DNA of 39,628 nt. It comes from Propionibacteriaceae bacterium. GTDB lineage: Bacteria > Actinomycetota > Actinomycetes > Propionibacteriales > Propionibacteriaceae. This document shows, in pieces, positions 1 to 39,628 of this stretch. The notes below the pieces were generated by a model. That model had not been told where the DNA came from. It searched no databases and saw nothing but the letters and a program-made list of their open reading frames with translations. The stretch lies in NCBI GenBank assembly GCA_031285845.1, contig JAITVK010000005.1, forward strand, positions 1 through 39,628, written 5' to 3'. The stretch's first letter is position 1. The number at the start of each line of letters is the position of its first letter. The position numbers and the translations under genes were made by a program.

Positions 1-64
1 GGGTGGGGGCCCCCCCCCCCCCCCCCCCCCCCCGCCCCGGCCTGGGGGGGGCCCCGGGCCCCCC
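1..64. other. Homopolymer-rich contig edge
   Basis: The first 64 bases are almost only C and G, with a C run of more than 20 and further G and C runs. Nothing else in the window looks like this. It is most simply read as a low-quality contig end or a homopolymer sequencing artefact. The canonical neighbour of grpE, dnaK, should lie just before position 177, but no DnaK C-terminus can be recognised in 65-176, so the break falls close to the dnaK-grpE junction. Confidence 0.6.
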
Positions 65-176
65 GCCGCCCACGGCGATGGTGGACAGTGGCGTGCGCCC
101 GGATGAGCCCGTCGCGGTAGAGTCGATGACGGGTGGCCGGTGGTGAAGTTCAGTCAAGGAATGAATGAGGAGAGTC

Positions 177-902
177 ATGACGAGCAACGAGATTCCTGAA
201 CAGGATTGGGACAAAGGCTTGGAAGATCTGGTGTCGTCCGTCGACGCCGATTCGGCCGCTGAGGCCACCGAGGAGACGGCTCGCGACACGCCGGTCGATC
301 CGCAGGCCGTACCCCCCACTGTCGACGCCGATTGCGCCGAGTTGCTGGCAGAGCGGACGTTGGATCTGCAGCGGCTCCAAGCGGAATACGTCAACTATAA
401 GCGTCGAGTCGATCGTGATCGTGACGTCGCCCACGCCCGAGGGGTCGAGGCTGTCTTGTCGGACATGTTGCCGGTGCTGGATGGCATTGACGCGGCCCGT
501 GCCCACGGCGAACTGACCGGTGGGGCGAAAATGTTGGCCGACGAGCTGGCGAAGGTCGCCGCGAAGTATGGCTTGGTCGAGTTCGGGGCCGAGGGGGATC
601 CGTTCGATCCTCACATTCACGAGGCGCTGATGCACATCGACAAGCCGGGGTATCCTGTGATGTCAGTGGCGCAGGTGTTCCAAAAGGGTTTCATGATCAA
701 GGATCGGGTGATTCGTCCAGCTCGCGTCGGGGTGGCTGACGCTGATGAGTCGGCGATCACCGCTGGAGTGGACGCGCCCCAGTCAACGCCGGGATCCTCC
801 GGCGCTGCCGCTGATGGCGCGAATGGGTCCGACGCGACGGATCAGTCGACGACCTCGGGCGCGCAGCAGGCAGATGAGGCGAGCGGGGCCGATGGTCGAT
901 GA
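177..902 (+). CDS. grpE: Nucleotide exchange factor GrpE
   Basis: GrpE releases ADP from DnaK and so resets the cytosolic Hsp70 cycle with DnaJ. The 241-residue protein has an acidic, disordered N-terminus, then the long helix with the pattern LQRLQAEYVNYKRRVDRD (about residues 62-80), and the C-terminal beta domain ending in the family motif around MIKDRVIRPARVGV (about 180-193). A further roughly 45 residues rich in Ala, Ser, Asp and Gly follow, a common unstructured tail. An ATG at 165 is in frame, but GAGGAG at 168-173 is well placed only for the ATG at 177, giving MTSNEIPEQD. dnaJ follows after 49 bp, consistent with the actinobacterial dnaK-grpE-dnaJ-hspR operon; dnaK itself is off the window. 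Confidence 0.95.
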   Translation: MTSNEIPEQDWDKGLEDLVSSVDADSAAEATEETARDTPVDPQAVPPTVDADCAELLAERTLDLQRLQAEYVNYKRRVDRDRDVAHARGVEAVLSDMLPVLDGIDAARAHGELTGGAKMLADELAKVAAKYGLVEFGAEGDPFDPHIHEALMHIDKPGYPVMSVAQVFQKGFMIKDRVIRPARVGVADADESAITAGVDAPQSTPGSSGAAADGANGSDATDQSTTSGAQQADEASGADGR

Positions 903-951
903 CCCCAGATCGCGCACAAGGGTTGGTGTCTATGTGGGAGGCTGACGGAGA

Positions 952-2097
952 ATGAGTCAGAAGGATTGGCTGGAGAAGGATTATTACGCTGTTTTGGGGT
1001 TGAAGAAGGACGCGACCGCAGACCAGATCAAGAAGGCGTTCCGCAAGCTGGCGCGTCAGTACCACCCCGATCAGAACAAGAACCCTGACGCCGAGCAAAA
1101 GTTCAAAGATGTGACTGAGGCTCACGACGTCTTGTCGGATCCGGGCAGCCGCAAAGAGTACGACGAGGCTCGTTCGCTCTACGGTTCGGGCGGTTTCCGT
1201 TTCCCCGGTTCGGGGGGCGGGACCCGCGCGTCCTCGGTCAATTTCGACGACCTATTCTCGGGCGGAAACGTCTCGAGCATGGGTGGCTTGGGGGATCTGT
1301 TCGGCGGATTGTTCGGCGGTGGGGCGCAGACGTCCCAGCGTCGAGCCAAACGCGGCAGTGATGTCGAGACGGAGATGGGTCTGAGTTTCCGCGACGCCGC
1401 CAATGGGACGATGGTGTCGGTCCGGTTGAGTTCTGACACCGCGTGCGAGGCCTGTCATGGCACAGGCGCTCGCGCGGGCACGAGTCCGAAAGTGTGTCCG
1501 GCATGTCAAGGCTCGGGCATGGTCGCTCGCCAGTCTGGCGGGTTCGGGGTGTCTGAACCGTGCGGGACCTGTCATGGCCGTGGTCTGGTGATCGACGATC
1601 CCTGCCCGGTGTGTCATGGTTCGGGCCAAGGTCAGTCCAATCGTACGATCCAGGTCAGGGTTCCCGCTGGTGTGTCGGATGGCCAGCGCATCCGGGTCAA
1701 AGGCAAGGGGACTGCGGGCAGCAATGGGGGCAATCCGGGGGATTTGTATGTTGTGATTCGCGTGGCGCCGGATCCGCTCTTCTCGCGCAGTGGCGACAAC
1801 TTGGCGATCACCGTGCCCGTGACTTACGCTGAGGCCGCTTTGGGGGCCGAGATCGGGGTGCCGACGCTGGATGGTGGACAGGTTCGTCTGCGGATCCCGG
1901 CCGGGACGACGACGGGGAAGACTTTCCGCGCGAAAGGCAAGGGGATACAGTTGAAAGGCGGGTTGACTGATTTGCTCGTGAGTGTGCAGGTGAAGGTGCC
2001 CAAGCACTTGTCTGAGCAGGCCCAGGAGGCCTTGCGGACTTATGAGGCGCTGGCGGACGAGGGCAATCCGCGCGCCGGGATGAGGAGTGGAGCCTAA
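952..2097 (+). CDS. dnaJ: Chaperone protein DnaJ (Hsp40)
   Basis: Co-chaperone that binds unfolded protein and stimulates the DnaK ATPase. The 381 residues show, in order, the J domain with YYAVLGL and the HPD motif (YHPDQNKNPDAEQKF), a Gly/Phe-rich linker (about 80-125), and four zinc-binding repeats (CEACHGTG, CPACQGSG, CGTCHGRG, CPVCHGSG, about 165-230). The C-terminal substrate-binding domains end in VKVPKHLSEQAQEALRTYE. This is a full-length class A DnaJ. Its TAA stop overlaps the ATG of hspR by one base (TAATG), so translation of the repressor is probably coupled to it. Confidence 0.96.
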   Translation: MSQKDWLEKDYYAVLGLKKDATADQIKKAFRKLARQYHPDQNKNPDAEQKFKDVTEAHDVLSDPGSRKEYDEARSLYGSGGFRFPGSGGGTRASSVNFDDLFSGGNVSSMGGLGDLFGGLFGGGAQTSQRRAKRGSDVETEMGLSFRDAANGTMVSVRLSSDTACEACHGTGARAGTSPKVCPACQGSGMVARQSGGFGVSEPCGTCHGRGLVIDDPCPVCHGSGQGQSNRTIQVRVPAGVSDGQRIRVKGKGTAGSNGGNPGDLYVVIRVAPDPLFSRSGDNLAITVPVTYAEAALGAEIGVPTLDGGQVRLRIPAGTTTGKTFRAKGKGIQLKGGLTDLLVSVQVKVPKHLSEQAQEALRTYEALADEGNPRAGMRSGA

Positions 2098-2516
2098 TGG
2101 CTAGAGTGGCACAATCACGATTGCCGCAACCTTTCGACCCTGACGCGCCGCAGTTTCTGATTTCGACCGCGGCGCGTTTGGCGGGGATGCACCCGCAGAC
2201 TTTGCGGACGTACGACCGGCTCGGGCTGGTGATTCCCCAGCGGACGTCGGGTCGGGGTCGGCGCTACACTTTGCGGGATGTGGAGCGTCTGAAGTTGGTG
2301 CAATATCTGTCGCAGGAGGAGGGCATCAACCTGATCGGGGTGCGGCGGATTCTGGAGTTGAGACTCGAAGTCGAGCGGCTTCAACAGCAGACTTCGCGTC
2401 TGAGTGAAGAGGTCAGGGTGTTGCGTCGTACGCCGACTTCTGGCCGAGTGTTCACCGCCTCACGTTCTGACGGAGTCTGGCTGCGTGCCGCGCGGACTCG
2501 CGAACTGTTGAGTTGA
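2097..2516 (+). CDS. hspR: Heat-shock repressor HspR (MerR family)
   Basis: Autoregulatory repressor of the dnaK operon that in actinobacteria binds HAIR inverted repeats together with DnaK. The 139-residue protein has the MerR winged helix near the N-terminus (FLISTAARLAGMHPQTLRTYDRLGLV, then SGRGRRYTLRDVERL, about 20-70). A coiled-coil dimer helix follows (LRLEVERLQQQTSRLSEEVRVL). It is the last gene of the chaperone cluster and overlaps dnaJ by one base. No HAIR-like site was seen in the window, as expected if the promoter lies before the missing dnaK. Confidence 0.93.
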   Translation: MARVAQSRLPQPFDPDAPQFLISTAARLAGMHPQTLRTYDRLGLVIPQRTSGRGRRYTLRDVERLKLVQYLSQEEGINLIGVRRILELRLEVERLQQQTSRLSEEVRVLRRTPTSGRVFTASRSDGVWLRAARTRELLS

Positions 2517-2840
2517 TTCAGCTTTACGGGAGATTCGGGTGATTCCTCTTGTCGGATGGGCTTTTGGCGGGGCCGGTCCAACCGGGGTTGGGCTGTTTCT
2601 GTCAGACGCGTCACAAAATGGGTCAAGCATCTGAAAACTGGGGAAAGTTACGCTTCGACTCTGACTAGCAGTTTTCTCTAGTCGAGTGATCGCTCGTTAT
2701 TTGACTGTTACCTTCACTCTTGTCGGCACGTGGACGCGGGCGTAGGCTCTCCGCAGATCACAGAACTCCGATCGGGCGCGCCATAGTAGGCGTCATCGAT
2801 ACCCCCGACGACTGTGACTGAGCACGGGAGGTGAACGCGG
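2517..2840. promoter_or_regulatory. Intergenic region before the glycan-use operon
   Basis: This 324-bp gap separates hspR from the sugar ABC operon. An inverted repeat GACTAG (2663-2668) N9 CTAGTC (2678-2683) lies in an AT-richer patch, followed by a TTGACT hexamer near 2700-2706. This is a plausible promoter/operator for the ABC genes. A weak hairpin (CCGGT-CCA-ACCGG, near 2574-2586) may end the hspR transcript. A good ribosome site, GGGAGGTG, stands about 8 bases before the ATG at 2841. No gene was found in the gap. Confidence 0.4.
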
Positions 2841-3902
2841 ATGACCGGTCTATCCAACCATGATTCCATCGCCATAGCGTCGAGCTTGCCTCCAGGGACG
2901 AAGACCCTCCGTGACGGCACTGTGCGCTTACCCAAGGGCTATTGGCAGCGTGACGACGGAACCATCGGCCACGCTAAAACCTTGTCCACGTGGGCGAGAA
3001 TACGTAAACACTGGCGACTTTACACTTTCATCATCCTGCCGCTGGCGTACTTCCTGGTCTTCCAGTATGTCCCGATGGTCGGCAACGTCATCGCTTTCCG
3101 CAAGTACGTCCCAGGGTCCAGCTTCCCATGGAACATCATCGGCACTGAGTGGAAAGGCATGACCTATATCCAACAGTTCGTCACCAATCCCGCCTTCTGG
3201 AAGGTTTTCACCAACACCCTCATCATCGCCGGGCTGTCGCTGCTGTTCACCTTCCCCTTGCCGATCGTGCTGGCGCTACTGCTCAACGAGTTGCGCTCCG
3301 GACGGGTCAAACGCTTCGTGCAGACGGTGTCATACTTGCCCCATTTCTTGTCCATCGTCTTGGTCGCCGGTCTGATCCTGCAGTTGACGGCGTCGAACGG
3401 TCTGATCAACAGCCTGCTGGTGAACTTGCACGTGGTCGAGGCTCCGATTCTGTTCATGCAGGATCCCGCCTGGTTCCGACCGGTCTACGTCATCTCCCAG
3501 GTGTGGCAGACCGTCGGCTGGGGCACTATCCTCTATCTCGCGGCACTGACCTCGGTCAACGACCAGTTGTACGAGGCGGCCGCCATCGACGGGGCCAGTC
3601 GATGGCGTCAAACCTGGCACATCACACTGCCCGGCATCCGCCCGACCATGATCGTCCTACTCGTCCTCAACGTGGGCACCTTCCTCGGTGTCGGCTTCGA
3701 GAAGATCATTTTGATCTACAATCCTGCGACGTACACCACCGGCGACGTCTTGTCGACCTACCTCTACCGTGTCGGTTTGGGCATGGTTCCGCAGTACTCG
3801 TTGGCCACGGCCATCGGGCTGTTCCAATCCATTGTCGGGTTGATCTTGATCATCGGCTCCAACATGATCTCCCGACGTCTGACGGAAGCGAGTCTGTGGT
3901 GA
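2841..3902 (+). CDS. Carbohydrate ABC transporter permease, LplB/YtcP type
   Basis: Inner-membrane permease of a type I ABC sugar importer. The 353 residues begin with an unusual soluble N-terminal extension of about 55 residues. Six predicted membrane spans follow, from YTFIILPLAYFLVFQYV onward. The EAA loop that contacts the ATPase reads EAAAIDGASRWRQTWHITLPGI (about 240-261, quoted in part). The sequence resembles the LplB/YtcP subgroup, whose partners import oligosaccharides. The gene overlaps the second permease by four bases (GTGA at 3899-3902), so the two are translated together. No ATP-binding subunit is encoded nearby; in actinobacteria a shared MsiK-type ATPase encoded elsewhere often serves such systems. 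Confidence 0.9.
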   Translation: MTGLSNHDSIAIASSLPPGTKTLRDGTVRLPKGYWQRDDGTIGHAKTLSTWARIRKHWRLYTFIILPLAYFLVFQYVPMVGNVIAFRKYVPGSSFPWNIIGTEWKGMTYIQQFVTNPAFWKVFTNTLIIAGLSLLFTFPLPIVLALLLNELRSGRVKRFVQTVSYLPHFLSIVLVAGLILQLTASNGLINSLLVNLHVVEAPILFMQDPAWFRPVYVISQVWQTVGWGTILYLAALTSVNDQLYEAAAIDGASRWRQTWHITLPGIRPTMIVLLVLNVGTFLGVGFEKIILIYNPATYTTGDVLSTYLYRVGLGMVPQYSLATAIGLFQSIVGLILIIGSNMISRRLTEASLW

Positions 3903-4834
3903 GCGCCGATCAACTGGCCGACGTCGATCCGTCGGCCCTCTACCGCAAGTCAACCACGGTCATTCGTGACACTCCTGGTTACCGTGTCTTCCGTGTCATC
4001 AACGGCGTCGTCATGGTGGTGATGTGCGCGGTGATCATCATCCCGTTGCTCAACATCTTGGCCTTGGCCTTCTCCGATGGCGACGCGGTCACCGCGGGCA
4101 AAGTCACGCTATGGCCGGTCGGTTTCAACCTGACCACTTTCTCCAAAGTGGTGGCCGATGGGATGTTCTGGCGTCAGTACGGCAACACCGTCCTCTACAC
4201 CGTCCTCTACACCCTGGTCGCCATGGCTCTGACGACCACCTTCGCGTACGCCATCTCGCGCAAAGACCTTCCAGGCAAGGCGTTTTTCACCTGGGTGGCG
4301 CTGTTCACCATGTTCTTCTCTGGTGGGATGATCCCTAGCTATGTTTTGGTGCGCGAGTTGCACATGTTCAACACCGTCTGGGCGATGATCCTGCCTGGGT
4401 GCATCTCAGTGTTCAACCTGTTGGTGATGAAGACGAGTTTTGAGAACTTCCCTTCCGAACTGGAGGAGGCGGCGTACGTCGACGGTATGACGACGTACGG
4501 GGTGTTCTTCCGCATCGTCGTCCCCCTCAGCAAAGCGATCATCGCGACGATGGTGCTGTTCTACGCCGTGGGCATGTGGAACTCCTGGTGGTCGGCTTTC
4601 CTCTACCTCACGAAAAAGGATTTGTTCCCAGTCACGATGTATCTGCGCAACATGATCGCGGGCGCGGCCAACACTGGCGGGATGGGTGGCGGCGATGTCA
4701 ACGCGCAAGCCACGATCAACGCCAACATCAAGTCGGTCGCCATGGTTTTGACTGTGTTGCCCGTCATCTGCATCTACCCGTTCATTCAAAAGTACTTCGT
4801 CTCTGGGGTCATGCTGGGCGCGGTCAAAGCCTAG
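3899..4834 (+). CDS. Carbohydrate ABC transporter permease, YtcP/LplC type
   Basis: Second permease of the sugar importer, 311 residues from a GTG start at 3899 (VSADQLADVDPSAL). An open frame extends far upstream to 3149, but that part is only a shadow of the first permease: the family N-terminus begins here, with the first span near VINGVVMVVMCAVIIIPLLN. The EAA loop reads EEAAYVDGMTTYGVFFRIVVP (about 195-215, given in part). The GTG overlaps the previous stop, giving coupled translation. The binding-protein gene follows after 54 bp. Confidence 0.9.
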   Translation: MSADQLADVDPSALYRKSTTVIRDTPGYRVFRVINGVVMVVMCAVIIIPLLNILALAFSDGDAVTAGKVTLWPVGFNLTTFSKVVADGMFWRQYGNTVLYTVLYTLVAMALTTTFAYAISRKDLPGKAFFTWVALFTMFFSGGMIPSYVLVRELHMFNTVWAMILPGCISVFNLLVMKTSFENFPSELEEAAYVDGMTTYGVFFRIVVPLSKAIIATMVLFYAVGMWNSWWSAFLYLTKKDLFPVTMYLRNMIAGAANTGGMGGGDVNAQATINANIKSVAMVLTVLPVICIYPFIQKYFVSGVMLGAVKA

Positions 4835-4888
4835 TCATTTTCACCACATCAGGGCGTGACGCCCGACAACACTATGGAAAGGAAAACA

Positions 4889-6604
4889 ATGAAGAACACA
4901 CGACGTGGGGTCGGCGCAGCAGCTGCCTTGGCCTCGCTTGCTCTGTTGCTGGCGGGATGTTCCAACGGTCCAACCGATGGCGGCGCCTCCGGCGGCACGA
5001 CTCCAGGTGACTCGACTGCGGTGGGAGTGACCATTGACGAGGCGCATTCAGTGGGTGCGATGGCATCGTACGACATCGGAACCACGTTCAAAGCGACTGA
5101 GCCGGTCGACATCTCACTGATGTATCGCGACATGCCGAACTATCCGGTGAAGGACGACTGGATGCTGTTCTCCCAATTGGAGGCGAACCAGAACATCACG
5201 TTCACGCGCACCGACATTCCGTTCGCCGACTGGTCGACCAAGCGTGGTTTGACGATCACCGGCGGTGACGCGCCCGAACTCATGCCGGTCTTCTACACCG
5301 GTGAGGAGACCGCCTACGCCGGTTCTGGTGTGTTGCTGCCGATCTCGGATTATGTGCAGTACATGCCGAACTTCACCAAGATCCTCAACGATTGGGATCT
5401 GGCCGACTACCTCGACACCAAGCGTCAGTCTGATGGCAAGTATTACCAGTTGCCTGGCCTGATGGAGATCGCGAAGGTGCAGTATTCGATCATCGTTCGT
5501 GACGATGTCTGGGAGCAGGCCGGTCTGACCGAGGATCCCACAGACATGGCCGGGTTGAAGACTGCGCTACAGAAGATCAAAGACACTGGCAAATGCACCT
5601 CGGGGTATCCACTGTCGGCGGCCAACAACGCCAAAGATCTGCTTCAGGCGTTCGGGCCCGGCTATGGAACCTCGGCTGGAGAATGGTCACTCCAGGGCTC
5701 GGGCGTGGTGTGGGACTCTGACCAGAGCAAGTACGTCTTCGCGGGCACTCAGGACGGTCAGAAGGAACTCATCACCTACATGGCGGACTTGGTGTCTTCC
5801 GGATTGATGGACCCCGAGTCGATGACCCAATCCACGGCGGACAACACCGCCGCTCAGGCCAAGTTCACCTCCGGTCAATCCTGTGCCGTCACCGGCAATG
5901 ATCAGGACGCCAACAATGTTCAGAAGACCCTGAAAGCCAATGGCATCGACACCACCGTGCATATGCTGCGAATCCCCGAAGGCCCGGCCGGTGACTACAT
6001 CGCGGGTGGCCAGCGCTTCAGCTCTGGCATGATCTTCTCATCCAAGCTGGCCGAGGATCCCCATTTCAAGGCGATTCTGCAATTCGTCGACTGGCTGTAC
6101 TTCTCGCCTGAGGGTGTCGAATTCGCTCAATGGGGTGTGCAGTGTGACGCTGGTGTGACTGATTCGACTCAGTGCACTTACACCAAGGATGCCTCCGACC
6201 AGCGCGCTCTGCTGGCCGACATCAACAATGCTCAAGGTTTGAATCCAGCGGGCACCAAGATGCTGACCGTGGATTACGGTTTCTCAAATGGTGTCTTCTG
6301 GCCAGCCAACGGCACGTATAAGGACCTCATGTTGAGCTATTACAGCCCGATCATGCAGGACTTCGCCACCAAGATGGCGACCAAAGCTGAAACTGACACG
6401 CCACCGGCGACGCCGATGGACTCCGACACTTTGCAGCAGACGGGCGCCCTCTACACTTCACTGAAGGACTTGGTGGCCACCAATGACACCAAGTTCATCC
6501 TTGGCCAACAGCCCATGAGTGACTGGGAGTCTTATGTCAGCCAGCTCGAAGCGGCGAGCATGGATCAATATGTCCAGCTCTACAACGACTCCGTCAAGAA
6601 GTGA
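4889..6604 (+). CDS. Extracellular sugar-binding lipoprotein of the ABC importer
   Basis: Membrane-anchored solute-binding protein that presents a glycan to the permeases at 2841 and 3899. The ATG at 4889 has GGAAAGGA at a good distance and starts a lipoprotein signal (MKNTRRGVGAAAALASLALL) with lipobox LAGC, Cys24 being lipidated. The mature part of about 548 residues has the size and aromatic-rich pattern of the large LplA-like binding proteins that pair with LplB/YtcP permeases. The frame is open further upstream to 4856, but this has no ribosome site and would bury the signal. The substrate cannot be read from sequence; neighbouring GH42 and GH39 enzymes suggest a plant-derived galactoside or xyloside. 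Confidence 0.9.
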   Translation: MKNTRRGVGAAAALASLALLLAGCSNGPTDGGASGGTTPGDSTAVGVTIDEAHSVGAMASYDIGTTFKATEPVDISLMYRDMPNYPVKDDWMLFSQLEANQNITFTRTDIPFADWSTKRGLTITGGDAPELMPVFYTGEETAYAGSGVLLPISDYVQYMPNFTKILNDWDLADYLDTKRQSDGKYYQLPGLMEIAKVQYSIIVRDDVWEQAGLTEDPTDMAGLKTALQKIKDTGKCTSGYPLSAANNAKDLLQAFGPGYGTSAGEWSLQGSGVVWDSDQSKYVFAGTQDGQKELITYMADLVSSGLMDPESMTQSTADNTAAQAKFTSGQSCAVTGNDQDANNVQKTLKANGIDTTVHMLRIPEGPAGDYIAGGQRFSSGMIFSSKLAEDPHFKAILQFVDWLYFSPEGVEFAQWGVQCDAGVTDSTQCTYTKDASDQRALLADINNAQGLNPAGTKMLTVDYGFSNGVFWPANGTYKDLMLSYYSPIMQDFATKMATKAETDTPPATPMDSDTLQQTGALYTSLKDLVATNDTKFILGQQPMSDWESYVSQLEAASMDQYVQLYNDSVKK

Positions 6605-6622
6605 CGCGCTGAACTGACCGAC

Positions 6623-6659
6623 CGCGGATGCCGGGGCCTTCGAAGCCCCGGCATCCGCG
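6623..6659 (+). terminator. Strong hairpin after the ABC operon
   Basis: A perfect 15-bp inverted repeat (6623-6637 with 6645-6659) with a 7-nt loop starts 18 bases after the binding-protein stop. It lacks a U run, which is common for actinobacterial terminators. It probably ends the three-gene ABC transcript. Confidence 0.8.
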
Positions 6660-6843
6660 CGTTGGTGGGGAGCGCTTGGGTTGGTTGGACGGGTTGGGAA
6701 GACCGTTCAGGATCGGTCCGGCGAAGTCCGACGGGCGTGGGGCCTGCGCTGTCCACACGGAAGCGACGCGGCGGATCAGTCCGTTGTGTGGCTCGAAGTG
6801 AAAATGGACCGAGCCTTGGGTCCGAGCCACCTGGCGCGTACTG

Positions 6844-6870
6844 TTGACAACATTCGTGACGAGATCACGA
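6844..6870 (+). promoter_or_regulatory. Possible -35 and operator before the DUF624-like gene
   Basis: A consensus -35 hexamer TTGACA (6844-6849) is followed at once by a perfect inverted repeat TCGTGA (6854-6859) N5 TCACGA (6865-6870), just ahead of the AAGGAGG ribosome site. The placement fits a repressor site between -35 and the start. No good -10 was identified, so this is tentative. Confidence 0.35.
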
Positions 6871-6885
6871 GTTCAAGGAGGATCC

Positions 6886-7653
6886 ATGAGTGACAGCGAA
6901 CTGCTGAACGGAGCCGAAGTCGGACGGTCGGCTTTCGCCCGCATCACCGCGATGATCTACTGGGTCATCGTGTTGACGGTCCTGTTCGGGTTGGTGGCGG
7001 CTCCGGGTTGGGTGGCGAGTCTGTTCATCGCACCCGATCCGAGCAACTGGCCGCTGTTCATGGCCTGCCTGCTGCCAGTCGGTCCGGGTGTGTCGGCCAT
7101 GGTGTTCGCTTGGCGGCGGCGCGCTCTCGAAGGTCCCGATCTGTCACCGGCGGCCCGTTTCTTTCGCGGCTATCGGCTGAACGCGGTCGACGTGCTGCGC
7201 TGGTGGGCGCCCTATCTGATCGTGGTCGCCCTTGGGGGCTTCGTGGCCGCCAACATCGGCCTGACCGGGCTTCCGACCGGTTTGGTCTGGGTCCTGGTCG
7301 CGCTAGGTTTCCTGTCGGCGTTGTGGGCGGGTCACATGATGATTTTGACGTCGGTCTTCAGTTTTCGTACGCGCGACGCGGCTCGGTTGTCGCTGTTCTG
7401 TTCGGTGCGCTGTGTCGGGGTGACACTGCTGTTCGCTTCGCTGATCGTCGTCTGCGTGGCGGCCACCGCGCTGATCGGGATGTGGGCGCCGCTGCTATTC
7501 GCAGGCGTGCTCGCCGCGATGTACGTTCGAGCTGCCGCTCCCGCGATGACCCTGGTGACCGAGCAATTCACCGGCGAGGGCGTCGCCGCTGACGAATGGA
7601 CCTTGCCCGATGAAGAGGCCGATGATGGCTCGACGGTGAGTGGCGCTGAGTGA
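6886..7653 (+). CDS. DUF624/YesL-like membrane protein
   Basis: Integral membrane protein of 255 residues, starting at the ATG at 6886 behind AAGGAGG. Five to six hydrophobic spans are visible, including IYWVIVLTVLFGLVAAPG and YLIVVALGGFVAANIG. The pattern of a first span, then P-x-GP-x-x-x-A and a charged FFRGYRLNAVDVLRWW stretch matches the DUF624 family typified by Bacillus YesL. DUF624 genes commonly sit beside LplB/YtcP-type sugar importers, as here, but their role is not known. The family assignment rests on pattern recognition only. Confidence 0.6.
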   Translation: MSDSELLNGAEVGRSAFARITAMIYWVIVLTVLFGLVAAPGWVASLFIAPDPSNWPLFMACLLPVGPGVSAMVFAWRRRALEGPDLSPAARFFRGYRLNAVDVLRWWAPYLIVVALGGFVAANIGLTGLPTGLVWVLVALGFLSALWAGHMMILTSVFSFRTRDAARLSLFCSVRCVGVTLLFASLIVVCVAATALIGMWAPLLFAGVLAAMYVRAAAPAMTLVTEQFTGEGVAADEWTLPDEEADDGSTVSGAE

Positions 7654-7837
7654 TCGTACGGGCGCTGACCGTGCGGTGAGAGCGTCGGAGCGGGCGCGGG
7701 GTTGTGTACGAGGTGGGCGCGTGTGGGTTCGGCTGCGTGGGGGCAGAATGCGATGCGGGCTGGAGTGACTCGGGACAGCGGTCTCGTCGCCAAGTGGCAG
7801 GCGCGGTCGTGTGCGAACCGGAGGCGTGCTTTCCCGC

Positions 7838-10099
7838 TCAGTCGCGCACGAGTAGCCGGACGCAGGTTCGACCCAACTCGACGGTCTCGCCGCTTCGCCA
7901 GGTCTGACCGCTCAAGAGGTCGCGGCAGTTCCATGGGGCGGCGACCGTTGTGGCGTCGCCATGATTGAGGACGAAGGTGATTTCGTCGACAGTCTCGGAT
8001 GCGGTCCCAACCAATGCCGTGCCCGCGCCGCTCATCGTGTCCACGCTCGTCGCGCCGTCCTGGGGCATCGCACCGCCCTGCGCGGTGCCTCTCGCGGTGC
8101 TGCGGACGCGCCGCGTGACTTCAATCCCGGGATGATCAGCGAAGGGTCCGGTGAGCTCCAGCCGATCAGCGATCGGACGTACGATGGCGCGCATGGAAGT
8201 GTCGTCCAGGAGGGTGGCGATGTAGATCACGTCGCCGGATCCGACTCGGTTCTGGGTGACCGCCGGGGTCCCGGCGTAGTACTGCTCCTGATAAGTCGCC
8301 CGAACTTCGGCCGTGACCGCGGTCACCACTTCCATCACCAGGCGACCGTGCCCCTGAGTGACTGAACCAGGAGATCGCCTGCCGCATTCACCCTCCGCGA
8401 TTCCCGCGTCGCGCCCGTTTCCGCTCTCCAGCTCGTGTCCCGCGCCGTGCTCGTCTCGTGTTTCGGGGTCCGCAGTGCCGCTCGGGTCCTTCGTCGCGCC
8501 GCTCGTCCCCAGGATCTCCACGCCGACGCCGATCCCTGGTTCGGCGGCGTCGATCTCTTCGAGTCGGATTCCTGCCAGGTCGGCCAAACCGGAGCCTGAC
8601 CGGCAGCAGATCGCGTTGTCGGATTCGTCGACTCTGGCGGAGCCGAATCCAGTGATGACCGTCCCACCGCGTCGCGCGACGGTTTCGAGTCGTTCGACGA
8701 CGTCACCTTTGACCATGTGCATCAGCGGCGCGAGGACCACGTCGTACGCCCCGAAATCGGCGTCCATGGGCACCACGTCGATGTCGACGCCGAGCTCATG
8801 GAAGCTGCGGTAGTAGCTCAACGCCACGTCCATGTATTTCAGATGCCGGTTGATGCCATCGGTCATCTCCCAGGCCCACCATGAGTCCCAGTCCCAGATC
8901 AGCCCGACTCGCGACGGGGTGGTCGCCCCGATCGTGCGCTGACCGAGACGAGCGAGTTGTTCACCCAGCGTGGCGACTTCACGGAACGTGCGAGTGTCGG
9001 TTCGCCCCGAATGGTCGATGACGGCCCCGTGGTACTTCTCACAAGCGCCCACAGAGGCCCGCATCTGGAAGAACAGAACCGCGTCGGCGCCGTGCGCGAC
9101 CGCCTGCCAACTCCACAATCCCATGACTCCCGGGCGTTTCAGGGGGTTGACGTCACGTGAGGCCGTACGGCTGGGGGTTTGTTCCATCACCCAGAAAGGT
9201 TTCCCGTCGACTAGGCCCCGGTTGAGGTCGTGGGTCATGGCCATGCGCACGTGGGAGTTCATGTCGGGCGGATAGTTGTCCCAGGAGGCGAAATCCAGGT
9301 GTTTCGACCAGCGGAAATAGTCGATCGGCCGGTAGAGCCCCATGAAGTTGGTCGTCACGGGCGTCGTCGGATCGTGTCGGCGCAGGGCCTGCTTCTCGTT
9401 GAGGAACTGGTCGAGCATCGAATCGGTCATGAACCGGCGGTAGTCGAGGCTGACGCCTTGGAACGCGGTGTGGTCTTCGCCGCGCCAATGTTCGGACAAG
9501 GCGTTGGGGGGCATGATCTGGTCGAAATTGGTGTATGTGTGCGACCAGAATGTGGTGTTCCAGGCGCTATTGAGCGTGGCCAGATCCCCGTACCGTCGAC
9601 GTAGCCACACGCGGAACGCCTCGGCGCAGACCGTGCAATAGCAGGCGCCGCCGTATTCGTTGCCGATGTGCCACGCGATCAGGGACTCCCGGCCGGCGTA
9701 GCGTCGCGCCAACTGCTCGGCCAGCGCGGCGCTCGCCCGACGGAAACTCGGCGAATTCGGACAGGCGTTGTGACGTTGGCCATAGACGTGGCGGCGTCCG
9801 TCAAAGTCGGTTCTCAGGACGTCAGGATGAGCCACGGGCAGCCACGGCGGCATGGCTCCGGTCGACGTCGCCAACACGATGTGGCGTCCCTCGGCCTCGA
9901 TTCGGTCGACGATCCGATCCAGACCAGTCAAGTCGTCCGACCCTTCGCGCGGTTCGAGGATGGCCCAGGCGAAGACGTTGACCGTCAGTGTGTCGATGTG
10001 GGCCATGTCGAACGCGGCGTGGTCGGCATCCCACACCGCGGGAGGCCACTGTTCGGGGTTGTAGTCGCCGCCGTACCAAATCTTGCGGGAATCGCTCAT
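7838..10099 (-). CDS. Beta-galactosidase, glycoside hydrolase family 42
   Basis: Retaining, probably cytoplasmic, enzyme that removes terminal beta-galactosyl or alpha-arabinosyl groups from imported oligosaccharides. The 753-residue protein opens with the GH42 signature WYGGDYNPEQWP. The acid/base is Glu148 (HIGNEYG), the nucleophile Glu306 (WVMEQTPS). Cys113, Cys153, Cys155 and Cys158 form the zinc site seen in many GH42 enzymes. Two in-frame Gly/Ser/Thr/Asp-rich insertions are unusual: about residues 530-585 (8345-8512) and 666-702 (7994-8104). A GTG at 10120 is in frame, but GAAGG and family N-termini favour the ATG at 10099. It is convergent with the DUF624-like gene and divergent from the GH39 gene. 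Confidence 0.93.
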   Translation of the reverse strand: MSDSRKIWYGGDYNPEQWPPAVWDADHAAFDMAHIDTLTVNVFAWAILEPREGSDDLTGLDRIVDRIEAEGRHIVLATSTGAMPPWLPVAHPDVLRTDFDGRRHVYGQRHNACPNSPSFRRASAALAEQLARRYAGRESLIAWHIGNEYGGACYCTVCAEAFRVWLRRRYGDLATLNSAWNTTFWSHTYTNFDQIMPPNALSEHWRGEDHTAFQGVSLDYRRFMTDSMLDQFLNEKQALRRHDPTTPVTTNFMGLYRPIDYFRWSKHLDFASWDNYPPDMNSHVRMAMTHDLNRGLVDGKPFWVMEQTPSRTASRDVNPLKRPGVMGLWSWQAVAHGADAVLFFQMRASVGACEKYHGAVIDHSGRTDTRTFREVATLGEQLARLGQRTIGATTPSRVGLIWDWDSWWAWEMTDGINRHLKYMDVALSYYRSFHELGVDIDVVPMDADFGAYDVVLAPLMHMVKGDVVERLETVARRGGTVITGFGSARVDESDNAICCRSGSGLADLAGIRLEEIDAAEPGIGVGVEILGTSGATKDPSGTADPETRDEHGAGHELESGNGRDAGIAEGECGRRSPGSVTQGHGRLVMEVVTAVTAEVRATYQEQYYAGTPAVTQNRVGSGDVIYIATLLDDTSMRAIVRPIADRLELTGPFADHPGIEVTRRVRSTARGTAQGGAMPQDGATSVDTMSGAGTALVGTASETVDEITFVLNHGDATTVAAPWNCRDLLSGQTWRSGETVELGRTCVRLLVRD

Positions 10100-10168
10100 G
10101 ATCGTCGCCTTCGTCAACACAGGCCACCATGGGCCGTGGGCCTCATCGTATCAACTGTGAATGTGGCA

Positions 10169-10218
10169 TAAACTAGCGATGACGAATTTGGTCAGCGGCT
10201 GAACGAATTCGTCTGACC
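10169..10218. promoter_or_regulatory. Nested inverted repeats between GH42 and GH39
   Basis: The 140-bp divergent spacer holds a TAAACT hexamer (10169-10174) and then two nested inverted repeats. GACGAATT (10181-10188) pairs with AATTCGTC (10206-10213), and GGTCAG (10190-10195) pairs with CTGACC (10213-10218). A central TCAGCGGCTGA is itself palindromic. The arrangement suggests an operator for a local sugar regulator; no regulator gene lies in the locus. Confidence 0.5.
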
Positions 10219-10239
10219 ACCGAATCGAAGGAGACCCCT

Positions 10240-11751
10240 ATGACCCAGATCATTATCCCGACCGAACCGACTGGCGTCTTGAATCAAGCATGGCGTCAGT
10301 GCGTGGGCACTGGCCGGATGAATCTGGCGCTGCGAGCCGATTATCAGGCGAGCCTGGCCAAAGTCCAGTCAGACATCGGCTTTCGCTATATCCGCGGTCA
10401 TGGGCTGCTCAGCGACGACATGGGCATTTTTCGTCAAGCGGAGTCGGTGACCCGTTACTCGTACACCTATCTCGACCAGATGGTCGACTCCTTCCTGGCT
10501 GTGGGCGTCAAGCCGTTCCTCGAACTGGGCTTCATGCCGAGCGGGATGGCCAGCGGATCCGACACGGTGTTCTGGTGGAAAGGCAACATCACCCCACCGG
10601 CTGATTATGACCAGTGGGTTCGCCTGGTTCAGGCCGTGCTGCGCCACCTGATCTCGCGTTACGGATTGGCCGAGGTCGCGACCTGGCCGATCGAGGTCTG
10701 GAACGAGCCGAATCTGACCGTCTTCTGGAAGGATGCCGATCAGGCGGAGTATTTTCGGTTGTACGACGCGACGGCGCGAGCGATCAAACAGGTCGACGCC
10801 ACCTTGCAAGTCGGGGGACCGGCGATCTCGCCCGGATCTGACCAATGGTATTCGGATTTCGCCGACTATGTGTTGGCTCATGACACCCCGGTGGATTTCA
10901 TCTCCGGCCACGCCTACGCCTCCGGTCCGACTCAACACATCCCGTTCGGGACCTATCAGACGTTGGAGCCGCCCCAGTGGCTGCTCGACCAATTCGCCTC
11001 GCCACGTGATCGCATCCGTGACAAGGGGCGCCTGTCGCAACTGCCGACTCACATCACCGAGTTCAACACCAGCTATTGCCCAGACAATCCGATCCATGAC
11101 ACCGCCTACAACGCGGCCTTCCTCGCCCCGGTGGTCGCGTTCGGTGGGCAGTACGCCGACTCGTACTCCTATTGGACGTTCTGTGACGTGTTCGAAGAAG
11201 CCAACATCCCGACATCCTTCTTCCACGGCGGTTTCGGGTTGCTCGGCTATCGCCAGATTCGCAAACCGACCTATCATCTCTACGCCTTCATGGCCAAGAT
11301 GGGATCCCAGATCATGTCGTCGGGCCCGGATCATCTCGTCACCCGCCACGAGGACGGTCGTTTGACGATCCTCGCTTGGCAGCCGCTCGGTGGCACATCC
11401 GACGGGGTGTACGGCTCCGCGCCGTTCGACCACCACATCACCGTTGACGTGAACTGCGCGACCGATCGGCTGGCCATGGTGCGGCGACGCGTCAATGAGC
11501 ACATGGGCAACGCCTGGACGGCTTGGCGTGAGCTCGGCCGCCCGCAAGCGCCCGATTTGCACACCCTCGACCTGCTCGACGAGGCGAGTGAGCCGGTGGT
11601 GGAGCACGCGTCGTACTTGGCCGAGAATGGTCGGGTCAATCTGGAGCTGACGTTGGACCAACACGAGGTGACCCTGATCGAGTTGATTCCAGTGGTGGCC
11701 GAGGTTCATGAAGGTCTCGACGACGGCCGCCTGCTCGGTCAGGAGAACTGA
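10240..11751 (+). CDS. Glycoside hydrolase family 39 (beta-xylosidase-like)
   Basis: Predicted retaining exo-glycosidase of the GH39 family, which includes beta-xylosidases. The 503-residue protein carries the acid/base Glu156 (WPIEVWNEPNL) and the nucleophile Glu274 (HITEFNTSY) at the usual spacing. The (beta/alpha)8 barrel is followed by a beta-sandwich. There is no signal peptide, so it acts in the cytoplasm on imported substrate. The start follows AAGGAGACCCCT. The gene is divergent from GH42 and completes the glycan-use locus. Its 3' end including the stop is duplicated in tandem (see 11740-11790). The exact substrate is not fixed by sequence. Confidence 0.9.
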   Translation: MTQIIIPTEPTGVLNQAWRQCVGTGRMNLALRADYQASLAKVQSDIGFRYIRGHGLLSDDMGIFRQAESVTRYSYTYLDQMVDSFLAVGVKPFLELGFMPSGMASGSDTVFWWKGNITPPADYDQWVRLVQAVLRHLISRYGLAEVATWPIEVWNEPNLTVFWKDADQAEYFRLYDATARAIKQVDATLQVGGPAISPGSDQWYSDFADYVLAHDTPVDFISGHAYASGPTQHIPFGTYQTLEPPQWLLDQFASPRDRIRDKGRLSQLPTHITEFNTSYCPDNPIHDTAYNAAFLAPVVAFGGQYADSYSYWTFCDVFEEANIPTSFFHGGFGLLGYRQIRKPTYHLYAFMAKMGSQIMSSGPDHLVTRHEDGRLTILAWQPLGGTSDGVYGSAPFDHHITVDVNCATDRLAMVRRRVNEHMGNAWTAWRELGRPQAPDLHTLDLLDEASEPVVEHASYLAENGRVNLELTLDQHEVTLIELIPVVAEVHEGLDDGRLLGQEN

Positions 11752-11790
11752 CGAGACTGTCGACCCAGGAGAACTGACGAACTTGTCGGC
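11740..11790 (+). repeat. Tandem duplication across the GH39 stop codon
   Basis: The 15-base string CAGGAGAACTGACGA occurs at 11740-11754 and again at 11766-11780, each followed by a similar 10-base segment (GACTGTCGAC and ACTTGTCGGC). The period is 26 bases. The gene's TGA (11749-11751) lies in unit 1, and the second unit repeats it. Confidence 0.75.
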
Positions 11791-11894
11791 TTGGTCCAAG
11801 TGGAACGCCTTGGGCGAACTTCGGTAACCTAGTGAAGTACACAGGCCGTACCGACATCTGACGTATGTGGCGCGAGACCACAGGAAAGGACACC

Positions 11895-13403
11895 ATGTCG
11901 CGCATTCACTCTTCCGCTTTTCAAGCCAAGGTTATGAGCGCCGCTGACGCCGCCGCTCTGATCAAAGATGGTGACAACGTCGGAGTGTCAGGCTTCACCG
12001 GTTCGGGTTATCCCAAAGAAGTTCCGGTGGCTCTGGCCGAGAGGATTCGTACGGCCATGGCGGCGGGCGAACAGTATCGGGTCGGGATTTTCACCGGCGC
12101 GTCGACCGCTCCTGAACTCGATGGCGTTTTGGCCGCGTCGGGCGGGATGAGCTTCCGCACGCCGTATCAATCCGATCCGGAACTCCGCAAGGCTATCAAC
12201 ACTGGCGTGACCGACTACTGCGACATCCATCTGTCGCATTCGGGCCCGATGGTTCGCCAAGGTTTCCTCGGCAACATGGATGTGGCTGTGATCGAGGTCA
12301 CCGCGATCACTGAAGACGGTCAGCTGGTCCCCTCCAGCTCGATCGGCAACAACAATGTCTACCTCGATGTCGCCGACAAGGTGATTCTTGAGGTCAACTC
12401 GTGGCAGTCCGAAGAGTTGGAAGGCATGCACGACGTCTACTACGGAACCGAGCTGCCTCCGAACAACGTTCCGATTCCGATCGTGAAGCCAGGGGACCGC
12501 ATTGGTCAGACGACACTGCGCGTCGACCCGTCCAAGGTCATCGCCGTCGTCGAGACCAAAGACCCGGACCGCAACTCGCCATTCAAACCTCTGGACGAGG
12601 ATTCGAAGACGATCGCCGGCTACTTCCTCGACTTCCTACAAAACGAGGTCAAGCAGGGCCGGATGCCGAAGAACCTCAACCCGCTGCAATCCGGGGTCGG
12701 CAATATCGCCAATGCCGTGTTGTCGGGCCTGCTGAACTCCGATTTGGAGAATCTGACCAGCTACACCGAAGTCATCCAGGACGGCATGGTCGACCTGATC
12801 GACGCGGGCAAGTTGACGGTCGCTTCGGCCACCGCTTTCTCGCTGTCGCCGGAATACGCCGACAAGATGAACGACAATGCGGCCTTCTATCGCAACCACA
12901 TCGTGTTGCGGCCGCAAGAGATCTCCAACAACCCTGAGCCGATCCGCCGCATGGGTGTGATCTCCTGCAACGGTTTGATCGAAGCCGACATCTACGGCAA
13001 CGTCAACTCCACCCACATCATGGGGTCGAAGATGCAGAACGGCATCGGCGGTTCAGGGGACTTCACGCGCAACGCGTACATCTCCTGTTTCGTGACCCCC
13101 TCGACGGCCAAAGGTGGCGCGATCTCCTGCATCGTGCCGATGGTGTCGCATCACGACCACACCGAGCATGACGTCATGGTCATCATCACCGAGCAGGGCG
13201 TGGCTGATCTGCGTCACCTGGCTCCGCGCAAGCGCGCCCGTGTTGTGATCGAAAACTGCGCGCATCCCGATTATCGCGACGCGCTGCTCGACTACCTGGA
13301 GCGGGCCGAGAAGACCGCCAACAGCCTGCACACCCCGCATGATCTGCGCGAGGCGCTCAGCTGGCACGTTCGTTGCCTGGAGACGGGCACGATGAAGGCC
13401 TGA
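11895..13403 (+). CDS. Succinyl/propionyl-CoA:carboxylate CoA-transferase (AarC/Cat1 family)
   Basis: Transfers CoA between short acyl-CoAs and carboxylates such as succinate, acetate or propionate. In propionibacteria this family closes the methylmalonyl-CoA (Wood-Werkman) cycle by making succinyl-CoA while releasing propionate. The 502 residues show the GFTGSGYPKEVP N-terminal CoA-fold loop, the catalytic glutamate in SYTEVIQDG (Glu292), and the C-terminal GGSGDFTRNA and TEQGVADLRHL motifs. The ATG at 11895 has AAAGGA upstream; the frame extends to 11865 without a better site. The stop overlaps the next gene by one base (TGATG). The preferred substrate cannot be settled from sequence. Confidence 0.9.
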   Translation: MSRIHSSAFQAKVMSAADAAALIKDGDNVGVSGFTGSGYPKEVPVALAERIRTAMAAGEQYRVGIFTGASTAPELDGVLAASGGMSFRTPYQSDPELRKAINTGVTDYCDIHLSHSGPMVRQGFLGNMDVAVIEVTAITEDGQLVPSSSIGNNNVYLDVADKVILEVNSWQSEELEGMHDVYYGTELPPNNVPIPIVKPGDRIGQTTLRVDPSKVIAVVETKDPDRNSPFKPLDEDSKTIAGYFLDFLQNEVKQGRMPKNLNPLQSGVGNIANAVLSGLLNSDLENLTSYTEVIQDGMVDLIDAGKLTVASATAFSLSPEYADKMNDNAAFYRNHIVLRPQEISNNPEPIRRMGVISCNGLIEADIYGNVNSTHIMGSKMQNGIGGSGDFTRNAYISCFVTPSTAKGGAISCIVPMVSHHDHTEHDVMVIITEQGVADLRHLAPRKRARVVIENCAHPDYRDALLDYLERAEKTANSLHTPHDLREALSWHVRCLETGTMKA

Positions 13404-14098
13404 TGGGCGACACTGAACCATCGGCCCCGTCGATTCTCGCCGATCAGTCTGGGGCGCGCGGCTTGGCCGCCCCAGAACCGGTGAGGGGAGCTTCGACGTC
13501 GTTGTCTTCGGTGTTGGCCCGTAGTGCCACGCCTGAGATCGCTACCCTGCCAGCGATTCAGCCAGAAGCCCAGAAGGGTTATCGGCTGAGCGAACACACC
13601 GGTGAGCCGATTCGCCCGCGAATCCTAGTGGTCGCAATCGTGCTCGCCTGGGTGTCGGTGGCCACCACGATCGTGGCGTTCGGCGCTTGGTGGTGGCAGG
13701 CCCGTCGAGTGGCCTCGTTCCATGACAGCGCCCGCCTGCTGACCTGGACCCATCCGGATCCGGTCTCGGCGCTGGCGATCGTCATGGTGATCCTCATCGG
13801 TCTGATCGGATTGCTCATGGTCGCCTCCGCCGGCATGGTGGCCTACAACGCGTGGGCTGGCGCGCGATGGATCAGGGTCGCTGGTCTGGTCGCGCTCGGC
13901 GTGACTGGGCTGTCGTTCCTTCTGACATGGTGGTTCTCGGTCGCGATGATCCCGTTGGCCCTTGCGGTCGGCCTGCTTTGGCTGCCCGTCGTGTCACGGT
14001 TCTTCGCCGCGATGGACGACTTCCACGCCGAACCTGAGGTGATCGTTCCCACGAGCGAGATACGGTACGGCCCACAGCCGCTGATCGGACGCCGCTGA
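13403..14098 (+). CDS. Four-span membrane protein of unknown function
   Basis: A 231-residue protein whose ATG overlaps the CoA-transferase stop by one base, so it is probably translated by coupling. About 75 polar N-terminal residues precede four hydrophobic spans, including ILVVAIVLAWVSVATTIVAF, AIVMVILIGLIGLLMVASAG and the pair in WIRVAGLVALGVTGLSFLLT and beyond. Actinobacterial genomes encode many proteins of this plan and no function could be assigned. Coupling to the CoA-transferase may only reflect genome compactness. Confidence 0.75.
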   Translation: MGDTEPSAPSILADQSGARGLAAPEPVRGASTSLSSVLARSATPEIATLPAIQPEAQKGYRLSEHTGEPIRPRILVVAIVLAWVSVATTIVAFGAWWWQARRVASFHDSARLLTWTHPDPVSALAIVMVILIGLIGLLMVASAGMVAYNAWAGARWIRVAGLVALGVTGLSFLLTWWFSVAMIPLALAVGLLWLPVVSRFFAAMDDFHAEPEVIVPTSEIRYGPQPLIGRR

Positions 14099-14368
14099 GC
14101 GTCGCTAGTGAATTGCCTTGTCATGTCGGTGATCACTGGTTCGCACCGGGCAATCGTCGCCGTTCCGACTGGCATTGTGCAGCGTTCTCAACCGGGAAAC
14201 CGCAGTGGTTTCGGCTGGGACTTCGCAAAATCTCGGACTGAGCTTCGGCTGATCCTCTCACGCTGGAGAGTTCGGGGGTTCAGTTTGAGACGCGTCATCG
14301 TGAACTGGTCCGCCTGTCTGGCGACCCGTGGAAGACGGAGCCGCATGAACAGGTGGCTTCGGGACTCA

Positions 14369-14390
14369 ACATGCTAATATATGTGCATGT
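14369..14390 (+). promoter_or_regulatory. vapBC promoter and dyad operator
   Basis: A perfect inverted repeat ACATGC (14369-14374) N10 GCATGT (14385-14390) encloses the -10 hexamer TAATAT (14375-14380) and covers the ATG at 14387. The hexamer stands exactly 6 bases before the ATG, so the mRNA is probably leaderless. A dyad covering the -10 and start is what autoregulation by a ribbon-helix-helix antitoxin would use. Confidence 0.65.
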
Positions 14391-14653
14391 CTACCCTTGA
14401 GCGGCGAGTCCAAGTGCTTTTCGATCCGGTTGAGTACGATCAGCTTGAGGCGTTGGCGCAGCGGGAGCGCCGTTCGGTTGGAGCGGTTATCAGAGAGTCT
14501 GTACGGCGAACGTTGGCGACGCCGACGGCCACCCGACAAGCCGCGTTGTCACGGTTGCTTTCTCGCGCGGACACCGACCCGGGCGAACCAGTCGGCGACT
14601 GGAGTGTCGTGAAAGCTGGTTTCGAGCGCGACGATCTTCAGAGGATCCAGTGA
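14387..14653 (+). CDS. vapB: Antitoxin, VapB-like ribbon-helix-helix protein
   Basis: Predicted antitoxin of 88 residues that binds the VapC toxin and represses its own promoter. The N-terminal strand and two helices (RRVQVLFDPVEYDQLEALAQ, then RSVGAVIRESVRRTL) match the CopG/RHH DNA-binding fold; the remaining residues would bind the toxin. An in-frame ATG at 14381 exists, but the -10 at 14375-14380 places the transcript start at 14387. No ribosome site is present. The stop overlaps the vapC GTG start (GTGA). Confidence 0.85.
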   Translation: MSTLERRVQVLFDPVEYDQLEALAQRERRSVGAVIRESVRRTLATPTATRQAALSRLLSRADTDPGEPVGDWSVVKAGFERDDLQRIQ

Positions 14654-15090
14654 GCGTCCCCACCGCGCTGATCGACTCCAATATCGCGCTCTATGCCCTC
14701 GGCAGTGAGTCTGAGTGGCGCGAAGCGTGTCGTCATGTCCTCGTTCTTCTGGCTCAGGGGACGATCGCGGGAGTCGCGAGCACGGAGATGCTTCAAGAAG
14801 TGGCTCATCATCGGCTCCGAATGACCGGGAGTCGTTCTCGGGCGGTGGCCGACACTCGAGATGTCATGGCTCTGGTGGCCACGGTTGATTTTGATGAGGC
14901 GGTTCTTCACACCGCGCTCCATTTGATCGAATCCACCGGGATTCGGGGACGTGACGCGGTCCACGCCGCGACAGCCCTCACTCAAGGGGTGGATCGAATG
15001 ATCTCCATCGACCCGGCTTTCGACACTATCCCCGGTCTCACGCGGGTAACGCCCGCTGGTCTTGACGAGTGGATCGTGCAGGCTAGCTGA
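14650..15090 (+). CDS. vapC: PIN-domain ribonuclease toxin VapC
   Basis: Predicted toxin of the VapBC pair, a metal-dependent endoribonuclease of 146 residues. The acidic PIN residues are in place: Asp9 (LIDSNI), Glu46 (STEML), Asp102 (GRDAVHA) and Asp121/Asp125 (SIDPAFD). It therefore looks catalytically intact. The GTG start at 14650 overlaps the antitoxin stop by four bases, the usual way these pairs are coupled. A second, broken PIN gene lies at 39217-39378. Confidence 0.87.
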   Translation: MSVPTALIDSNIALYALGSESEWREACRHVLVLLAQGTIAGVASTEMLQEVAHHRLRMTGSRSRAVADTRDVMALVATVDFDEAVLHTALHLIESTGIRGRDAVHAATALTQGVDRMISIDPAFDTIPGLTRVTPAGLDEWIVQAS

Positions 15091-15245
15091 ACTCAGGCGC
15101 CCGCCCGACGGGGCTTCGACTGATCCTGTCATGATGGGGGTCCGTTCCGGGTGGGGCGACGACATTCATTCAGAGCCGGCCGGTTGTTGACGCTCCGCCG
15201 TCTAAACTGTCGACGGGGGTGGCCGCAGTGCGAGATACTAATATC

Positions 15246-15311
15246 ATGATGAATTCGACGAGTCTGATTCCCCATGATGGCCGCGGTGTTCACTGGTGGG
15301 TGATCTCATGA
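15246..15311 (+). CDS. Short leaderless ORF coupled to the GH3 gene
   Basis: A 21-residue frame starting MMNSTSLIPHDGR and ending HWWVIS lies directly before the GH3 lipoprotein. Its ATG (15246) is 6 bases after GATACT (15234-15239), the spacing of a leaderless transcript. Its TGA overlaps the GH3 ATG (ATGA at 15308-15311). The GH3 start has only a weak GGTGGG ribosome site, so ribosomes ending this short frame could restart there. The peptide may have no function of its own. Coding status is uncertain. Confidence 0.4.
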   Translation: MMNSTSLIPHDGRGVHWWVIS

Positions 15312-16570
15312 CTCGGTCACGAGGAACAAAGCTTGCGCTGGTGGCAGGCGCGATGCTGCTGGCCACCGGCCTGGCACTGGCAGGGTGTGCGCGAAGCGTG
15401 CTCGATCCGCGACCTGGCGGCAGTGGTTCGAGCACGACGCCGACCATTCCCCCGGCTGGCGGCTCTCCGTCGCAGTCGACCCCGACTCCAACTGCGGAAC
15501 CCACCCCGACTCCACCCCCGCCCAGTCTGGGAGATCAGGTACGGTCCCGCGTGGCAGCGATGACGCTTGAGCAGAAGGCGGGACAACTTATCATCGTCGA
15601 GTGGCGGCGCGACGCCCGTACCGCCGCTGAGGCTACCGAGCTGATCACTCAGCTCAACGCTGGCGGCGTGCTGCTGTTAGGCGTGGGTTGGACGATGGGT
15701 GACACGCGTGCGGCCACTGCGGGGGTGTCTGCGTTGACTGCCACGCCGGGGATTCGAATGTTCATCGCCATGGATCAGGAGGGTGGAACGGTCCAGCGGT
15801 TGAGTGGCGCTGGGGTGACCCCGATACCGCCGGCCACCGAGCAGGGTTCCTGGCCAGTCGAGCAATTGAACGCGAGTGCCGCCGGGTGGGCGAACGAATT
15901 GATCCAGGCGGGTGTCAACGTGAATCTCGCGCCAGTGGCCGACACAGTCCCGGCCGACATGGTCGCCACCAATGAGCCGATCGGGTCGTTGAATCGGCAG
16001 TTTGGCAGCGACCCCGTGCAGGTTGGTGAGCATGCGGCCGCATTCGTGAACGGCATGTCGAGCCGAGGAGTCCTGACGGCGTTGAAGCACTTTCCTGGAC
16101 TCGGGCGAGTGACCGCTAACACGGATTTCGCCGCCTCGGGGATCGAAGATGGCATCACCACCGTTGACGATCCGTACCTGGAAGCTTTTCGGCTGGGAAT
16201 GGCGGCCGATCCGGCGATGGTCATGATCTCGTCGGCGGTCTATCCGCGGATCGACCCGAGTCGCCAGGCCATGTTCTCTCCCGCGATCATCACGGGTCTA
16301 CTGCGTGGACGCATGGGATGGGATGGTCTGGTCATCGGCGATTCGATGGATGCGGCGGCGGTGGCGGCTATACCGGCCGGTCAGCGAGCAGTGGATTTTG
16401 TGTCCGCTGGTGGTGACCTGATGACGCTGCGCAGCGCTGAGGACCTTCAGAGCGCCCATCAGGCGTTGGTCGCTCAGATCGCCGCGTCACCGGACTTCGC
16501 CGCCCAAGTCGACGCTGCCGTCACTCGAATCCTGCTGGCCAAGGCTAGCGCCGGGTTGCTCGACTTGTGA
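15308..16570 (+). CDS. GH3-family lipoprotein (NagZ/LpqI-like)
   Basis: Surface-anchored protein of the glycoside hydrolase 3 family, whose actinobacterial lipoproteins are linked to removal of N-acetylglucosamine from wall fragments. The 420 residues start with a lipoprotein signal and lipobox LAGC (Cys27), then a Pro/Thr/Ser-rich wall-spanning linker (about 31-75). The single barrel domain follows, with AMDQEGGTVQRL (about 154-165), KHFPGLGR (260-267) and the nucleophile Asp345 (LVIGDSM). The usual KHFPGHG...DSH loop that holds the NagZ His/Asp acid-base dyad reads KHFPGLGRVTANTDF, so that dyad is missing. The enzyme may use another acid/base or phosphate, or be a non-hydrolytic binder. Confidence 0.85.
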   Translation: MTRSRGTKLALVAGAMLLATGLALAGCARSVLDPRPGGSGSSTTPTIPPAGGSPSQSTPTPTAEPTPTPPPPSLGDQVRSRVAAMTLEQKAGQLIIVEWRRDARTAAEATELITQLNAGGVLLLGVGWTMGDTRAATAGVSALTATPGIRMFIAMDQEGGTVQRLSGAGVTPIPPATEQGSWPVEQLNASAAGWANELIQAGVNVNLAPVADTVPADMVATNEPIGSLNRQFGSDPVQVGEHAAAFVNGMSSRGVLTALKHFPGLGRVTANTDFAASGIEDGITTVDDPYLEAFRLGMAADPAMVMISSAVYPRIDPSRQAMFSPAIITGLLRGRMGWDGLVIGDSMDAAAVAAIPAGQRAVDFVSAGGDLMTLRSAEDLQSAHQALVAQIAASPDFAAQVDAAVTRILLAKASAGLLDL

Positions 16571-16605
16571 CCAGAGGTTTTGATGGGCTTGGGCGTACGG
16601 TCGTG

Positions 16606-17688
16606 TCACCAGTCTGAGGCGGTGGCGACCAGTCGGTCGAGTGCGGCTTGGTGTTCTTGGATGAACTGCTCTTCTAAGTCGAAGCGGATGTCGATCAGGC
16701 GGGGTAGGTAGTTGGTCTGGGCGCGGCAGTCGAAGTCGGCCAAGGCGATGTCGCGTTCGGGCTGTGAGCCGAGCAGACTGACCGCCTCCGGCGGAGCCTG
16801 ATCAATGCGAGTGCCTGGAGGCACACTCACCACGCTCCCGTCCGGCGTCGTTTCAATGGCTCGATTCATAGCGATCTGTGGTCCTCCGTCTTCTGGTTCC
16901 CAACTTTGGGGGTCGAACACATAGCCTCTTGTGGCCATACAGCTCTCCCACTCGTCATTCAGTTTCAACACCGCTGGATCGATGAGGAATCCATCACGGG
17001 TGAGCATCGCCTCGGCGGAACGAATCAATTCGCCAAACTCGGTGATGAACCGCGCCGACCGATCGTCATAGGTGGTGGGTCGGGGATGGCTATCGGAAAC
17101 CTCTTGTAAACAGGAGCCGGCCATTGATTGCGTGCGGTAATCCCCCATCAGTGCGATGCTGTAGGCGTCGGCTTCGGCCGCGCTCAGTGACTCCCGATTA
17201 GCGAGGTTTGGATCATCAGGCTCGGTGGAGGCACTGTTGGGCGCGGCCATGATCCCGTACCCATTCCTCGCTACGACATCCCTGTCCGTGTCAAGGAATG
17301 GGACAGGCACGACTCGGGTGGTGTTGGCCACCACGGATGTCGCGGGGGTCACGTCGGTTGTGTGGGGGATGTAGCGAAATCCGCGAGCGCTCATACAGGT
17401 CGAGATGGCATCTTCTCCCTGTGCTTGCCACGCCGCCAACTCGTTTGCTTCCGCTGGAGTCATCTCGGGCCCAGCCATGTATTCAGCGTATTTCGACAAC
17501 GGAGAAGGGGATGTTATCTCCGTCGTGCGTCTGGCCGGGGGGAGGCCAGGCGCTGGTGTGATTTCTGACCCTTTTGGGATGACAGAAATCACACCAGGTT
17601 CGCTTGTTTGATTCGGGTTCTCTGCGGGAGCGCAGGCGCAAAGAATGAACGTCATCGCGACAAGAGTTCCCGCAAGGCGTGGTTTCAT
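16606..17688 (-). CDS. Four-cysteine lipoprotein, copy B of a duplicated module
   Basis: Lipoprotein of 360 residues with no recognised domain. The signal MKPRLAGTLVAMTFILCAC places the lipid on Cys19. The frame is open to 17811, but only the ATG at 17688 gives a signal peptide. It is a paralogue of the protein at 18071-19159. Shared blocks include YxxYMxGP, AELxAW-type helix then CMxxxGFRYxP, VVARNGYGxMAAP, AYSIALxGDY, and QPERDIALADxDCRAxxNYLPRL ending in EHQAALDRL. Four cysteines outside the signal are conserved (98, 193, 250, 321), suggesting two disulfides outside the membrane. The Pro-rich N-terminal linker differs and contains a 15-bp perfect inverted repeat. It follows the peptidoglycan-binding relic at 17708-17887. 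Confidence 0.85.
   Translation of the reverse strand: MKPRLAGTLVAMTFILCACAPAENPNQTSEPGVISVIPKGSEITPAPGLPPARRTTEITSPSPLSKYAEYMAGPEMTPAEANELAAWQAQGEDAISTCMSARGFRYIPHTTDVTPATSVVANTTRVVPVPFLDTDRDVVARNGYGIMAAPNSASTEPDDPNLANRESLSAAEADAYSIALMGDYRTQSMAGSCLQEVSDSHPRPTTYDDRSARFITEFGELIRSAEAMLTRDGFLIDPAVLKLNDEWESCMATRGYVFDPQSWEPEDGGPQIAMNRAIETTPDGSVVSVPPGTRIDQAPPEAVSLLGSQPERDIALADFDCRAQTNYLPRLIDIRFDLEEQFIQEHQAALDRLVATASDW
17553..17597. repeat. Perfect 15-bp inverted repeat inside lipoprotein B
   Basis: CTGGTGTGATTTCTG (17553-17567) is the exact reverse complement of 17583-17597, with a 15-nt loop that itself contains complementary CCC and GGG. The hairpin lies about 90-135 bases downstream of the ATG at 17688 and codes for residues 31-46 of the linker, around GVISVIPKGSEITP. 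The paralogue at 18071 lacks it. It would form a very stable mRNA structure. Confidence 0.85.
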
Positions 17689-17707
17689 GGCAGAATCTTC
17701 TGGCGTC

Positions 17708-17887
17708 CTAGATTCCCGGAGTCCGACCGCAGTCGTAGCCCGTGGGCACGGTGATGTGGATGGTGTCTGACCACCACATGCGATTGTGGGTTTGCGGTCC
17801 ATACTCCCCATCAGCGTTGATCCCGGACTCCCCCTGCTTCAGTTTGAGGGCGGCGAGGGCTACGCCTATTCGGTTCTCCATATTCAT
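17708..17887 (-). pseudogene. In-frame deletion relic of the peptidoglycan-binding gene
   Basis: A 59-codon frame that starts MNMENRIGVALAAL, matching MNMKNRIGVALAAL of the intact gene at 19187-19669. It then jumps straight into the end of the peptidoglycan-binding repeat, DGEYGPQTHNRMWWSDT against DGEYGPQTHNAMSWSAT. The hydrophobic half of the signal and most of the domain, about 90 residues, are missing. The join falls where Ala-Ala-Leu codons occur in both the signal and the domain, so recombination at short homology is the likely cause. The frame stays open, AGGAGACAGCT still precedes the ATG, and the final Cys is kept. Without a signal or full domain it is probably non-functional, or serves only as a leader for lipoprotein B. 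Confidence 0.8.
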
Positions 17888-17992
17888 AGCTGTCTCCTAT
17901 GTATCGTCTCGTCAGGCGTCGTGTCTGACTGGGATATCCGGGAAGAGAGAAGACCCCCGCTGGTTCCTGTAGTTGGATAGTAGGGACGTTAC
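17882..17992 (-). repeat. Duplicated upstream region, copy B
   Basis: About 110 bases before the relic are closely similar, by eye well over 80 %, to 19664-19773 before the intact peptidoglycan-binding gene. The conserved core, read on the minus strand, includes GGGGGTCTTCTCTCTTCC, a GTCAG/CTGAC inverted pair around ACACGACGC, and the AGGAGA ribosome site. It probably holds the promoter of each module copy. Confidence 0.8.
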
Positions 17993-18020
17993 GGCGTACG
18001 CCACCCCAGATCAAACCCGC

Positions 18021-18036
18021 TTGGCCACCTGGCCAA
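18021..18036 (-). terminator. Hairpin between the two module copies
   Basis: TTGGCCA (18021-18027) and TGGCCAA (18030-18036) form a perfect 7-bp inverted repeat with a 2-base centre, 35 bases after the stop of lipoprotein A. It lacks a U run. It could end the transcript of module copy A or be a protein site for copy B. Confidence 0.4.
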
Positions 18037-18070
18037 TACGGTCAACCGAAAGCTCGACTCACCCGAGGAT

Positions 18071-19159
18071 TCAGGCCGGGACACCGTCTTGCTCAGTCTG
18101 CTCCAGCCGATCCAGGGCGGCTTGATGTTCATGGATGAACTTCTCATCCATTGCCACTCGAATTGCTGTCAGTCTCGGCAGGTAGTTCAGCGAAGCTCGA
18201 CAGTCATAGTCAGCCAGGGCTATGTCGCGTTCTGGTTGGGTTCCCATCAGACTGATCTCCTCTGGGGGGATCTCCCCGACCCAGGTGTTGGGCCGCTCGG
18301 GGCCGAGGGATCCATCCGGCCGAGTTCTCATCGCGATCCCCATCGCGACTCGCGGGCCCTCCTCGCCAGCCCAGTCGGGCAGAGTCTGACCTGAGGACTT
18401 CATGCAGTTGACCCAGTCGCGGTTGAGGCTGGCGACCTGAGGGCCCGACAAGAGGTCGACGTTGACAAGTGCGCTCATGGAGCTAATCACACCGGAGGTT
18501 TCAGCGTCAAAAGCATCCACTCGGTCTGAGAAACGGGTGGGCTTGGGGAATGCTTCAATCGCATCCAAAGTGCATGAACCCTTGTTGGTGGGAACGTGAT
18601 AGTCGCCACGCAGCGCGATGCTGTACGCGTCCTGCTCCGCGGGACTCAGACTGTTCAGGTAGTCTCTGTTCGGGTCGTCATTGGCGGGCTTCCCCGTGAT
18701 GCTTTCTTTAGGTGCAGCCATGAGACCGTACCCGTTTCTCGCGACCACGGCGCGGTCGGCGTCGAGGTTGGGCACGGGCAACCAGCGAAGGAACTCACCT
18801 ACGCCGTGGTTGTCCCCGTCTTCTTCGGCGGGCGAAGGCACATAGCGAAATCCCTTTCTCGTCATGCAGGCTGCGATCGCGTCATCCAGTCGCACATGCC
18901 ATGCCTGGAGTTCGGTCGCCTCATCAGCCGTCTGACGTGGACCATCCATGTAGGGAATGTACCGCGCGAGCGGTGGCGCGGGGATGAGTTCGGTGTCCCA
19001 CTGAGCCGGAGGTGCTGTGTCTGAGGCGAGAATTGCGGAATTGTCATGATCTGCTGCAGCGGTCTGGGAATGTGAAGGTTCAGCCTGGGGCTGAGACGTG
19101 CATCCACTCAAAACCAGTGACGCAGTGACCAATGTCAGGCTGATCGCTCTCATCTTCAT
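18071..19159 (-). CDS. Four-cysteine lipoprotein, copy A of a duplicated module
   Basis: Lipoprotein of 362 residues without a recognised domain. The signal MKMRAISLTLVTASLVLSGC places the lipid on Cys20. The ATG at 19159 is 7 bases after GGAGG; a GTG at 19162 is too close and the ATG at 19153 too far. Cysteines 98, 196, 252 and 320 are conserved with the paralogue at 16606-17688, in CMTRKGFRY, NKGSCTLD, WVNCM and ADYDCRA. The C-terminus ends in a helical EHQAALDRLEQTEQ. It lies 27 bases after the peptidoglycan-binding gene, so the two form an operon. An exported anchor working with a wall-binding partner is the natural reading; the biochemical role is unknown. Confidence 0.87.
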   Translation of the reverse strand: MKMRAISLTLVTASLVLSGCTSQPQAEPSHSQTAAADHDNSAILASDTAPPAQWDTELIPAPPLARYIPYMDGPRQTADEATELQAWHVRLDDAIAACMTRKGFRYVPSPAEEDGDNHGVGEFLRWLPVPNLDADRAVVARNGYGLMAAPKESITGKPANDDPNRDYLNSLSPAEQDAYSIALRGDYHVPTNKGSCTLDAIEAFPKPTRFSDRVDAFDAETSGVISSMSALVNVDLLSGPQVASLNRDWVNCMKSSGQTLPDWAGEEGPRVAMGIAMRTRPDGSLGPERPNTWVGEIPPEEISLMGTQPERDIALADYDCRASLNYLPRLTAIRVAMDEKFIHEHQAALDRLEQTEQDGVPA

Positions 19160-19186
19160 CACAGCACCTCCGCGTGGTTGATGATG

Positions 19187-19669
19187 TCACAGAGGCCAGG
19201 CCATGTGACAGTCGGGGTGACCACCTCGGGATGCGAGAGTGGCTGACCATGACATGGCATTGTGAGTTTGCGGTCCATACTCTCCGTCAACCGTCACGCG
19301 ACCCACTCGCTGAGCCTCTCGAAGCGCCGCCGTCGTTTTTGGCCCCCAGATGCCGTCAGGAGTGCCATCGTTGAGTGGCCTTGACCCACAATATGTCATG
19401 GCCGCTTGCAGCGCCTTGACTGCTTCGCCTCGAGCTCCCGCCCACATGACGCAGTTCATTGAGTACCGGTCGCCTGAGAGGAAGCCCGGGACATAGATGA
19501 TCCCTTCGTGCTGGGCTGTCTGTCTGACTGCCTCCGTGCACCATCCGGCTGTGGTGGGTGTGATGCCGACTGCGTTGGCTGTGTTGTGGTTGATGGGTGT
19601 TCCGGTGAGTCCGACGAGGATCATGGTGAGTGCGGCGAGGGCTACACCTATTCGGTTCTTCATATTCAT
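19187..19669 (-). CDS. Secreted peptidoglycan-binding protein
   Basis: Exported 160-residue protein. AGGAGA stands five bases before the ATG at 19669. The signal peptide runs MNMKNRIGVALAALTMILVG to about residue 35. The mature part has a Cys-bearing region (GWCTEAVRQTAQ, MNCVMWAG) and then a peptidoglycan-binding type 1 fold. The latter is seen as GEAVKALQAAMTYCG, DGIWGPKTTAALREAQR and DGEYGPQTHNAM (about 90-145). Four cysteines in the mature protein would allow two disulfides. There is no catalytic domain, so it is expected to dock on the wall. It is the first gene of module copy A, and a deletion relic of the same gene heads copy B. Confidence 0.87.
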   Translation of the reverse strand: MNMKNRIGVALAALTMILVGLTGTPINHNTANAVGITPTTAGWCTEAVRQTAQHEGIIYVPGFLSGDRYSMNCVMWAGARGEAVKALQAAMTYCGSRPLNDGTPDGIWGPKTTAALREAQRVGRVTVDGEYGPQTHNAMSWSATLASRGGHPDCHMAWPL

Positions 19670-19773
19670 AGTTATCTCCTAGTATCGTCTTGTCAGGCGT
19701 CGTGTCTGACTGAGATATCCAGGAAGAGAGAAGACCCCCTTTGGTCGCTCCGCTTGGATGAAGAGACGCTACG
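19664..19773 (-). repeat. Duplicated upstream region, copy A
   Basis: Partner of 17882-17992. The alignment runs from the start codons of the peptidoglycan-binding genes through the ribosome site, the GTCAG/CTGAC dyad and the pyrimidine-rich CTTCTCTCTTCC block. A one-base gap occurs beside the ribosome site, and similarity fades beyond about 19773. A GATACT hexamer just before the ribosome site is a possible -10. Confidence 0.8.
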
Positions 19774-19950
19774 CCCCACCGAAACACCATGTCAAATCCA
19801 CCAGCAACCAAGCGCGCTCTGTTCGGGCGGGGCCTGTGGTGGCCTCCGCTCGGGGACGGCGAGCGCAACCTGCCGTTCGAAGACGCCCGCCGTGTTCCCT
19901 CGGCGCGGTAGAATCCTTCTTGTTCACATTCGACAAGGAGGTCTTCTCAT

Positions 19951-21108
19951 ATGGCTGTCTCACCGCAGTTCGTTCCCGATCCGGCTCGTTATGACGGGCG
20001 GATGCCGTATCATCGCTGTGGAAAGTGGGGTCTGAAACTGCCCGCCATCAGCTTAGGGCTGTGGCAGAATTTCGGCGACAATGTTCCCTTTGACCGTCAG
20101 GAGGCCATCCTGCGCCGGGCCTTCGACCTTGGGGTGACCCACTTCGACCTGGCCAACAACTATGGCCCGCCGGCTGGCGCGGCTGAGGCCAATTTCGGCC
20201 GCCATGTGAAGCGTAGTTTCTCGGGCTTGCGCGGCGAACTGGTCATCTCCACCAAGGCTGGTTATCGGATGTGGCCTGGGCCGTACGGCGAATGGGGTTC
20301 TCGAAAGTATCTGCTCGACTCGCTCGATGCCTCGCTGGCCCGCATGGGACTCGACCACGTCGACATCTTCTATTCTCATCGCTATGACCCGGCCACCCCG
20401 CTCGAAGAGACGATGGGCGCGCTGGATTTCGCCGTACGATCGGGGCGCGCGCGCTATGTCGGCGTGTCGTCTTATTCAGCCCCGCGCACGCGTGAAGCGT
20501 TGGCGATCCTGCGTGAGCTGGGCACCCCGGCGGTCATCCATCAACCGTCGTATTCGATGCTGAACCGCTGGATCGAAGAACCCTACATCGAAGCCACATC
20601 CGACGCCGGGGCCGGGACCATGGCGTCGGGCACTCCGCGCAACAAGGTCTCGGTCAAGGTGGCCGCGCCGGATCACCACACCGACGGTCCGGGAGAGACT
20701 TTGATCGACGTCTTGGCTGACGAAGGGTTGGGCTGCATCGTCTTCTCGCCTTTGGCACAAGGTTTGTTGACCGACAAGTATCTCAACGGCACTCCGGCTG
20801 GTTCGAGGGCGACGAAAGCGCCCAGCTGGCGCGATTCGATGCTGACCGAAGAGAACCTGGCGCGCGTACGGGCGCTCAACGCCTTGGCTGGTGAGCGTGG
20901 CCAGACTTTGGCTCAAATGGCAGTCGCCTGGGTTCTGCGTCAACCGACCGTCACGTCGGCTCTGGTTGGCGCGTCGAGTGTCGCCCAGTTGGAGGACACG
21001 GTCGGCGCGTTGACGAACCTCGATTTCGACGACGCCACGCTCAGGCGGATCGACCAGTACGCCAAGGATGGGGACATCAACATCTGGAAACAGTCGAGCT
21101 TCGCCTGA
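19951..21108 (+). CDS. Aldo/keto reductase, YghZ (L-glyceraldehyde 3-phosphate reductase)-like
   Basis: NADPH-dependent oxidoreductase of 385 residues. The catalytic tetrad is complete: Asp66 and Tyr71 (FDLANNYG), Lys102 (STKAGY) and His143 (YSHRYD). GPPAGAAEANFGR and SSYS, and later SPLAQGLLTDKYLNG, are typical of the YghZ branch, which reduces L-glyceraldehyde 3-phosphate and methylglyoxal-like aldehydes. An insertion of about 36 residues (213-248, nt 20587-20694) rich in Gly, Thr, Ser and Lys separates LNRWIEE from LIDVLADEGLGC, where relatives join them almost directly. The start has AAGGAGG at 19935-19941. A TAGAAT at 19909-19914 may be the -10. Confidence 0.9.
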   Translation: MAVSPQFVPDPARYDGRMPYHRCGKWGLKLPAISLGLWQNFGDNVPFDRQEAILRRAFDLGVTHFDLANNYGPPAGAAEANFGRHVKRSFSGLRGELVISTKAGYRMWPGPYGEWGSRKYLLDSLDASLARMGLDHVDIFYSHRYDPATPLEETMGALDFAVRSGRARYVGVSSYSAPRTREALAILRELGTPAVIHQPSYSMLNRWIEEPYIEATSDAGAGTMASGTPRNKVSVKVAAPDHHTDGPGETLIDVLADEGLGCIVFSPLAQGLLTDKYLNGTPAGSRATKAPSWRDSMLTEENLARVRALNALAGERGQTLAQMAVAWVLRQPTVTSALVGASSVAQLEDTVGALTNLDFDDATLRRIDQYAKDGDINIWKQSSFA

Positions 21109-21275
21109 AGGACGACATTGGCAAGGCCGATGGTCTGCCCTAGCAACACCTTGCCATCACTCGGTCGTCGAGCTGCGCGCTGATCGACTCCTGGTGTTAT
21201 CGGATGGTTATGCCCGCAAGGTGCGGCGACGCCTTTGTGTGAATGTGGGGAGTGAGTTGCGCGTCCAGCCAGACT

Positions 21276-21319
21276 ATTACTTCCAATTTGGAAGTAATTG
21301 GAAGTTCATTGGAAGTAAT
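21276..21319. repeat. Clustered TTGGAAGTAAT repeats after fic
   Basis: An 11-base unit appears first inverted (ATTACTTCCAA, 21276-21286), then one base later direct (TTGGAAGTAAT, 21288-21298), giving a 23-bp palindrome. A partial copy (TTGGAAGT, 21298-21305) and a further full copy (21309-21319) follow. The cluster ends 11 bases before the fic stop codon, on the 3' side of the gene. It is AT-rich against a GC-rich background. It may be a terminator, a protein-binding array or a mobile-repeat trace. Confidence 0.75.
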
Positions 21320-21329
21320 GGCCACCCGG

Positions 21330-22694
21330 TCAAGACCCGGGCGCCAATTCGGTGATCCGGTTGGTTGGACGCCACACATACTTTCGACCTTGGCGGGCTC
21401 GCTCCAGCCAGCCGCGCTTCACGAGGTCGTCCAGATCGGTGTGGGCGGTGTTGATGGTGACAGCGAACTGCGCTGCGGCGGATTGAGCAGTCCACGTCGT
21501 GTCAGGGTCTTTGTATCCGGCGTTGAGCAGGGCGATCTGGCGAAGATTGAACTCACCGGTGGCAGGGTCGAGCCGCCGACGGACCGCGTCCAGTTCCTTG
21601 GTCGTGCGCTGAATGTAGGACTCTAGGTTGGTGATCGCGCGAGACAGCACGGTCAGGTGATAGTGAAAGAAGTACGTCAGGTCACCCTCATCGGTCTCGA
21701 CATCGAGAAACGACTCGGCGTACTGGACTCGAGCCTTGTTGAGGATCATGGAGATCGCGATGTATTCTGCCAGCCAGTAGCCTTCGTGTAGCATCGTCCA
21801 ATAGAACAGCGCCCTGGCCGTACGCCCATTGCCGTCGGCGAAGAAGTGGTTGTATCCCATCATGAAGTGGACGACGAGCGCCCGCAGAACGCCTGGCAGG
21901 TAGGGGCCCTCATCTTCACCGTTGGCGAAGGCGCACAGCGCGTCCAAACGCTGAGGCGACTGGTCGGCTGGAGGCGGTTGGTGGAGGAGAGCGTCGTCCT
22001 CAACCGCGTAGATGCCGACTCGATCATCGGTGTTCGTCTGGAGGCGACCAGCGTCGTCAGGGTCCTCAAGAGTGTTCTGCGTCACGATGCGATGAATCTC
22101 GCACACTAGCTGAGGAGTCAGCTTCTGAGAGCGCACCTGCCCGATGTGGCGCATCGCCCGGTAGTTGTTCAGAATCATCTGTTCGCTGTGAGTACGAGGG
22201 GCACGGTCATCGCGGAGCATGCGCTTGGCCACCTGGCGGGTGGTCATCGCACCCTCCAGTTGGCTGGAGGTGATGGCCTCATCTTCCAGTGAATGGATGA
22301 TGTAGCGGTCCCGGGAAGCCGAGTTCGTCACCTCGTCGCCGAGGCCAAGCTCGCCTTTGAGCGCGGCGGCCGTGCGGTCGCAATCGCGCAAGATGCGATC
22401 AGTCAACACAAAAGTGAACGGATGACCATTGGGCATTGTCAGGCCCAGCAGTTCCTTTTGTCTGAACCGCCTGCCGCTGCGCAAAGAGATCCACCACTGC
22501 TCTGGCGTCAACTGGCGGGGAGTTTGCTCGGTCGATTCGTTCAGCCGAATCGTGGGAAGTGGGCGTTCATGCCGCAGTATCCGCCAGGGAAGGTAGTCGT
22601 CGTCGGGCAAGGCCTGACTGATCAGGCTGACGATGAGGGCCGGCTCGTCGGCTAGCGCGCGAACTACATCGTCAAAGTCGGGCGGCGCCGCCAA
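21330..22694 (-). CDS. Fic-domain AMP-transferase, class II (N-terminal inhibitory helix)
   Basis: Fic proteins usually transfer AMP from ATP to hydroxyl groups of target proteins. The 454 residues contain the active-site motif HFFADGNGRTAR (283-294) with its catalytic His283. The inhibitory motif SSQLEG (143-148) lies before the Fic core, which defines class II, self-restrained enzymes. An N-terminal domain (LTPEQWWISLRSGRRFRQ) and a C-terminal winged helix (about 385-450, ending YVWRPTNRIT) match the common bacterial Fic/wHTH architecture. The start is TTG at 22694, the only start that keeps the family N-terminus; it has no good ribosome site. No separate antitoxin is needed or seen. Confidence 0.9.
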   Translation of the reverse strand: MAAPPDFDDVVRALADEPALIVSLISQALPDDDYLPWRILRHERPLPTIRLNESTEQTPRQLTPEQWWISLRSGRRFRQKELLGLTMPNGHPFTFVLTDRILRDCDRTAAALKGELGLGDEVTNSASRDRYIIHSLEDEAITSSQLEGAMTTRQVAKRMLRDDRAPRTHSEQMILNNYRAMRHIGQVRSQKLTPQLVCEIHRIVTQNTLEDPDDAGRLQTNTDDRVGIYAVEDDALLHQPPPADQSPQRLDALCAFANGEDEGPYLPGVLRALVVHFMMGYNHFFADGNGRTARALFYWTMLHEGYWLAEYIAISMILNKARVQYAESFLDVETDEGDLTYFFHYHLTVLSRAITNLESYIQRTTKELDAVRRRLDPATGEFNLRQIALLNAGYKDPDTTWTAQSAAAQFAVTINTAHTDLDDLVKRGWLERARQGRKYVWRPTNRITELAPGS

Positions 22695-22727
22695 TGGTGT
22701 CGTGCTGGGCCCCCGCGTCAGTGGCGA

Positions 22728-22913
22728 TCAGTGGGATCCGCGATGCGACGAAGAGATGACGCGGAGCATTTTGAGGTTGATCGCGGCCAAGCGCAGCAGT
22801 TGATACGGCACGTTCTTGCGGTGGCGCAGTGTGGCTGGAGTGGGCAGTGGACAAGCGGCGATGATCTGATCGGCCACTGGATCAGGATTGGTCCTCACGG
22901 GGTTTGCGGTCAT
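22728..22913 (-). CDS. Small protein downstream of SQR
   Basis: A 61-residue frame, MTANPVRTNPDPVADQIIAA to SSSHRGSH, 87 bases after the SQR stop. A polar N-terminus with PDPVADQIIAACPLP is followed by a basic, amphipathic stretch, RKNVPYQLLRLAAINLKMLR. A possible ribosome site, AAAGAGA, precedes the ATG. The composition is that of a real protein rather than a shadow and resembles small actinobacterial proteins with a basic helix. The family was not identified with certainty. It would be co-transcribed with SQR. fic begins 33 bases after its stop. Confidence 0.55.
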   Translation of the reverse strand: MTANPVRTNPDPVADQIIAACPLPTPATLRHRKNVPYQLLRLAAINLKMLRVISSSHRGSH

Positions 22914-23000
22914 GGAAGTCTCTTTCTGGTGAAGGTGAGGGGCCGCGCCGTACGTCCGACACGGGCTGGATCGAGCGTACGGCGCGGTGTGAGGGAATGG

Positions 23001-24455
23001 TCATTCGGGGATCAGCCACCATAGTGGATGAGCCTTGGCTTTGTAGAGGAACAACACATGCAATAGATGTTTCATCCAGTGTCCGGCGAGCCCGATCTCA
23101 CCGGAGGTGCCGTTGAGGTCGCGTCCCGTGTTCGGGTAGGCCTGCCAGTCGGGGACCACCGGATTCATTGTCATGGACGCGGCCGAGCCGGAGACGAATC
23201 CCATACCAGCCGACGCGATGCAGGCCGCGCCAACCTTGTTCATGGCGGCGGTGTGCGGCGCGGCGTCACTCTGTTTGATTCGGTCGACGATGGTCAGAAC
23301 CACCGCTTTGGCGATCATTCCCGATGGCATCCCTGTCCTCGGCGGCGCGGGCGCGATGACGGTTCCGTTCGGGGTCTTGCGCGGTTTCGAGATCTGGTGG
23401 GGCGGCGCGAAAGCGATCCCCGCGGCGAAAACGTTGTCGTACGCCGGCGACTGATAGACCTTCGGCCAATCCTCGGCCGACCAGTTCTCGTAGTCCCCGG
23501 CTTGGTAGTTCGCGTCGACTTTGAGGAACCCGGCTGGATTGAACATCTGGTCGGTGATCTCTTGGCCCGCTTTGTCGTACGCCTTGAGGTCGGCTCCACG
23601 GAAGGGCGGCAGGAGCATGGCGAAGTCGAAACTCAGCTCATGAGTCGAACCGTCGAGCTGCTCGTAGTGGACCATCCCGGGTTCGATTTTCGTGCAATGC
23701 GCTCCGAGGATGGCTTCGACCCCGCGCTCGCGGAACAACGATCCTGTCCATAGTGCCGAGGTGGTCTGGAAACCTTGCTGGGTGAAGATCAGTCCGCCGA
23801 CGCCGAAGTCACCCAACTCGGCCTCGTTGGTCAAGTAGACGATTTCGGCTTTGTCGCGCACTCCGGCCTCACGCAGCACATGGTCCAGATTGAAGGTGTA
23901 TTCGAAGGCGGCGCCTTCGCAGGTGCAGGTGCCGTGGCCGGTTCCGACGACGAAGCGCATCGTCTGGCCGGTCTTGAGCCGGGCGATCGCCGCCGACAGT
24001 TCACGGGCGGTCTGGGTGGCGTGGCTGGCGGTGCACACAGACAACGAGTTGCCTTCGGGCCCGAGTCCTTCGGTGGCGGCGAAGTTGAGCTTCGGGCCAG
24101 TGCAGTTGATCAGATAGTCGTACTCGATGTCTTCGGTTTGGCCGACAGCGTTCGACTTGGTCGACGACACCGTGACGTACGCCCGTGAGTGGCCTTCGCC
24201 ACCTTCGGGATGGATCTGGGTCGCCATGCCTTGGTGGAACACGATGCCTTGGCGACGGTAGACCGGTTCCAGAGGGAAGGTCACCTGCTTCTCGGTCATC
24301 TTGCCCACCCCCACCCAGATGTTGGAGGGGATCCAATTCCAGCGGGAATTGGGGGAGACGACCACGACTTCGTGGTGGCCGCCGAGTAGGCGCTTGGCGT
24401 GAAGGGCTGCTGTGTGTCCGGCGACTCCGGCGCCGAGGATGAGTAATCGTGCCAT
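23001..24455 (-). CDS. sqr: Sulfide:quinone oxidoreductase (SQR-like flavoprotein)
   Basis: Peripheral membrane flavoprotein that oxidises H2S to sulfane sulfur and reduces the quinone pool. The 484 residues open with the FAD motif LLILGAGVAGHTAALHAKR. A second nucleotide-fold segment (MRFVVGTGHGTCTCEGAAFEY, in part, about 166-186) and a cysteine set (118, 141, 177, 179, 254, 412) fit the SQR/flavocytochrome c superfamily. The C-terminus is amphipathic (HWMKHLLHVLFLYKAKAHPLWW) as expected for membrane docking. The ATG at 24455 follows GAGGTG; upstream frame to 24548 is excluded because it runs through the operator. The gene is divergent from the CoA-disulfide reductase-rhodanese gene, and a CsoR/CstR-type site lies in its promoter. 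Confidence 0.85.
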   Translation of the reverse strand: MARLLILGAGVAGHTAALHAKRLLGGHHEVVVVSPNSRWNWIPSNIWVGVGKMTEKQVTFPLEPVYRRQGIVFHQGMATQIHPEGGEGHSRAYVTVSSTKSNAVGQTEDIEYDYLINCTGPKLNFAATEGLGPEGNSLSVCTASHATQTARELSAAIARLKTGQTMRFVVGTGHGTCTCEGAAFEYTFNLDHVLREAGVRDKAEIVYLTNEAELGDFGVGGLIFTQQGFQTTSALWTGSLFRERGVEAILGAHCTKIEPGMVHYEQLDGSTHELSFDFAMLLPPFRGADLKAYDKAGQEITDQMFNPAGFLKVDANYQAGDYENWSAEDWPKVYQSPAYDNVFAAGIAFAPPHQISKPRKTPNGTVIAPAPPRTGMPSGMIAKAVVLTIVDRIKQSDAAPHTAAMNKVGAACIASAGMGFVSGSAASMTMNPVVPDWQAYPNTGRDLNGTSGEIGLAGHWMKHLLHVLFLYKAKAHPLWWLIPE

Positions 24456-24477
24456 GTTCACCTCACTGTGTTGTTTG

Positions 24478-24493
24478 ATACCCCCCAGGGTAT
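24478..24493 (-). promoter_or_regulatory. CsoR/CstR-type operator before sqr
   Basis: ATACCC-CCCA-GGGTAT is a 16-bp dyad 22 bases before the sqr start. G/C tracts flanked by ATA/TAT are the recognised operator form of the CsoR/CstR family. CstR senses persulfide and controls sulfide-detoxification genes. The site is adjacent to a TATACC hexamer that could be the sqr -10, so binding would block transcription. Confidence 0.75.
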
Positions 24494-24648
24494 ACGGCAG
24501 CAGGTGGAAACACAAGTCCTCATAAAGTAATCCATTTAGAGAGTACATGAATATACAGGGTAGATATCAAACGGGCGGGAGTGACTCGCCACGGTCGCTC
24601 CCGCTCTGCCTCACGCATAGCCAATTGGGCATCGACTTGCCAGAACGG

Positions 24649-24664
24649 ATACCCCCAGGGGTAT
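24649..24664 (+). promoter_or_regulatory. CsoR/CstR-type operator before the CoADR-rhodanese gene
   Basis: ATACCCC-CA-GGGGTAT, with perfect 7-base arms, is the better of the two divergent operators. It overlaps the -10 TATACT (24662-24667), which stands exactly 6 bases before the ATG at 24674. The transcript is therefore likely leaderless, and repressor binding would occlude RNA polymerase directly. The repressor gene is not in the window. Confidence 0.8.
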
Positions 24665-24673
24665 ACTCATGAC

Positions 24674-26581
24674 ATGTCCGAACACGATTCCTCTTTGTCC
24701 GGGAGTGGGGGCTCCGCAGCCGAAAAGGCGGAGCCCCCGACTTATCCTTCCGGTGGACCCACCTACGTTGTCGTCGGCGGTGTGGCCGGTGGGATGTCCG
24801 CCGCGGCCCGTTTACGTCGTCGCGACGAGTCGGCCACCATCATCGTGCTCGAACGCGGGCCGTACGTCTCGTACGCCAATTGTGGCCTGCCCTACTATGT
24901 CAGCGGCGAGATCGCCTCCCCTGACGACCTGCTGCTGCAAACCCCGCAGTCGCTGGCGGCCTCCCTCAACCTGGATGTTCGCGTCGGCCACACCGTGACG
25001 GGGCTGGATCCTGATCGTCGGGTCGTCCTCGTCGCCTCGGGTGACCACATCACCGAACTGGCGTACGACGCGGTGATTCTCGCGCCTGGCGCTGTCGCTG
25101 CCCGACCGCCGATCCCGGGATTGGATCACCCCAGCGTACGAACGCTGAAAACCGTGGATGACGCCCGAGCGCTGCGCCAACTGGTGGATGATGGCGCCCG
25201 TCGGGCTGTTGTGCTCGGGGCGGGGTTCATCGGGCTGGAGGCCGCCGAAGCGCTGGTGGCCCGCGGCCTGGACGTCGCCGTGGTCGAATACGCGCCCCAC
25301 GTCTTGCCGCCATTAGAAACCGAACTGGCTTGGCTCGCCGCTGAGGAATTGCGCCGCCTAGGCGTCTCGGTTCATGAGTCGGCGGCGGCGACCACAATCG
25401 ACGCCGATCCGGTCGTCGTCCGTCTCGCCGACGGGACCGGCCTGCCCGCCGACATCGTGGTCTTGGCGACCGGGGTGCGTCCCGACACCGCGCCGTTCGA
25501 AGCCGCGGGGGTCGCCTGTGACGGCGGCCACATCCTGATCGACGCTCATGGTCGGACCAATCTGCCCGAGGTCTACGCGGTCGGCGACGCCACGATGAGC
25601 GTCGACGCGGTGACAAGAAATCGGCGGCCAGTGCCGTTGGCTGGTCCAGCCAATCGCGGTGGACGGTACGTGGCCGACGCTGTGGTCACTGACCGCGCGA
25701 ATCGCGGAAGCTTTGGCGTCACCGCTGTGGATGGGGCGAGTCCGTCGTCAGGCGTCGACTCGGCGGGTCGCGGCAATCGGTCGCCGCTGGTCGCCGGCCA
25801 CGGGGTTTCGACCTTGGAATCCTCAGTCGTGGACGACGGGGGGACGGGTTGGTCGACCGCGCGACCGATGCCTCGGGCTTTGGGAACGGCCATCCTGCGA
25901 CTGGGCCAGTTGACCGTGGCCATGACTGGCGCCAATCGGGCGCAATTGGAACGCGCCGAGTTGGCGTACACCACGGTTCATCTGCACGCCCCGAATCACG
26001 CGGGGTATTTTCCCGGAGCCCATCCGATCCACCTGGTCGTCCACTTCGACCCGGTCACAGGCCAGCTGCTCGGCGCGCAAGCCGTTGGCGTCGACGGCGT
26101 CGACAAGCGGATCGACATCATCGCCACGGCGATGCGCTCAGGGTTGACTGCCCCCGATCTGATCGATCTGGATTTGAGCTATTCGCCGCCGTACGGCGCG
26201 GCCAAGGACCCAATCACCATGGTCGGGCTGGCGACCGACAACGTTTTGACTGCTCAACTGCGGCTGTGGCAGCCTGACCAGCTGGAGTGGGCGCGATCTG
26301 AGGACGTGCTGCTGCTCGACGTGCGCACCGCGCGGGAGTTTGCCACCGGACATCTGCCCGAGGCGGTCAACGTCCCCCACACTCAACTGCGAGATCGCCT
26401 CGATGAGGTCGCCCGTCTGGCGAAGGGGCGTCCGATCGCGGTGATGTGTCAGTCGGGAATGCGATCCTACATCGCTCACCGGATCCTGACCGGGCACGGC
26501 TTCGACTCATCCTCACTATCTGGGGGGATGCTCACGTTGCGCGCTTGGCTGGGTTCGCGCGGGTCCGAGATTCTGGTGTGA
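24674..26581 (+). CDS. CoA-disulfide/persulfide reductase fused to rhodanese
   Basis: FAD- and NAD(P)H-dependent enzyme of the CoADR family with a C-terminal sulfurtransferase, used to reduce CoA persulfide or polysulfide. The 635 residues contain, in order, the FAD fold (VVVGGVAGGMSAAARLRRR, 32-50), redox Cys70 (SYANCGLPYYVSG), the NAD(P)H fold (VVLGAGFIGLEAAEAL, about 179-194), the dimerisation domain (400-520) and rhodanese (LLLDVRTAREFATGH onward). The rhodanese Cys is Cys592 in CQSGMRS. About 60 extra low-complexity residues (338-399, nt 25685-25870) interrupt the reductase between RGGRYVADA and ALGTAILR. Start at 24674 follows a leaderless-type promoter; the open frame upstream crosses the operator. 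Confidence 0.9.
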   Translation: MSEHDSSLSGSGGSAAEKAEPPTYPSGGPTYVVVGGVAGGMSAAARLRRRDESATIIVLERGPYVSYANCGLPYYVSGEIASPDDLLLQTPQSLAASLNLDVRVGHTVTGLDPDRRVVLVASGDHITELAYDAVILAPGAVAARPPIPGLDHPSVRTLKTVDDARALRQLVDDGARRAVVLGAGFIGLEAAEALVARGLDVAVVEYAPHVLPPLETELAWLAAEELRRLGVSVHESAAATTIDADPVVVRLADGTGLPADIVVLATGVRPDTAPFEAAGVACDGGHILIDAHGRTNLPEVYAVGDATMSVDAVTRNRRPVPLAGPANRGGRYVADAVVTDRANRGSFGVTAVDGASPSSGVDSAGRGNRSPLVAGHGVSTLESSVVDDGGTGWSTARPMPRALGTAILRLGQLTVAMTGANRAQLERAELAYTTVHLHAPNHAGYFPGAHPIHLVVHFDPVTGQLLGAQAVGVDGVDKRIDIIATAMRSGLTAPDLIDLDLSYSPPYGAAKDPITMVGLATDNVLTAQLRLWQPDQLEWARSEDVLLLDVRTAREFATGHLPEAVNVPHTQLRDRLDEVARLAKGRPIAVMCQSGMRSYIAHRILTGHGFDSSSLSGGMLTLRAWLGSRGSEILV

Positions 26582-26616
26582 GGTCACCAATCCTCACCAC
26601 TAACAAGGGAGAAAAC

Positions 26617-26796
26617 ATGTGTCGTCCTGTCACTTGCCGCGTCTGCGGCAAGACCACCTGGGCTGGCTGTGGCCAGCACGTCGCCTCGGTCAAAGCCAGC
26701 GTGCCGAAAGGGCAGTGGTGCGACGGACGTCACACCCCCGAGGAGATCTCGGCCGCCAAAGCCAGTCAGGGGTTCTTCTCACGGTTGTTCGGCTGA
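26617..26796 (+). CDS. Small cysteine-rich protein in the sulfide locus
   Basis: A 59-residue protein, MCRPVTCRVCGKTTWAGCGQ to FFSRLFG, 35 bases after the CoADR-rhodanese stop and preceded by AAGGGAGA. Six cysteines and two histidines (CRPVTCRVC, GCGQHV, WCDGRH) suggest a zinc site. The pattern CxTCGKTTWxGCGQH recurs in small unannotated actinobacterial proteins as far as I recall; no function is known to me. Its place directly after the persulfide enzyme suggests co-expression, and the thiols could carry sulfane sulfur or bind metal. Confidence 0.75.
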   Translation: MCRPVTCRVCGKTTWAGCGQHVASVKASVPKGQWCDGRHTPEEISAAKASQGFFSRLFG

Positions 26797-26805
26797 ACCT
26801 CTGAG

Positions 26806-26878
26806 GCGGGTGACCCGCTCCAGCGCCGCGAAATCTCACTGACCAGCGCCGAGACCTTCACTCCGGACGGGTGACCCG
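26806..26878 (+). terminator. Paired GGGTGACCC palindromes after the small Cys-rich gene
   Basis: GCGGGTGACCCGC (26806-26818) and a second CGGGTGACCCG (26868-26878) frame two related segments beginning CCAGCGCCG. The first palindrome lies 10 bases after the stop at 26796. They resemble an actinobacterial terminator pair but have no U run, and the duplicated pattern may instead be a regulatory site ahead of the glycosylase gene. Confidence 0.35.
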
Positions 26879-26946
26879 CCCGAGCAGCACAGAACCGTTA
26901 GCATGGTGGTGACCGGGTGTTGATCCTGGTCGTCAGGAGAAGGATC

Positions 26947-27810
26947 ATGCCTGAACTGCCTGAAGTCGAAGCCATCCGTGGTTTCCTCCACGCCCACTGT
27001 CTCGGACTGGTCGTCGACCAGACCCACATCGTGTCGTTCGCCTGTTTGAAGACAGCCACCATTCCCGTGACCGCCTTACGTGGCGCTGAGGTCATCGACG
27101 TCACCCGGCGGGGCAAATTCCTCGGGTTACGGGTCGGGGAGACTTGGCTGGTCACCCATCTGGCTCGGGCCGGATGGCTCAGATGGTACGACCAAGTGCC
27201 GACCACGGTTCCACGTCCGGGCAAGACGCCGATCGCTCTTCGCCTGAGGTTCACTGATGGATCGGGATTCGACTTGACTGAGGCGGGAACCCGTCAACGT
27301 CTCGCGGTCTATCTGGTTCACGACTTGGCGGACGTTCCGGGGGTGGCCACGCTCGGTCCAGAACCGATGGCTCCACAATTCACACCCGAGGTGTTCGACC
27401 ACATTCTGAATGACGCTGGTCGGGCTCAGATCAAGGGCGTCCTGCGCGATCAACGCATCCTCGCCGGGGTCGGCAACGCGTATTCCGATGAGATTCTGTG
27501 GGCGGCGGGACTGAGTCCGTTCGCCCCAGCCGCCGGGCTGGATCCGACCCAGCGTCGCCGACTCTATCGCGCCCTGAAAGACACCCTGGAGCAGGCCGTC
27601 GGCCGTACGCACGATGTCGGGGTGGTCGGACTGAAAGCGGAGAAGAAGGCGGGGTTGGCGGTCCATGGACGGACGGGCCAGCCCTGCCCGCGTTGTGGCG
27701 GCCTCATCGCCGAAGTCAGTTTCGCCGACTCGTCGTTGCAGTATTGCCCGACCTGTCAAACCAAGGGCAAGGTTCTGGCCGACCGACGGTTGTCGCGCCT
27801 GTTGAAGTGA
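26947..27810 (+). CDS. Fpg/Nei-family DNA glycosylase
   Basis: Base-excision repair enzyme that removes oxidised bases and nicks the abasic site. The 287-residue protein begins PELPEVEAIRGFL, where the proline after the initiator Met is the catalytic amine and Glu its partner. RRGKFLGL carries the conserved Lys. The helix-two-turn-helix reads RILAGVGNAYSDEILW. The C-terminal zinc finger has CPRC and CPTC pairs and ends KGKVLADRRLSRLLK, a form common in actinobacterial Fpg paralogues. The ATG at 26947 follows AGGAGAAGGATC. Whether it is the main MutM or a paralogue with different lesion preference cannot be told. Confidence 0.9.
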   Translation: MPELPEVEAIRGFLHAHCLGLVVDQTHIVSFACLKTATIPVTALRGAEVIDVTRRGKFLGLRVGETWLVTHLARAGWLRWYDQVPTTVPRPGKTPIALRLRFTDGSGFDLTEAGTRQRLAVYLVHDLADVPGVATLGPEPMAPQFTPEVFDHILNDAGRAQIKGVLRDQRILAGVGNAYSDEILWAAGLSPFAPAAGLDPTQRRRLYRALKDTLEQAVGRTHDVGVVGLKAEKKAGLAVHGRTGQPCPRCGGLIAEVSFADSSLQYCPTCQTKGKVLADRRLSRLLK

Positions 27811-27880
27811 GTCTGACAAGCCCGTCCGTACCGATTCCTCGGGTCGGGTCCAACCTGAATTGATCTCGACATTGTCTAGG

Positions 27881-27907
27881 TATCAGATAACTGATAGGGA
27901 GTACGCT
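27881..27907 (+). promoter_or_regulatory. Dyad and leaderless promoter before the response regulator
   Basis: TATCAG-ATAA-CTGATA (27881-27896) is a perfect inverted repeat. Five bases later comes TACGCT (27902-27907), and the ATG follows after exactly 6 bases, as in a leaderless start. A GGGAG at 27897-27901 is too far to act as a ribosome site. The dyad spans the -35 zone and may be an autoregulatory site. Confidence 0.5.
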
Positions 27908-27913
27908 CTTCTT

Positions 27914-28576
27914 ATGCGAACTCCTCTGAGTGTCATGTTGGTCGACGATGAGGCTGAGGTACGCGAGGCCTTTCGGGACTTTTTCGCCCGGCAAACCGAG
28001 TTCACGTTGGTCGGGGAGGTGCCGGACGGACGCGCCGCGGTGGCGGCGTGGCGGCAGTTGCGCCCCCAGGTCACACTCATGGATCTGCAGATGCCCGGGA
28101 TATCCGGTGTCGACGCGATCAAGCTGCTGTGTCGGGAGGATCCCGGCGTCTGCGTGGTGGCGTTGACCGCGTTCGGGACCCATCAGCATGTGGTCGCGGC
28201 GCTACGGGCCGGAGCCTCCGGCTACGTTCTCAAAGGCTGCGGACCATCGGCGCTGACCCAGGCGATTCGCGACGCGCACATGGGTCGGATGCCGTTGTCA
28301 CCGGGGGTACGCCTGGCGTTGGTCGACTCGATTCGTGAACCGGGCTGGTCTGATCCGTCGCAATGGTCGGCCAGTGTCACCGATGCCGAGATGGAGATCC
28401 TTCGCTGCTTGGCGGCCGGGTTGAGCGCGGCGCAGATCAGTGAACGACTGAAGATGGCCGAGCCTGTCGTCCACGGTCATTTGGGCAGTCTGACCAGCAA
28501 GCTCAACGCCGGATCGCCCACCGAGATCGTCATCAAGGCGCTTCAACTGGGGATCATCGACCTCGAAGCCTTCTAG
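27914..28576 (+). CDS. NarL/FixJ-family response regulator (orphan)
   Basis: Cytoplasmic two-component transcription regulator of 220 residues. The receiver domain shows the acidic pair in LVDDEAEVREAF, phospho-acceptor Asp57 (TLMDLQM), Thr85 and Lys107 (YVLKGCG). The C-terminal LuxR-type helix-turn-helix (EMEILRCLAAGLSAAQISERL, in part, about 159-179) departs from consensus in its recognition helix, AEPVVHGHLGSLTSKL. No sensor kinase gene is adjacent, so the partner is elsewhere. The start at 27914 gives the family N-terminus; earlier in-frame codons lie in the promoter. Confidence 0.9.
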   Translation: MRTPLSVMLVDDEAEVREAFRDFFARQTEFTLVGEVPDGRAAVAAWRQLRPQVTLMDLQMPGISGVDAIKLLCREDPGVCVVALTAFGTHQHVVAALRAGASGYVLKGCGPSALTQAIRDAHMGRMPLSPGVRLALVDSIREPGWSDPSQWSASVTDAEMEILRCLAAGLSAAQISERLKMAEPVVHGHLGSLTSKLNAGSPTEIVIKALQLGIIDLEAF

Positions 28577-28587
28577 CTGGCGGGCCT

Positions 28588-28694
28588 GTCAGCCGGACTG
28601 GGGCCAGCCGACCTGGGGCCAGCTAGAGTCCTGTCAATCGGACTGGGGCCAGCCAGAGTCATGCCAGCTGGAGTCCCTCCAGCCAGAGTCCTGG
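28588..28694. repeat. Degenerate GGGGCCAGC/CCAGAGTC repeats
   Basis: The space between the response regulator and the convergent DUF2510 gene is built from imperfect units such as CTGGGGCCAGC (three times) and CCAGCCAGAGTC-like strings, five to seven in all, with a spacing of about 15-30 bases. Many contain the palindrome CCAGCTGG or near forms of it. It may act as a bidirectional terminator; it is otherwise unexplained. Confidence 0.6.
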
Positions 28695-29330
28695 CTAGTC
28701 GTTGCCCTGATAACCGGGGAACGTCTTGTTCATGGTGTCGAACAGATCCATCGCCGCGCCAAGGCCATCCTTGATGTGGACCAGCAGTTGATTGTCGGTC
28801 ACGCCGTACTCGCAATCGAGGATCAGCTCGGTGAAAACGCGACCATTGCCGTCTTGGGGGTACTCCACCCACACGGCCTGGGCGAAGCTGTTGCGACGTT
28901 GCCAGTCGTTGAGCGCGGTCGTCACCTGTGGGGCGAGCGCCAAAGGCAGCCGGGCCGACCACCGACCCATCAGTTTGAACAGCTCTTTCTTCTCGCCCAC
29001 GCGAAGGAACCAGACCATGTGACCGCCGAAATTGGCCCACATGTCGCCGTCGTCGTCGAACTGATGACCCCACTTCTGGCTGTCGAGCACATGGGCGACG
29101 CGTTCGATGGTCAACAGCCCGAGCTGGTCGCGTTCGGTGAATTGGAGCGGCGCTTGAGTGACTTGGACGCTCTGCGGCGCTTGGGGTTCGACGCTCGCGC
29201 TCGGGGCAGCCTGGTTCATGGGCTGGGTGTAGCCGGTCCAGGTGCTGCCGTCCCACCAGCGCAGCAGCAGCGGATTCTGCGGATCGGGATACCAAGCGGC
29301 GGCCGGCGAAGCTGAAGGGTTGTGCGTCAT
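28695..29330 (-). CDS. DUF2510 and YbjN-like domain protein
   Basis: A 211-residue protein with an N-terminal DUF2510 motif (AAAWYPDPQNPLLLRWWDGSTWTGYTQP, cited in part, residues 11-38), a short linker, and a domain resembling YbjN/type III chaperone folds (QLGLLTIERVAHVLDSQKW onward). DUF2510 is widespread in actinobacteria, often on membrane or secreted proteins, but no membrane span follows here. The ATG at 29330 has no ribosome site. TAGGTT (minus strand, 29342-29337) lies exactly 6 bases upstream, so the mRNA is probably leaderless. Function is unknown. Confidence 0.75.
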   Translation of the reverse strand: MTHNPSASPAAAWYPDPQNPLLLRWWDGSTWTGYTQPMNQAAPSASVEPQAPQSVQVTQAPLQFTERDQLGLLTIERVAHVLDSQKWGHQFDDDGDMWANFGGHMVWFLRVGEKKELFKLMGRWSARLPLALAPQVTTALNDWQRRNSFAQAVWVEYPQDGNGRVFTELILDCEYGVTDNQLLVHIKDGLGAAMDLFDTMNKTFPGYQGND

Positions 29331-29479
29331 GGGAGCAACCTAACACATGTGCGACCCGGCTTGTACTCGACGGGCAGACGCAGGGGACAACCCCTCACGT
29401 TCCGGTCGCTGCTGGTCGTCAGCCACGACGATCGCGCGAGGGCCGGGATTGCTGGGGTGTTCGACTGCGCGAGCTCGCC

Positions 29480-30526
29480 TCAGCGCCGCTTCGCCCCAGC
29501 GCCGACCAGTCCGAGTTCGACCAGGCTCTTGGCGGTGGCGAGAATGGCCTCTTCGCCAGATCGCGGCCGCCACCCCAGTAGTGCCCGCGCCTTCTCGTTG
29601 CTGCAGGCGGTGTTGCGTCCCAGGAAGGTCGCGGGCATCCGCAAGGTCGGCGAGAACGGAGCCAGCAGGCGTACGACCAGATCAGGCACTTCCTTGGTCG
29701 ACACCCGCCGGGCGGCTGTTCCGAGGTTGTCTTTGAGGATCGTCGCCTCCTCCAGATAGGTCAGATTCTGGCCCGAGGTGGCGATGAAGCGCTGGCCGAC
29801 CGCTTCGGGGCGGGTCATGGCCAACAGGTGGAGGTCGGCCACGTCACGCACGTCGACGTAGTCGAAACCGAGTCGCAAAAGGTACGGCATCTTGCCTGAC
29901 AACATCGACTGAATGATCTGGTTCGAATGAGAGAAGTCCGCGCCGAGGACAGGGCCCATCACCGCCACCGGGTTGACGACGGCCAGCGGCAGATCCTCGT
30001 TGGCCGAGAACTGCCATGCCGCGCGCTCGGCCACCGTTTTGGATCGTTGATATGCGTCGATGCGACCGTTGAGGTTAGTCCAGTCCTCCTCGGTGAACAG
30101 GTCGGGATGGCGCTTGTGTCCGGCGATGATCGCCCCAGAGGCAGAGGTCAGGACGACGCGCCTGACTCGGGCGGCCTTGGCGGCCGTCATGACTCGAGTG
30201 ACTCCGCCCACCGCCATGGACACCATCTCCGCTTCACCGCGAGGACGGGTCGCCGGGGTGGGGGAAGCCACGTGGATGACGTAAGTCGCTCCATCGACGG
30301 CTTGATCCCAGTTGTCGTCGCTGGTGAGATCGGCTTGAACGGTCTCGACGGTCTCGGGTTCGGCCGCGCCACCTTGGGCGAGCATCGATCGCACCTCGTC
30401 AGTGCGGTCGAGTCGGCGTAGCGTCGTGCGCACACGGTAGCCCTGGTTCATCAAGGCGATGATGATGTGGGTGGCGATGAAACCACTACCACCGGTCACC
30501 GCGACCAACTGCCTGTGCACAGCCAT
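29480..30526 (-). CDS. NAD(P)-dependent epimerase/dehydratase (extended SDR)
   Basis: Short-chain dehydrogenase of the extended, dihydroflavonol-reductase-like type, 348 residues. The N-terminal cofactor motif is VTGGSGFIATHI, the basic LRRLDR after strand 2 suggests NADPH, and the catalytic YxxxK reads YQRSK after SASGAII. The ATG at 30526 is preceded by GGGGGA; the open frame to 30631 adds residues that do not fit the family. Substrate is unknown; such enzymes reduce aldehydes or ketones. It is divergent from the MFS exporter and shares an operator-like dyad with it. Confidence 0.87.
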   Translation of the reverse strand: MAVHRQLVAVTGGSGFIATHIIIALMNQGYRVRTTLRRLDRTDEVRSMLAQGGAAEPETVETVQADLTSDDNWDQAVDGATYVIHVASPTPATRPRGEAEMVSMAVGGVTRVMTAAKAARVRRVVLTSASGAIIAGHKRHPDLFTEEDWTNLNGRIDAYQRSKTVAERAAWQFSANEDLPLAVVNPVAVMGPVLGADFSHSNQIIQSMLSGKMPYLLRLGFDYVDVRDVADLHLLAMTRPEAVGQRFIATSGQNLTYLEEATILKDNLGTAARRVSTKEVPDLVVRLLAPFSPTLRMPATFLGRNTACSNEKARALLGWRPRSGEEAILATAKSLVELGLVGAGAKRR

Positions 30527-30842
30527 GCGTTCCCCCTGCTCTGGCGCTGTGAGCGCTCTCGCCGCGACGGTGGACCGATGACTGCTGCTGCTCACAGCCT
30601 GGGCGCCGCCGCGACACATCACACAGTACATGATGTCGCCTGCGATGCGGCGCTGGCGCGGTGGCCGCGGGGTGGAATGAAAGAGCTATCGCTATTGAAA
30701 CACAGGATTATACTTGCTCAGACTGGTCCGTTGCGTCTTGTCAATTGGTCTTGCCGTCTGAGCTTGCCCGGGGTCGCCCAGGCGATGATTCGGCAGTTTC
30801 GATCCATGAGGCGAGCGCCCCTGAAAGAAAGCGTCATCCCTC
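30527..30842. promoter_or_regulatory. Divergent control region SDR/MFS
   Basis: This 316-bp gap holds an imperfect dyad. ACATCA (30616-30621) N9 TGATGT (30631-30636) lies inside a wider GCGACA (30611-30616) and TGTCGC (30634-30639) pairing. A TATACT hexamer at 30709-30714 may be a -10 for the MFS gene. Ahead of the MFS ATG only a weak GAAAGAAAG purine run is seen. The dyad has the form expected of a TetR- or MarR-type repressor site, but no regulator gene is adjacent. No gene was found here. Confidence 0.45.
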
Positions 30843-32696
30843 ATGAGCCCCTCATCCTCCTCGTCAGGCGGACAGACCGCTGAGACGGCTTTCAGTGGCG
30901 TTGACTCTCGCGACCCGGTCGGATCGCCCAGTGTGACCGATCAGACAGCCCCGCTCCCGCCCGAACAGCCGAAGCGGCGACGGGTGGCGTACAAATGGAT
31001 CGCCCTGTCCAACACGACACTCGGCGTCCTGATGGCTTCGACCACCGGAAACATCATCCTGATCTCGCTGCCGGCCATCTTCCGGGGCATGAACGTCGAT
31101 CCGCTGTCACCGGCTGGAGCCAACTACATGCTCTGGATGCTGATGGGTTTCACGGTGGTGACCGCCACGCTGCTCGTCACGCTGGGGCGGTTGTCTGACA
31201 TCTTCGGTCGCGTACGCCTCTACAACCTCGGGTTCGCCATCTTCACGCTGGCCTCCGTCTTGCTGTATCTGACCCCGGCGTCGGGCGGGACCGGGTTGAC
31301 CATCATGATCATTTTCCGGCTTCTCCAAGGTGTGGGCGCGGGTTTCCTGTTCTCCAATTCGATGGCCATCATCACTGACGCCTTCAAATCTCATGAGCGC
31401 GGCATGGCGATGGGGCTGAACCAGATCGCCAGCGTCGGAGGAACCCTGCTGGGTCTGATCCTAGGCGGAGTCCTGTCGGCCATCGACTGGCGACTAGTCT
31501 TCCTCGTCTCGGTTCCCATCGGACTGTTCGGAACGGTCTGGGCGTACCTGATGTTGAAAGAACAAACCAAGCCGGTCAAGGCCCAGCGCATCGACTGGCT
31601 CGGCAACATCACGTTCGCTGTCGGGTTGACCGCGCTGCTGTTGGCAATGACCACCGGCATCATGCCGTACGGCGACTCGACTATGGGGTGGGCTAACCCG
31701 ATCGTCATCGGCGGACTGATCCTCGCCGTAGTCAGCCTCGTCGCGTTCGTCATCGTCGAGTTGAAGGTCTCCTCGCCGATGTTCCACCTCGGTTTGTTCC
31801 GCAACCGCGCCTTCGCTGCTGGCAACATCAGCTTGTTTTTGTCGTCGATCGCGCGCGGTGGCCTGCAGTTCATCCTCGTCATCTGGCTGCAAGGCATCTG
31901 GCTGCCGCTGCATGGGTATTCGTTTGAGTCGACCCCGCTGTGGTCGGGAATCTACATGCTGCCGATGATGGGCGGCTTCTTCATCATGGGGCCGCTGTGT
32001 GGGCGGCTGTCGGATCGCTACGGCGCGCGCTGGTTCGCCACCGGCGGCATGGCGATCTCTGTGGTCGGCTTCTTGGCGCTCAACTTGCTGCCGTCGGATT
32101 TCCACTACAGCGTCTTCTTCGTCATCTTGGCCATCCTCGGCATCGGCATGGGGATGTTCGCCGCACCCAACACTTCGGCCATCATGAACGCGGTTCCCCC
32201 CGATCAGCGCGGGGCGTCGTCGGGGATGCGGTCGACTTTCCAGAACACGGGCACCGCGCTCAGCATGGCGCTCTACTTCACCATCATGATCATGGGGTTG
32301 TCGCGCCACCTGCCGGAGGTTCTCGGTCGAGCGCTGATCGGGGCCGGGGTTCCCACCGATGTCGCGCAGCAGGTGGCCGGAATGCCACCGACTTCGGCCC
32401 TGTTCGCGGCCTTCCTCGGCTACAACCCGATGGAATCACTGATGCCGGCTTCGGCGATGTCGGCCTTGCCACAAGCCACTCAGCAGACCCTGACCGGAAC
32501 CACTTTCTTCCCCGAAGCCATCGCGCCTGCGGTGATGTCTAGTCTTCATCTGGCGTTCTACGTCTCGGCTGGGTTGTCCCTGGTGGCGGCGGTCATCTCG
32601 TTCTTCCGTGGTGGGCGCTACGTCTACGGCGAGCGACCTGGCCCCGTCATCGGGCCGGTCAAGACGCGCGGCGAGTCGGTCTGGGTTCAGCAGTGA
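30843..32696 (+). CDS. MFS exporter, DHA2 (14-span) family
   Basis: Proton-driven multidrug efflux protein of 617 residues. A roughly 45-residue polar N-terminus (SPSSSSSGGQTAE) leads into 14 predicted membrane spans. These include the motif-A-like loop LGRLSDIFGRVRLYN between spans 2 and 3, and GAGFLFSNSMAIITDAF and GMAMGLNQIASVGGTLLGL in the fourth and fifth spans. The second half keeps GRLSDRYGARW, and the loop PPDQRGASSGMRSTFQNTG is typical of DHA2 transporters. Substrate cannot be predicted. The upstream dyad suggests control by a ligand-responsive repressor. Confidence 0.9.
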   Translation: MSPSSSSSGGQTAETAFSGVDSRDPVGSPSVTDQTAPLPPEQPKRRRVAYKWIALSNTTLGVLMASTTGNIILISLPAIFRGMNVDPLSPAGANYMLWMLMGFTVVTATLLVTLGRLSDIFGRVRLYNLGFAIFTLASVLLYLTPASGGTGLTIMIIFRLLQGVGAGFLFSNSMAIITDAFKSHERGMAMGLNQIASVGGTLLGLILGGVLSAIDWRLVFLVSVPIGLFGTVWAYLMLKEQTKPVKAQRIDWLGNITFAVGLTALLLAMTTGIMPYGDSTMGWANPIVIGGLILAVVSLVAFVIVELKVSSPMFHLGLFRNRAFAAGNISLFLSSIARGGLQFILVIWLQGIWLPLHGYSFESTPLWSGIYMLPMMGGFFIMGPLCGRLSDRYGARWFATGGMAISVVGFLALNLLPSDFHYSVFFVILAILGIGMGMFAAPNTSAIMNAVPPDQRGASSGMRSTFQNTGTALSMALYFTIMIMGLSRHLPEVLGRALIGAGVPTDVAQQVAGMPPTSALFAAFLGYNPMESLMPASAMSALPQATQQTLTGTTFFPEAIAPAVMSSLHLAFYVSAGLSLVAAVISFFRGGRYVYGERPGPVIGPVKTRGESVWVQQ

Positions 32697-32894
32697 TCGC
32701 GGTGGGCTGGTTTGGATGATGGTCGGTTCGCGGTGAAGGTTAGTCCCGGTCGCGGTGAATTCTTCGTCGTACGTCCGCAGCCGTCGTACGCGAGCCGTGG
32801 CGCGTCGCTCGGAGCTAACCGTCGCCGCCGAGGGTCAGAACTCGGATCGCGTTAGCGGTCGCACTGATCGACGCAGACCGCCCTGCGCTGAGGC

Positions 32895-33209
32895 TCAGTC
32901 CGCCGGGGTGGCTTCCAGGTTCTTCTCCAGCATGTCGATGAACTCGTCGACCCCCTCCGGCTCGTACCCCATGTCTTTGGAGATGTTGAACCGCTTGTGT
33001 CGAACCAGGTCGAGCAGGGCCGTACGATCACGCTGACCAGGTTGGGTGAAGAAGCTCTCGATCTCTGCCATGAACGTGTCGACTTCGACCATGTCGTAAC
33101 CGTAGGCGTGGCTGGCGCGGAAGCGTTGGCGATGGATGTCGTCCAGGGTCAAAGGGAACGGGGGCAGCGCCCCAGATGATTCGTCAACCGGCGGGGGTGA
33201 CCCGGTCAT
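32895..33209 (-). CDS. Small protein with two DivIVA motifs
   Basis: A 104-residue cytoplasmic protein. AAGGAG stands before the ATG at 33209; the frame is open to 33353 without a site. The first motif, IHRQRFRASHAYGYDMVEVDTF, given in part, matches the DivIVA membrane-binding hairpin. A second, diverged unit, RFNISKDMGYEPEGVDEFIDML, in part, follows after about 30 residues. There is no long coiled coil as in true DivIVA/Wag31. It may localise to curved membrane or be a domain-only partner of cell-pole proteins. Confidence 0.8.
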   Translation of the reverse strand: MTGSPPPVDESSGALPPFPLTLDDIHRQRFRASHAYGYDMVEVDTFMAEIESFFTQPGQRDRTALLDLVRHKRFNISKDMGYEPEGVDEFIDMLEKNLEATPAD

Positions 33210-33526
33210 ATCATCTCCTTGTCGTTCGATACGGCAGCTGGCGTCAGCGTGTGGAGGCGTGGGCCAGGACGGTGATCGAACCACCTGCCCCGACAGATCG
33301 GCTCGCGCCTTGTCCACGCAGTCTGGCAAGCCCATTCTAGCGTCGGCGCGCAACCGTGGAGTGTCAAGCGCGCAACAGATGAGTCTGGTTGCTCGACAAC
33401 CAGGCGGGGCTCGGCGGCGGGTCGCCGAACGGGTCGTCGAGTGGCGCGCACTGGGTCGAGCGTGGCGTGGTTTCGTAGGCTGAGATGGGGAAACGCTATC
33501 GAGAACCGGAGTTCTAATCTGGAGTC

Positions 33527-33970
33527 ATGCCACCGTCGACCACACCTTGGGCTCAACCCCCAGACCCCGAGAATCCTCCGTCGAATCCCAATTCGCCCTT
33601 TGTGGAATTGGACTCCTACCCCGATCCGCCGCTGACGCCGGCATCGCGCGCTTGCCCCGATCCGTCGGTGTACGACCCGACCATGGCGGCGGTCTCCGTT
33701 CCGGTCGCGGCCTCGCGCGGTGAACTACGGCCGACGGGACGTCCGGCGCGCTCGCCAGTGGAGGTGGTGAAGCTCGTCGTCGGGATCGTGTTGACCGTTA
33801 TCGGAGGGCTGGTCACCCTCGGAGGTCTGGTCTCGACTTTCGGGGCCGGGGCCGCCGCCGGATCGCCAGCTCACTCGTCCGTCACGGTCGCCGCCACGAT
33901 CACGGTCTGGATCCTCTGCCTGGGGTGTCTGGGCAGCGGAATCTATCTGCTGGTGCGCTCGCGGCTGTGA
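33527..33970 (+). CDS. Small Pro-rich two-span membrane protein
   Basis: A 147-residue protein with a disordered, Pro/Asp-rich N-terminal half (MPPSTTPWAQPPDPENPPSN) and two membrane spans, VVKLVVGIVLTVIGGLVTLGG and VAATITVWILCLGCLGSGIY (partly quoted). TAATCT (33515-33520) lies exactly 6 bases before the ATG, with GGAG in between, so the transcript may be leaderless. The stop abuts the ATG of the MFS gene (33971), giving a two-gene operon. No family was recognised. Confidence 0.75.
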   Translation: MPPSTTPWAQPPDPENPPSNPNSPFVELDSYPDPPLTPASRACPDPSVYDPTMAAVSVPVAASRGELRPTGRPARSPVEVVKLVVGIVLTVIGGLVTLGGLVSTFGAGAAAGSPAHSSVTVAATITVWILCLGCLGSGIYLLVRSRL

Positions 33971-35224
33971 ATGAGTGAACCCATGCTTGCCGCTTTACGC
34001 AACCGTGTCTACCGACATCTTTACTTCGCGCAGATCGTGGCCCTGCTGGGCACTGGATTGGCGACCGTCGCCTTGGGGCTGCTGGCCTACGACATCGCCG
34101 GACCGCGAGCCGGGACCGTCCTCGGGACTGCTTTGGCCATCAAAATGGTGGCCTATGTCGTCGTGGCGCCGATCGCTGCGGCGGTGGTGACCCGTTGGCC
34201 ACGTAAAGCCGTTCTCATCGGGGCCGATCTGACGCGGATCGCCGTGGCCGTCAGCCTGCCCTTCGTCGGCGAGGTTTGGCAGGTCTACATCCTGATCTTC
34301 GTTCTTCAGGCGTCTTCGGCCACCTTTACCCCGACATTCCAGTCGGTGATCCCCGATGTTCTGCCCGACGAGGCCGATTACACCGCCGCCCTGTCGCTGT
34401 CACGCTTGGCGTACGACCTCGAATCGGTCGTCTCACCGATGGTCGCCGCCCTGCTGTTGGTGGTCACCAGCTCGTCGACGTTGTTCTTCGGCACGGCGGT
34501 CGGACTCGCCGGATCGGTTCTGCTCGTGGCGTCGGTCGCTATTCCAACCTTGCGCGACCAAGCGGTCGACGCGCCGACCTGGGTCAGAGCTCGGGCGGGC
34601 ATCGTCCTGTTCGGCCGTACGCCAGCATTGCGTCCGATCATCGCGCTCAACTTGGTGGTGGCCTCCGCCGGAGCGTATGTCATCGTTCAGACGGTGGTGA
34701 TTGTCCGGTCAGTGTTCGCACTGCCAGAACAGGCGGTGGCCTGGCTGTTGGGAGTCAACGGGCTGGGTTCGATGATCGCGGCCTTCACGCTGCCTCGGGT
34801 GCTGAAACGGGTCGCCGAACGGCGGTTGATGCTGTCGGCGGCGGTCGTGTTGACTGTGGCGACCGCGATCATCCCCGTCGGTCTGGTCTTCGCGCCAGAC
34901 TGGGCTGGTTTGGTCGTGATCGGTGTGCTCTGGTTGGTCATCGGCGTGGCGTGGTCCGCCGCCGAGACACCGGTGGGCCGCCTGATTCGTCGCAATGTCG
35001 ATCGCGGCGACCTGCCGGTCGCGTTCGCCGCCCAATTCTCGCTCTCGCACGCCTGTTGGCTCATCACCTATCCCGTGGCCGGGTGGTTGGGCGCGATCGG
35101 GTTGGGACCGACCGCGACCGTGTTGGCTGTCGTCGCGCTGGTCGGGACTGTCATGGCCTGGCGAACCTGGCCGAAGCCACCGCTGATGGCGGATGCCCAT
35201 ATCCGTGACACCGCGCACGACTGA
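33971..35224 (+). CDS. MFS transporter (MFS_3-like, 12 spans)
   Basis: Major facilitator protein of 417 residues with 12 predicted spans. The motif-A region reads TRWPRKAVLIGADLTRI, and FTPTFQSVIPDVLPDE between spans is typical of the MFS_3/enterobactin-exporter-like group (LxxLRNRxYRxLxxAQ at the N-terminus). Many relatives export siderophores, macrolides or unknown metabolites. It begins at the base after the previous stop and has no own ribosome site. Its C-terminal codons and stop are in a tandem repeat of 16 bases (35206-35269). Confidence 0.87.
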   Translation: MSEPMLAALRNRVYRHLYFAQIVALLGTGLATVALGLLAYDIAGPRAGTVLGTALAIKMVAYVVVAPIAAAVVTRWPRKAVLIGADLTRIAVAVSLPFVGEVWQVYILIFVLQASSATFTPTFQSVIPDVLPDEADYTAALSLSRLAYDLESVVSPMVAALLLVVTSSSTLFFGTAVGLAGSVLLVASVAIPTLRDQAVDAPTWVRARAGIVLFGRTPALRPIIALNLVVASAGAYVIVQTVVIVRSVFALPEQAVAWLLGVNGLGSMIAAFTLPRVLKRVAERRLMLSAAVVLTVATAIIPVGLVFAPDWAGLVVIGVLWLVIGVAWSAAETPVGRLIRRNVDRGDLPVAFAAQFSLSHACWLITYPVAGWLGAIGLGPTATVLAVVALVGTVMAWRTWPKPPLMADAHIRDTAHD

Positions 35225-35269
35225 CACCGCGCACGACTGACGCGGCGCACGACTGACGCGGCGAGAGGC
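35206..35269 (+). repeat. 16-bp tandem repeat across the MFS stop codon
   Basis: TGACACCGCGCACGAC occurs twice without change (35206-35221, 35222-35237), then as TGACGCGGCGCACGAC (35238-35253) and a decayed fourth unit. The stop TGA (35222-35224) is the first codon of unit 2, so unit 1 is coding and the rest is not. Confidence 0.85.
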
Positions 35270-35398
35270 TGTGCGACGGATTCTCCACTGGACGCGGCGC
35301 GGTGACGTGCGGCGGGGCGACGAGGATCGACTCGACGTGCGGCCGGTTTCGACCCGATGAGGATCGTGTCGCCGACTCGTTGACTTGTCGCGCTGCGG

Positions 35399-36295
35399 TC
35401 AGTTCGTCGAGCGGAGCGGAACGCCGTACTCCCGCAGCGCGTCGGTGAGCGCCTGCCGGGTGGCTTCGCTCGGGCCGACCAGGGGCAGCCGCGGCTGGCC
35501 GACCTCGAAGCCGAGGATGTTGAGCGCCTCTTTGACTGGAATCGGGTTGACTTCGGCAAACAGTGCTTTGATGAGCGGGATGACCGACAGTTGAAGCTCG
35601 CGGGCGCGGTCGTGTTCGCCGTTCAGCCAGTGCCACACCAAGTCATGTGTGGTGGCCGGAATGACGTTCGACATGACTGAGATGACGCCTGACCCACCCC
35701 AGGCCAGCATCGGGATGACCTGGCCGTCTTCGCCAGAATAGAACTGGAAATCCTCTGGGACGAGGCGCTTCATCGCTCCGACCTGTTCCATGTTGCATTC
35801 TTTGATGCCTACGATGTTGTCGACCTGGCTCAGTTCGGCCGCGGTCTCCGGGGTGATGTTCAGCCCGGTACGACTAGGCACGTTGTACATGATGATGGGC
35901 AGGTCGGTCGCGTCAGCGATGGCGCGGAAATGCGCCACCAAACCGGCTTGGGACGTCTTGTTGTAGTACGGCGTGACCGACAGGATCGCGTCCGCGCCGA
36001 CCTCGCTGCTGCGGCGGGTCTGATCCACCGCCTCAGCGGTCGAATTCGATCCGGCTCCGGCGATCACCGGAATTCGCCCGGCGACCATGTCCACCGCACG
36101 GGCGATGACGTCGATGTGCTCATCGGTGGGCAGTGTCGGCGATTCGCCGGTTGTGCCCAAGATGACGACGGCGTCGATCCCTTGATCGATCTGATAGTCG
36201 AGGAGTTCACCCAGCTTGGGGTAGTTCACCTCGCCTGTTGGCGTGAAAGGGGTGACGAGCGCAGTGGCCGCGCCACGGAAAATGGGTTCTCTCAC
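35399..36295 (-). CDS. dapA: 4-hydroxy-tetrahydrodipicolinate synthase
   Basis: First committed step of lysine and diaminopimelate synthesis: condensation of pyruvate with aspartate semialdehyde. The 298-residue protein has Schiff-base Lys165 (GIKECN), Tyr137 (MYNVPSRTG), Tyr111 (VTPYYNK) and Thr48 (GTTGESPTL), the full catalytic set. The GTG start at 36295 has AAGGAGG 6 bases before it. It is divergent from a homoserine dehydrogenase-like gene that draws on the same substrate, so the pair sits at the lysine/threonine branch. Confidence 0.93.
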   Translation of the reverse strand: MREPIFRGAATALVTPFTPTGEVNYPKLGELLDYQIDQGIDAVVILGTTGESPTLPTDEHIDVIARAVDMVAGRIPVIAGAGSNSTAEAVDQTRRSSEVGADAILSVTPYYNKTSQAGLVAHFRAIADATDLPIIMYNVPSRTGLNITPETAAELSQVDNIVGIKECNMEQVGAMKRLVPEDFQFYSGEDGQVIPMLAWGGSGVISVMSNVIPATTHDLVWHWLNGEHDRARELQLSVIPLIKALFAEVNPIPVKEALNILGFEVGQPRLPLVGPSEATRQALTDALREYGVPLRSTN

Positions 36296-36601
36296 TGGGA
36301 TCCTCCTTCCTGAGGACAGGATTCGTCGGTCGACAAATCGCGTTCCATGCTACCGCAGCGCTGGTGGGACGCCCGCGTTTTGTCCCGATCAAGCCTCGGC
36401 GGCGGAGCGCCCGGTGGAAGTCCAACGCGGTTGAGCCCGCGACGGGAGGCGGCGGGTCGTCGATGAGCCGCGATCGACGCCCGATGGCCACCAGGTCGGG
36501 GCTTGGGGTCGTACGCGAGTCAGATCGAGTGGACGTTCTGGTCGTACACGCTTCTGACCAGAGATAATGGGCTTATACGCGGGAACTGGAAGGATCGTGA
36601 G
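36296..36601. promoter_or_regulatory. Divergent region dapA/homoserine dehydrogenase
   Basis: In this 306-bp gap, TCTGGTC (36537-36543) N12 GACCAGA (36556-36562) forms a perfect 7-base dyad, followed at once by GATAAT (36563-36568), a good -10 for the rightward gene. The dyad fills the space between -35 and -10, so a bound protein would block transcription. GGAAGGA then precedes the ATG at 36602. No gene was found. Confidence 0.5.
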
Positions 36602-37636
36602 ATGAAGAATTACGACATCGCCTTGGTGGGGTTCGGCAATGTCAACCGGACGCTGGCCCAGATCATCGGCGAGGACCAGGAACGGATGGCCGCTGAGCTC
36701 GGCTTCACCCTGCGCGTGACGGGAGTGATCGACCTGCGCTTGGGGGCGGTGATCGCTCCAACCGGGGTGGATTTGTCCGCTCTGCTCGAGCTGGAGCCTG
36801 GTTCGACTTTCGCCGGGCTCGAAGGATTCCGCGAGCTGAGCAATGAGGAGTTCATTCGTACGGTTCCGGCCGACATCGTGGCCGAAGCGACCTACACCAA
36901 CCCAGCGGACGGCGAACCGGCCGTGTCGCACGTGCGTTGGGCGCTCGAATCCGGCAAATCAGTCTGCACGACGAACAAGGGTCCGGTCGCGTTCGCGGCT
37001 GAGGAGTTGACCCGGTTGGCGGGTGAGCGCGGGGTCCATTTCGAGTTCGAAGGCGCGGTCATGAGTGGCACTCCGGTGATCCGCTTGGCCGCCGGCCCGC
37101 TCAAAGGTGTCGGCATCACCGGATTCTCGGGCATTCTCAATGGGACGAGCAACTACATTTTGGGCCGGATGGAGGCTGGGCTGAGTCAGATGGCTGCGAT
37201 CGAAGAAGCTCAAGACTATGGCTACGCCGAAGCTGATCCGACCGCTGACATCGGCGGTTCCGACGTACGGCTGAAGGTGATGGTGTTGGCTCATGAGCTG
37301 TTGGGCGTAAGGCTCGCCTCATCCGATGTCGCCACCGAGGGCATCACCGGGATCACTGCCGAGATGATCGAGCAGGCCCGCGCCGAATCCAAGCGCTGGA
37401 AGCTCATCGGGACTGCCCGGCGCGACACCGATGGTGTCGTCACCGCTTCGGTCGGTCCGCGACTGTTGGACGACGACCATCCGTTGTCGGGGATTCGGGC
37501 AGCGACGAACGCGGTCACCTTCCACACCCGCTACCTGGGCGACGTCACCATCGCTGGTCCAGGAGCGGGCCGGGTCGAGACCGCGTACGCCCTGCTCTCC
37601 GACCTCATCGCCATCGACGCCGCTGAGCGGCGCTGA
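36602..37636 (+). CDS. Homoserine dehydrogenase-like protein lacking an ACT domain
   Basis: NAD(P)H-dependent reduction of aspartate semialdehyde to homoserine is the expected reaction. The 344 residues show the Rossmann motif ALVGFGNVNRTLAQ, Lys126 (TTNKGPVA), and the catalytic region GYAEADPTADIGGSDVRLK with Glu210, Asp221 and Lys225. Typical actinobacterial Hom has about 430 residues with a C-terminal ACT regulatory domain, which is absent here. That implies no threonine feedback through ACT, or a paralogue with a different role. The frame is open from 36503, but GGAAGGA and the family N-terminus select 36602. The stop is inside a 10-bp tandem repeat. Confidence 0.87.
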   Translation: MKNYDIALVGFGNVNRTLAQIIGEDQERMAAELGFTLRVTGVIDLRLGAVIAPTGVDLSALLELEPGSTFAGLEGFRELSNEEFIRTVPADIVAEATYTNPADGEPAVSHVRWALESGKSVCTTNKGPVAFAAEELTRLAGERGVHFEFEGAVMSGTPVIRLAAGPLKGVGITGFSGILNGTSNYILGRMEAGLSQMAAIEEAQDYGYAEADPTADIGGSDVRLKVMVLAHELLGVRLASSDVATEGITGITAEMIEQARAESKRWKLIGTARRDTDGVVTASVGPRLLDDDHPLSGIRAATNAVTFHTRYLGDVTIAGPGAGRVETAYALLSDLIAIDAAERR

Positions 37637-37640
37637 GCGG
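37621..37640 (+). repeat. 10-bp tandem repeat at the homoserine dehydrogenase stop
   Basis: CGCTGAGCGG occurs twice in succession (37621-37630, 37631-37640). The first copy codes for the final residues; the TGA stop (37634-37636) lies in the second. Confidence 0.75.
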
Positions 37641-37651
37641 CGTTGTCCGAC

Positions 37652-38863
37652 TCAGGCCCATTCGGCCGGCGGGTACTTCTCGTAGACGAAGTCCACGTCT
37701 TTGTCGCCGCGACCTGACAGGTTGACCAGGATCGACTCGTGGGGTTTTTGGCGGGCCAGCTCCATGGCGTACGCGACGGCGTGAGCCGATTCGAGCGCTG
37801 GGATGATGCCTTCGAGCCGGCTCAGCGCGTAGAAAGCCCGAATCGTCTGGTCGTCGGTCGCACCGACCGCGTTGAGCCGACCGGAAGAATGCAGGTAGGC
37901 GTGCTCAGGGCCGACGCCGGGATAATCCAGCCCGGAGGCGACCGAGTAGACCGGGGCGGGCCCGCCATCCTCGCCGGTCAACACCATGGTGTGGAAGCCA
38001 TGGATGTCGCCGACGTGTCCGTACATCAGACTGGCGGCGTGCTGGCCGAGCTCGGGGCCTGTTCCCAGTGGCTCGACGGCGTAGAGCTGGCAGGGCTCTT
38101 CGATGAAGGCGGAGAACATGCCCGCCGCGTTGGAGCCGCCGCCGACGCAGGCGACCACGTTGTCGGGCAGGACGCCCATCATGTCGTGGAACTGGGCTTT
38201 GGCTTCGACGCCGACGACGGCTTGAAAATCGCGCACCATCATCGGGAACGGGTGCGGGCCGACCACCGATCCGATGGCGTAAAGCGAATCCTCCGGGTCG
38301 GCCAACCAGGCTTCGAACGCCGAGTCGACCGCTTCTTTCAGCGTGGCTTGGCCGCGAGTCACGGGCACAACGCTCGCGCCAAGGACTTCCATGCGGATGA
38401 CGTTCGGATGCTGTTTGGCGATGTCGACCTCGCCCATGTGGATCTCGCATTCCATGCCAAAATAGGCGGCTGCGGTCGCCAGCGCGACTCCATGCTGGCC
38501 AGCCCCAGTCTCGGCGATCAGCTTCTTCTTGCCCAGATAACTGGCCAGCAGCGCCTCGCCCATGCAGTGGTTGAGCTTGTGGGCCCCGGTGTGATTCAGG
38601 TCTTCCCGTTTGAGGTAGATGCGCCCGCCGCCGATCGAATCGGTCAGACGTTTGGCGTAGTAGACCGGGGTCGGTCGTCCTTGGAAGTGGCGGCGGATGT
38701 CACGCAGCTGGCTGACGAAGTCGTACGAGTTGCCGATCGTGAGATAGGCCTCTTGGATGCGGGCGCATTCGCGGGCGATGTCGGGTGGGACGTCGGAGCC
38801 GCCGAACGGCCCGAAGTGGCCGGAAGGGTCGGGATACTGTCGCAGATAGGGCTTGTCTTGCAT
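37652..38863 (-). CDS. trpB: Tryptophan synthase beta chain, stand-alone
   Basis: PLP enzyme that joins indole and serine to give tryptophan. The 403 residues include [14 protein letters not shown]-binding Lys96 ([10 protein letters not shown]), the active-site loop [10 protein letters not shown] and the phosphate loop [24 protein letters not shown] and the N-terminus differ from common TrpB (HKxNxxxGQALL), suggesting a divergent branch. No trpA, trpC or other trp gene is adjacent; the next gene is convergent. A trp leader peptide and attenuator lie directly upstream, so it is tuned to tryptophan supply. It may salvage indole, or pair with a TrpA encoded elsewhere. Confidence 0.92.
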
Positions 38864-38909
38864 GGTTCAGATTCTTTCTGGGTTGATCACCACCGTCGCC
38901 AAACATGCA

Positions 38910-38969
38910 ACAACCGCCTGACGAAGGCGGTTGTGTGATGGGTCTGCACGAAATCCGCCTGTTAGGCGG
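38910..38969 (-). promoter_or_regulatory. Transcription attenuator of trpB
   Basis: Four segments with one shared core follow the leader peptide (minus strand). Segment 1 is CCGCCT (38969-38964), 2 is AGGCGG (38960-38955), 3 is ACAACCGCC (38934-38926), 4 is GGCGGTTGT (38918-38910). 1:2 pairs with a three-base loop, 3:4 is a 9-bp terminator hairpin followed by a U-containing TGCATGTTT, and 2 can instead pair with CCGCCT of segment 3. A ribosome stalled at the Trp codons (38976-38971) would cover segment 1, free segment 2, and prevent the terminator. Confidence 0.85.
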
Positions 38970-39006
38970 GCCACCAGGATGTACGGCGAACTGTTGTTTC
39001 GAGCAT
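38962..39006 (-). CDS. trpL: trp leader peptide
   Basis: A 14-residue frame, MLETTVRRTSWWPA, with two adjacent Trp codons (38976-38971) a few bases before its stop. The stop codon overlaps segment 1 of the attenuator. The ATG is 6 bases after TAGAAT (minus strand, 39018-39013), so the leader is probably translated from a leaderless mRNA and no ribosome site is present. It senses charged tRNA-Trp by ribosome position and has no other expected function. Confidence 0.85.
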   Translation of the reverse strand: MLETTVRRTSWWPA

Positions 39007-39012
39007 GTCGTC

Positions 39013-39018
39013 ATTCTA
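39013..39018 (-). promoter_or_regulatory. -10 box of the trpL-trpB transcript
   Basis: TAGAAT on the minus strand fits the actinobacterial TANNNT -10, with transcript start predicted at the trpL ATG (39006). No clear -35 is seen at the matching distance. Confidence 0.6.
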
Positions 39019-39216
39019 AACGCGATCGGGTGCTGTGCCGAGACGTGGACCAGATCGTTCGAGTCGTGAGACAACCTCGGCGTCGGAGGTATGAACCGGC
39101 AGGCAGGATCGGGGAGGGCGACCGCGTGTGGGGGCGGGCAAGATCACTGCCGCTGCAGCGAGCCGGTTGGCGTCGGCGGTGTCGGGCGCCAACCCTCGCA
39201 TGGGGGATCTCGACGA

Positions 39217-39378
39217 ATCTGCCTACGCCCTGTCTGGGCGATGCGTCACAACGTGTCGATCTATGACGCCGCGTAGGTCGTGATCGCGATGATGTTCGAT
39301 GTGACGCTTGTGACCTGTGACCAGCGTCTGGCCAGAGCCGTCGCTGAATGGGACGCACGAGTGTGGCTGGTTGGGTGA
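39217..39378 (+). pseudogene. Remnant of a VapC-like PIN toxin with a nonsense codon
   Basis: The C-terminal third of a PIN-domain toxin is readable in one frame. It runs RPVWAMRHNVSIYDAA, then TAG (39274-39276), then VVIAMMFDVTLVTCDQRLARA to a TGA at 39376-39378. In VapC proteins the block is typically VWxLRHNxxxYDAAYVALAExLxxPLVTxDxRLARA, so the TAG replaces the conserved Tyr codon by one base. No matching N-terminal part or antitoxin was found in 39019-39216. It is a decayed toxin gene, unrelated in detail to the intact VapC at 14650. Confidence 0.75.
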
Positions 39379-39628
39379 GAGTGCGCGGGCGAGCGTGTCC
39401 GAGTCGAGCAGGAGTCTGAGTCGCTCCGTCGTAGCTCGGTCAGACGAGTGCGTGGGCGTCACCGATCGGGGCACACAAGTCCGCCCTGTCGGAATGTGCT
39501 GATTAAGCTACGAAGTGCCTCAGTTAGGAATGAGCGCGTGGCTGGTGTTGGTGCCTCACGTTGTTTGAGCGCGTGGCTTGCGTTCATTGCTGGGTTGCCA
39601 ATCGGTTGATTGATGCTTTTAATGGTCT
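39379..39628. other. Unassigned window end
   Basis: No convincing gene is visible in the last 250 bases. A 12-base string GAGCGCGTGGCT occurs at 39532-39543 and 39567-39578, 35 bases apart. Base composition turns AT-richer toward the end, which could mark the start of another region. Confidence 0.5.

Follow-up and report, generated by a model that had tools for sequence, protein, structure and literature searches.

Tandem cassettes of a wall-binding protein and a four-cysteine lipoprotein in a Propionibacteriaceae genome: possible orphan front ends of a MacAB-like system

The DNA analysed here (the window, 39,628 nt of a Propionibacteriaceae contig) contains at positions 16606-19773 two cassettes arranged head-to-tail on the minus strand, each made up of a leader, a peptidoglycan (PG)-binding gene and a gene for a four-cysteine lipoprotein, which confirms the tandem duplication of a wall-binder/lipoprotein module proposed in the preliminary description. 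Cassette A comprises a leader (19670-19771; delineated by alignment, RNAalifold and pair counts, and scoring 85.4 bits with our R1 model, in whose training set it is included), a gene for a secreted PG-binding protein of 160 aa (P0003; 19187-19669) and the gene for lipoprotein A (362 aa; 18071-19159). Cassette B has a leader of the same architecture (17888-17990; 82.1 bits with the R1 model, likewise part of the training set), a relic of the PG-binding gene encoding 59 aa (P0004; 17708-17887) and the gene for lipoprotein B (360 aa; 16606-17688). The repetition had also been ascribed to a promoter region; the upstream regions are indeed 84-91% alike, but the strongest repeat is the leader, which follows the promoter and precedes the start codon. 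Hexamers resembling -35 and -10 elements at about 19766-19795 (TTGACA, 18 nt, TAGCGT) and 17986-18014 were read by eye and are thus putative: a consensus scan returned neither pair (no matches, 1.0 expected), and the putative -10 element of cassette A falls within the first bases of its leader.

Translation of the genes for lipoproteins A and B revealed no internal stops, and in both the signal peptide ends, by inspection, in a lipobox cysteine (LSGC at residues 17-20 in A and LCAC in B), so that lipidation is predicted. The two proteins are identical at 161 of 355 positions (45%, global alignment; score 704 against a mean of -70 and SD of 20 in 100 shuffles) and, as had been claimed, keep four cysteines of the mature part in register (98/98, 196/193, 252/250 and 320/321 in A/B); A has in addition the lipobox Cys20, and B has Cys17 and Cys19. 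They belong to one family and not to unrelated ones, and the four cysteines are invariant across 25 sequences of that family. Neither lipoprotein, nor any of 19 homologues, matched a Pfam model above the curated cut-off (best E 0.035), and an NCBIfam search with A and B also yielded nothing over cut-off (best E 0.033). An AF2 model of lipoprotein A has a mean pLDDT of 83, and comparison of the predicted fold with PDB structures gave no informative match. The soluble partner P0003 is a member of PF01471 (PG_binding_1; 48.9 bits, cut-off 23), and differs from other secreted members in having four cysteines (44, 73, 94 and 154) and a lipoprotein gene as a near-constant neighbour. The relic P0004 scores 15.2 bits, under the same cut-off; it retains the start, the stop and the original C-terminal part, and its middle has been deleted in frame.

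The genome from which the window derives contains five intact lipoprotein copies and one that is internally deleted; the four intact copies other than A are stop-free and 38-45% identical to it. The proposal that the lipoprotein was kept twice and the wall binder once is correct for the window, but genome-wide the numbers are five intact lipoproteins to three intact stand-alone wall binders. The expected adjacency of the two genes was borne out in one direction only. Across 16 genomes, 25 of 28 matches to a PG-binding profile lie no more than 600 nt from a lipoprotein gene (about 0.24 expected), a fraction that is biased upwards because the genomes were selected for holding the lipoprotein and the underlying alignment (A7) was built from PG-binding genes first seen near lipoproteins; 24 of these 25 lie directly upstream of the lipoprotein gene on the same strand. 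Conversely, only 24 of 62 full-length lipoproteins (matches spanning >880 nt, which excludes the shortened copy on contig C29) have a PG-binding partner within 600 nt, and for the other 38 none was found, although some partners may fall at contig ends. For these counts, a gene lying in two frames in genome G010 was taken as one and two short pieces in G006 were left out; copies inside one genome are duplicates and do not represent independent observations. Members of this genus, as well as other Propionibacteriaceae and Bifidobacteriaceae MAGs, often pair the lipoprotein with the small secreted PG-binding protein; the genes are dispersed in them and present in many copies, and one related MAG has 17 full-length lipoprotein copies.

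A leader of ~100 nt is common to nine cassettes in two genomes, that of the window and its relative G015. Leader A is predicted to form a pair of hairpins plus a helix in which the Shine-Dalgarno sequence AGGAG is base-paired with a CU-rich block (UCUUCC); in this model the helix closes over a hairpin and would hide the ribosome-binding site. Folded 5' leaders in which the ribosome-binding site is masked form a known general class, which the present leader resembles in its predicted anti-SD:SD helix over a hairpin; here, six cassette loci had no Rfam match with an E of 1 or below. A model built from the nine leaders found an unseen tenth copy (C29:91739-91839, E 3.5e-6 for one genome), which ends at the predicted start of the adaptor-like gene of a pump operon described below. 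Both the leader common to nine cassettes and its further occurrence ahead of the adaptor-like gene of the pump are new here. Strong matches occur only before genes of this system, in two of 19 genomes of the genus, among the 150 candidates scored per genome out of a larger number. The base pairs of the leader show pair-keeping changes, with 8 pairs changed on both sides, a count that is also reached in a control with the structure slid by -2, and the number of further pair types is no higher than in shuffles (102/500). The alignment used (A3, nine rows) was picked by eye, and the regions upstream of the C13 and G015_d copies were inspected and excluded because they are unlike the leader. In an 11-row alignment fitted to the model (A8), which takes in one chance hit from the window's other strand (19652-19732, plus strand, E 0.017), pairs changed on both sides do not exceed shuffles (121/500).

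Lipoproteins A and B are homologous to the product of the first gene of MacAB-like operons, found in several actinobacteria, in which the lipoprotein gene is followed by three others: one for an adaptor-like protein that contains a PG-binding domain, one for an ABC ATPase and one for a permease of the MacB/FtsX type. This order is present on contig C29 of the window genome (L040), in G015 (L042), G006 (L049) and L069, as well as in five Kribbella-like genomes, G056, Microbacterium (L089) and an annotated Streptomyces. In two genus members without the lipoprotein expansion (L110 and L111) a divergent lipoprotein homologue precedes the adaptor-like gene; in a third (L112) it does not. The C29 operon matched PG_binding_1 (23.3 bits, cut-off 23), ABC_tran, FtsX and MacB_PCD, and its permease matches the solved MacB-type permeases 5xu1 and 5lil. 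The term adaptor-like reflects the position and mutual homology of these proteins: that of C29 matched PG_binding_1 but none of the adaptor models of Pfam or NCBIfam, and the Streptomyces homologue scored 32.9 bits with the RND adaptor model RND_mfp, below the cut-off of 94.9. Since its own lipoprotein is ~75 residues short and its wall binder a relic, the C29 pump may itself be decaying; the transporter genes on C25 are degraded. No adjacent permease, ATPase and adaptor genes were found beside the cassettes in the window; likewise, the stretches inspected around the C13 and C29:138k copies yielded no transporter.

Published passages on Gram-positive MacAB systems (PMC5985334) describe protection against peptides such as SDP, report that the adaptor YknX binds peptidoglycan, describe YknW, an extra Bacillus subunit, as a membrane protein, and pose the question of what role an adaptor has where there is no outer membrane. 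The operons described here share with YknXYZ and SpMacAB a MacB-type permease (match to 5xu1 and MacB in the PDB) and an ABC ATPase beside an adaptor-like protein, and differ in the added four-cysteine lipoprotein, the often separate PG-binding protein and the many orphan copies that lie at a distance from the pump. In lantibiotic immunity, LanI and LanFEG likewise combine a surface lipoprotein with an ABC exporter, often together with a two-component system; the likeness is by analogy only, and the transporter here is MacB-type and accompanied by an adaptor-like protein.

The pairing of wall binder and lipoprotein is therefore real, but the exported two-protein system envisaged in the preliminary description is not free-standing, as the family commonly heads a four-gene MacAB-like operon; in view of the lipoproteins without partner and the operon context elsewhere, it is better read as an orphan front end. 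We consider it about an even call that the two cassettes of the window represent diverged orphan copies of a Gram-positive MacAB-like front end which capture a ligand for a pump. On the outer face of the membrane the lipoprotein would capture a ligand from outside the cell, in all likelihood a peptide or a lipid-II/membrane-active compound, and pass it on; adaptor and permease would then drive it off the membrane; the PG-binding partner would place the complex in the wall, diverged faces of the copies could broaden the ligand range, and the leader might allow joint production of pump and catchers. The more elaborate proposal, that one MacAB-type pump draws in trans on exchangeable four-cysteine lipoproteins which are wall-anchored and act as catchers, and that pump and catchers are linked by a novel class of 5' leader RNA which masks the ribosome-binding site and is releasable by a common signal, is offered tentatively, as a possibility we would sooner doubt than accept.

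The tight linkage of the PG-binding partner to the lipoprotein, and the lack of a transporter beside the copies examined, would be expected if the pair had become autonomous and pump-independent, for example by bridging membrane and wall, as originally suggested. We think this unlikely: the leader is shared with the pump's adaptor-like gene, relatives carry the lipoprotein in an operon with MacB-type genes, and for most full-length lipoproteins no wall binder was found within 600 nt. An equally improbable reading, by analogy with LanI, casts the lipoproteins as decoys or immunity proteins: each would bind a toxic peptide and retain it at the cell surface, with no hand-over to a pump. They are multi-copy, divergent and membrane-anchored, and the type of system that they accompany confers protection from peptides according to PMC5985334, but the invariant cysteines suggest more than a sponge, as does a sensor-like copy in L056. 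There, a membrane protein encoded next to a sigma-70-type gene has the lipoprotein domain on the outside of the membrane, with 218 of 257 residues the same as in the adjacent lipoprotein; this suggests that the domain senses a ligand and also speaks for the capture reading. This anti-sigma-like protein has no match in Pfam or NCBIfam.

The lipoprotein/wall-binder family is rich in relics, internal deletions, fused starts and gene fragments, and the low GC3 in the cassettes (0.64-0.67, compared with 0.72-0.75 in two neighbour genes) would also fit relaxed constraint. Both are consistent with selfish or neutral copies of a recombination-prone family that drift without selected function, yet the four further intact copies, the invariant cysteines and the pair-keeping changes in the leaders make this the case to which we give least credence. 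Overall, capture of a ligand for a MacAB-like pump would provide context and a testable role for a family of actinobacterial lipoproteins that lacks a Pfam match and carries the label 'hypothetical protein' in the annotated Streptomyces record; the lipoprotein becomes a candidate extra subunit of Gram-positive MacAB systems, and the leader a candidate regulatory RNA joining dispersed genes into one regulon. The expansion of the lipoprotein is lineage-specific, in a lineage that we take to consist mostly of termite-gut bacteria.

A histidine kinase is encoded beside Kribbella-type operons, and profile comparison led us to reject its ectodomain as a homologue of the lipoprotein (E 0.09 and 0.19, probability under 1%); a search of the window genome for this ectodomain, run without a positive control, did not find it. 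As a separate observation, the Kribbella-type ectodomain, like the lipoprotein, has four fixed cysteines.

The preliminary description proposed, from two head-to-tail cassettes in the window, an exported system of two proteins; the cassettes are real and are linked to something larger than was proposed, namely pump operons and a common leader. All genes that it named were found at its coordinates, among them lipoproteins A (18071-19159, minus strand) and B (16606-17688, minus strand). Aligned globally, these two were identical at 161 of 355 positions and scored far beyond the range of 100 shuffles, and their four cysteines were in the register given in that description. The gene for the small secreted peptidoglycan (PG)-binding protein was intact in copy A (19187-19669); in copy B (17708-17887) it was a relic that had lost an internal segment in frame. 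DNA repeats of 84-91% spanned the first codons and the leader, the ~100 nt between the putative promoter and the start codon. In the window's genome (2.68 Mb in 37 contigs, the window being C15), lipoprotein A matched five intact copies, its own among them, and a sixth split into two pieces by an in-frame internal deletion. A search with the PG-binding protein gave two further intact partners (C13, C29:137.8k) and two relics (C15, C29:92.9k). PF01471 occurred at ten places in this genome, nine above the cut-off: three were stand-alone cassette partners, two belonged to adaptor-like frames, lying 0.8 and 2.1 kb away from a lipoprotein, and the rest were on C9, C16, C4, C21 (above) and C28 (below).

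The pairing of the two genes, on which the module proposal turned, recurred across 16 genomes, where 25 of 28 PG-binding profile matches lay within 600 nt of a lipoprotein against ~0.24 expected, a proportion biased upwards since these genomes were picked for holding the lipoprotein and the underlying PG-binding alignment came from genes first seen near lipoproteins. Of the 25, 24 stood immediately upstream in the same orientation; the remaining one, in Cellulomonas, came immediately downstream. Conversely, a PG-binding partner was found for 24 of the 62 full-length lipoproteins (a length rule, match spanning >880 nt) in the 16 genomes.

The best Pfam match across 19 lipoprotein homologues had an E-value of 0.035, and NCBIfam gave none above cut-off for A and B; the four cysteines were invariant in 25 aligned homologues. 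An AlphaFold2 model from 25 sequences was mostly helical (mean pLDDT 83; residues 1-47 of low confidence), and Foldseek and VIA-align returned no informative match to it. Counting the window's own genome, the family was matched in 14 of 57 genomes of a kinship sample (one-sequence query), in 14 of 296 of a phylum-wide sample (profile A1) and in 11 of 19 of the genus (profile A2, E 1e-3), six of these 11 weakly only (best E 2e-9 to 5e-4). A scan of genome contigs gave 36 loci: MAGs titled Bifidobacteriaceae supplied 23 and those titled Propionibacteriaceae 10, 33 in all, with a single locus apiece from Cellulomonas, Sanguibacter (L092) and Microbacterium; the isolate codes of most of these MAGs, L064 excepted, we take to denote termite-gut samples. 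One Bifidobacteriaceae MAG held 21 matches, 17 of them full-length. The Sanguibacter locus carried several copies in a tandem array with an adaptor-like gene at its end, and the lipoprotein frame at L042:12672-13967 (minus strand) had two lipobox-like starts in succession, which suggests recombination between paralogues.

In five Kribbella-like genomes the lipoprotein, which faced a response regulator and sensor kinase, headed an operon with genes for an adaptor-like protein, an ABC ATPase and a MacB/FtsX-type permease in that order; the same operon was present in genome G056 and in Microbacterium (L089). An annotated Streptomyces plasmid had it too, annotated as a hypothetical protein, a ‘peptidoglycan-binding protein’, an ABC ATP-binding protein and an ABC permease. 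On C29 of the window's genome the order was leader, PG-binding relic, shortened lipoprotein, second leader, adaptor-like protein, ATPase and permease, the last with FtsX and MacB_PCD domains and with matches to MacB entries and to 5xu1, a solved permease. The middle protein is presumably an adaptor: on C29 (615 aa) it matched PG_binding_1 at 23.3 bits (cut-off 23) and no adaptor model fitted it, and the RND_mfp fit of its Streptomyces counterpart was below that model's cut-off. On C25 the lipoprotein was followed by degraded transporter genes, and in genus members without the expansion an adaptor-like gene followed two of three weak homologues (L110 and L111; not L112). Because the lipoprotein heads pump operons elsewhere, the window copies look like duplicated front ends split from their pump.

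The upstream regions of nine cassettes from two genomes (the window's and G015) aligned over ~100 nt, for which RNAalifold, given no input structure, predicted hairpin A and a helix of CU-rich UCUUCC with the Shine-Dalgarno (SD) sequence, with hairpin B within. With hairpin B lengthened by two pairs, 84.8% of cells were paired against 78.1% in 500 column shuffles (none as high) and the covariation score was 0.393 against 0.267 (slid versions at most 0.244); 8 of 19 pairs changed on both sides, a count reached in 11 of the 500 shuffles and again after a slide of -2. Since the number of pair types did not exceed shuffles (102/500) and two of the five anti-SD:SD pairs were invariant, the SD helix is supported mostly by conservation. 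A covariance model of the nine leaders, run on 19 genus genomes, gave ten matches at E<1e-3, namely the nine training places and, outside the training set, C29:91739-91839 (33.8 bits, E 3.5e-6 for one genome), whose end coincides with the start codon predicted for the adaptor-like gene. Other matches (E 0.0095 to 1) were taken as chance, and no Rfam family matched the leader. On C25 the leader ran directly into the lipoprotein. In three PG-binding relics (window, C29 and the G015 operon) the frame that begins at the leader's start codon stayed open as far as the gene's original end, as translational coupling of this frame to the lipoprotein would require, and we infer such coupling; a fourth (L042:14041-14172) had lost its start. 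G006 (L049, L050) carried a different leader of ~100 nt in three copies, the other two being 98% and 88% identical to the first, and each copy preceded a cassette. In a Bifidobacteriaceae MAG, three PG-binding genes were ~75-80% identical over ~175-194 nt of upstream region and first codons, and a fourth had only the first codons in common with them.

In one genome, G056, the gene L056:4984-6021 (minus strand) encoded a membrane protein that, by inspection, crosses the membrane once and has a short cytoplasmic portion, and whose extracellular domain was that of the lipoprotein, identical at 218 of 257 positions (85%) to the copy in the divergent pump operon. This protein, which had no Pfam or NCBIfam match, resembles an anti-sigma factor and is encoded next to a gene whose product has sigma-70 regions 2 and 4. 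In the Streptomyces record, the neighbour of the sigma factor did not match the lipoprotein profile. Because a putative sensor and a pump-linked lipoprotein have this extracellular domain in common, it is most simply read as a ligand-recognition domain. Going past linkage and the common leader, a capture lipoprotein at the surface would feed a MacAB-type pump, its PG-binding partner would position it in the wall, and the pump would keep harmful compounds off the membrane. Protection against peptides is reported for Gram-positive MacAB systems, and binding to peptidoglycan for the YknX adaptor (PMC5985334).

Converging on cassette B, a lipoprotein-like glycoside hydrolase family 3 protein (15296-16570, plus strand) is possibly a wall-recycling enzyme. 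Overlapping small genes at 14381-14653 and 14650-15090 (both plus strand) resembled, by inspection, a ribbon-helix-helix antitoxin and PIN-domain toxin, and the C13 cassette also seems to adjoin a Phd/PIN-like pair (L039:4394-5130). A Fic/DOC-family protein was encoded at 21330-22694 (minus strand), its C-terminal stretch matching Penicillinase_R below the cut-off.
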